From positions 1 through 48,163 of the forward strand of contig JANYIQ010000012.1 in the NCBI GenBank assembly GCA_025362575.1: a DNA stretch of 48,163 bases. The letters are read 5' to 3'. The position numbers and the translations under genes were made by a program. The notes beneath the pieces were generated by a model, which saw only the letters and a program-made list of their open reading frames with translations, made no database searches and had not been told where the DNA came from. The DNA comes from Bacteroidia bacterium. Its GTDB lineage: Bacteria > Bacteroidota > Bacteroidia > B-17B0 > Aurantibacillaceae. Each line of letters starts with the position of its first letter. Position 1 is the stretch's first letter. This document shows positions 1 through 48,163 of this stretch, one piece after another.

Positions 1-36
1 TTCAGTCCTTTGCTCTACCGACTGAGCTAAGGTACC
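1..36 (-). tRNA. tRNA-Phe (GAA), 5' half, cut by window edge
   Basis: Read on the minus strand, this is the first 36 nucleotides of a tRNA: a 7-nt acceptor strand GGTACCT, TA, a D arm GCTC-AGTCGGTA-GAGC, A26, an anticodon strand AAGGA, then CT followed by GAA at positions 34-36. The anticodon GAA means phenylalanine. The 3' half lies outside the window, so the acceptor pairing and T arm cannot be checked. The GC-rich stretch at about 37-95 lies just upstream on the same strand and is probably tRNA leader or spacer. Confidence 0.88.
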
Positions 37-151
37 AGCTGTCGAGGTTTCACTCGCCATCGCGGGCCTCAGCCCCACGACCATTTTGAGGATGCAAAAA
101 TACAATATTAATTTGTTTGACAAAAAAAAAGCCCAAAAAAACTTAAATTAG

Positions 152-181
152 CTTGGCGCTGAGCTTTTTCACTTAATTTAG
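152..181 (+). promoter_or_regulatory. Candidate Bacteroidota promoter for coaX
   Basis: CTTG at 152-155, an 18-nt spacer, and TAATTTAG at 174-181 resemble the Bacteroidota -33 (TTTG/TTG) and -7 (TAnnTTTG) boxes, with one mismatch in the -7 box. The -7 box ends 10 bases before the coaX ATG, so the leader would be very short. This rests on the motif and spacing only. Confidence 0.35.
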
Positions 182-191
182 CCCTGCAAAA

Positions 192-911
192 ATGAATCTA
201 TCCATCGACTTCGGTAATACCCGTGTAAAAGCCGCTCTGTTTAATAAGCATACCTTAATGCATGCCAAAGGCTACGCTAACGCAGACGAATTTATCAAGG
301 ATCTTAGCGCTTATTCTGAGGCTAATTCCTGCATCATCGGCTCAGTTACAGCCGCCCACGATAAAGTAATTGCAGCTTTAAATAAAAAGATCAAATGCCT
401 CGATTTTTCATCACAAACCCCTTTACCCATAAAAAATCTGTATCAAAGTGCTTCAACGCTTGGTTCCGACCGGATAGCCGCAGCCGTTGGTGCACATAAC
501 TTTTATCCCAATAAAAATGTGCTGAGTATCGATGCCGGTACCTGTCTCAAATTTAATTTTACAAACGCCAATAACGAATATCTTGGCGGCGCCATTTCAT
601 CGGGTTTGCAACTCAGATTTAAAGCCCTGCACGATTATACACACCGTTTGCCAAAGGTAATTTTAGATGACAGTTTCGATAAACTGATCGGCGGTACAAC
701 CCAGGAATCCATACTCTCAGGTGTAATTAACGGGATAATTTGCGAAACAGATGGCATTATCGATTCCTATAAAAAACAGTACCCTGATCTGGTGGTAGCT
801 TTTACCGGCGGCGACACCGATTTCTTTGTAAAACGCCTAAAAAATAGCATCTTTACCCACCCAAATTTAGTTTTAACGGGACTTAACGAAATATTGATCT
901 ATAATTCTTGA
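192..911 (+). CDS. coaX: Type III pantothenate kinase CoaX
   Basis: Phosphorylates pantothenate with ATP in the first step of coenzyme A synthesis, in the cytoplasm. The 239-residue protein has the ASKHA-fold features of type III enzymes: an N-terminal phosphate loop DFGNTRVK at about residues 6-13, GSDRIAAAVGAH at about 91-102, the catalytic region IDAGTCLKF at about 113, the GGAISSG glycine motif at about 132, and a late TGGD at about 205. Length is normal for the family, which is usually about 240-260. The ATG at 192 follows a plausible promoter. The stop overlaps the next start (TTGA), which suggests translational coupling to the envelope genes downstream. Confidence 0.95.
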   Translation: MNLSIDFGNTRVKAALFNKHTLMHAKGYANADEFIKDLSAYSEANSCIIGSVTAAHDKVIAALNKKIKCLDFSSQTPLPIKNLYQSASTLGSDRIAAAVGAHNFYPNKNVLSIDAGTCLKFNFTNANNEYLGGAISSGLQLRFKALHDYTHRLPKVILDDSFDKLIGGTTQESILSGVINGIICETDGIIDSYKKQYPDLVVAFTGGDTDFFVKRLKNSIFTHPNLVLTGLNEILIYNS

Positions 912-2335
912 AATTCAGCCTTAAAATACTTCCACTGATCATCTTTGTTTTTTCTTTTTCAGAAAATCTAAGATCTCAGAACCTTACTTCCAGTCCGTAT
1001 TCGCGATTTGGAATTGGTGAAATAAATCAACCGGGCTTTTCAAACATAAATGCCATGGGTGGTACTTTCATTGGATTGAAAGGCGATACAAATGCACCCA
1101 TATTTATTAATGTGGCCAACCCTGCAGCCATCGCAAACATCCGATACACTACACTTGAATTAGGCGGTTTCGCACAGTTCACGAATTTCAGTAATGCCAG
1201 TACAACAATAAAAAATAAAACCGTGAATTTTTCTTACGGAAGTTTGGGTTTTCCGATACGCCAAAAAGCTGCCGCCTGTTTTGGTTTAATGCCCTATTCA
1301 AATGTGGGTTATAATATGAGTTCCACTTCAAATGTAGACAACCTTGGCGTTATTAAATATAATTACAATGGAGAAGGTGGCATCAATAAAGCTTTTCTGG
1401 GTTTAGGACTACAGCCTTTTAAATCGAGTCTCATCAAATTTTACCGTTCTGGATATCGCGATACAGCGATAAAATATAATCATGGAAAAATATTTAAACG
1501 CAGGAAATTTTTTAAGGAAGCACTTTCTGAATTAACAGTGGGAGGAAAACTGAGCTATTTATTCGGCAACATCAATCAAACTTCCGATGTGGTTTATCCT
1601 AGCTCGATCATGTATTACAACACGAGACGTTTTCGTAATACCCGCGTAAACGACATTACCGGCGATTTCGGAATACAGACCGCCTTCAATATCGATTCCA
1701 TTGGCAAGCGCGAATTGCGTCAGAAAGTTAAGATCGGTATGGGCTATTACATTGCATTGCCCTCCATGATCGATGTGCGTTACACTAACGTCATCTATAA
1801 TTATTCGCTCAATGGTTTTGGCGATGAGATCGCGAAAGACACAGTTTTATACCTGAACAATAAAAAAAGTTCCATTAAACTTCCGCTTGAGCAAGGCATT
1901 GGCTTTAACATTAAAAAAGGCGAAAAATTATCGGTTGCTGCAGACTTAGCCTACACCAATTGGCAGCAATTCAGATATCTTGATAACATCAACGAACTCA
2001 AGAATAGTTACCGAGTATCGATAGGGTTAAATTATGTTCCGAATAAATTTGCAGCAGGTAATGGCGCATACATTAAACGTGTGCAGTATCGCATAGGTGC
2101 GTCTTACAGTAATGGTTTCCTGGATCTTAAAAACACAGCCATCAACAATTACATGGTAACTGTTGGTTTGGGATTACCGGTTGGTATTTACCGCCAGTTC
2201 TCCGTTGTTAACTTAACGGCTCAGTTCGGACAAATGGGTTCAACAAATAATGGACTCATTCAGGAAAAATACATTCGTCTTATTGCCGGTTTTACCTTTA
2301 ACGACGTTTGGTTCAAAAAATTCCGTTACGATTAA
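908..2335 (+). CDS. Predicted outer-membrane beta-barrel protein (coaX-lptC operon)
   Basis: A 475-residue protein starting at a TTG that overlaps the coaX stop. It has a signal peptide (residues 1 to about 24, MKFSLKILPLIIFVF then a polar stretch ending SQN) followed by the SPYSRFGIGEI motif that I associate with a family of Bacteroidota outer-membrane proteins. The rest is rich in alternating hydrophobic/aromatic strands and short turns and ends in a strand with aromatic residues (FNDVWFKKFRYD), as expected of a beta-barrel. Its place just before lptC hints at a role in envelope biogenesis, but the function is not known to me. The TTG start is supported by the signal peptide directly after it. 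Confidence 0.7.
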   Translation: MKFSLKILPLIIFVFSFSENLRSQNLTSSPYSRFGIGEINQPGFSNINAMGGTFIGLKGDTNAPIFINVANPAAIANIRYTTLELGGFAQFTNFSNASTTIKNKTVNFSYGSLGFPIRQKAAACFGLMPYSNVGYNMSSTSNVDNLGVIKYNYNGEGGINKAFLGLGLQPFKSSLIKFYRSGYRDTAIKYNHGKIFKRRKFFKEALSELTVGGKLSYLFGNINQTSDVVYPSSIMYYNTRRFRNTRVNDITGDFGIQTAFNIDSIGKRELRQKVKIGMGYYIALPSMIDVRYTNVIYNYSLNGFGDEIAKDTVLYLNNKKSSIKLPLEQGIGFNIKKGEKLSVAADLAYTNWQQFRYLDNINELKNSYRVSIGLNYVPNKFAAGNGAYIKRVQYRIGASYSNGFLDLKNTAINNYMVTVGLGLPVGIYRQFSVVNLTAQFGQMGSTNNGLIQEKYIRLIAGFTFNDVWFKKFRYD

Positions 2336-2345
2336 GCCCTGTCAA

Positions 2346-2909
2346 ATGAAATGGTTTAAGTACATAATTTCCGCCATAACGGTTTTAACCTTACTCCAGT
2401 CTTGCGAAAACAAACGCTCCGATATTATGGCGCTGACCCCTCCAAAAGTAAGGCCCAGCACACAGGGTAAAGGAGTTACCATGATCTATACCGATTCGGC
2501 CGCACTTAAAATGATAATGAAGGCACCTAAAATGCTGGTGTTCGATAAAAATGTATCAGAACCATTTACCATAATGCCGGAAGGTATTCTGGTGAGTTTT
2601 TACAACGACTCGGCCAAAATATCACACACGCTAAAAGCCAATTACGCCATACATTACAAGAATAGTAATCGCATGGAAGCAAAATATAATGTAGAAGTGG
2701 TGAACAAGAACGGTGAAAAGTTGAACACAGAACATTTAGTGTTTGATGAACGAAAAAAAGGCAGAGAAATAAGTTCTGATGTTTTTGTGAAAATTACAAC
2801 TGCAAAAGAGATCATCATGGGTAAAGGACTGGAAAGTAATAATGATTTTACTAAATATCAGATCAAAGAAGTAACAGGAACCATACAGTTAAAAGACGGA
2901 GAATTATAA
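2346..2909 (+). CDS. lptC: LPS export periplasmic protein LptC (lipoprotein form)
   Basis: LptC bridges the LptBFG transporter and the LptA/LptD path that carries lipopolysaccharide to the outer membrane. The 187-residue protein starts at the ATG at 2346. An upstream extension in the same frame overlaps the preceding gene and is unlikely, because the ATG at 2346 is followed at once by a lipoprotein signal (hydrophobic core, then LLQSC at about residues 14-18). The body has the LptC/OstA-like beta-jellyroll pattern: a strand on the effect of the compound in the cell (ILVSFYNDSAKISHTLKANYAIHY split by turns), then MEAKYNVEVVNKNGEKL and a C-terminal GLESNNDFTKYQI motif. Bacteroidota LptC proteins are often lipid-anchored like this. 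It is in an operon with coaX and the outer-membrane protein. Confidence 0.85.
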   Translation: MKWFKYIISAITVLTLLQSCENKRSDIMALTPPKVRPSTQGKGVTMIYTDSAALKMIMKAPKMLVFDKNVSEPFTIMPEGILVSFYNDSAKISHTLKANYAIHYKNSNRMEAKYNVEVVNKNGEKLNTEHLVFDERKKGREISSDVFVKITTAKEIIMGKGLESNNDFTKYQIKEVTGTIQLKDGEL

Positions 2910-2910
2910 A

Positions 2911-3123
2911 ATGGATCAGCGCAAAATTTTTAAAACCCTCGAGATCATCTGGCTCATTTCTGCCGGCTTAGCGGTATTGGTTACCGTATATTTTTTAATT
3001 ATAAAAGATGTAGACAGCGCTCTGTATTTTTTCTTCATGTTCTTAATTGCAGGTATTATGTATATGCTAAGAAGATATCAGCGCAAAGGGCAAGAGAAGA
3101 AGGATTCGGAGAAGAAGAAATAG
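2911..3123 (+). CDS. Small two-helix membrane protein
   Basis: A 70-residue protein whose ATG lies one base after the lptC stop. It has two predicted membrane helices (about residues 12-30 and 36-53) and a strongly basic, Lys-rich tail (RRYQRKGQEKKDSEKKK). The tight spacing puts it in the coaX-lptC operon. I recognise no named family beyond small conserved Bacteroidota membrane proteins that follow lptC. Function unknown. Confidence 0.7.
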   Translation: MDQRKIFKTLEIIWLISAGLAVLVTVYFLIIKDVDSALYFFFMFLIAGIMYMLRRYQRKGQEKKDSEKKK

Positions 3124-3148
3124 CACCCTCTATATTTTTATAGAACAG

Positions 3149-3230
3149 TTCACGCAGAGTTTCACTGATGAATGCGCAGATTTTTGCAGATTCCCATTTT
3201 GTATACCTTATCTGTGCACATCTGCGTGAC
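3149..3230. repeat. CGCAGA-type intergenic repeat, copy 1
   Basis: This stretch begins TTCACGCAGA (3149-3158) and ends TCTGCGTGA (3221-3229), which are inverted copies. Inside there are further GCGCAGAT and TGCAGAT motifs. It sits between the small membrane protein and the permease gene and shares its ends with the element at 12797-12886. It looks like a short dispersed non-coding repeat able to fold as a hairpin. Confidence 0.6.
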
Positions 3231-3311
3231 ATAAATGGCGCTTCAAACTCAAAATTTACCTCTAATCATTCTTTTAACGAAGACAAGCAATTTCCTTGTA
3301 ACTTTACCTCA

Positions 3312-4559
3312 ATGCTGTTTTTAACCCTTTTAAAAGAAAGTGTTTTTTTTGCGTGGCACTCGTTGGCTGCAAACAAGCTTAGAACCTTTTTAAGCTTGCT
3401 TGGCATTACCATTGGCATATTCGCCATTATTATCGTTTTCACCATTGTAGACAGCCTTGAAAACAATATACGAGGTAGCATTCAGAGTCTTGGCGATAAC
3501 GTTGTATTCGTTCAAAAATGGCCCTGGACATTCGGTCCTAATTACCCCTGGTGGAAATACATGAACCGTCCGGTGCCTGCTTACGATGAGTTGTTCGATA
3601 TTCAGAAAAAAACAAAGACAGCTCAGGCTGTTGCTTTCCGAATTGGGGGAAGAAAGACCATGAAGTACAAAAGTAATATTGTAGAGAATGCTTCACTTGC
3701 CGGTGTTTCTTACGATTACTATAAAATAAAATCTTTTGAGATTCAGGAAGGACGTTATTTTACCGAAGGTGAAGTGAGCGCCGGTTACAACGTTTGTATT
3801 TTAGGAAGCAAAATTGCCAACGGATTGTTTCCGAATAATCCATACCCAATTGGCGAACAAATAAAAATTGCAGGAAAAAAAGCTTACGTGATCGGTTTAT
3901 TTAAAAAAGAAGGCGAGAGTATGCTTGGAAATACCATGGATCATCAGGTGGTGGTACCTTATAATTTTGCGCGATTGATCTTAGATGTAAAATCAGAACA
4001 AAGCGATCCGTATATCGCTGTTAAAGCAAAACCTGGTGTAAGTAATGCACAAATGATCGATGAGCTCACCGGTATCATGCGCGGTGTACGCCATTTAAAA
4101 CCCATGGCGGATGATGATTTTGCATTGAACGAAACAAATTTGATCAGTAAGAACTTCGATGTACTGTTCGACATTATCGGAATGGCAGGCTGGATCATAG
4201 GAGGCTTCTCTATTTTAGTAGGTGGCTTTGGCATTGCCAACATCATGTTCGTATCTGTAAAAGAGCGTACCAATATCATTGGTATTCAAAAATCATTAGG
4301 GGCAAAAAACTATTTTATTTTACTGCAATTTTTATGCGAATCTGTTTTTTTAGCATTGATAGGAGGCATTATTGGTTTACTGCTCACCTATGGCATAACT
4401 TTTTTAGCCAGAGGTTCCATTGATATGGAAATAGCTTTAACCAAATCGAACATCATATTAGGAATAACCATATCGGTATTAATTGGCATTATAAGCGGCT
4501 TTGTGCCTGCATACAGTGCATCGCAATTAGATCCGGTAGAAGCTATAAGAAGTACATAG
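3312..4559 (+). CDS. MacB/FtsX-type ABC transporter permease
   Basis: A 415-residue inner-membrane permease of the MacB/LolC type, which uses transmembrane force to move substrates in the periplasm rather than forming a channel. The layout is classic: an N-terminal helix at about 17-45 (AANKLRTFLSLLGITIGIFA), a large periplasmic MacB_PCD domain at about 48-280, and three FtsX-domain helices at about 290-312, 338-362 and 378-400. It ends in the family signature YSASQLDPVEAIRS. I start it at the ATG at 3312. The 48-codon extension back to 3168 would translate the 3149-3230 repeat and has no homology to permease N-termini. No ATPase gene is adjacent. Confidence 0.88.
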   Translation: MLFLTLLKESVFFAWHSLAANKLRTFLSLLGITIGIFAIIIVFTIVDSLENNIRGSIQSLGDNVVFVQKWPWTFGPNYPWWKYMNRPVPAYDELFDIQKKTKTAQAVAFRIGGRKTMKYKSNIVENASLAGVSYDYYKIKSFEIQEGRYFTEGEVSAGYNVCILGSKIANGLFPNNPYPIGEQIKIAGKKAYVIGLFKKEGESMLGNTMDHQVVVPYNFARLILDVKSEQSDPYIAVKAKPGVSNAQMIDELTGIMRGVRHLKPMADDDFALNETNLISKNFDVLFDIIGMAGWIIGGFSILVGGFGIANIMFVSVKERTNIIGIQKSLGAKNYFILLQFLCESVFLALIGGIIGLLLTYGITFLARGSIDMEIALTKSNIILGITISVLIGIISGFVPAYSASQLDPVEAIRST

Positions 4560-4560
4560 A

Positions 4561-4899
4561 ATGAAACGCCCACTCATAATAACCTGGATCTGCATAATAG
4601 GTTTTATATCTATCATATTCACGTTTCCTGCTGTTTTTTCGCCATCCGTAAAAAAATTGGGTGATTTTGTTCCTGCATTATATGGTTTTTTGGTAGCAGG
4701 AAGTTTCATAGCCTATATCGGTTTATGGCACATGAAGCAATGGGGGGTTCAGTTATTTTTAGTCATATTTTTTATTAAAACGCTTTTCTTAATGTCGATA
4801 AACGATTACGGTCCCGGAACTATTTCAGGCATCGTTTTCTCGGTAATTTTCACCGGGGTATTTCTTAAGTTTTATCCTAAAATGGACCTAAATCTCTAA
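4561..4899 (+). CDS. Small integral membrane protein, four predicted helices
   Basis: A 112-residue protein whose ATG is one base after the permease stop, so the two are probably co-translated. Four hydrophobic segments are visible at about residues 5-27, 37-57, 62-79 and 85-105, with few charged residues. I recognise no family and no catalytic motif. It may be an accessory of the permease or simply a neighbour. Confidence 0.65.
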   Translation: MKRPLIITWICIIGFISIIFTFPAVFSPSVKKLGDFVPALYGFLVAGSFIAYIGLWHMKQWGVQLFLVIFFIKTLFLMSINDYGPGTISGIVFSVIFTGVFLKFYPKMDLNL

Positions 4900-5055
4900 A
4901 AGGGTAATATTTCCATCATTCAATTACGTTAATTCATCCAAAATCCAGCTAATTCAATCAAAAAGTTTTGGGGATAAAGGTTTTTTTTGTATATATTAGT
5001 ACTACAATTGAAAATCATTCACTCAGTAGAAACGTAGTTTTAATCATTATATAGC

Positions 5056-7275
5056 ATGCTTGCCGAAATAGGAACAGGAGAAATACACGAAGTATTAAAA
5101 AGCTTTTTTGGCTTTGAGGGCTTCAAAGGGAATCAGGAAAAGATCATCCAAAACGTGCTTAACGGGAAGGATACTTTCGTAATTATGCCAACCGGTGGTG
5201 GAAAATCGCTATGCTATCAATTGCCTGCCATATTAAATGAAGGAACTGCTATTGTTGTATCGCCTCTTATTGCTTTAATGAAGAACCAGGTGGATGCCAT
5301 CCGGGGCTTTAGTAATGAATCAGGAATTGCCCATTTTTTAAATTCATCATTAAATAAAAGTGAAATAGCAAAAGTAAAGGCGGATGTATTAGGTGGTAAA
5401 ACAAAATTATTATACGTTGCCCCGGAAACTTTAACCAAAGAAGATAACGTAAAGTTCTTTTCTGAATTTAAGATCTCTTTTTTCGCGATCGATGAAGCTC
5501 ATTGTATTTCAGAATGGGGTCACGATTTTCGCCCTGAGTACCGTCGCTTGCGCCCTATTATTGATAAAGTAGGAAATGTTCCGGTAATGGCTTTAACAGC
5601 AACCGCAACTCCAAAAGTACAACAGGATATTCAGAAGAACTTAGGTATGATGACCGCCACTTTATTTAAGTCATCATTTAACCGCCCGAATTTATATTAC
5701 GAAGTACGTCCTAAACAGAATGTAATTAAAGAGATCATAAAATACGTAAAACAAAACACCGGAAAGTCAGGCATTATTTATTGCTTGAGCCGTAAAAAAG
5801 TTGAAGAAATTGCACAGGCTCTTAAAGTAAATGGTATCAAAGCACAGCCTTACCACGCAGGATTAGATGCTAAAGAGCGCGCGCGTACTCAAGATCTCTT
5901 TTTGATGGAAGATATTGATGTTATTGTTGCAACGATCGCTTTTGGTATGGGTATTGATAAGCCGGATGTGCGTTACGTTATTCACCACGATATTCCAAAA
6001 TCATTGGAAGGATATTATCAGGAAACAGGTCGCGCCGGGCGTGATGGTGCCGAAGGAAATTGCGTAACCTTTTACAGTTACGATGATATCATGAAACTGG
6101 AGAAGTTCATGAAAGATAAACCGGTTGCCGAACAGGAAATTGGAAAACAAATGCTGAGCGAAACGGCTGCTTTTGCAGAAACATCTTCGTGTCGCCGTAA
6201 ATTTTTATTACATTATTTTGGTGAAGAATTCGTAGAAGCAAAATGTAATGAGATGTGCGATAATTGCGCGCACCCTAAACAACGCTTCGAAGCAAAAGAC
6301 GATCTGGAATTAGCCATCGAAACTGTTCTTGAAATTAAAGAGAAACATAAGATCAAGGATGTGATAAATGTGTTGATGGGAACATTAACAGCCACTTCAA
6401 AATCGTACAAACACAATAACCTCGATGTGTGGGGTAAAGGTGCTGAAGATGATCATAACGATAAATTCTGGAATGCCGTTTTACGCCAGGCTATTGTGAA
6501 CGGTTATCTGATGAAAGACATTGAGAATTACGGTTTGGTAAAAGTTACAGATAAAGGAAAAGACTTTTTAAAGAAACCGCACAGTATTAAATTTACATTA
6601 GATCACGATTATAGTGGCGCCGATAAAGCGCATCACGATGATGATGATTTTATTGCCGGTGGAAAGGGCGGAAGCAGTGTAGCTGATGAAACTTTATTTG
6701 CAATGCTGAAAGATCTAGTGAAGAAGATGGCAAAACAAAAAGCACTTCCTCCTTATGTGATCTTTCAAGAAACCTCTTTGGAAGAAATGTCTATTCAATA
6801 TCCTATTACCATGGAAGAATTGACAAAGATCTCAGGAGTAGGTGCAGGTAAAGCCACAAAATTCGGAAAGGCATTCATAGATCTGATCAGAACTTATGTT
6901 GATGAGAACGAAATTGAACGTCCGGTTGACATGGTCATTAAATCTGTGGTCAATAAATCGGGACTAAAAGTTTATATCATTCAGAATGTGGATCGCAAGA
7001 TCAGTTTAGTGGATATGGCCCGTTCAAAAAGTTTAAAAATGAACGATCTGTTAACGGAGATGGAAACCATTGTTGCTTCCGGAACCCGCCTGAATATTAA
7101 TTATTACATTGATGATGTAATAGATGAAGAAAAACAGGAAGAAGTAATGGAATATTTCAAAGAATCGGAAAGCGACAGCATTGACCTTGCCATGAAAGAA
7201 CTTGGCGAGAACGATTATACAGAAGAGGAGATTCGATTAATGAGAATAAGATTCCTTTCGGATTTCGGGAATTAA
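5056..7275 (+). CDS. recQ: ATP-dependent DNA helicase RecQ
   Basis: A superfamily 2 3'-5' DNA helicase used in recombination and replication-fork repair. In the 739-residue protein: Walker A PTGGGKS at about 46-52, DEAH at about 146-149 followed by [13 protein letters not shown] (the RecQ aromatic-rich loop), SAT-like LTATATP at about 178, [10 protein letters not shown] at about 238, the [10 protein letters not shown] motif VI at about 322, and a zinc-binding cluster with Cys at about 379 and C-x3-C-x2-C at about 396-403. An HRDC domain follows at about 570-640. The last 100 residues resemble the extra C-terminal helix-turn-helix region of the long Bacteroidota RecQ form; E. coli RecQ is near 610 residues. 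It stands alone with its own leader. Confidence 0.96.
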
Positions 7276-7281
7276 GTGAGA

Positions 7282-7365
7282 TTATGATTTTGGAAGGTTT
7301 CGCCACACAAAAATCATAAAGCCGAATTTATCCCGGGCGTAGCCAAGGAATCTATTTATAAATAG
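7282..7365. other. Structured intergenic stretch after recQ
   Basis: Two separate inverted repeats lie here. TTATGATTTT at 7282-7291 pairs perfectly with AAAATCATAA at 7310-7319 (10 bp, 18-nt loop), and CTATTTATAAATAG at 7352-7365 is a perfect 14-bp palindrome. A terminator hairpin follows at 7380. No coding frame with a recognisable product covers the stretch. It could be a processed 3' UTR or a small RNA. Confidence 0.4.
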
Positions 7366-7379
7366 AAACAATGAATTTA

Positions 7380-7405
7380 ACCCGACCTTTTGGCCGGGTT
7401 TTTTA
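7380..7405 (+). terminator. Rho-independent terminator downstream of recQ
   Basis: ACCCGACC (7380-7387), loop TTTT and GGCCGGGT (7392-7399) form an 8-bp stem with one A/C mismatch. A T-rich run follows directly. It would end recQ transcription (or an RNA from the stretch just before it) ahead of the next gene. Confidence 0.65.
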
Positions 7406-7454
7406 TTTCTTTGTAGTTGAATAATTTATTGGCATTTTTAACGTTTAATATACA

Positions 7455-9020
7455 GTGTTTTCGCCTGCGGTTCATAGATACATTTTTTTATTTGGCATTT
7501 TTACGCTGGGTGGTGCCATGTTGTGGGGAGAAGTACCTACCAGTATTCCTGAGATCATTTTATCTGCAAATTGGGTATTTGAAGGGAAGTATTTGCAAAA
7601 ATGGCGTCGAATCAAAAACAACAAAGTATTCTGGGTATTGTGTTCTTTGTTCTTTCTTCATCTCATTGGTCTTTTTCATACCCATGATATTAAAAACGGT
7701 CTGGCCGACATTGGTGTAAAGGTTCCTTTGTTATTATTACCATTCTTGTTTTTTACCACAGAGCCTTTAACCCGGAGTGAGTTAAAAGGTTTGATGTACA
7801 CGGTAATTGCGGGTGTTGTAAGCAGCTCGTTATGGTGTTTGATCTATTCGTATACGCATACAATGGCTGATACTCGAACAGCCTCGCGATTTATTTCGCA
7901 CATTCGTTTTGGTTTAATGATAAACATGGGAATTTGCATTCTGGTTTATTTAATGATGAAGGAAACAAGGAACGTAAATAGAATTTTCATAACCTTGATC
8001 ATTGCTTACCTTCTATTTTTCATGATAAAGATAAGTCTGATCACAGGCCTTGTATTATTCGGCATTCTAACCATTGCCTTCAGTATATTCAATATTATCC
8101 GACAGCCTGCAAAAATAAAAATGATAAGCCTCCTGGTTCTCGTTGCAATTACCTTAACCGGTATTCTTTTCCTTAAGCAGGAGTGGGATGCTTTTCGATA
8201 CGTTGATGCTTCGGCAGCCAATCGTGTTAAAATGAAATCCGCCTCAGGAAGAGAATATTATAAGGCCTCCAAAAAACTTCATACCGAAAATGGTTTTTAT
8301 ATTGAATGTAATATTCAGTATCAGGAACTGGATTATGGATGGTACAAAAGAAGTAAAAAACACATTTACAGTGTCGACGAAAAGGGAAACACCATGATGT
8401 GGGTTTTGGTAAGGTACCTTGCGAGTAAAGGTTTAACAAAGGATTCGGCAGGTATGGCCATGCTTTCTAATCAGGATATTGTAAATGTAGAGCATGGTAT
8501 TACCAATTATAAATATGCAGATGCATCGGCACTTCGAAATCGGGTAAAAGAATTTTTCTGGGAATACCGCGATTATAAAGAAGGTTCCAATCCGTCAGGA
8601 AACACTTTGCTGATGCGTTTTGAATTCTGGAAAGCGGCTGTTTACATCATTGAACGCAATCCGGTTTTTGGGGTTGGTACCGGCGATGCAAAACGGGCCT
8701 TTAACAAAGCGTATTTCAGAACAGAAACAAAGTTATCGTACGACTGGCGTTTGCGGTCACACAATCAGTTTCTGGCAATAACGGTGGCCTTTGGTTTAAC
8801 CGGATTACTTGTTTTTATTTTTTATCTGTTTTATCCTTTGCTCAAATTAAAGAACAAATTAAATCCGCTCTATTATATGTTCTTCATAATTGCGATCGTT
8901 TCTTTTTTAACAGAAGATACTCTTGAAACCCAGGCGGGAGATACTTTTTTTGCCTATTACAATTCTCTGTTCTTGTGGCTGGCTTCATCTGATAAAGAAA
9001 AAAGCAGGGAAGAAATTTAG
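7455..9020 (+). CDS. O-antigen ligase / Wzy-like polysaccharide membrane protein
   Basis: A 521-residue multi-spanning membrane protein with about ten to eleven hydrophobic segments. These are broken by a long polar region at about residues 255-400, the usual large periplasmic loop of the Wzy_C/WaaL family. Near the loop end is the family motif FGVGTGDAK followed by YDWRLRSHNQFLAITVAFG at about 428-447, whose Arg-x-His-Asn matches the conserved ligase/polymerase site. These enzymes transfer undecaprenyl-linked glycans to lipid A core or polymerise them. The start is a GTG at 7455 with no clear ribosome site, so it is uncertain. The end overlaps the convergent gene by 4 bp. Substrate unknown. 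Confidence 0.8.
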   Translation: MFSPAVHRYIFLFGIFTLGGAMLWGEVPTSIPEIILSANWVFEGKYLQKWRRIKNNKVFWVLCSLFFLHLIGLFHTHDIKNGLADIGVKVPLLLLPFLFFTTEPLTRSELKGLMYTVIAGVVSSSLWCLIYSYTHTMADTRTASRFISHIRFGLMINMGICILVYLMMKETRNVNRIFITLIIAYLLFFMIKISLITGLVLFGILTIAFSIFNIIRQPAKIKMISLLVLVAITLTGILFLKQEWDAFRYVDASAANRVKMKSASGREYYKASKKLHTENGFYIECNIQYQELDYGWYKRSKKHIYSVDEKGNTMMWVLVRYLASKGLTKDSAGMAMLSNQDIVNVEHGITNYKYADASALRNRVKEFFWEYRDYKEGSNPSGNTLLMRFEFWKAAVYIIERNPVFGVGTGDAKRAFNKAYFRTETKLSYDWRLRSHNQFLAITVAFGLTGLLVFIFYLFYPLLKLKNKLNPLYYMFFIIAIVSFLTEDTLETQAGDTFFAYYNSLFLWLASSDKEKSREEI

Positions 9021-9874
9021 AACTTATACTCTTTATAGGTTCTTGTAAATTCTTCTTCTTCTATCTTTGGATTAACCTGAAGGAAATTATAATTATATTC
9101 TTCAAACAACCCTTTATCATCAAAAACTTTTATGCCTATCGGTAAAAAATAAAACTGATCAACAAATAGCACTACTGTTTTAGCATACCAGTTTGGCACA
9201 ATAATTACCTGACCTTTTTTAAGTATGTCAAAATAGTCATTGAATTTCGGATTCAATTCCAGGATCATATATTCACTCACAAAAAGTTTTCTTGCAATGC
9301 TGGTAATGCTTTCATTTACGCCAATGGTATATGTGGTGTAAGCAAAATCTTTGTTGTTAATGGTAACCTTATAGCAATTACGGTTATTGCAGCGTTCTTC
9401 TCCATCTATGGTAATGTATTGTTCCAGTTTGTCACCCAATTTAGCCGCTGCGTAATCAATAACTCCCCCAAAATAATCGAAACCCATATCGTTTATGGTA
9501 TGATGCTGATCCTGACGCATCAATGAACCCATCGGGTCGAGGTTTAAATTGACATACGGGAAAGAATTAGGTTTAACCAAAGCTTTTCCGTTATTAGTGC
9601 CCTGAGTCCATAAAACCTCTATACCCTTAATATACAGGTATAGTTTGCGTGGTTTTTTTTGAAGTTTAACTGATGAACCATAATAATTATAGCCTTTTTT
9701 ACCTCTTTCGGTGATCTTTAAGCTGTATTTCAAACTTTGAACTTCGTCAATGGCATTCGACATTTTTGTAACCAGTTCCTTGGCGGTGATGGCAGGTTTT
9801 TGCTGGGCTAATGAACTAAAATTCAGTAGAATAATTAAAAACAGCGAAAGATATGAGACCTTTTTAAAACCCAT
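9017..9874 (-). CDS. DUF1571 periplasmic protein with inserted LysM domain
   Basis: A 285-residue exported protein: signal peptide at about 1-23 (ends SSLAQQ), then a DUF1571-type region (LolA/LolB-like fold in my reading) with VQSLKYSLKITERGKKG and PRKLYLYIKG motifs. At about residues 176-226 there is a LysM-like block (YTIGVNESITSIARKLFVSE, then ILELNP and KKGQVIIVP), after which the beta-sheet pattern resumes (LPIGIKVFDDKGLFEEYNY, ending YKEYKF). LysM modules bind peptidoglycan glycans. I use the ATG at 9874; a TTG three codons upstream is also in frame. A Cys pair CNNRNC occurs at about 162-167. Function unknown, probably at the cell wall. Confidence 0.75.
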   Translation of the reverse strand: MGFKKVSYLSLFLIILLNFSSLAQQKPAITAKELVTKMSNAIDEVQSLKYSLKITERGKKGYNYYGSSVKLQKKPRKLYLYIKGIEVLWTQGTNNGKALVKPNSFPYVNLNLDPMGSLMRQDQHHTINDMGFDYFGGVIDYAAAKLGDKLEQYITIDGEERCNNRNCYKVTINNKDFAYTTYTIGVNESITSIARKLFVSEYMILELNPKFNDYFDILKKGQVIIVPNWYAKTVVLFVDQFYFLPIGIKVFDDKGLFEEYNYNFLQVNPKIEEEEFTRTYKEYKF

Positions 9875-10018
9875 GGGTTCCAAAAGTACTATTGTTTTGT
9901 GTTATAGTCTAAATCAAGTATATAAAAAATGATAAAAATAATTGATTCTGAAGCCCTCAAAAGTTAAATTTGAGGGAAGGATTGTAACATTTTAATGCTA
10001 TTTTTGATACCCCTGTAA

Positions 10019-11104
10019 ATGAACATGCACAAAACCATAATTCAAGGCATATCGGAGTTGTTATACAACAACGATTATGTTGTTGTGCCCGGTTTTGGAG
10101 GTTTTGTTGCAAAGCATCAGCTGGCACATTATTCATTAAATAAGGGCGTTCTTCATCCGCCTTCAAAAAAGGTTTTATTCAATGTTCAATTAAAACAAAA
10201 CGATGGTATTTTGGCCGGCTGGTTAAAAGAAAAATTGAATTGTGATTTTACGGAAGTAACAAAACATCTCGAAGAATTTTCTCACTACAGCAAAATGCTT
10301 CTGGACACAAAACGTCGCGTTGAATTTGAGAATCTTGGTTTATTTTATTTGGATTTTGAGAATAACATTTGCTTTGAACCAAAAGCGGACATCAATTTTT
10401 TAATTGAGAGTTTTGGTTTGGGTAGTGTTTCGTTGAAAGAAATTGAACCGGAAGTTATCCTTCAACAAGATCATGAACCGAAAAAACAAATTGAAACTAT
10501 CGATCGTTTTGAAAAAGCTATAGTTGAGAAAGTAGATAAAAAACGCAATTATAAACGTATTGCCGCTTTAGTGATCGGCATTCCTTTTATTACGGTAGGG
10601 CTTTTACTTGCTGTTAGCGAAATACAGCCAAATTCTGGCTTTACTGCAAATGTGTTGGGATTAAACGGGAACTCAGCGAATTATTCGGCTGTAAATTATA
10701 ATTCAAATTTAGGTGAACTTAGTTTAAAAACGACTGAGCCTTATGTTGTAGATGCAAATGGTTACTCAAGCGTGAATTTATTTGATGCCGAAAAATTGAC
10801 GGTGGTGAACATAAGTGCACCCGATAAAACTGAAGTTAAAACCAATCGTCACGATGTTAAATTTAACGCTACAAACTTAAACGGTAAATTTCAGGTGGTG
10901 TTAGGTTGTTTTGGTGTTGAAGGTAACGCCCGCAAAATGGTAAAGAAACTGGCCAAAGAAAACATTAAAGCCGGTTTAAGCGGTGTTAATGCAAAAGGTT
11001 TGCATGTTGTTAGTGGCGGTGGTTTTGACGATAAAGACAGCGCAGCCGCCTTCTTAATTTCCATTAAATCCAAATGCCCTTCGGCATGGATCATGGCTCA
11101 ATAG
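10019..11104 (+). CDS. HU-CCDC81-like and SPOR domain membrane protein
   Basis: A 361-residue single-pass protein. Residues 1 to about 125 match the paired bacterial HU-CCDC81-like domains (NNDYVVVPGFGGFVAKHQ in the first, VEFENLGLFYLD in the second), predicted cytoplasmic. A linker leads to one membrane helix at about 181-201 (RIAALVIGIPFITVGLLLAV). The last 75 residues form a SPOR-like domain (FQVVLGCFGVEGNARKMVKK, ending CPSAWIM), which in other bacteria binds denuded peptidoglycan at division septa. It therefore may link an internal scaffold to septal wall. The start is ATG-AAC-ATG, so Met1 or Met3 may be used. The 3' end overlaps convergent hemJ by 14 bp. Confidence 0.85.
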   Translation: MNMHKTIIQGISELLYNNDYVVVPGFGGFVAKHQLAHYSLNKGVLHPPSKKVLFNVQLKQNDGILAGWLKEKLNCDFTEVTKHLEEFSHYSKMLLDTKRRVEFENLGLFYLDFENNICFEPKADINFLIESFGLGSVSLKEIEPEVILQQDHEPKKQIETIDRFEKAIVEKVDKKRNYKRIAALVIGIPFITVGLLLAVSEIQPNSGFTANVLGLNGNSANYSAVNYNSNLGELSLKTTEPYVVDANGYSSVNLFDAEKLTVVNISAPDKTEVKTNRHDVKFNATNLNGKFQVVLGCFGVEGNARKMVKKLAKENIKAGLSGVNAKGLHVVSGGGFDDKDSAAAFLISIKSKCPSAWIMAQ

Positions 11105-11654
11105 AATCTTTTTTAGAATCTTTCTCCCTCATATTCTTGTAAACTCTTACAAAAATCATAAGCAGTCCTGCAAACACAAATAATCCAAGCATGCCCCAAA
11201 CCAAACTTCCTGTTGATTTTACCACTACCAGAAACACAATGGCCACCAAAAAAACAGTTCCAAGCTCATTGAATAATCGTAACCTGAACGAAGATTGTTT
11301 GAACATTCCAGCCTTTTGATTTTTGTAGATCATGTGGCAGCCCAAATGATAAACGAATAAAAAACCCACAAAGATCAGTTTTAAGAACATCCATGGCTGT
11401 GTCATGTAAAAAGAGAAATTCAAAAAATACATCCACCATCCAAATACAAAAGTGCCGATAAGTGAGGGCCAGCCAATAATGAACCAAAGTTTCTTTTGCA
11501 TGATCAGCAGTTGCTCGGTAAGAATTTTTTTAGCGGGTTCTTCTTTTTGCTGCGCTTCTGTGGTATAGATGAACAATCTCACCATATAAAATAAGGCTGC
11601 AAACCAGCAAACCACAAAAATAATGTGTAAAGCTTTTATGTATAAAAAATCCAT
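11091..11654 (-). CDS. hemJ: Protoporphyrinogen oxidase HemJ (CopD-like family)
   Basis: HemJ oxidises protoporphyrinogen IX to protoporphyrin IX in haem synthesis, in the inner membrane. The 187-residue protein has the family N-terminus YIKALHIIFVVCWFAALFY with its conserved His near residue 10, and four to five membrane helices. It also has a conserved KLWFIIGWPSLIGTFVFG segment, followed by a QPWMFLKLIFVG helix and YHLGCH. The C-terminal tail is charged. Length is a little above the usual 140-180. It has its own candidate promoter at 11730. Another haem gene, hemL, lies far downstream in the window, so the pathway is scattered. Confidence 0.85.
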   Translation of the reverse strand: MDFLYIKALHIIFVVCWFAALFYMVRLFIYTTEAQQKEEPAKKILTEQLLIMQKKLWFIIGWPSLIGTFVFGWWMYFLNFSFYMTQPWMFLKLIFVGFLFVYHLGCHMIYKNQKAGMFKQSSFRLRLFNELGTVFLVAIVFLVVVKSTGSLVWGMLGLFVFAGLLMIFVRVYKNMREKDSKKDSIEP

Positions 11655-11729
11655 ACCTTAATGTTGAGATCGCGGGGTTTTTCCTGCGATGGTGAGTACT
11701 TTAATTATTAAAAGTATTGTACCTCGCCA

Positions 11730-11737
11730 CAAAGGTA
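11730..11737 (-). promoter_or_regulatory. Candidate -7 box for hemJ
   Basis: On the minus strand this reads TACCTTTG, an exact match to the Bacteroidota -7 consensus TAnnTTTG. It is about 75 bases upstream of the hemJ ATG. I see no good TTTG at the expected -33 spacing, so support is partial. An imperfect inverted repeat (TCGCGGG/CCTGCGA, about 11670-11690) lies in the predicted leader. Confidence 0.35.
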
Positions 11738-11766
11738 GTAAATTAGCATCATTAAAATAAAACAAC

Positions 11767-12282
11767 ATGCAGGCAAAACATCCAAAAGACTCGATCACCA
11801 TTACCACCGAACACGTATTACCTAACGATACTAACCACGTTGGTGGTTTGTTTGGCGGAAGATTAATGCAATGGATGGACCTATGCGCAGCCATTTCAGC
11901 TCAAAGACACTGTAGAAGGGTTGTGGTAACAGCATCAGTAAATAACGTTTCTTTTGAGCATCAGATAAAGCAGGGAAGTGTGGTAACCCTTGAAGCAAAA
12001 GTTTCGAGAGCGTTTTCAACCAGTATGGAAGTTTTTGTAATTGTTACGGTTGAAGATTCTGTTACCGGCGCCGTAAGAAAAAGCAACGAAGCTATTTTTA
12101 CTTTTGTGGCCATCGATCAAAATGGTTCGCCTTTGCCTGTTCCTGAATTGATTCCTGAAACCGAAGAAGAAAAACTGAGATATGCCGGTGCTTTGAGAAG
12201 AAGACAACTTTCTCTTCTTCTGGCAGGAAGAATTAAGCCAAGCGAAGCCACCGAATTAAAAGCACTTTTTGATCCAAAATAA
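11767..12282 (+). CDS. Hotdog-fold acyl-CoA thioesterase (YciA/ACOT type)
   Basis: A 171-residue cytoplasmic enzyme expected to hydrolyse acyl-CoA to free acid and CoA. The N-terminal half carries the hallmark of the acyl-CoA hydrolase hotdog domain: VLPNDTNHVGGLFGGRLMQW at about 17-36, where the Asn-His and Gly-rich turn contact CoA, then a long helix (MDLCAAISAQRHC). The second strand set (VSFEHQIKQGSVVTLEAKV) and SMEVFVIVTVEDSVTG complete the fold. The C-terminal helix is an added tail. Substrate chain length cannot be told from sequence. It is followed after 9 bases by a GNAT gene. Confidence 0.88.
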   Translation: MQAKHPKDSITITTEHVLPNDTNHVGGLFGGRLMQWMDLCAAISAQRHCRRVVVTASVNNVSFEHQIKQGSVVTLEAKVSRAFSTSMEVFVIVTVEDSVTGAVRKSNEAIFTFVAIDQNGSPLPVPELIPETEEEKLRYAGALRRRQLSLLLAGRIKPSEATELKALFDPK

Positions 12283-12291
12283 TTCATTGAA

Positions 12292-12792
12292 ATGAATTTC
12301 ACATTAAGGTCCTGGACAAATAACGATTTAGCGAGTCTGGTAAAACACGCCAACAATTTTGCGATCGCAAAAAACATGACCAATAAATTCCCGCATCCTT
12401 ATACTGAAGAAAACGGAAAAGCCTTTATTGAATTTGCAATTGAAAATGCTAACCGAATGTTTTGCATTGATATCAATGGCAGTGCCTGCGGAGGCATTGG
12501 TTTACACCCTGAGGCAGACATACATTGTAAAAATGCCGAGCTGGGTTACTGGCTTGGAGAACCTTTCTGGGGAAAAGGAATTATCACTAAAGCTATTATT
12601 CAAACGCTTGATCACGGTTTTAAAACATTTGATATCAATCGGATCTTCGCCCGGCCCTTCGGAACAAATTTGGCCTCACAAAAAGTATTGGAAAAAAGTG
12701 GATTTAAATTAGAGGCCAAATTCGAAAAGACTTTATTTAAAAACGGAGAGTATATCGATGAATTGATATATGCTTTCAGAAGAAATACTTGA
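12292..12792 (+). CDS. GNAT family N-acetyltransferase (RimJ/RimL-like)
   Basis: A 166-residue acetyltransferase of the RimJ/RimL (Acetyltransf_3) type. The N-terminal strand FTLRSWTNNDLASLVKHANN is typical. The acetyl-CoA pyrophosphate site appears as LGYWLGEPFWGKGI at about 81-94, and the family C-terminal motif is RPFGTNLASQKVLEKSGF at about 119-136. Targets could be ribosomal protein N-termini, but most family members act on small amines or are unassigned. The start is 9 bases after the thioesterase stop, so the two are probably one transcript. Confidence 0.85.
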   Translation: MNFTLRSWTNNDLASLVKHANNFAIAKNMTNKFPHPYTEENGKAFIEFAIENANRMFCIDINGSACGGIGLHPEADIHCKNAELGYWLGEPFWGKGIITKAIIQTLDHGFKTFDINRIFARPFGTNLASQKVLEKSGFKLEAKFEKTLFKNGEYIDELIYAFRRNT

Positions 12793-12796
12793 TTTA

Positions 12797-12886
12797 TTTC
12801 ACGCAGATTTGCGCGGATAAAAATCGCAGATGATTTAATAGCTTCTGCGAAAATCCGCGAAACCATCCGCGAAAATCTGCGTGAAA
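12797..12886. repeat. CGCAGA-type intergenic repeat, copy 2 (long inverted repeat)
   Basis: The ends, 12797-12818 and 12865-12886, are 22-nt inverted copies with a single mismatch. Each end contains TTTCACGCAGATTT next to CGCGGAT. An extra internal copy of ATCCGCGAAA lies at about 12853. The element fills the gap between the GNAT stop and the convergent glycosyltransferase stop and could form a long cruciform or RNA hairpin. No coding capacity. Confidence 0.75.
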
Positions 12887-12905
12887 CCATAGCGAGCCAT
12901 CTGTT

Positions 12906-13865
12906 TTAAGCCTTGATCTCTTTCACCTCAATTTCATTCATGCATTTAAAATGGCCTTTCGGACATTTACCATAACCCAGTTTGGAACAGGGGCGGCATT
13001 TTAAATTTTCAACTTCCAATATTTTACTTTTAGGATCGGGCTTGTAAGGATACATTCCGAATTCAGGAATGGTATTTCCCCATAACGAAAAAATGATCTT
13101 ATTAAAAGCCGAGGCAATATGCATTAATCCCGTATCGGAACTAATAACATAAGCTGCTTGTTGTATTATACTTGCTGATTGGTTCAATGAAAACTTTCCA
13201 CACACATTGAATGTATTCGTTGTTTTCGCGATCACCTGTTCTGCGATTTCATGATCTTCTTTGCCTCCCATCAATACCAAAGGTAATTTGGAAGCATTAC
13301 AGATCTCAATTAATTTATTTACCGGAATCTTTTTCGTGAAATAAGAACCTCCAACAACCAATGCGACAAAACCATTGCTGAGGTTTGGAGAAATTGCATT
13401 AGTATTTACCTTATCGCTTTCAGATAAGAAATAATCGAGCCCTTTACCATCGTCTTTTACAGCAAGGCTTTCAACGGTTTTTAAGTAACGTTGAACAATG
13501 TGTACATCAGGTAAAATATTTTTATTCTTAAAGGTAACGGTTAGTAATTTCCGGACGTTCAATTTTTTAAAAGTAAAACTCTTTTTGCCGAGACTTAATT
13601 TTAAACGGCGACTTCTTAAGTTATTGTGAAGATCTATGACAACATCATAATTTTCTTTTTTCAAAGCAGCGTATGCTTCGTCAATGTCTTTATCAAAAGT
13701 AATGAGCTTGCTAACATATGGATTATTTTGCAGTACCGATCTAAACGAAGATTTTGTAACCACGTGTACTTCAGCATTTGCTAATTGCTGTTTGCAACAA
13801 CGTATTACCGGTGTGGTCAATACAATGTCGCCAATGGAGCTGAAGCGTATGATGAGAATTTTCAG
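12906..13865 (-). CDS. Glycosyltransferase family 9 (heptosyltransferase-like), apparent CTG start
   Basis: Transfers a sugar, classically heptose, in lipopolysaccharide core assembly at the inner membrane. The family N-terminus KILIIRFSSIGDIVLTTP is present in full, and the only initiator-like codon before it is CTG at 13865-13863; the codon two positions upstream is the in-frame TGA of the previous gene. A start at the TTG at 13820 would delete this conserved beta-strand/Gly loop, so I prefer CTG (319 residues). The C-terminal half has the nucleotide-sugar motif SSDTGLMHIASAFN, then LWGNTIPEFGMYPY. A Cys cluster (CRPCSKLGYGKCPKGHFKC) lies near the end. Sugar specificity unknown. Confidence 0.82.
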   Translation of the reverse strand: MKILIIRFSSIGDIVLTTPVIRCCKQQLANAEVHVVTKSSFRSVLQNNPYVSKLITFDKDIDEAYAALKKENYDVVIDLHNNLRSRRLKLSLGKKSFTFKKLNVRKLLTVTFKNKNILPDVHIVQRYLKTVESLAVKDDGKGLDYFLSESDKVNTNAISPNLSNGFVALVVGGSYFTKKIPVNKLIEICNASKLPLVLMGGKEDHEIAEQVIAKTTNTFNVCGKFSLNQSASIIQQAAYVISSDTGLMHIASAFNKIIFSLWGNTIPEFGMYPYKPDPKSKILEVENLKCRPCSKLGYGKCPKGHFKCMNEIEVKEIKA

Positions 13866-13868
13866 AGA

Positions 13869-14330
13869 TCAGGGCTTTAAATAAACGACTGTTTTGTTTC
13901 CGTTACTATCTATGGTTTGAGCATGCAATTCTTTTTCTTTTAACATGAGTATTTTATACGAACTGCTTGAAGCATTTGAATTGGTGCTGGTTTCAGGTGT
14001 AAAGTTAACAAAGCTTTTATCGTCGTTAAAAGCCCACTTTCCGCTTTCTGAACTTGGCGTATCTAATATAAGAACGGTTAAAAAATACACTTTAGTATGA
14101 AAGCTCAGTGAATAAGTTCCGTTTTTATTGATCACAAGAGTATAATCAGCGAATAGATATTGTGCATCACCTGTTTTATCTTCGTTGTTGTAATAATATT
14201 TGTTAATGTGCCAGGTATTGCTGAGGCGTTCTTTTTTGCTTCGCAAACTTAAAGCGGGGCCATCCGGATATTTTTTACAGGAAGAAAGAAGGATCAAAAA
14301 AAGAAGAGAGAGGGCAACTAATTTTTTCAT
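13869..14330 (-). CDS. Lipocalin-like lipoprotein
   Basis: A 153-residue lipoprotein: signal with lipobox LLSSC at about residues 14-18, then KERLSNTWHINKYYYNNED and a run of short beta strands (YTLVINKNGTYSLSF; GKWAFNDDKSFVNFTPE; LKEKELHAQTID). This pattern of W-x-I near the start, a NGTYS strand and a GKW strand matches the small lipocalin-like/DUF5004-type lipoproteins common in Bacteroidota. It probably sits in the outer membrane or periplasm. The stop is only three bases before the putative CTG start of the glycosyltransferase. Function unknown. Confidence 0.7.
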   Translation of the reverse strand: MKKLVALSLLFLILLSSCKKYPDGPALSLRSKKERLSNTWHINKYYYNNEDKTGDAQYLFADYTLVINKNGTYSLSFHTKVYFLTVLILDTPSSESGKWAFNDDKSFVNFTPETSTNSNASSSSYKILMLKEKELHAQTIDSNGNKTVVYLKP

Positions 14331-14357
14331 TTTGATATTTTGTTTAAAGATAAAAAA

Positions 14358-14384
14358 AAGAGCCGAACTTTTGGTCCGGCTCTT
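14358..14384 (-). terminator. Terminator after T9SS cargo gene 1
   Basis: An 11-bp stem with one mismatch (AAGAGCCG-A-AC against GT-C-CGGCTCTT) and a TTTTG loop. It is flanked by an A run on the left, which gives a U run on the minus-strand RNA. It ends the transcript of the gene at 14409-15401 and is closely similar to the hairpin at 15417-15443. Confidence 0.7.
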
Positions 14385-14408
14385 TTAATGTTTATTGACA
14401 AAATGATC

Positions 14409-15401
14409 TTATTCAATGATCAGTTTCTTTATACTTTCGCCTGTTTTATTTTTCAACTTCAAAAAATAAATCCCGCTGCTTAGATCTTGTAGGTCAATGG
14501 TGCTCGAATGCTGGCCTGCCGACATTTCCGATAATTCAATAGTTTTAACTTCCTGTCCTATTGTATTGATCACTTTTACCGTGTATGAATCAGATTCGTT
14601 TACGTTGAAGTTGATAGTTACTTCATGATTTGAAGTTGGGTTAGGGTGAATGTTAAAATGTATTTGAGTTTTTGTTTCAGCTATTCCGGTAAAAGCGAAT
14701 TGACCCAATTGAGCACCCGAAAAAGTAAGAGAACCGCTTGTTACACTATAAACTGTGAGTAGAGGAAATTTACTGCTTGCATTGTAGTACATTTCTTCGG
14801 TTCCGCCGGAAGTTGAAGTTGAAGTACCGGAAGTTACGGTTTCAGTAAAATTGTAGCTCACTTTTAAAACATTCGAAAAACTCTTTCCCGGAGTTTGTAA
14901 TGTACCCGCACCTGCACCGCTTACGGCAACAGTTCCATTACCTGAGGTGCCCGGTTGGGTATAGGCATAGGTATCAGTATAACTGGAACCTAAGGTAAAA
15001 GGAAATGTTATAAAAGTTATTGGATTAGAATATGTTGTACAGCCTGTAGAGCTTGGAACAGCATTGCCAAGTAATTTTGAATAAGCCAATGTGTTTTCAA
15101 ACACATCATAATTTCCCGAACCATAGTCTTTTGAAATTGTACCCGTGGAAAATAAGCTAGCATTGGCTACTGATGACATGCTCACCATTGTTGCTGAATT
15201 GCCGGGCCACTGCGGAATCAGATTTGTATAGTTCCAGGTTTGTCCGGAACCTGATGAACCCAAAGGAACAACAGTGTTGGTTGTTGAATACTGCACATCG
15301 ATATCAGCAACCGAAGGATTGTAATTGGATGCCGTTAAAATATGTTGTGCTTTTATTGAAAAGCTTGTAATTAATAATGCAAAAATGCCAATGTTTTTCA
15401 T
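14409..15401 (-). CDS. T9SS type A sorting domain protein, paralog 1
   Basis: A 330-residue secreted protein with a signal peptide (about 1-18, MKNIGIFALLITSFSIKAQ). The Ser/Thr/Gly-rich central region of about 230 residues resembles its neighbour at 15466. The last 80 residues are a type A sorting domain (IHPNPTSNHEVTINFNV; VINTIGQEVKTIEL; LSSGIYFLKLKN, ending KKLIIE). Such domains send cargo through the type IX secretion system to the cell surface or medium, usually with cleavage and attachment. The cargo part matches no enzyme that I know. A terminator follows the gene. Confidence 0.85.
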   Translation of the reverse strand: MKNIGIFALLITSFSIKAQHILTASNYNPSVADIDVQYSTTNTVVPLGSSGSGQTWNYTNLIPQWPGNSATMVSMSSVANASLFSTGTISKDYGSGNYDVFENTLAYSKLLGNAVPSSTGCTTYSNPITFITFPFTLGSSYTDTYAYTQPGTSGNGTVAVSGAGAGTLQTPGKSFSNVLKVSYNFTETVTSGTSTSTSGGTEEMYYNASSKFPLLTVYSVTSGSLTFSGAQLGQFAFTGIAETKTQIHFNIHPNPTSNHEVTINFNVNESDSYTVKVINTIGQEVKTIELSEMSAGQHSSTIDLQDLSSGIYFLKLKNKTGESIKKLIIE

Positions 15402-15416
15402 ATGAATGATTTAAAT

Positions 15417-15443
15417 AAGAGCCGAACAATTGGTTCGGCTCTT
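15417..15443 (-). terminator. Terminator-like hairpin between the two T9SS paralogs
   Basis: A perfect 11-bp stem (AAGAGCCGAAC with GTTCGGCTCTT) and an AATTG loop. The following minus-strand sequence is T-rich but interrupted (TATTTAAAT). It lies between the stop of paralog 2 and the start of paralog 1, so it would end or attenuate the paralog 2 transcript. Confidence 0.65.
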
Positions 15444-15465
15444 TGGTTTTTTAGTTAATGAATAA

Positions 15466-16506
15466 TTATTCTATAATTAATTTCTGAATACCTTCCTGTT
15501 CTTTGCCTTTTAATCGTACATAGTAAATACCGCTTCGCAGATCTTTAAGATCAACTGCAAGGTTGTATGTTCCCGGAGCAAGGTCATTATATGAAGTTGC
15601 CCTTACAACTTGTCCAAGCGTATTTGTAATACTCATTTCATAACTTTCGTTATTGGTAAGAACGAACCATAAATTAGCAGAGTTAGCTGCAGGGTTTGGA
15701 TAAACACTAAAGTTTGACGAATTAAGTTTTTCTTCTCTAATACCTGTAAAAATAATGTCGTTTACTTTTACCGTTTTACCTTTAGCTACGTTTGTAAAAG
15801 TGCCGGATTTGGCTGTCGTCGTTGTCGTTGCAATATCTAAAATAGAAGATTTGCTTGCTGCACAAATATGAATATAATTTGTTGAGGTTTGAGTGTAAGT
15901 AACAACTGTTGTTCCTGTGGTTATGCTGCCTGTAGCATATCCTTGTAATTTAATTCTTAAAGTGTTTGCATAACTTTTTAATCCCGGCATATTTAAAGTG
16001 CCCCATCCATCTGCAGTGGTTGTATATGAACCGTTGGTTACGTATGAGCTTCCGCCGCTTACATACATTGTTGAGTATGTATCTGAGCTGGCCATTCCGT
16101 ATGAGAAAGGGAAAGCGAAAAGAGTTAATGGATTGCCGTAAATAACAGAAAGAGTACTGCTGGTTTGTCCGTAAGACGTTAAGTTTGCACCATAACTTTC
16201 CATGCCGTAGTTTATCCCGTCGCTGGTATTGGCCATTGTGGCAGCTGGATAGGCTGTGTAATTTGGAGCAGTGTTAACAGTAACATAACTTTGTGAAGTT
16301 ACAGCAACCGTTGAAGGAACTGTGATCCCTAAATAGTTCCAGATCTGGTTTGTGCCAGCAGGTCCTGCAACAATTCCGGTAGTGTCAGCTTGCCATGTTC
16401 TTTGAATATCTCCAACATTCGGAGCAATGGATGAAGTAATTGTGTACTGCCCTTTTGAAGAGAATGCAGCAATTAATAATAAAGTAAAAATGTAAAGTTT
16501 TTTCAT
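15466..16506 (-). CDS. T9SS type A sorting domain protein, paralog 2
   Basis: A 346-residue secreted protein with a signal peptide (about 1-19, ending SSKGQ). Its cargo region begins PNVGDIQRTWQADTTGI and NQIWNY, aligned by eye to the PSVADI and QTWNY of its neighbour, and shares the later NPLTLFAFPFSYG (NPITFITFPFTLG in paralog 1). The C-terminal type A sorting domain shows VYPNPAANSANLWF, NTLGQVVRA, LRSGIYYVRLKG and a KLIIE end. The protein is presumably secreted by the type IX system. The pair looks like a tandem duplication. Function of the cargo part unknown. Confidence 0.85.
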   Translation of the reverse strand: MKKLYIFTLLLIAAFSSKGQYTITSSIAPNVGDIQRTWQADTTGIVAGPAGTNQIWNYLGITVPSTVAVTSQSYVTVNTAPNYTAYPAATMANTSDGINYGMESYGANLTSYGQTSSTLSVIYGNPLTLFAFPFSYGMASSDTYSTMYVSGGSSYVTNGSYTTTADGWGTLNMPGLKSYANTLRIKLQGYATGSITTGTTVVTYTQTSTNYIHICAASKSSILDIATTTTTAKSGTFTNVAKGKTVKVNDIIFTGIREEKLNSSNFSVYPNPAANSANLWFVLTNNESYEMSITNTLGQVVRATSYNDLAPGTYNLAVDLKDLRSGIYYVRLKGKEQEGIQKLIIE

Positions 16507-16558
16507 AGTCTGGTTTTTTGGTTTATACTTTGACTGTAGAATTGACTACAGGTTTAAT

Positions 16559-16566
16559 CAAATTTA
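16559..16566 (-). promoter_or_regulatory. Candidate -7 box for T9SS paralog 2
   Basis: Minus-strand TAAATTTG is an exact TAnnTTTG match about 53 bases upstream of the ATG at 16506. The predicted leader contains an inverted repeat, CTGTAG (16534-16539) and CTACAG (16546-16551), which could be an operator or a leader hairpin. No clear -33 box is seen. Confidence 0.35.
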
Positions 16567-16598
16567 CAAAAAAACGGATAGAAATAACAGCATTGTGG

Positions 16599-16606
16599 TA
16601 TATTTG
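16599..16606 (+). promoter_or_regulatory. Candidate -7 box for tatD
   Basis: TATATTTG matches TAnnTTTG exactly and lies 21 bases before the tatD ATG at 16628. The spacing region upstream lacks a clear TTTG. If real, it argues against any tatD start before 16606. Confidence 0.35.
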
Positions 16607-16627
16607 TGTGGTTTAAGAGCCAATTTC

Positions 16628-17395
16628 ATGTTTATTGATACCCATACGCACCTTTATTCCGAAGAATTTAACACCGATAGGCATCAAATGATCAAAAAGG
16701 CGCTGGCTTGTAATATTAACAAGCTTTTTATGCCAAATATTGACAGCGAAAGTATTGTTGGGATGTTAAAACTCGAAGAGGAATTTCCGGGTAAATGTAT
16801 TGCTATGATGGGTCTTCATCCTTGTTCTGTGAAGGAAAATGTTGAGGCGGAACTTAACATTGTTGAAGAATGGTTGAATAAACGAAAGTTTTGTGCCATA
16901 GGCGAAATTGGTTTAGATCTTTATTGGGATAAAAGCTTTATTGAACAACAAAAAATGGCTTTTAAAAAACAGATCGATTGGGCACTTCACTTTAATTACC
17001 CAATTGTTATTCATTGCCGTGAAGCCTTTGATGAAATATTTGAGATCCTTTTTTCTTATAAAACTTTACCGAAGGGGATCTTTCATTGCTTTAGCGGCAA
17101 TCTTGAGCAAGCTCAAAAAATAATTTCATTAAATGCTTTTAAGCTTGGAATAGGAGGAGTGGTAACTTTTAAAAATGCAGGCCTTGATAAAGTGGTAGAG
17201 CAACTTGACATGCAGCATCTGGTTCTTGAAACCGATTCGCCTTACTTGACACCTGTGCCTTTTCGTGGTAAACGCAATGAGAGTTCTTATTTAATTCAGG
17301 TGGCCGAAAAAGTAGCGATCATTAAAAACAGCACCATTGCCGAGGTTGCAGAGATCACAACTAAAAACGCAATCGAAATTTTTGGTAATTATTGA
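16628..17395 (+). CDS. tatD: TatD family metal-dependent hydrolase (DNase)
   Basis: A 255-residue TIM-barrel metallohydrolase; TatD-type enzymes are Mg-dependent 3'-5' exonucleases on DNA or RNA. Metal ligands are visible in order: DTHTHLY at about 4-10, Glu in GEIGLDLYW at about 90-98, His in HCREAF at about 128, His in FHCFSG at about 153, and Asp in ETDSPYL at about 203. I start at the ATG of MFIDTHTHLY; an upstream in-frame codon would add 11 residues with no family match. The 3' end overlaps the convergent gldC by 7 bp. Confidence 0.9.
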   Translation: MFIDTHTHLYSEEFNTDRHQMIKKALACNINKLFMPNIDSESIVGMLKLEEEFPGKCIAMMGLHPCSVKENVEAELNIVEEWLNKRKFCAIGEIGLDLYWDKSFIEQQKMAFKKQIDWALHFNYPIVIHCREAFDEIFEILFSYKTLPKGIFHCFSGNLEQAQKIISLNAFKLGIGGVVTFKNAGLDKVVEQLDMQHLVLETDSPYLTPVPFRGKRNESSYLIQVAEKVAIIKNSTIAEVAEITTKNAIEIFGNY

Positions 17396-17712
17396 ATTAC
17401 TCCGATCTTTTTCCCTACTTCAGTAAAAAATGTTCTTACATCTTCGGCAGTGGCATTATCGTTAGTAGCTCTAACGTAAGTATCAGTAAGTGTCATGATA
17501 TTCTGATGATAGAATTTTTTCATCTCGTCAATAGTCATATCTTTTGTCCACAGATCAATTCTCATGGTATTATTTTCATGTGCATCCCAAAGGGCGATCA
17601 TAATGCTTTTGCTTACACTTGCTTCTCCTGCATCTTTAGCTTCCCAGGTAATATTAACCGGTAAATGATTCTCATCTACGGTTATCTTGAAATTTATTTC
17701 GCTTGTTTTCAT
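17389..17712 (-). CDS. gldC: Gliding motility protein GldC
   Basis: A 107-residue soluble protein matching GldC, which accompanies GldB in Bacteroidota and affects gliding and T9SS function; its biochemical role is not established. Recognisable features are the beta-rich start EINFKITVDENHLPVNITWE, then KSIMIALWDAHENNTMRIDLW, DMTIDEMKKFYHQ and a C-terminal helix RTFFTEVGKKIGV. No signal peptide is seen, so it is probably cytoplasmic. It lies directly downstream of gldB, separated by a 7-bp tandem repeat. Confidence 0.92.
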   Translation of the reverse strand: MKTSEINFKITVDENHLPVNITWEAKDAGEASVSKSIMIALWDAHENNTMRIDLWTKDMTIDEMKKFYHQNIMTLTDTYVRATNDNATAEDVRTFFTEVGKKIGVIQ

Positions 17713-17735
17713 TCTACGAATATATTAATTATAAA

Positions 17736-17789
17736 ACTAACCACTAACCACTAACCACTAACCACTAACCACTAACCACTAACCACTAA
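17736..17789. repeat. Tandem heptamer repeat between gldB and gldC
   Basis: Seven exact copies of ACTAACC followed by a partial eighth (ACTAA). The last unit supplies the gldB stop codon (CTA on the plus strand at 17786-17788, TAG on the minus strand). The array fills most of the gap between gldB and gldC. Head-to-tail units without spacers exclude a CRISPR array. Confidence 0.95.
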
Positions 17790-18802
17790 GGTCTATACTT
17801 ACTCTTAGCCAGGATCTTCACAATATCTTTTTCAGTCATCAGTTTTTCCAGGCTGACATCTTCATTATTCTTCATATAACTTCTCACGATCTGCCATCCT
17901 GTCCATATGGCAATCCGCGGCGGGCACTCTCTGCTGATTGCTCTTGTAAATGGACCTTCAGCAGTGAACTCGATTATTAGTTTCCTGTCGTTCTCATACA
18001 AATGATTCTTTTCAGCAAAGAATCCCCATAAAGAGTTCTCCGCTTTTTTACAATACTTCATTTGCTCGGTGCTGTAACCGATCTTAATGCTGTCTTGAAC
18101 ATCCGGTAACAAAGCATCGCAGGCATACATGATCTTACCATAAAAGATCATATGACCAAGCAGATTATTAATGGAAAGCGTGTCGTCGAATTCGGTAATT
18201 AACCAACCGCGAACCAATTCACTTTCAATATATTCTTTACTCATTGTGAAGGTTTGATATTTTGGAGTTTGCATTAAGGTGTAAAAAGTATTGTTTCTCC
18301 CAAGAAATTTTTCAAGTCCAAAGCCGATCGTTCGGCTGCTTGTATCATAAGCCACACTGGCATTAAAGCCTCCCATGTAGGCCACAAACTTTTCAGGATA
18401 TTTTCTTCCCGGAAAAAAGTACCTGTAGCGCTTGAGACAATTTGTAAGATCGGTTTCTAATTTTGTAAAATCACTTTCGGTAAAAGTTTTTTGAGTCGAA
18501 TCATACACCTCTCTCATAGTTTTATCACTTACAAAATTCAGTACATTACTCGAATCATTTCCGGTTAAATTAAGTATGTTGGATACAAAACGTTTGTAAA
18601 AAGAACCGTAAGCATTCTCAATTTCTTTTGAGTTTTGTTTTTCATTTTGAACAGTTATTGAAAACATGGCTTTGTCGAGGCGCATGATCTTAACATCCTG
18701 AACAGCGATATCCGACACATCAACATCCAGCTTATTTTGCTTACAATTGTTAAAAAGTAGTAAAATAAATGTCCCTATAAAAAGCCAGCCAATTAACTTC
18801 AT
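17786..18802 (-). CDS. gldB: Gliding motility lipoprotein GldB
   Basis: A 338-residue protein required for gliding in Flavobacterium-type bacteria. The lipoprotein signal at residues 1-20 has lipobox LFNNC. Family features follow: DVKIMRLDKAMFSI near 40, RYRYFFPGRKYPEKFVAYMGGFNASV at about 128-150 (split by turns), IGFGLEKFLG, and a conserved C-terminal PPRIAIWTGWQIVRSYM at about 300. This resembles a metallopeptidase-like DUF2268 fold, but no catalytic HExxH is visible. Together with gldC and the T9SS cargo genes it suggests a gliding, T9SS-bearing cell. The stop codon is formed by the adjoining tandem repeat. Confidence 0.92.
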   Translation of the reverse strand: MKLIGWLFIGTFILLLFNNCKQNKLDVDVSDIAVQDVKIMRLDKAMFSITVQNEKQNSKEIENAYGSFYKRFVSNILNLTGNDSSNVLNFVSDKTMREVYDSTQKTFTESDFTKLETDLTNCLKRYRYFFPGRKYPEKFVAYMGGFNASVAYDTSSRTIGFGLEKFLGRNNTFYTLMQTPKYQTFTMSKEYIESELVRGWLITEFDDTLSINNLLGHMIFYGKIMYACDALLPDVQDSIKIGYSTEQMKYCKKAENSLWGFFAEKNHLYENDRKLIIEFTAEGPFTRAISRECPPRIAIWTGWQIVRSYMKNNEDVSLEKLMTEKDIVKILAKSKYRP

Positions 18803-18815
18803 CCGAAAATAATTT

Positions 18816-18823
18816 TATCTTTG
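18816..18823 (+). promoter_or_regulatory. Candidate -7 box for the beta-barrel gene
   Basis: TATCTTTG matches TAnnTTTG exactly, 27 bases before the ATG at 18851, in the divergent gap with gldB. The -33 position holds only a weak TTAA. Confidence 0.4.
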
Positions 18824-18850
18824 TAAAGTTAAATGTAAAAAACATAAATT

Positions 18851-19717
18851 ATGAAAAAGATTTTTTCACTTGCTATCATAGCTTTGTTTATAACCAAAGC
18901 AGGTTTTGCCGAAGACGGCGATAAAGCAAAAAATGTGCGTTTCGGTTTAAAAGTTACTCCAACACCAACTTGGTTAAGAAGTAATGATACAAAATCAGTG
19001 GATAAAGCAGGCATGAAATTTGGCTTTGGCTTTGGTTTACAGCTGGAGTTCAGAATGAACCGTACCGCCTCATTCGTAATGGGGATTGGTGGTGATTTTT
19101 TAGGTGGTAAACAAACCTACAAGAACGGACAAGGCTATGTATTGAATAGTGATAATAGTTACGTAGAATCAGGGAATTCAATTTGGACCGACACTCCCAC
19201 AGGAGCAGCAGCAACGCAAACCGTTACAGGTTATAAATATTATGAATTAAAAAGCCGCACGGTAAAAACTTCATACATCACCATTCCTGTTTTGTTAAAA
19301 TTAATGACGAATGATATTGGAGGCATGAAGTATTTCGGAATGTTCGGAGGTAACGTTGCGGTCCAGACAAAATTCAGAGCTTCTGAAGAATTAACAGAAC
19401 TTAATTACAACTCCTCTACTAAAACATATGAAACAGGTGGCACCACAACTTTGAGCGATATGAAACCGGCAGGTGATCTTATTCCGGTTAACGTAGCATT
19501 AAATGTTGGTTTAGGATTTGAATATAATTTATCGGGCTCAACTTCTTTCTTTATGAGTGCGAATTATATCAGAGGTTTTGTTAATCAATACAGATCTACA
19601 TCTAAAATAATGGTTGAAAAACTAAAAGACAATCTCAATTCCGCCGGAAGACCAAGTCCTGCAAAGCAAAGTGCATTCAGTGATGGTGTTCAGGTGAACA
19701 TTGGATTTTTGTTTTAA
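18851..19717 (+). CDS. PorT-like outer-membrane beta-barrel protein
   Basis: A 288-residue exported protein: signal peptide at about 1-20 (ends AGFAED), then a small-barrel pattern of alternating strands. These include FGFGFGLQLEFRMNRTASFV, SYITIPVLLKL (the typical LxIPLLLK strand of PorT/OMP_b-brl_2 proteins), YFGMFGGNV, NVGLGFEY and a final VQVNIGFLF strand ending in Phe. Loops are polar and Thr/Ser-rich. The role is unknown; it may be a surface porin-like or structural protein. It is flanked by its own promoter-like box and a terminator, so it is probably monocistronic. Confidence 0.78.
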   Translation: MKKIFSLAIIALFITKAGFAEDGDKAKNVRFGLKVTPTPTWLRSNDTKSVDKAGMKFGFGFGLQLEFRMNRTASFVMGIGGDFLGGKQTYKNGQGYVLNSDNSYVESGNSIWTDTPTGAAATQTVTGYKYYELKSRTVKTSYITIPVLLKLMTNDIGGMKYFGMFGGNVAVQTKFRASEELTELNYNSSTKTYETGGTTTLSDMKPAGDLIPVNVALNVGLGFEYNLSGSTSFFMSANYIRGFVNQYRSTSKIMVEKLKDNLNSAGRPSPAKQSAFSDGVQVNIGFLF

Positions 19718-19739
19718 TTCAAATTAGAAATTTTTAAAG

Positions 19740-19770
19740 ATCCCGGCTTTAAGTTGGGATTTTTTTATTT
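19740..19770 (+). terminator. Terminator between beta-barrel gene and nadE
   Basis: ATCCCGGC (19740-19747), loop TTTAA and GTTGGGAT (19753-19760) pair as an 8-bp stem with two G-U pairs, followed by a run of T to 19767. It runs to within two bases of the nadE ATG, so nadE must be read from read-through or from a promoter overlapping this region. Confidence 0.7.
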
Positions 19771-19771
19771 T

Positions 19772-20551
19772 ATGCAGAACAAAGAAATAATTAACCATAT
19801 TGTTAACTGGTTAAAGACCTATTCCGACAAATCAGCAACAAATGGTTTTGTAATTGGCATAAGCGGCGGAATCGACAGCGCGGTAACGTCGACACTTTGT
19901 GCTTTGACCGGAAAAAAAGTAATGGTGCTTAATTTGCCAATCCGTCAACATAAATTTGAATTCGACAGAAGTGCCGAGCATATCAACTGGTTGAAAGAAA
20001 ATTTTAAGAATGTGGAAGCGGATACAGTTGAACTGACTGACGTATTCAAAGGATTTGAAAGGGATCTGCCTGAAAATATTCAGGATTTTTTGACCATGGC
20101 CAATGTAAGATCAAGAATAAGAATGATCACACTCTATGCGTTTGCTTCACATCATAAATTACTTGTGGCCGGTACAGGAAATAAAATTGAAGACTTTGGC
20201 GTTGGTTTTTTTACTAAGTATGGCGATGGAGGAGTAGATATCAGCCCGATCGCCGACCTCACCAAAACGGAAGTTTACGCTTTAGCAAAAGAGTTAAATG
20301 TGATCGACAGCATTCAAAATGCACGACCAACAGACGGTTTGTTTGCAGATGGCAGAACCGACGAAGATCAGATAGGAGCAAGCTACCCTGAATTGGAGTG
20401 GGCCATGGATTATGTAAATAATGGAAAAGACCACACACTAAATGACCGCGAAAAGGAAGTGATCGGAATATATTTAAGCAGGCACAATGCCAACAAACAT
20501 AAAATGGAAGCCATTCCGGTTTGTAATATTCCAAAGAGTTTGAAAGAATAA
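19772..20551 (+). CDS. nadE: NH3-dependent NAD synthetase NadE
   Basis: Amidates deamido-NAD to NAD using ATP and ammonia. The 259-residue protein has the N-type ATP pyrophosphatase loop GISGGIDSAV at about 31-40 and an RSRIRMITLYA helix. The deamido-NAD/ATP site includes GTGNKIEDFGVGFFTKYGDG at about 139-158 followed by DISPIADLTKTEVY, and FADGRTDEDQIG at about 192-203. No glutaminase domain is present, so it uses free ammonia. I use the ATG at 19772; an upstream TTG would start inside the terminator stem. nadE near gldB/gldC is an order that I recall from other Bacteroidota. Confidence 0.94.
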   Translation: MQNKEIINHIVNWLKTYSDKSATNGFVIGISGGIDSAVTSTLCALTGKKVMVLNLPIRQHKFEFDRSAEHINWLKENFKNVEADTVELTDVFKGFERDLPENIQDFLTMANVRSRIRMITLYAFASHHKLLVAGTGNKIEDFGVGFFTKYGDGGVDISPIADLTKTEVYALAKELNVIDSIQNARPTDGLFADGRTDEDQIGASYPELEWAMDYVNNGKDHTLNDREKEVIGIYLSRHNANKHKMEAIPVCNIPKSLKE

Positions 20552-20560
20552 ATTAAGCCC

Positions 20561-20583
20561 GCCTGCTAATTCAGCAGACAGGC
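20561..20583. terminator. Imperfect hairpin between convergent nadE and phosphatase genes
   Basis: CTGCT (20563-20567) pairs with AGCAG (20573-20577) around AATTC, with an outer GCC/GGC pairing across a bulge. The gap separates two convergent stops, where a shared terminator is expected. The T runs are weak, so the call is tentative. Confidence 0.35.
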
Positions 20584-20590
20584 AAAATAA

Positions 20591-21751
20591 TTAAACTTTT
20601 AATCCTATAACCAGTACATCATCGGTTTGTTCGTTATCCTGTTTCCAGTTATTGAAGGAATACTCAAGGAACGATTCCTGTTCCTCCATCGGCATCTCAT
20701 ATATTGTACTTAGCAATTCCTTGAAATTGGATTTATTCAGTTTCTTATCTTTTTCGCCGCCAAACTGATCAATGTATCCATCGCTGAACAGATATAGACA
20801 ATCATTGCTCTGTAATTGAGAGTTTACGCTTTCAAATTGTTTATCAACGTCGGAATAAAAACCAATTGGGTAGCGACTTCCTCTCAGTTCAGTTAAACCG
20901 TTTTTTCCTGAAACGATCAATGAACGGAAAGCTCCGGAAAAAGTCAACTCATTTGTGTGTTTGTTAATTCTAATTAAAGAAACATCCATCCCATCGTTGA
21001 ATTGATCAATATTATTTTTATTAGTTGCAGAACTCAATTCTGCATCTAGTGCATAAAGTATCTCATTGGGTTCAATAAGTTTTTTATTGATGAAGATCTC
21101 CCTGAATAAAGAATTTGCGAGCATGCTCATCATGGCCCCTGGCACTCCGTGGCCCGTGCAATCTACTGCAGCAATATAGCTAAAGTCAGGATCCTCATGA
21201 AACCAGTAATAATCGCCGCTCACAATATCCTTCGGCTTGAACAACAAAAACGATTGATCGAACATACCCTTCAACTGTTCCGGTGTTTGCAAAATAGATT
21301 GCTGTATCCGCTTGGCATAATAAATGCTGTCGGTTATATCCTTATTTTGCTGGATGAGTTTTTTATTACTGTCAGTTAAACGTTTTTCGCTCAGTTTTTT
21401 TTCTGTGATATCGTTCCCAAAACCAACTAATTGATATTCGTTCAAAAAAGAAATATTCCAGCTGAACCATTTCTGTCCACCCTCTTTTGTTCTTAAAAGA
21501 TGTTCGTAATTGCTAACGCTTCCCACATTGTTTTCAAAAAGATTAAGGATCTTATTTTTGATCTGAATGCCTTCAGGCCTTGTAAAACGTGTTTTTTCCC
21601 ACCAGTTCTGACCCAGCAACTGATTAGGTTCATAGCCCAGTAATTCGTTAGCCGACTTGCTAACGTAATCAATACTTCCATCGTTATTTAAAACAACGAT
21701 CAGTGTATTTAATTTGTCGAGGATCTGCTCCTGTACATCAAGTGTTACCAT
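20591..21751 (-). CDS. PAS domain and SpoIIE-type PP2C serine phosphatase
   Basis: A 386-residue cytoplasmic signalling protein. Residues about 8-125 form a PAS sensor domain (LIVVLNNDGSIDYVSKSANE; LLGYEPNQLLGQNWWE; ending FGNDITEKKLSEKRL). A coiled-coil linker at about 120-160 contains the DSIYYAKRIQQSILQ motif typical of these Bacteroidota phosphatases. The SpoIIE domain at about 165-386 keeps the metal aspartates in SGDYYWF, VDCTGHGVPGAMMSMLAN and the late DGYIDQFGG and TDDVLVIGL. Such enzymes usually dephosphorylate an anti-sigma-factor antagonist, but no partner gene is adjacent. No membrane segment is seen. Confidence 0.88.
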   Translation of the reverse strand: MVTLDVQEQILDKLNTLIVVLNNDGSIDYVSKSANELLGYEPNQLLGQNWWEKTRFTRPEGIQIKNKILNLFENNVGSVSNYEHLLRTKEGGQKWFSWNISFLNEYQLVGFGNDITEKKLSEKRLTDSNKKLIQQNKDITDSIYYAKRIQQSILQTPEQLKGMFDQSFLLFKPKDIVSGDYYWFHEDPDFSYIAAVDCTGHGVPGAMMSMLANSLFREIFINKKLIEPNEILYALDAELSSATNKNNIDQFNDGMDVSLIRINKHTNELTFSGAFRSLIVSGKNGLTELRGSRYPIGFYSDVDKQFESVNSQLQSNDCLYLFSDGYIDQFGGEKDKKLNKSNFKELLSTIYEMPMEEQESFLEYSFNNWKQDNEQTDDVLVIGLKV

Positions 21752-21912
21752 AGCAATGGTTTGTTAGGGGGTTGTTTTTTTAGTAAAGTGTAAGAGAAAA
21801 AAGAGGCAATAATTAACACATACAGAACGACCAATTGCGATACAATGGCGTAATGTTCAGAATAATAATATTTGTGTTAAATTTCATTTTGTGACAACAA
21901 ATGTAAATGTTT

Positions 21913-21944
21913 TTTGAACATAGCAAAAATTTATTTGAACTTTG
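21913..21944 (+). promoter_or_regulatory. Candidate promoter for the truncated haemoglobin gene
   Basis: TTTG at 21913-21916, a 20-nt spacer and GAACTTTG at 21937-21944 (one mismatch to TAnnTTTG). Transcription would begin almost at the ATG at 21952, giving a leaderless or near-leaderless mRNA. Confidence 0.3.
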
Positions 21945-21951
21945 CTGAAGA

Positions 21952-22323
21952 ATGACACAGAAACACGACATACAAAACCACGCCGACATCGAATTAATGA
22001 TGCGAACTTTTTATGGCTCACTACTTACCAATGAAGAGATAGCACCTGTTTTTGCGAATACGGATTTTGAAGCCCACATGCCTCACATGATCGCATTCTG
22101 GAGTTTTGTTTTGTTGGATGAAGAGGGTTATAAAACCAATGTTTTCGATAAACATGTTCATTTACCGATTAAGGAACATCATTTCGAAATATGGTTAGAG
22201 CATTTTGAACGAACAGTTAAGACCTTATTTGAGGGAGAAAAAGCAGATCTGGCTCTCTCGAGGGCACAAACCATTTCCTATACTTTCAAAAAGAAACTTG
22301 AAAGTATGGGGCGTTTTAATTAA
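21952..22323 (+). CDS. Group III truncated haemoglobin
   Basis: A 123-residue globin of the truncated 2-over-2 type. Family features are the N-terminal [23 protein letters not shown] (helices A-B, given here as a continuous run split by Leu-Leu), [16 protein letters not shown] in the E region, and the proximal-His stretch [19 protein letters not shown] in helix F. Group III proteins lack the Gly-Gly pairs of groups I/II, as here. They bind haem and O2 or other small ligands; roles in redox or NO chemistry are proposed but not proven. It is a single gene, with a 4-bp convergent overlap with folE. Confidence 0.88.
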
Positions 22324-22946
22324 TGCAGTCTTGAACCGATCAAACTGATAAATTCTTTTCTAGTAGTGTCTTTTAAAAATTCTCCCGTAAACGATGATGT
22401 TGTAGTAACACTGTTTTGTTTTTGCACGCCGCGCATTTGCATGCAAAGGTGAGAGCATTCCATTACTACGGCAACTCCTAAAGGTTTTAAAGTGTCATTA
22501 ATGCAGTCGCGAATCTGGTCAGTTAATCTTTCCTGCACCTGTAATCTTCTGGCAAAGGCATCCACCACTCTTGGTAATTTACTTAAACCAACAATGTGCC
22601 CGTTTGGTATGTAGGCGATATGTACTTTTCCAAAAAAAGGAAGTAGATGATGTTCACACAAACTATAAACTTCAATGTCTTTCACGATCACCATCTGACT
22701 GTAATCTTCCTTGAACATGGCAGAACGTAAAATTTCAGCAGGATCCAGATCATAACCCTGAGTTAAGAACTGCATGGCCTTTGCTGCACGGATCGGTGTT
22801 TTCAACAAACCTTCACGTGTTGAATTTTCTCCCACATCATCCAGAATATTCTTATACATTAACGAGATCGAATCAACTAATTTATCGTTGTACTGGTCTA
22901 CTTTTTTGTAACCGGTGTTCTCAATTTCAAATTCTTCGTTTAGCAT
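22320..22946 (-). CDS. folE: GTP cyclohydrolase I FolE
   Basis: Converts GTP to 7,8-dihydroneopterin triphosphate, the entry to folate and deazapurine synthesis. In the 208-residue protein the zinc ligands are visible: Cys and His in [12 protein letters not shown] at about 96-107 and the second Cys in [12 protein letters not shown] at about 166-177. Substrate-binding motifs [20 protein letters not shown] and [12 protein letters not shown] are intact. Length is normal. The start codon overlaps the queD stop (TAATG), so queD and folE are translationally coupled. Confidence 0.96.
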
Positions 22947-23362
22947 TATTTACCTCCAAAGTATTCTACAAAATTATTTTCTGTTTCGCATAATTTAATG
23001 CAGTGTAGTTCTGCACCCAACGCTTTGATCTTCTTAAACAAAAGCTCCCATATAAATATGGCAAGATTTTCGGTAGAGGGTAAAATATTTTCCATTCCCG
23101 GAACATCCAGATTCAAATTTTTGTGATCGATCAGTTCAGTAACGTCTTGTTTTATCAGATCGCCTAAATGTTTTAAGTTTACCACAAATCCCGTCTCTTT
23201 ATTTACTTCACCTTTAATGGTCACATAAAGATCGTAGTTGTGCCCATGCCAGTTCTTGTTGGCGCATTTTCCAAAAACCTCAAGGTTTTTAGCTTCATCC
23301 CAGCTAGAATTGCATAGTTTGTGTGCAGCATTAAAATGTTCTTTTCGGGTAATGTAGATCAT
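22946..23362 (-). CDS. queD: 6-carboxytetrahydropterin synthase family (QueD/PTPS)
   Basis: A 138-residue T-fold enzyme that uses the product of FolE. Zinc histidines are seen in HFNAAHKL at about 9-16 and in [10 protein letters not shown] at about 39-48. The catalytic Cys is in [12 protein letters not shown] at about 31-42, and the Asp-His pair is in [11 protein letters not shown] at about 79. The late [12 protein letters not shown] motif is also family-typical. It most likely makes carboxytetrahydropterin for queuosine-type tRNA modification. A pyruvoyl-tetrahydropterin synthase role is possible but less likely in this group. It is first in an operon with folE. Confidence 0.9.
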
Positions 23363-23475
23363 TCTGTAAAATTAACATTATTATCACAAAATTGTTTTGA
23401 TTAAATTTACCCCGTAAGCGTTTTTTTGAAAATAATTCAAGACCTGCTAAAACCCTTACGAATAAAGCCTTTCTA

Positions 23476-24138
23476 ATGGAAAAACTGCTTATAGTTAGCG
23501 CTACCCAGTTCGAAATTGAGCCCCTTTTAAAGGCTTTAAATGCAGCATTTCCATTAAAACAAGGCGTAATTAACGGTTTTAAGCACAAAAAATTGCAAGT
23601 AGATGTGTTAATTACCGGGGTGGGTATGGTAAATACTGCTTTTGCCATGGGCGGTCTGAAAGACAAAACATACGACCTGGCAATTAATGCCGGAGTTTGC
23701 GGTGTTTTTAATGATGACATAAAAATAGGAGATGTAGTTCATGTTGCGGTAGATTGTTTTTCGGAAATGGGAGCTGAGAACGGCGATGAATTTTTAACTC
23801 TATCGCAATTAAATCTTGGAAATGAGATCATAGTTAACCCAAGTAACTTTGGTGGAGCTATGCTTAGCAAGGTTAAAAAAGTAACCGGCATTACTGTGAA
23901 TACGGTTCATGGAAACGATAAAAGCATTGAGCAAATTAAAACAAGATTTAATGTTGATGTTGAATCAATGGAGGGTGCTGCTTTTTTGATGATATGCAAT
24001 TCTCTTAAATGGCATGCTATGCAAATAAGGGCAGTTAGTAATAAAGTAGAACGACGCAATAAAGAGAATTGGAACATGCCGCTTGCCATCGAAAATTTAA
24101 ATAAGATCTTACTTGAACTTTTAGATAATTTGAAATGA
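23476..24138 (+). CDS. mqnB: Futalosine hydrolase MqnB
   Basis: Cleaves futalosine to hypoxanthine and dehypoxanthine futalosine in the alternative menaquinone pathway. The 220-residue protein belongs to the nucleoside phosphorylase/MTAN fold. It has an N-terminal LLIVSATQFEIEPLLKAL, the glycine turn TGVGMVNTAFAMG at about 49-61, INAGVCGVF at about 73, a purine/ribose-contacting DVESMEGAAFLMIC at about 158-171, and RAVSNKVERRN at about 180. The position just before mqnD supports MqnB rather than a general nucleosidase. The stop overlaps the mqnD start by ATGA. Confidence 0.92.
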   Translation: MEKLLIVSATQFEIEPLLKALNAAFPLKQGVINGFKHKKLQVDVLITGVGMVNTAFAMGGLKDKTYDLAINAGVCGVFNDDIKIGDVVHVAVDCFSEMGAENGDEFLTLSQLNLGNEIIVNPSNFGGAMLSKVKKVTGITVNTVHGNDKSIEQIKTRFNVDVESMEGAAFLMICNSLKWHAMQIRAVSNKVERRNKENWNMPLAIENLNKILLELLDNLK

Positions 24139-25022
24139 GCACAAAACTCACTTTAGGATATTCGCCTTGCCCGAACGATTGTTTTATTTTCGATGCGCTG
24201 GTGCATAAAAAAATAGATACACAGGGTTTGGATTTTGAAGTCGTTTTAGAGGATGTTGAAACTTTGAATAGAAATGCTTTTAATTCTAAATTGGAGATAA
24301 CAAAATTAAGTTACCATGCTTTTGCGTATTTAACGGATTCATATTCTTTACTAAATAGCGGAAGTGCTTTAGGGTTTAATTGTGGTCCACTATTAGTTAC
24401 GAGTTCAGAGACCGTAGTTCGTAGAATGCAAACTTATTTAGATCGTGGAAACTTCGAACTCTTAACTCCGAACTCCGAATTTATAGCGATTCCCGGAAAA
24501 TATACAACGGCTAATTTTCTTCTTTCGCTGGCTTTTCCGAAAGTAACAAACAAAGTAGAAATGGTTTTTAATGAAATTGAAACGGCTGTTCTTTCCGGAA
24601 AAGTCGATGCCGGTTTGATCATTCATGAAAACCGCTTCACCTATCAGGATAAAGGATTAAAAAAAATAATTGACCTTGGTGAGTTTTGGGACAGCTTGAT
24701 AAAAGCTCCAATTCCATTGGGCGGCATTGTGGTGAAGAAAAGCATGGATATCAAACTCCAGAAAACAATTGATAGTCTCATAAAAAAAAGTGTGGAGTTT
24801 GCTTTTGCAGATCCTGAAAGTTGCATGGAATATGTGAAAGCTCATGCACAGGAAATGAGCGAAGAAGTGATGAAAAAACACATTGCATTGTATGTTAATG
24901 AATTTTCGGTTAATTTAGGTGAAGTTGGAAAGCAAGCCGTGAACACCTTGTTTAGTAAAGCAATTGAAATGGGAATTATTAAAACGGTGAATAAAACTAT
25001 TTTTGTAGACCTTAATGAGTAA
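24135..25022 (+). CDS. mqnD: 1,4-dihydroxy-6-naphthoate synthase MqnD
   Basis: Converts cyclic dehypoxanthine futalosine to 1,4-dihydroxy-6-naphthoate, a menaquinone precursor. The 295-residue protein has the periplasmic-binding-protein-like fold of the family and the diagnostic start LGYSPCPNDCFIFDALVHKK (residues about 7-26). It also shows VEDVETLN-type spacing, ITKLSYHAFAYL at about 56-67, GFNCGPLLV, KVDAGLIIHENRFTY at about 156-170 with the catalytic His, and PLGGIVVKKSM at about 194. No signal peptide. The gene overlaps mqnB (4 bp) and pth (8 bp). mqnA, mqnC and mqnE are not in the window. Confidence 0.95.
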   Translation: MSTKLTLGYSPCPNDCFIFDALVHKKIDTQGLDFEVVLEDVETLNRNAFNSKLEITKLSYHAFAYLTDSYSLLNSGSALGFNCGPLLVTSSETVVRRMQTYLDRGNFELLTPNSEFIAIPGKYTTANFLLSLAFPKVTNKVEMVFNEIETAVLSGKVDAGLIIHENRFTYQDKGLKKIIDLGEFWDSLIKAPIPLGGIVVKKSMDIKLQKTIDSLIKKSVEFAFADPESCMEYVKAHAQEMSEEVMKKHIALYVNEFSVNLGEVGKQAVNTLFSKAIEMGIIKTVNKTIFVDLNE

Positions 25023-25581
25023 ATTTTTAATAGTTGGTTTAGGAAACATTGGTGATGAGTACAATGGTACGCGTCATAATATTGGTTTTGAAGTTCTCGA
25101 TCACATGGCCGCTGAAGCGGGAATAAAATTCGTAAATGAACGACATGCTTTTGTTGCCGAAACAAAGTATAAAGGTAAAACCTTGGTATTGGTTAAACCT
25201 ACAACATTTATGAATCTCAGCGGCAAAGCACTTAACTACTGGATGCAGGCCGAAAAAATTCCACTCGAAAATGTAATGGTGATCGTTGACGATCTTGCAC
25301 TTCCTTTCGGGAAAATTAGGATCGGTCCTAAAGGTGGCGATGGTGGTCACAACGGATTAAAGAACATTCAGGAAACTTTGAATACTTCTAATTACCCGAG
25401 AATGCGTTTTGGGATAGGGAATGAGTTCGGAAAAGGCTACCAAGTGGATTATGTTTTAGGGAAATGGAATGAAGAGGAGCAGAAAACATTGAAAGACCGA
25501 TTGAAGGTGGCTTCAGATGCCGTTAAAGCATTTACTTTTTCGGGTTTGCAAACCTGCATGAATAATTACAATACCAAGTAA
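25015..25581 (+). CDS. pth: Peptidyl-tRNA hydrolase Pth
   Basis: Releases peptidyl-tRNA that drops off ribosomes. The 188-residue protein shows the family motifs in order: FLIVGLGNIGDEYNGTRHNI (residues 3-22, with catalytic His about 21), LVKPTTFMNLSGKAL at about 59-73 including the tRNA-binding Asn, VIVDDLALPFGKIR at about 90-103 with the catalytic Asp, and GGDGGHNGLKNI at about 108-119. Length is normal. Its start lies inside the 3' end of mqnD (8-bp overlap), so it is translated from the menaquinone operon. Confidence 0.96.
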   Translation: MSKFLIVGLGNIGDEYNGTRHNIGFEVLDHMAAEAGIKFVNERHAFVAETKYKGKTLVLVKPTTFMNLSGKALNYWMQAEKIPLENVMVIVDDLALPFGKIRIGPKGGDGGHNGLKNIQETLNTSNYPRMRFGIGNEFGKGYQVDYVLGKWNEEEQKTLKDRLKVASDAVKAFTFSGLQTCMNNYNTK

Positions 25582-25596
25582 GGAAATTCTTCGGCA

Positions 25597-26694
25597 ATGA
25601 AAAAATATTTCAGCATACTTCTTTTTCTTATTGCAACTGCGCCATTAAGATCTCAAAACAGAACTCAGGCTTATTCTTCGAGCAGCGGATATACCTTTTG
25701 TGATTGGGATAAAGTATCATTGAAACCTGAATATGTTCCTATTGCAGGAGATACTGCCATGGTATTTGTGAGCACACGAAATTATTTTCCAAATAACGAA
25801 TTTTTCTTAAGCTATGATTTTGATGCAACAAATACATTGCATTGTTTCACCATCTATTTTAATCAGAATAAATGGATCTGCGTTCCAAGAAAAGATCTCG
25901 AACACGCAGTTAATCAAGCTCCCAAAGGAGGGTCGGCTGTTGTTTTTGTGGAAGGTTTTGGAAAGACCTTTATTGGCGGGGTTGACCGGGCAACAAGGCT
26001 TGCGCGAACTTACAATGTACTAACAATATATTTTGATTGGCCAACACGAGATCCAAATTTCAAGCAGGGCAAAAATTACCGGGCAACCCGAAAGGTGAGT
26101 AAACTAGCTGCAAAACCCTTTACGGATTTTATGGTGCAGATGAATCAATTAAAAAAAGTAGGTAAAGTTAATTACGCGCATCTTACACTTTTCATGCACA
26201 GCATGGGAAATTTACTGATGAAATATTCTGTTGAGAAAAATTATTTGGATCCAAAAGACACTTTGTTCGATAACATCATTCTTAATGCGGCTTGTGTTAA
26301 TCATCGCCATCACAAGAACTGGTTAGAAAAAATGGAAGTAAAAGATCAGATTTATGTGATGCAGAATAAAAATGACAAGATCCTTAAAGGAGCAAAATTA
26401 ATTTCGTTCCGCAGGCAATTAGGTCAGTTTCCAAAAGGTGCTTTTGCAAAAAATGCATTATATATTAATTACAGTGCGCGTTTAGATGAGGAGCATAATT
26501 ACTTTTTATTTACATATGTGCTAAAACGCAATCCAGATATTAAAAAAGTGTATGTTTCCATTTTTGAAGGTATTAAACCTGTATTTGATGATGAAAAAAA
26601 GTATAAAAAGATCCCAACTAAAAACAGGATCGATTTTATTAACACAAATCCTCCCAAAAGCAAGGATATTGGCCTTGGTATTTCTACCTTTTGA
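25597..26694 (+). CDS. Exported alpha/beta hydrolase (DUF900-like)
   Basis: A 365-residue protein with a signal peptide (about 1-19, ending PLRSQ). It has an alpha/beta-hydrolase core: VFVEGFGKTFIGGVDRATRL, where the oxyanion turn and strand beta3 lie, a YFDWPTRDPN segment at about 146-155 resembling the DWPS motif of DUF900 enzymes, and the nucleophile elbow HSMGN at about 201-205. A likely Asp is in MQNKNDKIL at about 258 and the His in DEEHNYF at about 299. The substrate is not predictable. It lies 15 bases after pth and 55 bases before the large lipid protein, so a link to lipids is possible but unproven. Confidence 0.75.
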   Translation: MKKYFSILLFLIATAPLRSQNRTQAYSSSSGYTFCDWDKVSLKPEYVPIAGDTAMVFVSTRNYFPNNEFFLSYDFDATNTLHCFTIYFNQNKWICVPRKDLEHAVNQAPKGGSAVVFVEGFGKTFIGGVDRATRLARTYNVLTIYFDWPTRDPNFKQGKNYRATRKVSKLAAKPFTDFMVQMNQLKKVGKVNYAHLTLFMHSMGNLLMKYSVEKNYLDPKDTLFDNIILNAACVNHRHHKNWLEKMEVKDQIYVMQNKNDKILKGAKLISFRRQLGQFPKGAFAKNALYINYSARLDEEHNYFLFTYVLKRNPDIKKVYVSIFEGIKPVFDDEKKYKKIPTKNRIDFINTNPPKSKDIGLGISTF

Positions 26695-26749
26695 TAAGTC
26701 TTCATAGGAAATTTCCCCAATTCTATTCCTTTTGTTAATTTTATAAGCG

Positions 26750-29700
26750 ATGCAAAGCTGGCCCTATTTGATCTATTTGTTTTTTACCAAGCGTAAACTC
26801 GTTTTTACGGTTTTGATGATCGCAATGTGTGCCGGTTTTGGTTATTATGCGAGTAAAATTCAATTAGAGGAAGACATTACCCGTTTTATTCCTCAGGATA
26901 AAAATTCAGCCAGCATAAACTCCATTTTGGAGAATCTTAAATCAAAAGACAAGCTTGTCATTCACTTATCTACTTCCAATTCTGAAAATGTAGAAAAACT
27001 GGAAGAACAAGCGGATCTGCTTTTTGACACCATTCAAAAGACAATACCAAAAAAAGATTATTTTGATATCACCTATAAAATTTCGGATACCAGAATGCAA
27101 GGGGTGTATGAACTATTTTATAAAAACCTTCCTGCACTTTTAAATTCAAGTGATTATTCTAGAATTCAACAATTAGTAAACGCAGACAGCATTAAGGCAA
27201 CACTAAAAAAGGATTATGAAGCCTTATTGAGCCCTTCAGGAATTGTATTATCGAAATACATTATTCGTGATCCGTTGAACATTGTGCCGCTGGCCTTAAA
27301 GAAACTTGAGAACATTCAGATCGATGAGAATTTTGAAACTTATAATGGCGCGATCGTAACAAAAGATCATAAGCATTTGTTGCTCTATATTACCCCTGCA
27401 TATGCTTCTAATGAAACTGCCAAAAACAAAGATCTTATAGCCCTTGTAAGATCAGCTTCCAAAAAATATTCTACCGCTTATGTAAATATTGAACCCTTTG
27501 GTGCCTGTATGGTAGCTCAGGGTAATGCAGAGCAACTAAGGAAGGACAGCGTGTTAACAACTACGATCGCTGTTATTTTAATAGGATTACTTATCGGTTT
27601 GTATTTTAAAAATATATTGCCGGTAATTTTTATTTTTTTACCTGTGATATTCGGCATGACATTTTCTCTAGCCATGCTATTTATTTTTAAAGGTGTGGTT
27701 TCGGCCATTGCGGTTGGAGCCGGAGCAGTGGTATTGGGAATTGCTATTAATTACAGCATGCACTTTTTTACGCATTACAAGCATACGCGAAGCATCAAAT
27801 CAGTCCTGGCAGATCTTACCTTACCCATGTTAATTGGCTGTACAACAACTGTTGGTGCGTTTTTCAGTTTGTCGTTTGTGAAAAGTGAAGCCCTGCACGA
27901 TTTCGGACAATTCGCCGCTTTATGTTTGATAGGTGCCATATTATTTTCAATTGTGGTCTTGCCGCATCTTTTGAAAGTCGCTTTCAAGGAAATCGATCCT
28001 AATGAAATGAAAAGCGAAGAGCACGAAACTTTTTTGGATAAATTAGTAGGTTATCGTTTCGATAAAAATAAAATAATTGTTTTCCTTTCATTAGCCTTAA
28101 GTATTTTCTTTAGTTTCTACGCTTCAAAAGTTGGTTTTGAAAGCGACATGAATAAAATGAGCTATATGGATGAAGAAACCAGAATGGCTGAAAAACATTT
28201 GGATGAGGTCACCAATTTTGCGGCCCGTTCGGTTTTTATTTTTGCTTCAGGGGATAATTTAGAGCAAGCACTTCAGCGAAACGAAAGCATTTCACAAAAA
28301 CTGGATTCTCTGAAACAGAACGGAACAATCAAGAAATTCAGTTCGGTTTCAGCCATTTTCCCTTCACAAAAACTACAGAACGAACGCCATCAACAATGGA
28401 ATTCTTTTTTTGATGCATCGAGAAAAGATAGTATTCAAAAGCAATTAGTGCGATACGGAGCAGAGCATAAATTCAAGCCAGAAGCCTTCTCCGGTTTTTA
28501 TGCAAACTTAAATACGGTGCCAGTATTAATTGATAAAGCGGATTCTGATTCTTTGAATAGATATTTTCTCAAAGACTTTATTACGGAAGTTAATGGCAAA
28601 CCAACTGTAATAAATCACATTAAAGTAAGTGTTGAAAATAAGGACCTTATTTACAAATTGTTCGAAGAAAATGAAGGTGTTGTGGTTTTTGATAAACAGC
28701 ATCTTACTTCTCAGTTTGTGCAAGTGATCAGTTCTGATTTTAATACTATACTCTGGATAACTTCAATCCTGGTATTTGGCTTTATGCTACTATCACACGG
28801 TCGTATAGAAATTGCTCTTATCAATTTTCTTCCAATGCTTATCTCATGGCTTTGGATACTCGGAATTATGGGCCTGCTCGGAATTAAGTTCAACATCATT
28901 AATATCATCATTTCCACTTTTATTTTTGGTTTGGGCGATGATTATTCGATTTTCATAATGGATGGTTTGCTGAATGAGTTTAAATTGGGAAAACGAAATC
29001 TGGGAAGTTACAAAACTTCCATTTTGCTTTCTGCTCTTACAAGTATAATTGGAATTGGAGTGATGGTGTTTGCGAAACACCCGGCCTTAAAGTCGATAGC
29101 GCTTATCACGATCATTGGAATGTTCTGCGTTGTATTTGTTTCTTTCGTGGTGCAGCCATTGATCTTTAACTGGATCGCGCTGAACAGAAAAAACCGAGGC
29201 CTTTTGCCATACACCTTCAAAAATATCAGCATCACTATTATAGGTTTTGCTTTATTCGTTGCTTCCTCTCTTATTCTTACCATTCTCGGCGCACTTATCT
29301 TCACCATATTTCCGGCAGGCATTAAAAAGAGGAAGCTGGTTTTTCATTATCTGATCATGTTTACTTTCAGGACAGTGCTTGCAGCTTTTGTGAACGTGAA
29401 AAAGAAGATAATCAACGAGCAAAAGGAGGATTTCAAAAAGCCTGCTTTAATTATTTCCAACCATCAGTCGCACATTGATCTTGCACTCACGCTTCAATTG
29501 TATCCTAAGATAATTGTATTCACAAATGACTGGGTTTACAATTCGCCTTTTTACGGATGGGTAGTAAAAATGGCAGATTATTATCCGGCCTCGGATGGTT
29601 ACGAAAATAGTTTACCGAAACTGGAAGCCATGGTAAAGGATGGCTACTCTGTATTGATCTTCCCGGAAGGTACAAGAAGTATTGATGGCGACATTCATCG

Positions 29701-30601
29701 TTTTCATAAGGGGGCATTTTTACTGGCCGAAAAACTAGGTCTGGATATTGTGCCTTTATTATTGCACGGAGCCGGAGATGCTGTCACCAAAAATGATTTC
29801 CATTTTAAAGATGGGGCATTGACTGTGAAAATTTTGCCGAGGATAAAAGCAGGAGATGTAATGTTCGCTTCTAATTATCAGGATCGAACCAAAAATATTT
29901 GTAATTACATGCGCTTCGAATATGCTTTACTCAAAGAACAATGTGAACCGGTAGAATATTTTCGTTCGCGTTTGATCGGAAATTATATTTTTAAAGGGCC
30001 TGTTTTAGAATGGTACTGCCGTATAAAAACAAAATTAGAGGGTAATTATAAGCTATTTGAAAGCCTTTTGCCTAAAGAAGGTAAGATCATTGATGTTGGC
30101 TGCGGTTATGGTTTCTTGCCTTACATGCTACACTACAAAAGTAAAAAACGTGACATCTTAGGTTTGGATTTTGATGAAGAAAAAATTGAGGTGGCCCAGA
30201 ACTGTCAGCATAATAATTCTAAACTTCAATTTAGTGTAGCGGATGCAACTACTTATGATTTTCCGAAAGCAGACGGGATCATTATCAGCGATGTGTTGCA
30301 TTATCTGGAGCCTGAACAACAAGTGAATGTTATTGAAAAATTAGCTGCGCAATTGAATAAGAACGGTGTTTTGGTTATTCGCGATGCAGATGCCGATCTA
30401 ACAACACGTCAAAAAGGAACATGGTACACTGAATTTTACAGCACAAATTCCGGCTTTAATAAAACCTCAAAAACGGGCTTGCATTTTGTGAGTGGCAAGA
30501 TCATAAAAGATACTTTAGGTAAATTTCCTGCCCTGAAGGTCGAGATCATTGACAACACTAAGCTTACGTCCAATATCATATATGTTGCACGTTACATTTA
30601 A
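26750..30601 (+). CDS. Trifunctional MMPL transporter / lysophospholipid acyltransferase / methyltransferase
   Basis: A 1283-residue fusion. Residues 1 to about 860 are an MMPL/RND-type exporter: helix at about 15-32, periplasmic loop, a sterol-sensing-domain-like five-helix block at about 262-410, a second periplasmic loop at about 450-660, and a second block at about 665-850 with the FIFGLGDDYSIFIMDG motif. Residues about 880-1070 are a PlsC-like acyltransferase with NHQSHIDLAL (NHx4D, about 904) and FPEGTRS (about 971). Residues about 1085-1283 are a class I SAM methyltransferase with IIDVGCGYGFLPYM (about 1112) and a late VLVIRDADAD strand. I know this architecture from Bacteroidota lipid/flexirubin-type loci, where it is thought to modify and export lipids. 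Confidence 0.9.
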   Translation: MQSWPYLIYLFFTKRKLVFTVLMIAMCAGFGYYASKIQLEEDITRFIPQDKNSASINSILENLKSKDKLVIHLSTSNSENVEKLEEQADLLFDTIQKTIPKKDYFDITYKISDTRMQGVYELFYKNLPALLNSSDYSRIQQLVNADSIKATLKKDYEALLSPSGIVLSKYIIRDPLNIVPLALKKLENIQIDENFETYNGAIVTKDHKHLLLYITPAYASNETAKNKDLIALVRSASKKYSTAYVNIEPFGACMVAQGNAEQLRKDSVLTTTIAVILIGLLIGLYFKNILPVIFIFLPVIFGMTFSLAMLFIFKGVVSAIAVGAGAVVLGIAINYSMHFFTHYKHTRSIKSVLADLTLPMLIGCTTTVGAFFSLSFVKSEALHDFGQFAALCLIGAILFSIVVLPHLLKVAFKEIDPNEMKSEEHETFLDKLVGYRFDKNKIIVFLSLALSIFFSFYASKVGFESDMNKMSYMDEETRMAEKHLDEVTNFAARSVFIFASGDNLEQALQRNESISQKLDSLKQNGTIKKFSSVSAIFPSQKLQNERHQQWNSFFDASRKDSIQKQLVRYGAEHKFKPEAFSGFYANLNTVPVLIDKADSDSLNRYFLKDFITEVNGKPTVINHIKVSVENKDLIYKLFEENEGVVVFDKQHLTSQFVQVISSDFNTILWITSILVFGFMLLSHGRIEIALINFLPMLISWLWILGIMGLLGIKFNIINIIISTFIFGLGDDYSIFIMDGLLNEFKLGKRNLGSYKTSILLSALTSIIGIGVMVFAKHPALKSIALITIIGMFCVVFVSFVVQPLIFNWIALNRKNRGLLPYTFKNISITIIGFALFVASSLILTILGALIFTIFPAGIKKRKLVFHYLIMFTFRTVLAAFVNVKKKIINEQKEDFKKPALIISNHQSHIDLALTLQLYPKIIVFTNDWVYNSPFYGWVVKMADYYPASDGYENSLPKLEAMVKDGYSVLIFPEGTRSIDGDIHRFHKGAFLLAEKLGLDIVPLLLHGAGDAVTKNDFHFKDGALTVKILPRIKAGDVMFASNYQDRTKNICNYMRFEYALLKEQCEPVEYFRSRLIGNYIFKGPVLEWYCRIKTKLEGNYKLFESLLPKEGKIIDVGCGYGFLPYMLHYKSKKRDILGLDFDEEKIEVAQNCQHNNSKLQFSVADATTYDFPKADGIIISDVLHYLEPEQQVNVIEKLAAQLNKNGVLVIRDADADLTTRQKGTWYTEFYSTNSGFNKTSKTGLHFVSGKIIKDTLGKFPALKVEIIDNTKLTSNIIYVARYI

Positions 30602-30625
30602 AAAGCCTGTATTTTAGCTTTTTTT
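30600..30625 (+). terminator. Terminator after the trifunctional gene
   Basis: AAAAAGC (30600-30606) and GCTTTTTTT (30617-30625) form a 7-bp stem closed by G-C, and its 3' arm doubles as the T run. It overlaps the last base of the TAA stop. Confidence 0.5.
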
Positions 30626-30680
30626 GCTTTTAAAATCCAATATTTTTTCCGATTTTTAGCTTCTATATAAAATAGAAATT

Positions 30681-31772
30681 ATGGCAAAGCAAAAATCGAT
30701 CTTAAACGACAAATCCTTAAAGTTTTTAGAACAATATCTTAATAATGCATCTCCAACCGGATTTGAGTCTGCCGGTCAGAAATTATGGCTGAATTACCTT
30801 AAGCCTTATATTGATGATCACTTTGTAGATACTTATGGCACTGTTGTTGGAGTTATAAATCCACGTGCGGATTTTAAAGTGGTAATTGAAGCTCATGCCG
30901 ACGAGATCAGTTGGTTTGTTCACTACATCACCAAAGATGGTTTCATTTATTTACGCCGAAATGGAGGTAGTGATCATCAGATCGCCCCATCTAAACGCGT
31001 AAACATTCATACCGAAAAAGGAATTGTGAAAGCAGTATTCGGATGGCCGGCAATTCATGTTCGCGATGCAGCGAAAGAAGAAACTCCAACCTTGAAAAAT
31101 ATTTTCCTGGATCTTGGTTGTAAATCTGATAAAGAAGTTGAAGAGCTTGGAGTGCATGTGGGTTGTGTAATTACATACGAAGATGAATTCATGGTATTGA
31201 ACGATCGTTATTATGTTGGTCGCGCTCTGGATAATCGCATTGGTGGATTCATGATCGCTGAAGTGGCTCGATTATTAAAAGAGAAAAAAGACAAATTACC
31301 TTTTGGTTTATACATTGTGAATTCTGTGCAAGAAGAAGTTGGTTTGCGAGGAGCCGAAATGATCTCAAGAACAATTAATCCTAATGTTGCGATCATTACC
31401 GATGTTACGCATTGTACGCAAACACCAATGATGAATAAGATAACCAGTGGCGACATAGCCTGCGGTAAAGGCCCCGCTTTAAGTTATGCCCCTGCAGTGC
31501 AAAATAATTTACTGAAATTGATCATTGAAGCTGCAAAGAAAAATAAAATTGAATTTCAAAGACAAGCGGCTTCTCGCGCTACCGGAACAGATACAGATGC
31601 CTTTGCATATAGTACAGATGGAATTGCTTCAGCGTTGATCTCATTGCCTTTGCGTTACATGCATACTACTGTTGAATCAGTTCATAAACGCGACGTGGAA
31701 GATGTGATCCAATTAATTTACCACACCGTAAAGGCGATCAAGAATAATCATGATTTCAGATATTTTAAATAA
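30681..31772 (+). CDS. M42 family metallopeptidase
   Basis: A 363-residue cytoplasmic aminopeptidase-type enzyme of the M42 (deblocking aminopeptidase/tetrahedral) family, sometimes labelled endoglucanase. Metal and catalytic motifs are present: first His in IEAHADEISWFV at about 71-82, bridging Asp in RALDNRIGGF at about 182-191, Glu-Glu in VQEEVGLRGAE at about 215-225, Asp in IITDVTH at about 239-245, and the last His in MHTTVESVH at about 331-339. It forms dodecamers in relatives. Zn or Co dependence is expected. The exact peptide preference is unknown. It stands between a terminator and a tandem repeat. Confidence 0.92.
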   Translation: MAKQKSILNDKSLKFLEQYLNNASPTGFESAGQKLWLNYLKPYIDDHFVDTYGTVVGVINPRADFKVVIEAHADEISWFVHYITKDGFIYLRRNGGSDHQIAPSKRVNIHTEKGIVKAVFGWPAIHVRDAAKEETPTLKNIFLDLGCKSDKEVEELGVHVGCVITYEDEFMVLNDRYYVGRALDNRIGGFMIAEVARLLKEKKDKLPFGLYIVNSVQEEVGLRGAEMISRTINPNVAIITDVTHCTQTPMMNKITSGDIACGKGPALSYAPAVQNNLLKLIIEAAKKNKIEFQRQAASRATGTDTDAFAYSTDGIASALISLPLRYMHTTVESVHKRDVEDVIQLIYHTVKAIKNNHDFRYFK

Positions 31773-31786
31773 CAGGTGCGTCAGAA

Positions 31787-31846
31787 CTTATAATTCATCA
31801 CTTATAACTCATCACTTATAACTCATCACTTATAACTCATCACTTA
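31787..31846. repeat. 14-bp tandem repeat abutting the GH3 gene start
   Basis: Four copies of a 14-bp unit CTTATAACTCATCA (the first with one change, ATT for ACT) at 31787-31842, then a partial CTTA. The array ends two bases before the ATG at 31849 and so occupies the whole ribosome-binding region. No spacers, so it is not a CRISPR array. Confidence 0.95.
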
Positions 31847-31848
31847 AT

Positions 31849-33378
31849 ATGGCCATATTAGGCTCAACCATAAAACGGATCATTGACATACGCGGAAAGA
31901 TTCCGCATTGGAGAGATCCGCATAAGCAACAAGTTAAGCAATTACGTAAATTACTTACCAAAGCTCAAAATACTGCATTCGGACAGCACTTTCATTTTGA
32001 TAAGATCTTAATGGAGAAAGATACGATCAAAGCTTTTCAATCTACCGTAAAAACATACGATTACAGCAGTATCTATAAAGAATGGTGGTACCGTTCTCTT
32101 AAAGGAGAGCATTACGTTTGCTGGCCGGAACATATAAAATATTTTGCGTTGAGTTCAGGAACATCTGAAGCATCGAGTAAATATATTCCTGTTACAAAAG
32201 ACATGTTGAGGGCATTTAAAAAAGGAAGTGTGCGACAAATTGTAGCCATGGCCCATTATGATCTTCCAAAAGAGCATTTTCAAAAAGGATTTCTTGCTTT
32301 GGGCGGGAGCACTGCACTTGATTTTAACGGAACTTATTATGCCGGTGATATGAGCGGGATAACGGCTGCTAATATTCCGGTTTGGTTCGATTATTTCTAT
32401 AAACCTGGAAAAAAAATATCGAAATACAAAGACTGGGAGACAAAAATTTCCGAGATCGTAAAGAGTGCGAAAGACTGGGATATTGGGATTATTGTTGGCG
32501 TTCCGGCCTGGATACAAATTTTATTAGAGCGGATCATAGAACATTATAAAATAAAGACCATACATGATATCTGGCCCAATTTGAGAATTTATGTTCACGC
32601 AGGTGTGGCCATTGGCCCTTACATGAACAGTATAAACAAGCTTACAAAATTCCCATTAATTTTTTCGGACACCTATTTAGCTTCCGAAGGCTTAATTGCT
32701 TTTCAGGAAAAACCAAACCCCTTACAGGGCATGCGAATGCAGCTCGACAACGGTTTGTTCTATGAGTTTGTTCCTTTCAACGAAATTAATTTTGATAGTG
32801 ATGGCAACATGAAGGAAAAAGTAGAAGCTTTAACCATAAAGGATGTGGAGTTAGGAAAAGAGTACGCTCTTTTGCTTTCTACCTGTGCTGGAGCCTGGCG
32901 CTACTTAATTGGCGACGTCATTAAATTTACTAGTTTAGAGAATTCAGAAATTGTTATTACCGGAAGAACGAAACACTTTTTAAGTTTGTGTGGTGAACAC
33001 TTATCGGTGGATAATATGAGTAAGGCCATAAGCCTGACTGCAAACGAACTTAAGATCGAGATCAACGAATTTGTGGTAGCCGGAATTCCTCATGGCACAT
33101 TATTTGCCCACCATTGGTATGTGGGTTGTAATGTTGCAACAGATGAAGAAGTTTTGAAATTGAAAATAGACACTCACTTAAAAGAAATTAACGACGATTA
33201 CAGAGTTGAACGCACCTCGGCTCTGAAAGATATTTTTGTAACTGTTTTACCTGATGAAGCATTCATTGATTTTCTGGCAAGTAAAGGAAAGTTAGGATCA
33301 GCGAATAAATTCCCAAGAGTTATGAAAGGAAAACAATTGGAAGAATGGCAAGCCTTCATTAAAAAGTACAAAAAGTAA
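31849..33378 (+). CDS. GH3 family acyl-adenylate/amide synthetase-like protein
   Basis: A 509-residue protein of the GH3 family, named for plant auxin-conjugating enzymes that adenylate a carboxylate and join it to an amino acid. The ATP-binding SSGTSEASSKYIPVT at about 101-115 is intact. Later motifs typical of the family follow: YVHAGVAIGPYM at about 245, FSDTYLASEGLIAFQ at about 274-288, CAGAWRYLIGDVIKF at about 347-361, and ITGRTKHFLSLCGEHLS at about 371-387. No signal peptide. Bacterial GH3 substrates are largely unknown. A LysE-type exporter follows 6 bases downstream and the two may work together. The start directly follows the 14-bp repeat. Confidence 0.88.
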   Translation: MAILGSTIKRIIDIRGKIPHWRDPHKQQVKQLRKLLTKAQNTAFGQHFHFDKILMEKDTIKAFQSTVKTYDYSSIYKEWWYRSLKGEHYVCWPEHIKYFALSSGTSEASSKYIPVTKDMLRAFKKGSVRQIVAMAHYDLPKEHFQKGFLALGGSTALDFNGTYYAGDMSGITAANIPVWFDYFYKPGKKISKYKDWETKISEIVKSAKDWDIGIIVGVPAWIQILLERIIEHYKIKTIHDIWPNLRIYVHAGVAIGPYMNSINKLTKFPLIFSDTYLASEGLIAFQEKPNPLQGMRMQLDNGLFYEFVPFNEINFDSDGNMKEKVEALTIKDVELGKEYALLLSTCAGAWRYLIGDVIKFTSLENSEIVITGRTKHFLSLCGEHLSVDNMSKAISLTANELKIEINEFVVAGIPHGTLFAHHWYVGCNVATDEEVLKLKIDTHLKEINDDYRVERTSALKDIFVTVLPDEAFIDFLASKGKLGSANKFPRVMKGKQLEEWQAFIKKYKK

Positions 33379-33384
33379 GTTTAA

Positions 33385-34023
33385 ATGGGCAGTTTAATAT
33401 ATCAGGGCATCATAATTATTATTATCCTAACTTTTTCGTTTGGCCCTGCTTTTTTTGCTTTAATAAATACCGGAATAAAGTACGGTTATAAAACCGGCTC
33501 ATTTCTTGCTTTTGGAGTTATATCCAGTGATTTTTTCCTGTGCATGTTGGTTTGCTTTTTAGTGTATTTGGGAATGGCAAATTTACTTCACTCCGAAAAA
33601 ACGCAAACTTTTTTTTCTATTGTAGGTGGAATTGTTTTAATTGTTTTCGGGGCCTTTTATTTTAAGAAACCTATTTCAAAATCAGACGTTACGCTGGATA
33701 TACAAAGTATGGCCCCGCGACCGCATGTAATGATATTGAAAGGATTTTTTCTCAATATTTTTAATCCAACCGTTTGGCTATTATGGCTGGCTAACGTGAC
33801 TGCTATCAGCAAAACATTGGAGTATTCTATGATCAAAATGGTTATCTTTTTTTCTATTGTTCTGGGAAGTGCCTTATTTATTGAGTTATCTAAGGTTTAC
33901 CTGGCTCATAAAATAAAGCATTATCTTACCGATAAGATCATGACAACGGTGAATCATTTAACAGGAATAGCTTTAATTATTTTCGGGATGCTATTAATTT
34001 ATAACAATTATTTCGATCGCTAA
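33385..34023 (+). CDS. LysE family amino-acid/metabolite exporter
   Basis: A 212-residue inner-membrane protein with six hydrophobic segments (about 5-25, 36-62, 70-90, 110-132, 145-165, 185-205). The family signature FSFGPAFFALINTGIKYGYKTG lies near residue 17 (split here by Ala-Leu). FFLNIFNPTVWLLW at about 121-134, the second-half NPxxW motif of LysE/RhtB proteins, also supports this. They export amino acids or homoserine lactones. The substrate is not deducible. The stop overlaps the next ATG by one base (TAATG), so it is coupled to DUF493. Confidence 0.85.
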   Translation: MGSLIYQGIIIIIILTFSFGPAFFALINTGIKYGYKTGSFLAFGVISSDFFLCMLVCFLVYLGMANLLHSEKTQTFFSIVGGIVLIVFGAFYFKKPISKSDVTLDIQSMAPRPHVMILKGFFLNIFNPTVWLLWLANVTAISKTLEYSMIKMVIFFSIVLGSALFIELSKVYLAHKIKHYLTDKIMTTVNHLTGIALIIFGMLLIYNNYFDR

Positions 34024-34295
34024 TGAGTGAAGATAAATTTTCGGAACTGAAAAAGAAGTTGGAAGAAACATTAACGTACCCATCGGTATATATGTTCAAA
34101 TTTATTTTGCCTGCCGATAACCGTACAATTGCCTTGGTTGAGAATATGTTCGGCGAAGAAGCTGAAATTTACACCAAAGAAAGTAACAAGGGAAAATACA
34201 TAAGCATCACAGTTAAAGAAGTAATGATGACCACTGACGAAATAATTGCCATTTATAAAAAGGCCGCTGATATTCCAGGTGTAATGCTTTTCTGA
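34023..34295 (+). CDS. DUF493 (YbeD-like) protein
   Basis: A 90-residue cytoplasmic protein that matches the DUF493/YbeD family, a small ACT-like fold of unknown role. Features are YPSVYMFKFILPADNR at about 19-34, EIYTKESNKGKYISITVKEV at about 48-67, and the ending DIPGVMLF. In E. coli the homologue ybeD lies by lipoyl genes, but here the neighbours are a transporter and an epimerase, both coupled by one-base overlaps (TAATG upstream, TGATG downstream). Confidence 0.85.
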   Translation: MSEDKFSELKKKLEETLTYPSVYMFKFILPADNRTIALVENMFGEEAEIYTKESNKGKYISITVKEVMMTTDEIIAIYKKAADIPGVMLF

Positions 34296-35152
34296 TGAAT
34301 GTTCACACTATAAAAAACAGCAAGCTCTCAGTTTCAGTCAATTCATTGGGTGCCGAACTCTGTTCTGTGAAAAATGCAGATAATTTTGAATATATCTGGC
34401 AAGGCGATAAGTCTGTTTGGGCAAGACATGCGCCGGTTTTATTTCCAATTGTTGGGAGATTGAAAAACGACAAGTATACTTATGATAGACAAACATATAG
34501 TTTGTCACAGCATGGTTTTGCCCGTGATAAAATTTTTATTTTATTAGAACACACTGAAAATTGCCTGGAGTTTGAATTAACTCCTGATGAGGAAATGTTT
34601 TTGAACTATCCTTTCCATTTTTCATTAAGGATCCGTTACGAATTAAATGATTCAAGCCTGAAAATAAAATATATTGTCTTTAATCCGGATAATACAGTTT
34701 TACCATTCAGCATCGGAGCACATCCCGGATTTAATTGTAGCAACTTAAGTGATTTTTATCTGGAGTTTAAAAACACGAGGGATCTTGTTGCTCAAAAATT
34801 GCAAGAAGGATTAATAGGCGACGAAACCTATATTATTAAACTTGACCAGAGAAGATTAAAATTGAGTCCCGAGCTTTTTGTGAACGACGCTTTGGTTTTT
34901 AAAAATATGCAAGTAGATGAGCTCACACTTTGTTCTGAAAGATCTACTCATAAAATCAAAATGACTTGCACAAACTGGCCTTATTTTGGCATATGGAGCA
35001 AGAAAGGCTGTGACAATTTCGTTTGCCTGGAACCCTGGTTTGGTATTGCCGACGGGTTAAACTCAAATGGTAATATACTACTGAAAGAAGGTATCATTAA
35101 ATTAGGGTCATACAAAACATTTGAGGAAGAGTTCTGTTTAATGTTTTCATAA
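34295..35152 (+). CDS. Aldose 1-epimerase family protein (LacX-like)
   Basis: A 285-residue galactose-mutarotase-fold enzyme. The start NSKLSVSVNSLGAELCSVKN is typical of the LacX branch, followed by WARHAPVLFPIVGRLKNDKY at about 43-62, YSLSQHGFARDKIF at about 69-82, and the catalytic His in IGAHPGFNC at about 144-152. The catalytic Glu is in VCLEPWFGIADGLN at about 244-257. It likely interconverts sugar anomers, with substrate unknown. It closes a run of four co-directional genes from GH3 onward. Confidence 0.88.
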   Translation: MNVHTIKNSKLSVSVNSLGAELCSVKNADNFEYIWQGDKSVWARHAPVLFPIVGRLKNDKYTYDRQTYSLSQHGFARDKIFILLEHTENCLEFELTPDEEMFLNYPFHFSLRIRYELNDSSLKIKYIVFNPDNTVLPFSIGAHPGFNCSNLSDFYLEFKNTRDLVAQKLQEGLIGDETYIIKLDQRRLKLSPELFVNDALVFKNMQVDELTLCSERSTHKIKMTCTNWPYFGIWSKKGCDNFVCLEPWFGIADGLNSNGNILLKEGIIKLGSYKTFEEEFCLMFS

Positions 35153-35191
35153 AATAAGACCGAATTTAATATCGGATATTGATATAATGTT

Positions 35192-35199
35192 TACCTTTG
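35192..35199 (+). promoter_or_regulatory. Candidate -7 box for the exported trio
   Basis: TACCTTTG is an exact TAnnTTTG match 10 bases before the ATG at 35210, so the transcript would be nearly leaderless. It supports the ATG at 35210 over a TTG at 35201. No strong -33 TTTG is visible. Confidence 0.4.
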
Positions 35200-35209
35200 C
35201 TTGAACTCA

Positions 35210-35578
35210 ATGTTAAAATTTACAGTATCGATAGCGCTTATTTTTTGTTTTCTGACGCAGAGCCTCAGTAAATTGATCATTGTTTTGAACTACCAGATCA
35301 ACAAAGAATTTATTACCAAAAATATTTGCGTAAATCGTAACAAGCCAAAAAGTTGCTGTAAAGGAAAATGCGAACTGAAGAAACAGTTGGATGCAGACGA
35401 TAAAAAAGACAATGTCCCTGCTAATACCAATAAGGACAAGTTTGAAAAGGAGGATTTTTGTCAAGTTATCAAAACAAATGTATTTGACCTCGCAAGAACA
35501 GCAGATCTGAATTGTAAATTCATATCCCATAAAACAAAGGAGTTTCCAATTTTCGTTTTCCACCCGCCGCAGAGTTAA
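35210..35578 (+). CDS. Small exported Cys-rich protein with CCxGKC motif
   Basis: A 122-residue protein with a hydrophobic N-terminal segment (about residues 1-26) that could be a signal peptide or anchor. A conserved-looking block LNYQINKEFITKNICVNRNK then leads into KSCCKGKCELKKQL at about 46-59. I have seen C-x-GKC-x-LxKQL blocks in small Bacteroidota proteins that lie near metal or TonB-linked genes, but no function is assigned. The middle is charged and low in complexity (DDKKDN, KDKFEKED), with another Cys later. The start is the ATG at 35210. It heads a three-gene run of exported proteins. Metal binding is an inference from the cysteines. Confidence 0.65.
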   Translation: MLKFTVSIALIFCFLTQSLSKLIIVLNYQINKEFITKNICVNRNKPKSCCKGKCELKKQLDADDKKDNVPANTNKDKFEKEDFCQVIKTNVFDLARTADLNCKFISHKTKEFPIFVFHPPQS

Positions 35579-35618
35579 TTCATCATCTGAATTTTAGTTT
35601 CTAATTTAATCAAACAGT

Positions 35619-36554
35619 ATGAAAAAAATATTTTTTATTCTGCTTGGACTGTTTTCTTTTTATTTTGATTCGGCGCAATGTGCCTGTTGTGGTTCATCTT
35701 CCAATTTTTCGGCAGGTGAACTAACTCCTACGGCTTATGCTTTGGGAAAAAGGCAAATAATGGGTGAGTTATATACCGACTTGCGGTTTTTTAACGGCAC
35801 ATCGCATTCTACTCATTCAGATCATCAAAATCAAGTAACAGCGCCGGTATTAAACAACATGGCTATTGAAATTATAGGCTTACGTTACGGCATTAGCAAT
35901 AAGGTAAGTTTATTGATTCAACAACCGTATATTTTAATAAATAGTTCGGCAACAAGCAGCAAAGCATTCGGTGATCTTTTATCACTGATAAATTATAAGG
36001 TTTATGGCAGATCAAATTTTGTGATTGGCTTGCAATTAGGTATGGAATGGCCTACGGGTCAGTATGTACTTATAAACGGCAGCAATTCTATCTCAACAGG
36101 CTCAGGTTCTTACGATCCTGTTGCAGGATTTAACATGGTAAGGTCATTTAAAAGATCAGCGTTAAGAGCGAGTGGCTTTTTTAAATACACGACCAAGGGA
36201 TTTAATGGAACCAATTATGGCGATTTTTTTGGCCATCAATTAGGTTACAATTATTTTCTTAAAAATCCGGTTGTTACCTGCAGTTCTGATAGTACAAAAC
36301 AAATTAGTTCAGGATTGAGCTGGAGTATATTGTGTCAGTTATCAGGAGAATGGTCGCAATCACAGTTTAGTGAACATGCCATGCTAGCTAACACGGGCTC
36401 CTATTTGGCATTGGCAGGTATTGGAACGAGTTTCGGATTCAAAGGATTTTCGATCCCTATCATGCTATCAGTGCCATTTTATCAATCTTACTATGGAGAA
36501 CAGAACCAAACACAATTTCGAATCAGAATAGGCCTAACAAAAACATTTAATTAA
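35619..36554 (+). CDS. Predicted outer-membrane barrel / transporter-like protein with CxCCG N-terminus
   Basis: A 311-residue exported protein. After the signal peptide (about 1-20, ending FDSAQ) the mature N-terminus is CACCGSSSNFSAGE. The rest alternates strands and turns (ALGKRQIMGELYTDLRFF; IIGLRYGISNKVSLLIQQPY; VIGLQLGMEWPTGQYV; ALRASGFFKY; GIGTSFGFKGFSI; final RIRIGLTKTF). This is the pattern of the transporter-like OMP family that includes metal-associated channel proteins. A His-rich loop THSDHQ sits at about 63-70. It may handle a soft metal, by inference from Cys/His content and neighbours. Confidence 0.65.
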   Translation: MKKIFFILLGLFSFYFDSAQCACCGSSSNFSAGELTPTAYALGKRQIMGELYTDLRFFNGTSHSTHSDHQNQVTAPVLNNMAIEIIGLRYGISNKVSLLIQQPYILINSSATSSKAFGDLLSLINYKVYGRSNFVIGLQLGMEWPTGQYVLINGSNSISTGSGSYDPVAGFNMVRSFKRSALRASGFFKYTTKGFNGTNYGDFFGHQLGYNYFLKNPVVTCSSDSTKQISSGLSWSILCQLSGEWSQSQFSEHAMLANTGSYLALAGIGTSFGFKGFSIPIMLSVPFYQSYYGEQNQTQFRIRIGLTKTFN

Positions 36555-36574
36555 ATAATTTAAACTTTTAAAAC

Positions 36575-36958
36575 ATGAAAAAAACGATCACAACAATTTT
36601 ACTGGCAACTGCAATATTTGTAGCACCTTCTTGTAAAAAAAGCAGCACAGGCGGAGAGGTTAAAATTGCAGCTTTTCCGGAACATCATGGTAAATCAATT
36701 TACGGAGCAACCGTATATATAAAATTTGGCGCAAGCGATCTGCCTTCAAATCCTACAACTAATTACGACATGAAAGTAGATGGTGAGGCCAATGAAGAGC
36801 ACGTGCACATTGAAGGCCTTCGATATGGCAAGTATTACCTGTATTCAGTTGGTTACGACAGCAGTATTCATATGCCGGTTACAGGAGGTGTTGCTGTAAA
36901 AGTGAAATGGAAGGAACGTAAACAGGAGCTCGATATTAAGGTTCCGGTTACTGAGTAA
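36575..36958 (+). CDS. Small His-containing lipoprotein
   Basis: A 127-residue lipoprotein with lipobox VAPSC at about residues 16-20 and a KKSS linker, then a beta-sandwich-like pattern: VKIAAFPEHHGKSIYGATVY, MKVDGEANEEHVHIEGLRYG, YYLYSVGYDSS, AVKVKWKERKQELDIKV. The EHH and HVHIEG histidines recall small metal-binding lipoproteins, but no named family is recognised. It follows the barrel gene by 20 bases and is followed by a strong terminator, so it closes the trio transcript. Confidence 0.65.
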   Translation: MKKTITTILLATAIFVAPSCKKSSTGGEVKIAAFPEHHGKSIYGATVYIKFGASDLPSNPTTNYDMKVDGEANEEHVHIEGLRYGKYYLYSVGYDSSIHMPVTGGVAVKVKWKERKQELDIKVPVTE

Positions 36959-36974
36959 AATTCTAAATATTTAG

Positions 36975-37006
36975 GCCGTCACAATTATTTTGTGACGGCT
37001 TTTTTA
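36975..37006 (+). terminator. Strong terminator after the exported trio
   Basis: GCCGTCACA (36975-36983) and TGTGACGGC (36991-36999) form a perfect 9-bp stem with a 7-nt loop, followed by TTTTTTAT. Confidence 0.88.
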
Positions 37007-37066
37007 TGTCAGAAAAAGACGTAATTTAGTATAGGAATTGCCGAATTGAGGTTTATTTCAAAATGC

Positions 37067-38893
37067 ATGAAATCAGGTTTGGAAAAGAAAATAAAAGAAC
37101 TGGAAGCAGAAGTGAAAAGCTTAACGCTTGAGAACAAAAAACTCAGATCCATTCCTGAAAAACCAGAAAGTAAACCTACTGTTAAAGTTCCTGAACAAAT
37201 TCAGCCTATTTTTGATAAGGCAGAAAAAACGGTAGGCGATTATTTTAAATCTTTGAAATTTACTCCTTCTAAAGGTACCATCGAAATCAATGAAGAGCGT
37301 TATGTGCTGGTACGAGCTTCGGCTTTATCGCATGAGTTTTTATATTCCATAAAGAATTTATATAAAGACAGAGGGGAGTTAGAGGCATTGAACATCGGGA
37401 AAAATATTTTATTTGATCTGGCCCATGTGATTGGAACGGAGGATGCTCATAATTTCCATAAAAAGATGAAATTAACAGACCCTATTTCAAAATTATCAGC
37501 GGGGCCTGTTCATTTTGCATATGCAGGCTGGGCTTTTGTTGATATTTCTCCGGAAAGTAAACCTAGTCCCGACGAAAACTATTTTTTGAAGTACAATCAT
37601 CCTTTTTCTTTTGAAGCGGACAGCTGGATACGTGCTAAAAAGAAATCTAATTTCCCTGTGTGCATCATGAACGCAGGTTATTCGAGTGGCTGGTGTGAAG
37701 CCAGTTTTGGAATTACCTTAACTGCGGTGGAAATTACCTGTCGCGCAAAAGGAGATAAGCATTGTACTTTTATCATGGCTCCGCCCAATAAAATTGATGA
37801 ATATTTAAAACGTGATAAAAAACTCGGACTTAGAGGATCTATTGCCATTCCGGCATTTTTGGAACGTAAAAAGATCGAAGAAGAATTAAAATCAAGTGAG
37901 AAGCATTATCGGGAGATATTTGAGAATGCTTCAGACATGATTCAAACTATTGATCTCGGAGGTAATATTTTATACGTAAACGATGCCTGGAGAAAGACAT
38001 TAGGATTTCAGAAGAATGAAATCCAAAATAAAAACATTATTGATTTTATTCATCAAGATTATCGTGATCATTGTTTGAGAATGATGGGCGCATTAGCGGA
38101 TGGAATGATGGAAAGTCTTGATAAAGTAGAGATCGCATTTATTACTAAAACAAACAAAACAGTTCTGGTTGAGGGGAATATTAACCTCAGAAGAGAAAAT
38201 GGCGTACCGGTTGGGACAAGAGCAATTTTCAGAAACATTACGGAAAAAAAGAAAGCTCAGGAGAAAGTGAAATCTTCATTAGTTGAAAAGGAAGTTTTAT
38301 TAAAGGAGATTCATCACCGCGTAAAAAATAATCTTCAGATCATGTCGAGTTTATTGAACCTTCAGGCTGACTCTATTAAAGATCTTAAAGCGAAGGAAAA
38401 GTACACCGAGAGTATCGGGCGAATAAAGTCAATGGCCATTATTCATGAGTTATTGTACCGTTCAAAGAATTTATCAAGTATTAAGATAAAAGACTACGTG
38501 ACTGAACTGGTGAACTATATTTCAAAAACCTATAGCATCAATCCGAAAATAAAAGTGGATTTTAGCATTAAGGTGGAGAATGAATTTATTGATCTTGATA
38601 AAGCAATTCCTTGCGGGATCATTATTAACGAATTATTATCGAATGCTTTTAAGTACGCCTATGCTAAAACCGAGAGCGGTAAAATAAAAGTAGAATTCAC
38701 GCAAAATCACGGGTCAAAATACAATTATCAGTTAATTGTTTCTGATCATGGTATTGGAATGGCAAAAAAAATTGATTTTGTAAATCCTTCTACGCTTGGC
38801 CTGCAGTTAGTGCATACTTTGGTTGAACAGATCGGCGGAAAAATGGAAGTAGAATTAAAGAACGGAACAAAATTCATTATTAAGTTCCCTTAA
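37067..38893 (+). CDS. Histidine kinase with V4R, PAS and HisKA_2 domains
   Basis: A 608-residue cytoplasmic sensor kinase. An N-terminal coiled coil (about 4-32) leads to a XylR-N/V4R-type ligand domain at about 45-250, with RASALSHEFLYSIKN, HFAYAGWAFVDI, NAGYSSGWCEASFG and CRAKGDKHCTFIMAPP. A PAS domain follows at about 277-400 (YREIFENASDMIQTID; FRNITEKKKAQE). The HisKA_2 block IHHRVKNNLQIMSSLLNLQ lies at about 418-436 and carries the phospho-His, and an HATPase domain has NELLSNAFKYAY (about 521), DHGIGM and GLQLV. No membrane helix and no receiver gene adjacent. Ligand unknown; V4R domains bind small hydrophobic or aromatic molecules in relatives. ATG 37067 is preferred over an upstream TTG. 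Confidence 0.88.
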   Translation: MKSGLEKKIKELEAEVKSLTLENKKLRSIPEKPESKPTVKVPEQIQPIFDKAEKTVGDYFKSLKFTPSKGTIEINEERYVLVRASALSHEFLYSIKNLYKDRGELEALNIGKNILFDLAHVIGTEDAHNFHKKMKLTDPISKLSAGPVHFAYAGWAFVDISPESKPSPDENYFLKYNHPFSFEADSWIRAKKKSNFPVCIMNAGYSSGWCEASFGITLTAVEITCRAKGDKHCTFIMAPPNKIDEYLKRDKKLGLRGSIAIPAFLERKKIEEELKSSEKHYREIFENASDMIQTIDLGGNILYVNDAWRKTLGFQKNEIQNKNIIDFIHQDYRDHCLRMMGALADGMMESLDKVEIAFITKTNKTVLVEGNINLRRENGVPVGTRAIFRNITEKKKAQEKVKSSLVEKEVLLKEIHHRVKNNLQIMSSLLNLQADSIKDLKAKEKYTESIGRIKSMAIIHELLYRSKNLSSIKIKDYVTELVNYISKTYSINPKIKVDFSIKVENEFIDLDKAIPCGIIINELLSNAFKYAYAKTESGKIKVEFTQNHGSKYNYQLIVSDHGIGMAKKIDFVNPSTLGLQLVHTLVEQIGGKMEVELKNGTKFIIKFP

Positions 38894-40362
38894 GCAAGAC
38901 TTTCTGTGGGGGTACAAACGCCATTTTCACAAACGTAACATTTCAAACGGTCTTTGAACACATAAGGTTTGTAGATCGATTTATTGAGGAGCATGCGCAA
39001 GCATTCCTGAACACCTTCAATAATGCTAGGATGTGGATGCATCATGTCTGCTAATTCTCGAATTCCCTGATTGGTATAAATTAAATAAGCAACAGCCTGT
39101 ATGGCACTACTGGCATGTTCGCCAACGGCACGCATCCCTAAAATACGCATCCCATTATCGTTGGTAACAATAATTTTAAAGAAGCCTGAAGTTTTTCGCA
39201 TGGCAATGGCCCGGGCGTTGGTAGCGTAATCCAGCTTCACTACTTTGTGTGCAATGCCTTTTGCAACCAGATCTTGTTCGCTCATTCCAACAGCAGCTAC
39301 TTCCGGATTCAAGAACATGATGGTGGAAATATTTTTATAAGAAAGCGGTTTTACAATTGGACCGAACATTCTAACAACTGCATGACGCGCTTCTCTTTCG
39401 CCTACGTTTACCAGTGCAACCTCAGTGGTTACATCACCGGCTGTGTAAATATTGCTGATATTGGTTTGTGTATCATCATTCCAGATACCACCACGGGAAT
39501 TTAATTTGATGCCGACATTTTCCAAACCTAAATTCTCAACGTTGGCAACACGACCAATAGAAATTAGGGCTTTCTCAACATGGATCACTTCCGTTCTTCC
39601 GTCTTTATACTCTAACTCGTATTCCACTTCATTGTTTACAATTTCCATCCGCTTTAAGGACGCACCGTGATGTATCACTGCACCTTTTGCCTCTAAATTA
39701 TGTGACACCACCGTGGCGATATCTTCATCTTCGAAAGGCAAAATGCGTTCAGCCTTATCAATTAAATACACTTTAGTTTTTCCCATATTGGAAAAAATTG
39801 TAGCGAATTCACAACCAATGACACCGGCTCCTAAAACCACCATGCTTTTTGGAAGCGATCTTAAATTTTTGATCCCATCGCTGGTAACAATTGTATTTTC
39901 ATCAACTGAAATGTTCGCTGCCTTACGCGGTCTGCTTCCTGTGGCAATTAAAATAGTATCGGCGCTAACTTTTTTTACTTCATCATCTTTGGTGATTTGA
40001 ACGGTATGTTTATCTATTATAAGAGCTTTTCCTTTTTCATAAAAAAACAGATCCGGTTTTAACTGTTGTAAAATTTTTAAATGAACCATCATTTGCGTTT
40101 TACGTTCAAACACAGCTTCGTTCACCGTTTTAAAAAGCTCCTCAAAATTGACCTCGTAATTAGGAATGGATTCCCGGATGGAAGAAACCTTTTGCGAATA
40201 TTCCCATAAGGTTTTGCTGGTTAGAACACCATCGTAAACACCGGCGCCGCCAATTCGTTTTTTTTCAATTAGAAGTACTTTTTTACCGAAGTCGATGGCG
40301 CGCATGGCACCTGCGTATCCGCTAGGACCGCCACCAATAACTATAAGATCGTAATGTTCCAT
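38890..40362 (-). CDS. NAD(P)/FAD-dependent oxidoreductase lacking the active-site disulfide
   Basis: A 490-residue class I pyridine-nucleotide flavoprotein related to dihydrolipoamide dehydrogenase and soluble transhydrogenase (SthA). The FAD motif IGGGPSGYAGAMRA lies at about 8-21, the NAD(P) motif VVLGAGVIGCEFATIFS at about 176-192, the second FAD motif NIYTAGDV at about 308-315, and the dimer-interface HPHPSIIEGVQE at about 440-451 keeps the His-Glu. In place of the usual C-x4-C after GG there is IGGAGVYDGVLTSKTLWE at about 37-54, with no cysteine. The tail ends LKCYVCENGVC. The reaction is therefore not lipoamide reduction. Transhydrogenase or quinone/metal chemistry is possible. Confidence 0.85.
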   Translation of the reverse strand: MEHYDLIVIGGGPSGYAGAMRAIDFGKKVLLIEKKRIGGAGVYDGVLTSKTLWEYSQKVSSIRESIPNYEVNFEELFKTVNEAVFERKTQMMVHLKILQQLKPDLFFYEKGKALIIDKHTVQITKDDEVKKVSADTILIATGSRPRKAANISVDENTIVTSDGIKNLRSLPKSMVVLGAGVIGCEFATIFSNMGKTKVYLIDKAERILPFEDEDIATVVSHNLEAKGAVIHHGASLKRMEIVNNEVEYELEYKDGRTEVIHVEKALISIGRVANVENLGLENVGIKLNSRGGIWNDDTQTNISNIYTAGDVTTEVALVNVGEREARHAVVRMFGPIVKPLSYKNISTIMFLNPEVAAVGMSEQDLVAKGIAHKVVKLDYATNARAIAMRKTSGFFKIIVTNDNGMRILGMRAVGEHASSAIQAVAYLIYTNQGIRELADMMHPHPSIIEGVQECLRMLLNKSIYKPYVFKDRLKCYVCENGVCTPTESLA

Positions 40363-40462
40363 AAACTGCCCTTAAATTACTATATAATTAAAAGCCATTA
40401 AATAATACCCTAAAATATATCGAAAAAATATTTAAAATATTGATTATCAGTTATATGAATAA

Positions 40463-40493
40463 TTTTTTATTTCCAACAAAATCCTTATTTTTG
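40463..40493 (+). promoter_or_regulatory. Candidate promoter for the pyrophosphatase gene
   Basis: TTTT at 40463-40466, a 19-nt spacer and TATTTTTG at 40486-40493, an exact TAnnTTTG. Transcription would start near 40500, 15 bases before the ATG at 40515, which supports that start over an in-frame codon at 40440. Confidence 0.5.
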
Positions 40494-40514
40494 CACCCCT
40501 ATAAATGTAAAATT

Positions 40515-43292
40515 ATGAACGACAGTGTTATTTATTTAGTACCTCTTTTAGGTATTTTCGGATTAATCGTAATGGCCATCAAGTCTGCATGGGTTTCCAA
40601 GCAAGACGCCGGCGACAAGAACATGCAAGAATTGGCGGGTTATATCGCCGATGGAGCAATGGCCTTTTTAAAGGCAGAATGGAAAGTGTTAAGTATTTTC
40701 GTGGTGTTTGCTGCGGCTTTACTGGCCTATTCAGGTACAATTCATGAAGTTAACGGTAAAGAGATCCACTCGAGCTGGATCATCTCTATTGCCTTTATAA
40801 TAGGTGCAGTTTTTTCTGCAACCGCAGGTTATATTGGTATGAAAGTGGCTACAAAAGCTAACGTTCGTACTACTCAAGCGGCCCGTACAAGTTTAAAACA
40901 AGCTTTAAAAGTATCGTTTACAGGTGGTACTGTAATGGGCTTAGGTGTTGCCGGTTTGGCGATCTTAGGTTTAGGCGGATTATTCATCGCTTTTTTGGGA
41001 ATTTTTTCAAATTTAGAGGGCACTCAGGTTAGCACTGCTATCGAAGTATTAACCGGTTTCTCTTTGGGAGCTGAGTCAATTGCTTTATTTGCGCGTGTTG
41101 GTGGTGGTATTTATACTAAAGCTGCCGATGTTGGAGCTGACTTAGTAGGTAAAGTTGAAGCAGGTATTCCTGAAGATGACGTTCGTAACCCTGCAACAAT
41201 TGCCGATAACGTTGGTGATAACGTAGGTGATGTTGCCGGAATGGGTGCCGATCTTTTCGGTTCTTATGTTGCAACAATTTTAGCAACCATGGTTTTAGGT
41301 CAGGAAGTAAAAGTTACTGATGCATTTGGCGGCATGTCGCCAATTTTATTACCAATGGTAATTTGCGGTCTGGGTATTCTTTTCTCAATTGTAGGAACCT
41401 GGTTCGTTACCATTAAAGATGATAAGTCAAATGTTCAGAACGCCTTAAATATGGGTAACTGGGCTTCAATGGCTTTAACAGTAGTTGCATCTTATTTTAT
41501 TGTAATGTGGATGTTACCGGATGGCGATATTACTTTACGTACTGTAACCTTCACAAAAATGGGTGTGTTCATGGCTATTATAGTAGGAACGATTGTTGGA
41601 GCGATCATGAGTATTGTTACTGAGTATTATACTGCAATGGGTAAGCCCCCTGTGTTATCTATCATTCAGCAATCTTCTACAGGTCATGCCACAAACATCA
41701 TTGGTGGTTTATCTGTGGGTATGAAGTCGACCGTTATACCGATCTTAACTTTAGCAGGTGGTATCATGGGTTCTTATTATTGTGCAGGTTTATACGGTGT
41801 GGCTATTGCTGCCGCAGGTATGATGGCAACAACAGCCATGCAATTAGCAATTGATGCATTTGGTCCAATAGCGGATAACGCAGGTGGTATTGCTGAGATG
41901 AGTCAGTTACCTCCTGAAGTTCGTGAACGTACTGATAATTTAGATGCGGTTGGCAACACAACAGCAGCTACAGGAAAAGGTTTTGCTATTGCTTCCGCGG
42001 CTTTAACATCATTAGCTTTATTTGCTGCCTTTGTTGGAATTGCAGGTATTGATAGAATTGATATTTACAAAGCACCAGTATTAGCAGGTTTATTTGTAGG
42101 TGGTATGATCCCGTTCATTTTCTCTGCATTGTGTATACAAGCGGTTGGTAAAGCTGCAATGGACATGGTACAGGAAGTTCGTCGTCAATTCCGCGAAATT
42201 CCGGGAATCATGGAATACAAAGCAAAACCTGAATATGAAAAATGCGTTGCCATTTCCACTAAAGCTTCTATCCGTGAAATGATGATGCCGGGTGCAATTG
42301 CACTGGTTACTCCTGTTCTTGTTGGATTTATTTTTGGGCCTGAAGTGTTAGGTGGTTTATTAGCAGGTGTTACTGTATCCGGTGTATTGATGGGAATTTT
42401 CCAATCTAATGCAGGTGGTGCTTGGGATAACGCTAAAAAATCATTTGAAAAAGGTGTTTTAATTAATGGTGAGATGTTCTACAAGAAATCAGAACCACAT
42501 AAAGCATCTGTTACAGGTGATACTGTTGGTGATCCTTTCAAAGATACATCAGGACCATCGATGAATATCTTAATTAAATTAATGAGTATCGTTTCTTTGG
42601 TTATTGCTCCTTATATCGTTGGTATTGGTGGTGCAGGTATGTCAGAAACAAAAATCGTAAATAAAGAAGCTTATAAATTGAACATTAATGGCACTGAATA
42701 CAATTTCACAAGCAAAGCGCAAGTGGATAGTATGATGAATGCCAATGTAAAAGATGTTAACGAGTTGAATGGTAATTTTGAAGTAGACGGGGCTCACAGC
42801 TCTGTTGGTTTCAGCATTCGCCATTTAGTTACAGATACAAAAGGTACTATTGGTATCGACAGTGGTTATGTGAATATGCAAAATGCAAGTGGCCCGAAAG
42901 TGTTCATTCAAATGGATATGACCTCTTTAACCACACAAAACAGTATGCGTGATGGGCATTTAAAAGACAAGCCTGAATTCTTTGATGTTGCTAAGTTTAA
43001 AAAAGCAACATTTGAGGCTTCTGAAATTGTGAGGGATACTGCGATGGGTGCTGAATACAATTACGTTGCAAAGGGTAAATTAACTCTGAAGGGTGTTACC
43101 AAAGATGTAGAGTTGTATTTTAATTATTTAGGATATAATACAGAAGGAGAAGCTGCTGACAAAATGAACGTTGCAGGTTTCGAAGGACGCTGTGTAATTA
43201 ATAGAGTTGAATTTGGTGTTGGAGATTCAGGTGGAATTGGTGATAATGTAAAAATTTCAATTACATTGGAAGCAGGACAAAAAGCTAAATAA
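40515..43292 (+). CDS. hppA: Membrane pyrophosphatase (K+-dependent, probably H+) fused to YceI domain
   Basis: A 925-residue protein. Residues 1 to about 715 are a 16-helix membrane pyrophosphatase, which couples PPi hydrolysis to ion transport. The substrate motifs are intact: [13 protein letters not shown] at about 208, [16 protein letters not shown] at about 232, [13 protein letters not shown] at about 455, and [14 protein letters not shown] at about 670. [10 protein letters not shown] (about 478) has Ala where K+-independent enzymes have Lys, so K+ dependence is expected. [10 protein letters not shown] lacks the Glu of Na+ pumps, which points to H+. From about 750 to the end is a YceI-like lipocalin domain ([49 protein letters not shown]). 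M-PPase C-termini face the periplasm, where YceI proteins act. Confidence 0.93.
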
Positions 43293-43308
43293 ATTTTAAA
43301 TTATGAAG

Positions 43309-43336
43309 AGGCTCTTAACGGAGCCTTTTCTTTTTG
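43309..43336 (+). terminator. Terminator after the pyrophosphatase gene
   Basis: AGGCTC (43309-43314) and GAGCCT (43321-43326) form a 6-bp stem with a TTAACG loop, followed by TTTCTTTTT. It lies inside a possible upstream extension of the next gene, arguing that the extension is not translated. Confidence 0.65.
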
Positions 43337-43347
43337 CATTTGATGCC

Positions 43348-43803
43348 ATGAGCAAAGAAAAATTTTTCACACAAGAGTACATTCCGCTTTTAAAAAAATT
43401 AAAAGGCGATGAAAAAGGCAATTTCGGAAAGTTATCGCCGCAAGGAATGATAGAACACATGAGTGATGCTTTTGGGAACGCTTATGGGCGTATCCATCAA
43501 GCTTTACATACACCTGAGAATTTAGTGCCGCGTTACCGCGAATTTGCTTTGAGTGATAAAGGATTTAAGGAGAATACACCAAATGCTTACATGGGCGAAA
43601 CGCCTCCTCCATTTCGTCACGCATCTATTTCAGAAGCGATCAAAGAATTAGAAGGTGAGATAAAAGCATTCTTCGATTTTTATAAAGCAAATACGGGAAC
43701 AAAAAAATTGAACCCGTTTTTCGGAGAATTCAATTATGAAGACTGGTTGCATTTATTGCACAAACACGCTAATCACCATTTGAAACAATTCAATCTTATT
43801 TAA
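43348..43803 (+). CDS. DUF1569 / DinB-like protein
   Basis: A 151-residue cytoplasmic four-helix protein resembling the DUF1569 branch of the DinB superfamily. GNFGKLSPQGMIEHMSDAFG at about 25-44 (with the first metal-site-like His), PPFRHASISEAIKELE and the C-terminal FFGEFNYEDWLHLLHKHANHHLKQF, whose His cluster could bind a metal, support this. DinB-type enzymes include thiol-dependent transferases; no substrate is known here. I start at ATG 43348, because the in-frame ATG at 43303 lies before the terminator hairpin. The stop is 2 bases before the rlmB start. Confidence 0.75.
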   Translation: MSKEKFFTQEYIPLLKKLKGDEKGNFGKLSPQGMIEHMSDAFGNAYGRIHQALHTPENLVPRYREFALSDKGFKENTPNAYMGETPPPFRHASISEAIKELEGEIKAFFDFYKANTGTKKLNPFFGEFNYEDWLHLLHKHANHHLKQFNLI

Positions 43804-43805
43804 TA

Positions 43806-44549
43806 GTGATCGAAGAAAATTTAATATTCGGAATGCGTGCAGTAATTGAAGCGATCGATGTTGATAAAGCTATTGATAAGATTCTTTTGCAAAAAGGTTT
43901 GTCAAATGATCTGTTCAATCAATTACGTCAGGCTTTAAAAGGAAAAGATATTCCGTATCAGTTCGTGCCTCCTGAAAAATTAAGACGCATTGTCGGCGAT
44001 AATGAAAAAAATCACCAGGGAGTTGTCGCTTACCTTGCAGAAGTTATTTACCACGAAACGGAAGAATTGTTGACCAAAGTTTTTGAAAAAGGGAAAATGC
44101 CTTTGGTGTTGATCTTGGATAGAATAACTGATGTAAGAAATTTCGGTGCCATTGCCAGAAGTGCCGAATGCGCCGGTGTAAATTTTATAATCATCCCAAG
44201 TCGCGGCGCTGCACAAATAAATGCCGATGCTGTTAAAACCAGTGCAGGCGCACTTCACAGAATAGCTGTTTGCCGCGAAGAGAATTTAAAGAATACCATT
44301 GAGTTTTTAAAAGAAAGCGGATTGCAAATTGTGGCCTGTCACGAAAAAACAGACACCAATGTTTACGAAGCTGATTTTAAAAAACCAACAGCCATCATTA
44401 TGGGTTCTGAAGAGAACGGAATTTCTGGCGAGTATTTAAAACGCAGCGATGTTCAAGTAAAAATCCCAATGAGTGGAAGTATTGCTTCTTTGAACGTTTC
44501 GGTTGCTACCGGAATTGTTTTATTTGAGGTGGTAAAGCAACGATTATAG
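43806..44549 (+). CDS. rlmB: 23S rRNA 2'-O-methyltransferase RlmB (TrmH/SpoU family)
   Basis: Methylates a ribose in 23S rRNA (G2251 in E. coli) using SAM. The 247-residue protein has the N-terminal substrate-binding domain (IFGMRAVIEAI; FVPPEKLRRIVGDNEKNHQGVVAYLA) and the SPOUT knot with LILDRITDVRNFGAIARSAE at about 99-118. It then has TSAGALHRIAVCR at about 143-155, ImmGSEENGISG at about 199-210, and IPMSGSIASLNVSVATGIVL at about 221-240, which are the three family motifs. The start is GTG at 43806, three bases after the DUF1569 stop. The exact target is by homology only. Confidence 0.93.
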   Translation: MIEENLIFGMRAVIEAIDVDKAIDKILLQKGLSNDLFNQLRQALKGKDIPYQFVPPEKLRRIVGDNEKNHQGVVAYLAEVIYHETEELLTKVFEKGKMPLVLILDRITDVRNFGAIARSAECAGVNFIIIPSRGAAQINADAVKTSAGALHRIAVCREENLKNTIEFLKESGLQIVACHEKTDTNVYEADFKKPTAIIMGSEENGISGEYLKRSDVQVKIPMSGSIASLNVSVATGIVLFEVVKQRL

Positions 44550-44555
44550 AATGTA

Positions 44556-44640
44556 TTTCTCGCAGATGCTCGCAGAAAAAACGCAAATTAAAAATCAGCG
44601 AAACTCCGCGTAACTCAGCTTGATCCGTGGTGGCGGAGCC
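44556..44640. repeat. CGCAGA-type intergenic repeat, copy 3
   Basis: This AT- and CG-patterned stretch begins CTCGCAGATGCTCGCAGA and continues through CAGCGAAACTCCGCGTAAC to GTGGTGGCGGAGCC. It fills the gap between the convergent rlmB and hemL stops, ending one base before the hemL stop codon. It shares the CTCGCAGA/CGCAGA core with the other copies but has no long perfect inverted repeat. Confidence 0.55.
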
Positions 44641-44641
44641 T

Positions 44642-45910
44642 CTAAAGACTCTCTTTAAAAGTCGCAATCGTTCTGTCAATATCTTCGTTACTCAAAGCCT
44701 CGCTCACAAAACCAACCTCATAACCTGAAGGGCCTGTATAGATCCCTTTCTCTAATAAATTGTGATATAAAGTGCGGAAATGTTTCATGCTATCTGCATC
44801 GATATCTTCGGCGCATTGAATTTTTTCTTTTTCCGTAAAGGCTATCCAGAAAATGGAACCGATAGAAAAGAGTTTAAAGTTATTAGTTCGTAGTTCAGAG
44901 AGACCGTTCACTAATTTCTGAGTTTTAGTTTCCAGATCTTTATAAAAATTGGGCTTCAAACATTCGCTTAATTGTGCAATTCCCGCACTCATGGCAACGG
45001 GATTGCCACTAAGTGTACCTGCTTGATAAACGTCGCCATCCGGAGAAATGCAGCTCATTATTTCCTTACTTGCACCATACGCTCCAACAGGAAATCCACC
45101 GCCAATTATCTTGCCGTAAGTAATGATATCGGGTTTAATGTTATAGTATCCTGCAGCACCTGTAAATCCAATTCTGAATCCGCTGATCACTTCGTCAAAT
45201 AATAAAAGCGTTCCGTTCTTTGTACAAATGTCTCTTAAGAATTGCAAATAGTCTCTATCCTGCAAAAGCAAACCATTGTTGGCAGGAATAGGTTCAATGA
45301 TAACACAAGCGATCTGTTCATGAAATTGAGAAAAGGCTTCTTCAACAGCTTTTTTATTATTTAGCGAAACAACTATGGTTTCATTCACAAAACTTTCCGG
45401 TACGCCTGCAGAAGATGTATTTCCAAAGGTCACTAATCCTGATCCTGCTTTTACTAAAAGCGAATCGGTGTGTCCGTGATAACAACCTTCGAATTTTAAA
45501 ATTTTATTTCGTTTGGTGAATCCACGTGCTAAACGTACAGCACTCATTACAGCCTCTGTTCCGCTGCTAACAAAACGTATCTTTTCAATGAAAGGATTAT
45601 TTCCTAAAATTAATTCTGCCAACTCATTTTCCAATTGTGTTGGTGCACCAAATGATGTTCCGTTGCGCATGGTTTTATCAACTGCATTCAAAACCTTATC
45701 GTTGGCGTGTCCTAAAATGAGTGGCCCCCAGCTGCAACAATAATCAATGTATTCGTTCCCATCCGCATCCCAAATGTGTGAACCTTTCCCTTTTTCAATG
45801 AACAATGGAGTTCCCCCAACGCTTCTGAAGGCACGTACAGGCGAGTTTACGCCGCCCGGAAAGTAGTTCTTGGCTTTTTCGAATAATTGGGTCGATCTTT
45901 CGTTTTTCAT
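44642..45910 (-). CDS. hemL: Glutamate-1-semialdehyde 2,1-aminomutase HemL
   Basis: Converts glutamate-1-semialdehyde to 5-aminolaevulinate in the C5 haem pathway, using PLP. The 422-residue class III aminotransferase-fold protein has the family start FPGGVNSPVRAFRSVGGTP at about 18-36, GSHIWDADGNEYIDYCCSWG, RFVSSGTEAVMSAVRLARG at about 117-135, FEGCYHGHTDSLLVKAGSG, and DEVISGFR. The PLP lysine is in TYGKIIGGGFPVGAYG at about 263-278. Full length. It has its own promoter with a palindrome (45928-45958). Confidence 0.96.
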   Translation of the reverse strand: MKNERSTQLFEKAKNYFPGGVNSPVRAFRSVGGTPLFIEKGKGSHIWDADGNEYIDYCCSWGPLILGHANDKVLNAVDKTMRNGTSFGAPTQLENELAELILGNNPFIEKIRFVSSGTEAVMSAVRLARGFTKRNKILKFEGCYHGHTDSLLVKAGSGLVTFGNTSSAGVPESFVNETIVVSLNNKKAVEEAFSQFHEQIACVIIEPIPANNGLLLQDRDYLQFLRDICTKNGTLLLFDEVISGFRIGFTGAAGYYNIKPDIITYGKIIGGGFPVGAYGASKEIMSCISPDGDVYQAGTLSGNPVAMSAGIAQLSECLKPNFYKDLETKTQKLVNGLSELRTNNFKLFSIGSIFWIAFTEKEKIQCAEDIDADSMKHFRTLYHNLLEKGIYTGPSGYEVGFVSEALSNEDIDRTIATFKESL

Positions 45911-45927
45911 CTTTTAAAATTTGCCCC

Positions 45928-45958
45928 TAAAGATAGGCATATATGCCTATTATATAAA
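45928..45958 (-). promoter_or_regulatory. Candidate hemL promoter with 18-bp palindromic operator
   Basis: On the minus strand a -33-like TTTA (45958-45955), a 19-nt spacer and a -7-like TATCTTTA (45935-45928, one mismatch) lie about 18 bases before the hemL ATG. The spacer holds the perfect palindrome ATAGGCATATATGCCTAT (45933-45950), which overlaps the -7 box. A repressor bound there would block RNA polymerase. The regulator is unknown. Confidence 0.55.
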
Positions 45959-45992
45959 AGTTAAATATTATATTTGATACAATTATTAAAGA

Positions 45993-46038
45993 ACCTCTGC
46001 TAGCCTCTGCGCTTAACCATGCGAGCCTCTGCGAGAAA
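45993..46038. repeat. CGCAGA-type intergenic repeat, copy 4 (leader of kynU)
   Basis: Three direct near-copies of (G/A)CCTCTGC(G/T), with GCCTCTGCG twice, run up to GCGAGAAAC 12 bases before the kynU ATG. The TCTGCGAG core is the complement of CTCGCAGA seen in the 44556 copy, so the two convergent ends of hemL-flanking DNA carry related sequence. Confidence 0.5.
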
Positions 46039-46050
46039 CAATACGGCACA

Positions 46051-47313
46051 ATGGACCATCAAAATACATTAGATTTCGCTAAAACATTGGATAATTCAGA
46101 TCCCTTAAAAAGTTTCCGCTCCAAATTTTATTTTCCGCAGCATAATGGAAAAGAAGCGATTTATTTTACCGGAAACTCTTTAGGCTTGCAACCAAAAACC
46201 ACTCAAGGCTACATTCAGCAAGAGCTGAACGATTGGGCTCAGTATGGAGTAGAGGGACATTTTCTTGCAAAAAACCCCTGGATGCCTTATCATGAATTCT
46301 TAACTGAAAAAATGGCAAAGATCGTTGGTGCATTACCGGAAGAGACGGTGATGATGAACCAACTCACCGTGAATGTCCACTTACTGATGGTGTCTTTTTA
46401 CAGGCCAACAAAACAACGTTATAAGATCTTGTGTGAAGCAAAAGCTTTTCCAAGTGATCAGTATGCTTTGCAAACACAGATACAATTTCATGGATTGAAA
46501 GTGGAAGATACCTTGATCGAAGTAGCGCCGAGAGAAGGAGAATATCATATTCGCCATGAAGATATTTTATTAGCCATTGAAAAAAATAAAGATTCTCTTG
46601 CATTGATAATGATCGGTGGTGTGAATTATTTCAGTGGTCAGGTTTTTGATATGAAAGCAATTACAGCAGCCGGACATAAAGCCGGTGCCATTGTTGGTTT
46701 TGATCTGGCACATGGTGCGGGAAATTTGAAATTGCAATTGCACGATTGGGATGTGGATTTTGCAGCCTGGTGCAGTTACAAATATTTGAATAGCGGTCCG
46801 GGTAGCGTTGCCGGAGCCTTCGTTCACCAACGTCATTTAAAGAACACTGACCTGCCTTTGTTTGCAGGTTGGTGGGGTCACGATAAGAGCACGCGCTTCT
46901 TAATGGATAAAACTTTTGTACCCATGCAAACGGCTGAACGCTGGCAAATAAGTAATGCGCCTGTTTTTTCGATGGCAGCTTGCAGAGCGTCTCTTGATAT
47001 TTTTGAAGAAGCTGGAATGGATAGACTTGTTGAGAAAAGTACAAACTTAACGGCTTATCTTGAATTTATCGTTGAAGAAATTAATAAAACAAAAAATAAT
47101 TGTTTGCAGATAATTACTCCGAAAGAAAACAGAGGTTGTCAGATCTCTATTGTGGCAAATGGTTATGGAAAGGCATTGTACAATAAACTTATCGAAAATG
47201 GCGTGATACCCGATTGGCGTGAGCCTAATGTGATCCGCTGTGCACCGGTGCCCTTATACAATTCGTTTGAAGATGTTTACCGATTTGGTGCGATCCTGAA
47301 ATCTTTATTGTAG
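46051..47313 (+). CDS. kynU: Kynureninase KynU
   Basis: PLP enzyme that cleaves kynurenine (or 3-hydroxykynurenine) to anthranilate (or 3-hydroxyanthranilate) and alanine, in tryptophan breakdown or de novo NAD synthesis. The 420-residue protein has IYFTGNSLGLQPKTT at about 37-51, WMPYHEFLTEKMAKIVGA, MNQLTVNVHLLMVSFYRPT at about 105-123, CEAKAFPSDQYA, and FDLAHGAGNLKLQLHDWDVD at about 216-235. The PLP lysine is in WCSYKYLNSGPGSVAG at about 240-255. Full length. No other kyn or nadA-C gene is near, so the pathway direction is unclear. Confidence 0.95.
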   Translation: MDHQNTLDFAKTLDNSDPLKSFRSKFYFPQHNGKEAIYFTGNSLGLQPKTTQGYIQQELNDWAQYGVEGHFLAKNPWMPYHEFLTEKMAKIVGALPEETVMMNQLTVNVHLLMVSFYRPTKQRYKILCEAKAFPSDQYALQTQIQFHGLKVEDTLIEVAPREGEYHIRHEDILLAIEKNKDSLALIMIGGVNYFSGQVFDMKAITAAGHKAGAIVGFDLAHGAGNLKLQLHDWDVDFAAWCSYKYLNSGPGSVAGAFVHQRHLKNTDLPLFAGWWGHDKSTRFLMDKTFVPMQTAERWQISNAPVFSMAACRASLDIFEEAGMDRLVEKSTNLTAYLEFIVEEINKTKNNCLQIITPKENRGCQISIVANGYGKALYNKLIENGVIPDWREPNVIRCAPVPLYNSFEDVYRFGAILKSLL

Positions 47314-47331
47314 TAAATATTTTTTCAGCAC

Positions 47332-48163
47332 TTATTTAATTAAGTTAAGTGTTTTGGCGATCTCTTGAGTGCAGAACAAATAGTTGTAAAAATCACTTTT
47401 TTCAATTTTCTCAACTTGTCTTATTCCCCCGCACTCATCAATATTGAAATATAAATAACCCAGGTCTTTTACAAGCAGCTGAACTTTTTCTCCTACCTCG
47501 TTATTTAGAATTTCGATCAAAAGTGTTGGTTTAAATCGAGAAAAATAGTCTGAAAAGCCCTCTAATACTTCGGGTTCATGGGTCTCTACATCCAGTTTCA
47601 TCAAGTCAATTTTTTCGATCCCGTTTTGTTTAATGAATGCATTAAGTGTTATCGTTTCAATTTTTGTTTCTAATACGATGTGATCAGAATCATTTAAATT
47701 TTTATTAACGGTTACCGAATAGATGTGATTTTCCGTTGTGTCGTATATTATAGCTTGACCATCGAAATTAGAAAGTGCTTTCGAAACAGGAATGATATCG
47801 AAATGATTGAGTTCAATATTCTCTTTCAGTTTATCAAATACTCTTGTTACCGGTTCAAAGGCGTAAACTTTTGATCTTGGGTTAACGCCTTTTGCGATCA
47901 TTGCGTATACACCGGTGTTAGCACCCACGTCAAAAATCACTTCCGACTGCTCGCAAAGCTGTAACCAAAGTTTCATGGATTCTTTTTCCCAGCCGTCGGT
48001 TAAGCCTGCCCAGAATATTTCGTTTTCCAGCTGAAAGCCGTAATGTTTTATTTTGAAAGAACGTTTTTCATCGATCTTCACCTTGAAAACGCCCTTAAAG
48101 TGTAAATGCCGGTAAATGGATTCTTTGGGCTTCCAGAATGTTTTAAAAGCAGAAAAAAATTCA
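47332..48163 (-). CDS. FkbM family methyltransferase, 5' end cut by window edge
   Basis: A SAM-dependent methyltransferase of the FkbM type, often acting on sugars or polyketides. Visible motifs are the SAM site VIFDVGANTGVYAMIAKG, the acidic-loop YAFEPVTRVFDKLKENIELN, then KIDLMKLDVETHEPEVLEGF and PTLLIEILNN. The frame stays open from the first in-frame GTG (48081) to the window end with no stop, adding at least 27 codons (FKTFWKPKESIYRHLHFKG is typical of such N-termini), so the true start lies beyond 48163. At least 276 residues are in view. Substrate unknown; it may act on a surface glycan. Confidence 0.85.
   Translation of the reverse strand, partial: EFFSAFKTFWKPKESIYRHLHFKGVFKVKIDEKRSFKIKHYGFQLENEIFWAGLTDGWEKESMKLWLQLCEQSEVIFDVGANTGVYAMIAKGVNPRSKVYAFEPVTRVFDKLKENIELNHFDIIPVSKALSNFDGQAIIYDTTENHIYSVTVNKNLNDSDHIVLETKIETITLNAFIKQNGIEKIDLMKLDVETHEPEVLEGFSDYFSRFKPTLLIEILNNEVGEKVQLLVKDLGYLYFNIDECGGIRQVEKIEKSDFYNYLFCTQEIAKTLNLIK

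Follow-up and report, generated by a model that had tools for sequence, protein, structure and literature searches.

A putative copper-responsive outer-membrane module of Bacteroidota headed by a candidate leader peptide resembling CutF and CruR

Three adjacent genes, here called P1, P2, and P3, probably form a copper-responsive outer-membrane module of Bacteroidota in which P1 is a CutF/CruR-like leader peptide, P2 is a barrel, and P3 is a partner protein with a His-His pair. The genes occupy positions 35,210 to 36,958 of the window, by which we mean the whole 48,163-nucleotide stretch of DNA that was analyzed. A sequence-only reading of this DNA had described three exported proteins with Cys and His clusters as a possible unit for handling soft metals (Cu, Zn, or Ni). 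That reading was probably right about copper in general, as copper-linked genes (MbnP/MbnH-like, SCO1, HMA, P-type ATPase, RND, and nos) often lie beside these families in relatives; we prefer Cu over Zn or Ni because of these neighbors, and nothing within the window itself points there. It was likely wrong, however, in treating the first gene as a metal carrier. A regulatory function as a nascent peptide explains P1 better than a role in metal handling, because its C-terminal Pro-Pro is conserved at a nearly fixed distance from a CxxxC motif, as in CutF and CruR. We infer both regulation and metal binding in the unit.

Results

Organization of the three-gene unit

The three genes lie on one strand and are separated by gaps of 40 nt and 20 nt, as read directly from the sequence. 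The features of the unit are as follows, with coordinates in the window.

35192..35199, + strand: TACCTTTG, a match to TAnnTTTG by sequence, which we take to be the Bacteroidota -7-like consensus; it ends 10 nt 5' of the P1 ATG at 35210
35210..35578, + strand: P1, candidate CutF/CruR-like leader peptide of 122 aa with a hydrophobic N-terminus (N-terminal-only profile search and residue conservation)
35327..35371, + strand: P1 codons C40 to C54, with three invariant Cys (C40, C50, and C54, each 75/75) and the CxxxC motif (C50-K-G-K-C54)
35558..35569, + strand: P1 codons F117-H-P-P120, a putative stalling motif 2 codons 5' of the stop (P119 and P120 75/75, F117 65/75)
35619..36554, + strand: P2, a predicted 12-strand outer-membrane beta-barrel of 311 aa (AlphaFold model, Foldseek)
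35676..35690, + strand: P2 codons Q20-C-A-C-C24, the N-terminal Cys motif (C21 and C23 26/26, C24 25/26)
35805..35825, + strand: P2 His loop with H63, H66, and H69, not conserved (the aligned loop lacks His in 11/26 homologues)
36575..36958, + strand: P3, a lipoprotein of 127 aa with a predicted beta-sandwich (sequence; model pLDDT 83.7)
36973..37001, + strand: intrinsic terminator-like hairpin (12 pairs, 6 G-C), followed by a T run

Direct reading bore out the earlier description of three exported Cys/His products closed by a strong terminator, with the exact positions given above. On both strands of a 2-kb stretch we found 3 terminator-like sites, compared with 1.2 (sd 1.2) in shuffled sequence. 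A nearly leaderless promoter had also been proposed, and the family supports it: among the 33 P1 genes that had 60 nt of DNA upstream and whose ATG fell within the expected range, 14 carry a TAnnTTTG box at -22 to -8 of the ATG, compared with 43/883 control genes (Fisher p 9e-10, relatedness ignored).

The gene upstream of the unit encodes an aldose epimerase with no metal link, and a gene for a PAS/HisKA_2 histidine kinase (37046-38893) lies 3' of the terminator. The claim that no metal transporter or regulator adjoins the unit was therefore nearly right, as nothing ties this kinase to metals, and we found no copper-like gene adjoining the unit within the window. Scans of P1, P2, and P3 against Pfam and NCBIfam returned zero matches above cut-off and some weak sub-threshold ones.

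Conserved architecture of P1

In P1 of the window, the sequence KSCCKGKC contributes C49, C50, and C54. We searched for P1 homologues with a profile built from the N-terminal region alone, leaving out the C-terminus to avoid bias. CxxxC was present in 76/76 complete homologues and PP among the final 15 residues in 75/76, whereas only 7/226 background small proteins have PP there. The exception, at locus L153, does contain FHPP, albeit slightly further from the C-terminal end. CxxxC and PP are 63-73 residues apart in 75 homologues (66.4 +/- 2.4), most often 65; in P1 of the window, where PP occupies residues 119-120 of 122, they are 64 residues apart. In an alignment of 75 sequences, from which one long form was dropped, the mean entropy of the spacer was 3.21 bits vs 1.74 bits for the Cys region.

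An out-of-sample test, in which a 60-column N-terminal alignment of P1 was run against 247 genomes of the phylum, returned 98 positive genomes, that of the window among them. The best 29 out-of-sample loci, window excluded, yielded 30 distinct P1 sequences, all with CxxxC (30/30) and with PP in the last 15 residues (30/30), at a spacing of 66.2 +/- 2.0.

Two assignments of P1 to named families were considered and set aside. None of the 21 P1 sequences tested matched DUF2946, the CruR family, at E 0.1. As for HYC_CC_PP, an NCBIfam name considered as a possible relative, the P1 sequences of the window and of locus L078 matched no NCBIfam model, and the papers listed for that name did not contain it.

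Genes beside P1 in relatives

The gene that follows P1 is on the same strand in 74/77 cases; in two of the other three the contig ends, and in the third an ORF on the opposite strand overlaps. These 74 genes include 27 MbnP (PF20243), 8 YtkA-like, and 32 barrels with a Cys motif (18 P2-type and 14 type B), although barrels are over-represented, since 13 of the 18 P2-type loci were chosen for their P2. Named genes in the remainder encode TonB receptors (2), SCO1 (1), AraC (2), and sortilin/T9SS proteins (2); the AraC and sortilin/T9SS genes have no known copper role. Of the 30 out-of-sample P1, 27 are followed by a gene on their own strand. A scan of 26 of these next genes, with the second P1 of locus L230 left out, identified 8 MbnP, 8 TonB plug, 2 YtkA, 2 YHS, 1 AraC, and 1 Phenol_MetA_deg.

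The gap between P1 and the next gene reaches 368 nt and has a median near 103 nt over the 74 genes (105 nt for gaps of 30-380 nt), vs 46 nt for same-strand neighbor pairs across all loci (n = 960, overlapping loci included). This gap showed no excess of RNA structure in the family (z < -2 in 23/74 vs 47/150 controls), and in the window it is unstructured (-3.9 kcal/mol, z +0.31). A same-strand gene lies within 100 nt 5' of P1 in 35/73 cases, so P1 is sometimes not first in its transcription unit. Loci L135 and L139 read P1-P2-P1-TonB, and each P1 copy precedes an outer-membrane gene.

The predicted barrel protein P2 and the lipoprotein P3

The AlphaFold model of P2 has a mean pLDDT of 73.5 and a pTM of 0.75; residues 1-39, 62-74 (which include the His loop), and 221-229 fall below 50. 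Based on Foldseek analysis, the nearest solved structures are FapF (5o67, E 3.9e-10) and a COG4313 channel (4rl8, E 5e-9). The likeness to the FapF/COG4313 channels lies in the predicted 12-strand barrel fold; unlike them, P2 has an N-terminal CxCC, and its sequence matches no solved structure at E 0.1. No Pfam family, Phenol_MetA_deg included, matched P2 of the window at E 1, and a comparison with plasmid records gave one weak match.

The sequence-only reading had noted CACCG as the mature end of P2. The motif is present, and its correct place is the predicted N-terminus of the mature protein: QCACCG forms residues 20-25, after an apparent signal peptide. C221 of P2 is present in 20/26 homologues.

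P3 has a lipobox by eye, with C20 conserved in 51/52 homologues. The His pair of its EHH is near-invariant (H37 51/52, H38 49/52), whereas the HVH residues are a sub-group trait (H76 20/52, H78 18/52). Fold matches of the P3 model are weak and of the transthyretin/pilin-like kind (best E 1.1e-3). A profile match between P3 and MbnP (88.8%) covers the lipoprotein signal and was hence set aside. Across the unit, then, conservation of the Cys and His residues, on which the metal-binding proposal depended, was found for C40/C50/C54 of P1, C21/C23/C24 of P2, and H37/H38 of P3, but it did not extend to the His loop of P2 or to H76/H78 of P3.

Linkage of the families and types of locus

Among 87 genomes of the order, P3 is present in 75, P1 in 56, and P2 in 11 (8 strong full-length and 3 weak partial matches). 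Within 5 kb of the 67 P1 matches we found P3 in 28 cases, MbnP in at least 30, and one of the 8 strong P2 in 6. For the 108 P3 matches, MbnP lies within 5 kb in at least 40, and 55 have neither P1 nor MbnP among the MbnP matches listed. Pairings with MbnP rest on 150 listed MbnP matches and are lower bounds; by our own arithmetic, fewer than 1 P1-MbnP pair is expected by chance.

A wider scan of species genomes, which partly overlap the genomes of the order sample, identified 27 P2 loci. P1 is directly upstream in 20 of them, P3 follows P2 in 8, and the order P1-P2-P3 occurs in 7. Co-occurrence of the three families, which the earlier reading had named as a check on itself, is therefore partial: P1 commonly precedes P2 and P3 sometimes follows it, whereas 24/67 P1 in the order have neither P3 nor MbnP nearby among the MbnP matches listed.

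Three types of locus were distinguished. Type A has the order P1-MbnP-MbnH-P3-barrel, and its barrel starts with CDICG. Type B (as in L101, L102, and L103) has the order P1-barrel-P3 followed by a small protein with a haem-like CxxxxCH by eye; the small protein of L103 has no Pfam match. A SCO1 gene identified by Pfam lies directly 5' of P1 in L103, and similar-looking genes were seen by eye near L102 and L104; in L104, P1 and the barrel are separated by other genes. The window represents type C, with the order P1-P2-P3. By profile comparison, the P2 family is related to the type A and type B barrels (probability 98.5 and 98.6). A TonB receptor was considered for the stretch of ~2 kb that separates P1 from P3 in relatives, but MbnP- and MbnH-like genes lie there instead.

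Epimerase loci were retrieved from all eight genomes of the genus, and the genomic site of the unit was compared in the window and in three congeners (G053, G056, and G057). G057 has P1-P2-P3, G053 has a five-gene type A locus in opposite orientation, and G056 has P3 alone. In relatives, MbnP- and MbnH-like genes separate P1 from P3 and a P2-like barrel is also present; in G053 this arrangement occupies the window's own site. In the unit of the window, no MbnP/MbnH pair occurs between or beside the three genes. The genome of the window has four MbnP matches, all on other contigs.

Copper-related genes near the families

HMA and P-type ATPase genes share an island with P2 at six of the 27 loci; an RND pump adjoins two loci, and nos genes adjoin three. 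L132 also has a NosZ match further off, and L126 and L141 have only a weak MbnH-like match of about 30% identity. A neighbor from a copper family occurs at 14/27 P2 loci vs 2/20 random regions (weak match; 16.9 kb each, from 9 genomes of the order), a count that is descriptive only because the query genes came from the same loci and weak matches are included. P1, P2, and P3 were all absent from the 20 random 16.9-kb regions.

The MbnP- and MbnH-like proteins of the relatives pass the Pfam cut-offs (MbnP and CCP_MauG); they fall below the NCBIfam equivalog cut-offs, with 48 of 140 bits and 218 of 363 bits, respectively. According to a 2013 paper, close homologues of MbnP had at that time not been tied to copper by any data. 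Because of this statement and the scores below the equivalog cut-offs, a copper role for these proteins is one carried over from the named families.

Discussion

Comparison with CutF, CruR, and related systems

Our comparisons draw on parts of PMC9973294 for CutF and of PMC9426467 for CruR. CutF of Rhodobacter capsulatus has a signal peptide, a CxxxC motif, and a Pro-rich end, and the multicopper oxidase that it controls is activated with copper (PMC9973294). In a LepB fusion this Pro-rich end was not a strong staller. The same source counts 5,334 CutF-like proteins, of which Bacteroidota hold 19% (40% after normalizing), and reports that genes for them often precede CusC/CusA-type genes. P1 shares with them a length of <150 aa (122 aa), a hydrophobic N-terminus by inspection, CxxxC (CKGKC), PP in the last 15 residues, and a close next gene on the same strand (at 40 nt in the window, and on the same strand in 74/77 homologues). 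Since P1 agrees with the testable defining rules, it is probably already within published CutF-like lists. Differences from CutF are the spacing (45 residues in CutF vs about 65 in P1) and the next gene (a multicopper oxidase vs a barrel, MbnP, or TonB receptor). The stem-loop that hides the start of the next gene in CutF is absent 5' of P2, and the family has no excess of such structure. The CutF stem-loop mechanism is therefore unsupported here, because the gap in the window is unstructured and the family gap shows no structure excess.

CruR, a DUF2946 protein of Bordetella pertussis, senses copper via CXXC and exerts its control through stalling at a C-terminal RAPP 45 residues on (PMC9426467). 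P1 resembles it in a conserved distance from Cys to PP and a short tail after PP; it differs in having CxxxC and FxPP at about 65 residues rather than CXXC and RAPP at 45, and it has no DUF2946 match in the 21 sequences tested. CruR heads copper operons with genes for a TonB transporter and MbnPH-like proteins, and copper represses BfrG, the TonB transporter encoded downstream of CruR (PMC9426467). In relatives, P1 likewise precedes MbnP (27), YtkA (8), TonB (2), or SCO1 (1) among 74 next genes, yet in 35/73 cases a same-strand gene lies within 100 nt upstream of P1, and the window itself shows no evident copper gene. As the authors of PMC9973294 emphasize, the copper response of CutF is opposite in sense to that of CruR. 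CorA/CorB, which are MbnP/MbnH-like in kind though not in sequence, are also copper-repressed.

According to the part of an EMBO J 2025 paper (PMC12992588) that we cite, RAPP/RGPP leaders of copper genes are lacking in Bacteroidota. This does not contradict our reading of P1, because P1 uses FxPP. Clusters of Pro-ended leaders 5' of Sec genes are reported in Bacteroidota only, as stated in the part of PMC10987492 drawn on here. Searches of the open-licence literature, which excludes most subscription journals, turned up no experimental study of a copper leader from Bacteroidota, of P2, or of P3.

Proposed mechanism and alternative explanations

In the mechanism that we propose, translation would begin with hardly any untranslated mRNA 5' of the start codon, and P1 would be directed to the Sec channel as a nascent chain by its hydrophobic N-terminus. 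With the ribosome at the F-H-P-P codons, CxxxC would be about 65 residues ahead, which is roughly the length of the tunnel plus the translocon; since ~65 residues would roughly span both, CxxxC may just be emerging in the periplasm. Cu on CxxxC would then alter the length of the ribosomal pause at Pro-Pro and so set the amount of P2-P3 message made or used. Candidate routes from the pause to P2-P3 are Rho-dependent termination as in CruR, protection of the mRNA, and reinitiation. At the outer membrane, the mature N-terminus of P2 (CxCC) would offer thiols for Cu(I), and the near-invariant His-His of P3 would receive or present the metal. As for the direction of transport and the sign of the response, we favor acquisition or delivery by a unit made at low copper, because TonB receptors and MbnP lie behind other P1 and P1-P2 pairs lie by nos operons.

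The unit could instead serve copper efflux or tolerance, with a CutF-like P1 raising expression at high copper and P2 letting copper or a copper complex out. We regard this as a lesser but real possibility, given the P2 loci in islands with HMA proteins and P-type ATPases (6/27), the two beside RND pumps, the activation of a multicopper oxidase by CutF with copper, and the frequent position of CutF-like genes before CusC/CusA-type genes (PMC9973294, in the parts cited). However, three P2 loci adjoin nos operons, other genes 3' of P1 include MbnP and TonB receptors, and both BfrG behind CruR (PMC9426467) and CorA/CorB are repressed by copper rather than induced.

Two further alternatives concern the roles of single proteins. 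In line with the sequence-only reading, P1 might be a structural or functional metal protein, namely a Cu(I) chaperone that has three Cys and is anchored in the membrane, and all three products might cooperate in the envelope. Its three invariant Cys, its linkage to copper-linked genes, and the export signals apparent by eye on all three products are consistent with such a chaperone, but the half of P1 that follows the Cys motif varies in sequence, keeps a nearly constant length, and has PP at its end, features that a folded chaperone would not need. P1 also heads several unrelated types of gene, and L135 and L139 each have two copies, one before each outer-membrane gene; a chaperone role is therefore unlikely. 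P2, for its part, might be a general channel for small molecules with the COG4313/FapF fold, one in which the Cys motif forms disulfides and which has no direct role with metals. While its nearest solved folds are indeed FapF and the COG4313 channel and it belongs to no curated family, the Cys cluster at its N-terminus varies little or not at all, and the homologous type A and type B barrels, found in loci with MbnP/MbnH-like or SCO1 genes, also start with Cys motifs. We consider a general channel unlikely.

Implications for Bacteroidota

Extending the reading of P1 as a copper-sensing leader to the whole phylum is a step on which we are evenly divided. In this broader proposal, Bacteroidota would use a molecular ruler for envelope copper, composed of CxxxC, a near-free spacer of 63-73 residues, and F-x-P-P at the stop, and often near-leaderless. 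One such ruler would precede each of a wide range of outer-membrane and periplasmic copper genes (those for P2-type barrels, MbnP/MbnH, TonB receptors, and YtkA proteins), and periplasmic copper would be read by the ribosome itself, with no stem-loop or dedicated transcription factor. P2 and P3 would represent two undescribed copper-transport families controlled by the ruler.

Read as a leader, P1 carries a warning that a small, Cys-rich, exported protein heading an operon need not be a metal carrier. If the leader reading is true, the near-fixed spacing of P1 would provide a clean natural series for locating metal sensing along the path from the tunnel to the translocon. If P1 is a nascent-chain sensor of copper, many unannotated outer-membrane and periplasmic genes of the phylum would become identifiable as copper genes by the leader that precedes them.

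Composite frames in the window

Within the window, a 1,283-aa frame (26750-30601) combines an MMPL-type transporter with an acyltransferase and a methyltransferase. A YceI domain is joined to the C-terminus of an H+-pyrophosphatase in a further frame:

40440-43292: a single 950-aa frame matching the Pfam families H_PPase (E 5e-268) and, with E 7e-33, YceI

Neighbors of P1, P2, and P3 in other genomes

Genes for AraC-type regulators, a target not expected of a copper leader, apparently lie directly downstream of P1, the candidate copper-sensing leader peptide, at three loci (L104, L149, and L216), where the genes next to P1 are 286-288 aa long. As the gene after P1, AraC accounts for 2 of the 74 same-strand neighbors in the main set and 1 of the 26 scanned in the out-of-sample set. 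In L230, L135, and L139, P1 genes occur as a close pair, and the second P1 is followed by a gene identified by eye as TonB-type.

The His-His lipoprotein P3 is present twice in the genome carrying L119, in copies ~6 kb apart (83-406 and 6387-6776); one copy adjoins P2, the predicted outer-membrane beta-barrel, and the other stands alone. In type-B barrels, which are related to P2 (e.g., L103, 6105-7181, minus strand), the N-terminal part carries HVH and then a Met-rich stretch such as YRYMAMGM, together possibly a further Cu(I) site.

Operons of nos genes adjoin P1-P2 pairs in L138 and L144, and P2 without P1 in L140; all three loci encode NosZ, NosD, and NosY, and two of the three encode NosL. 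This adjacency hints at a role in supplying copper to nitrous-oxide reductase in Bacteroidota.
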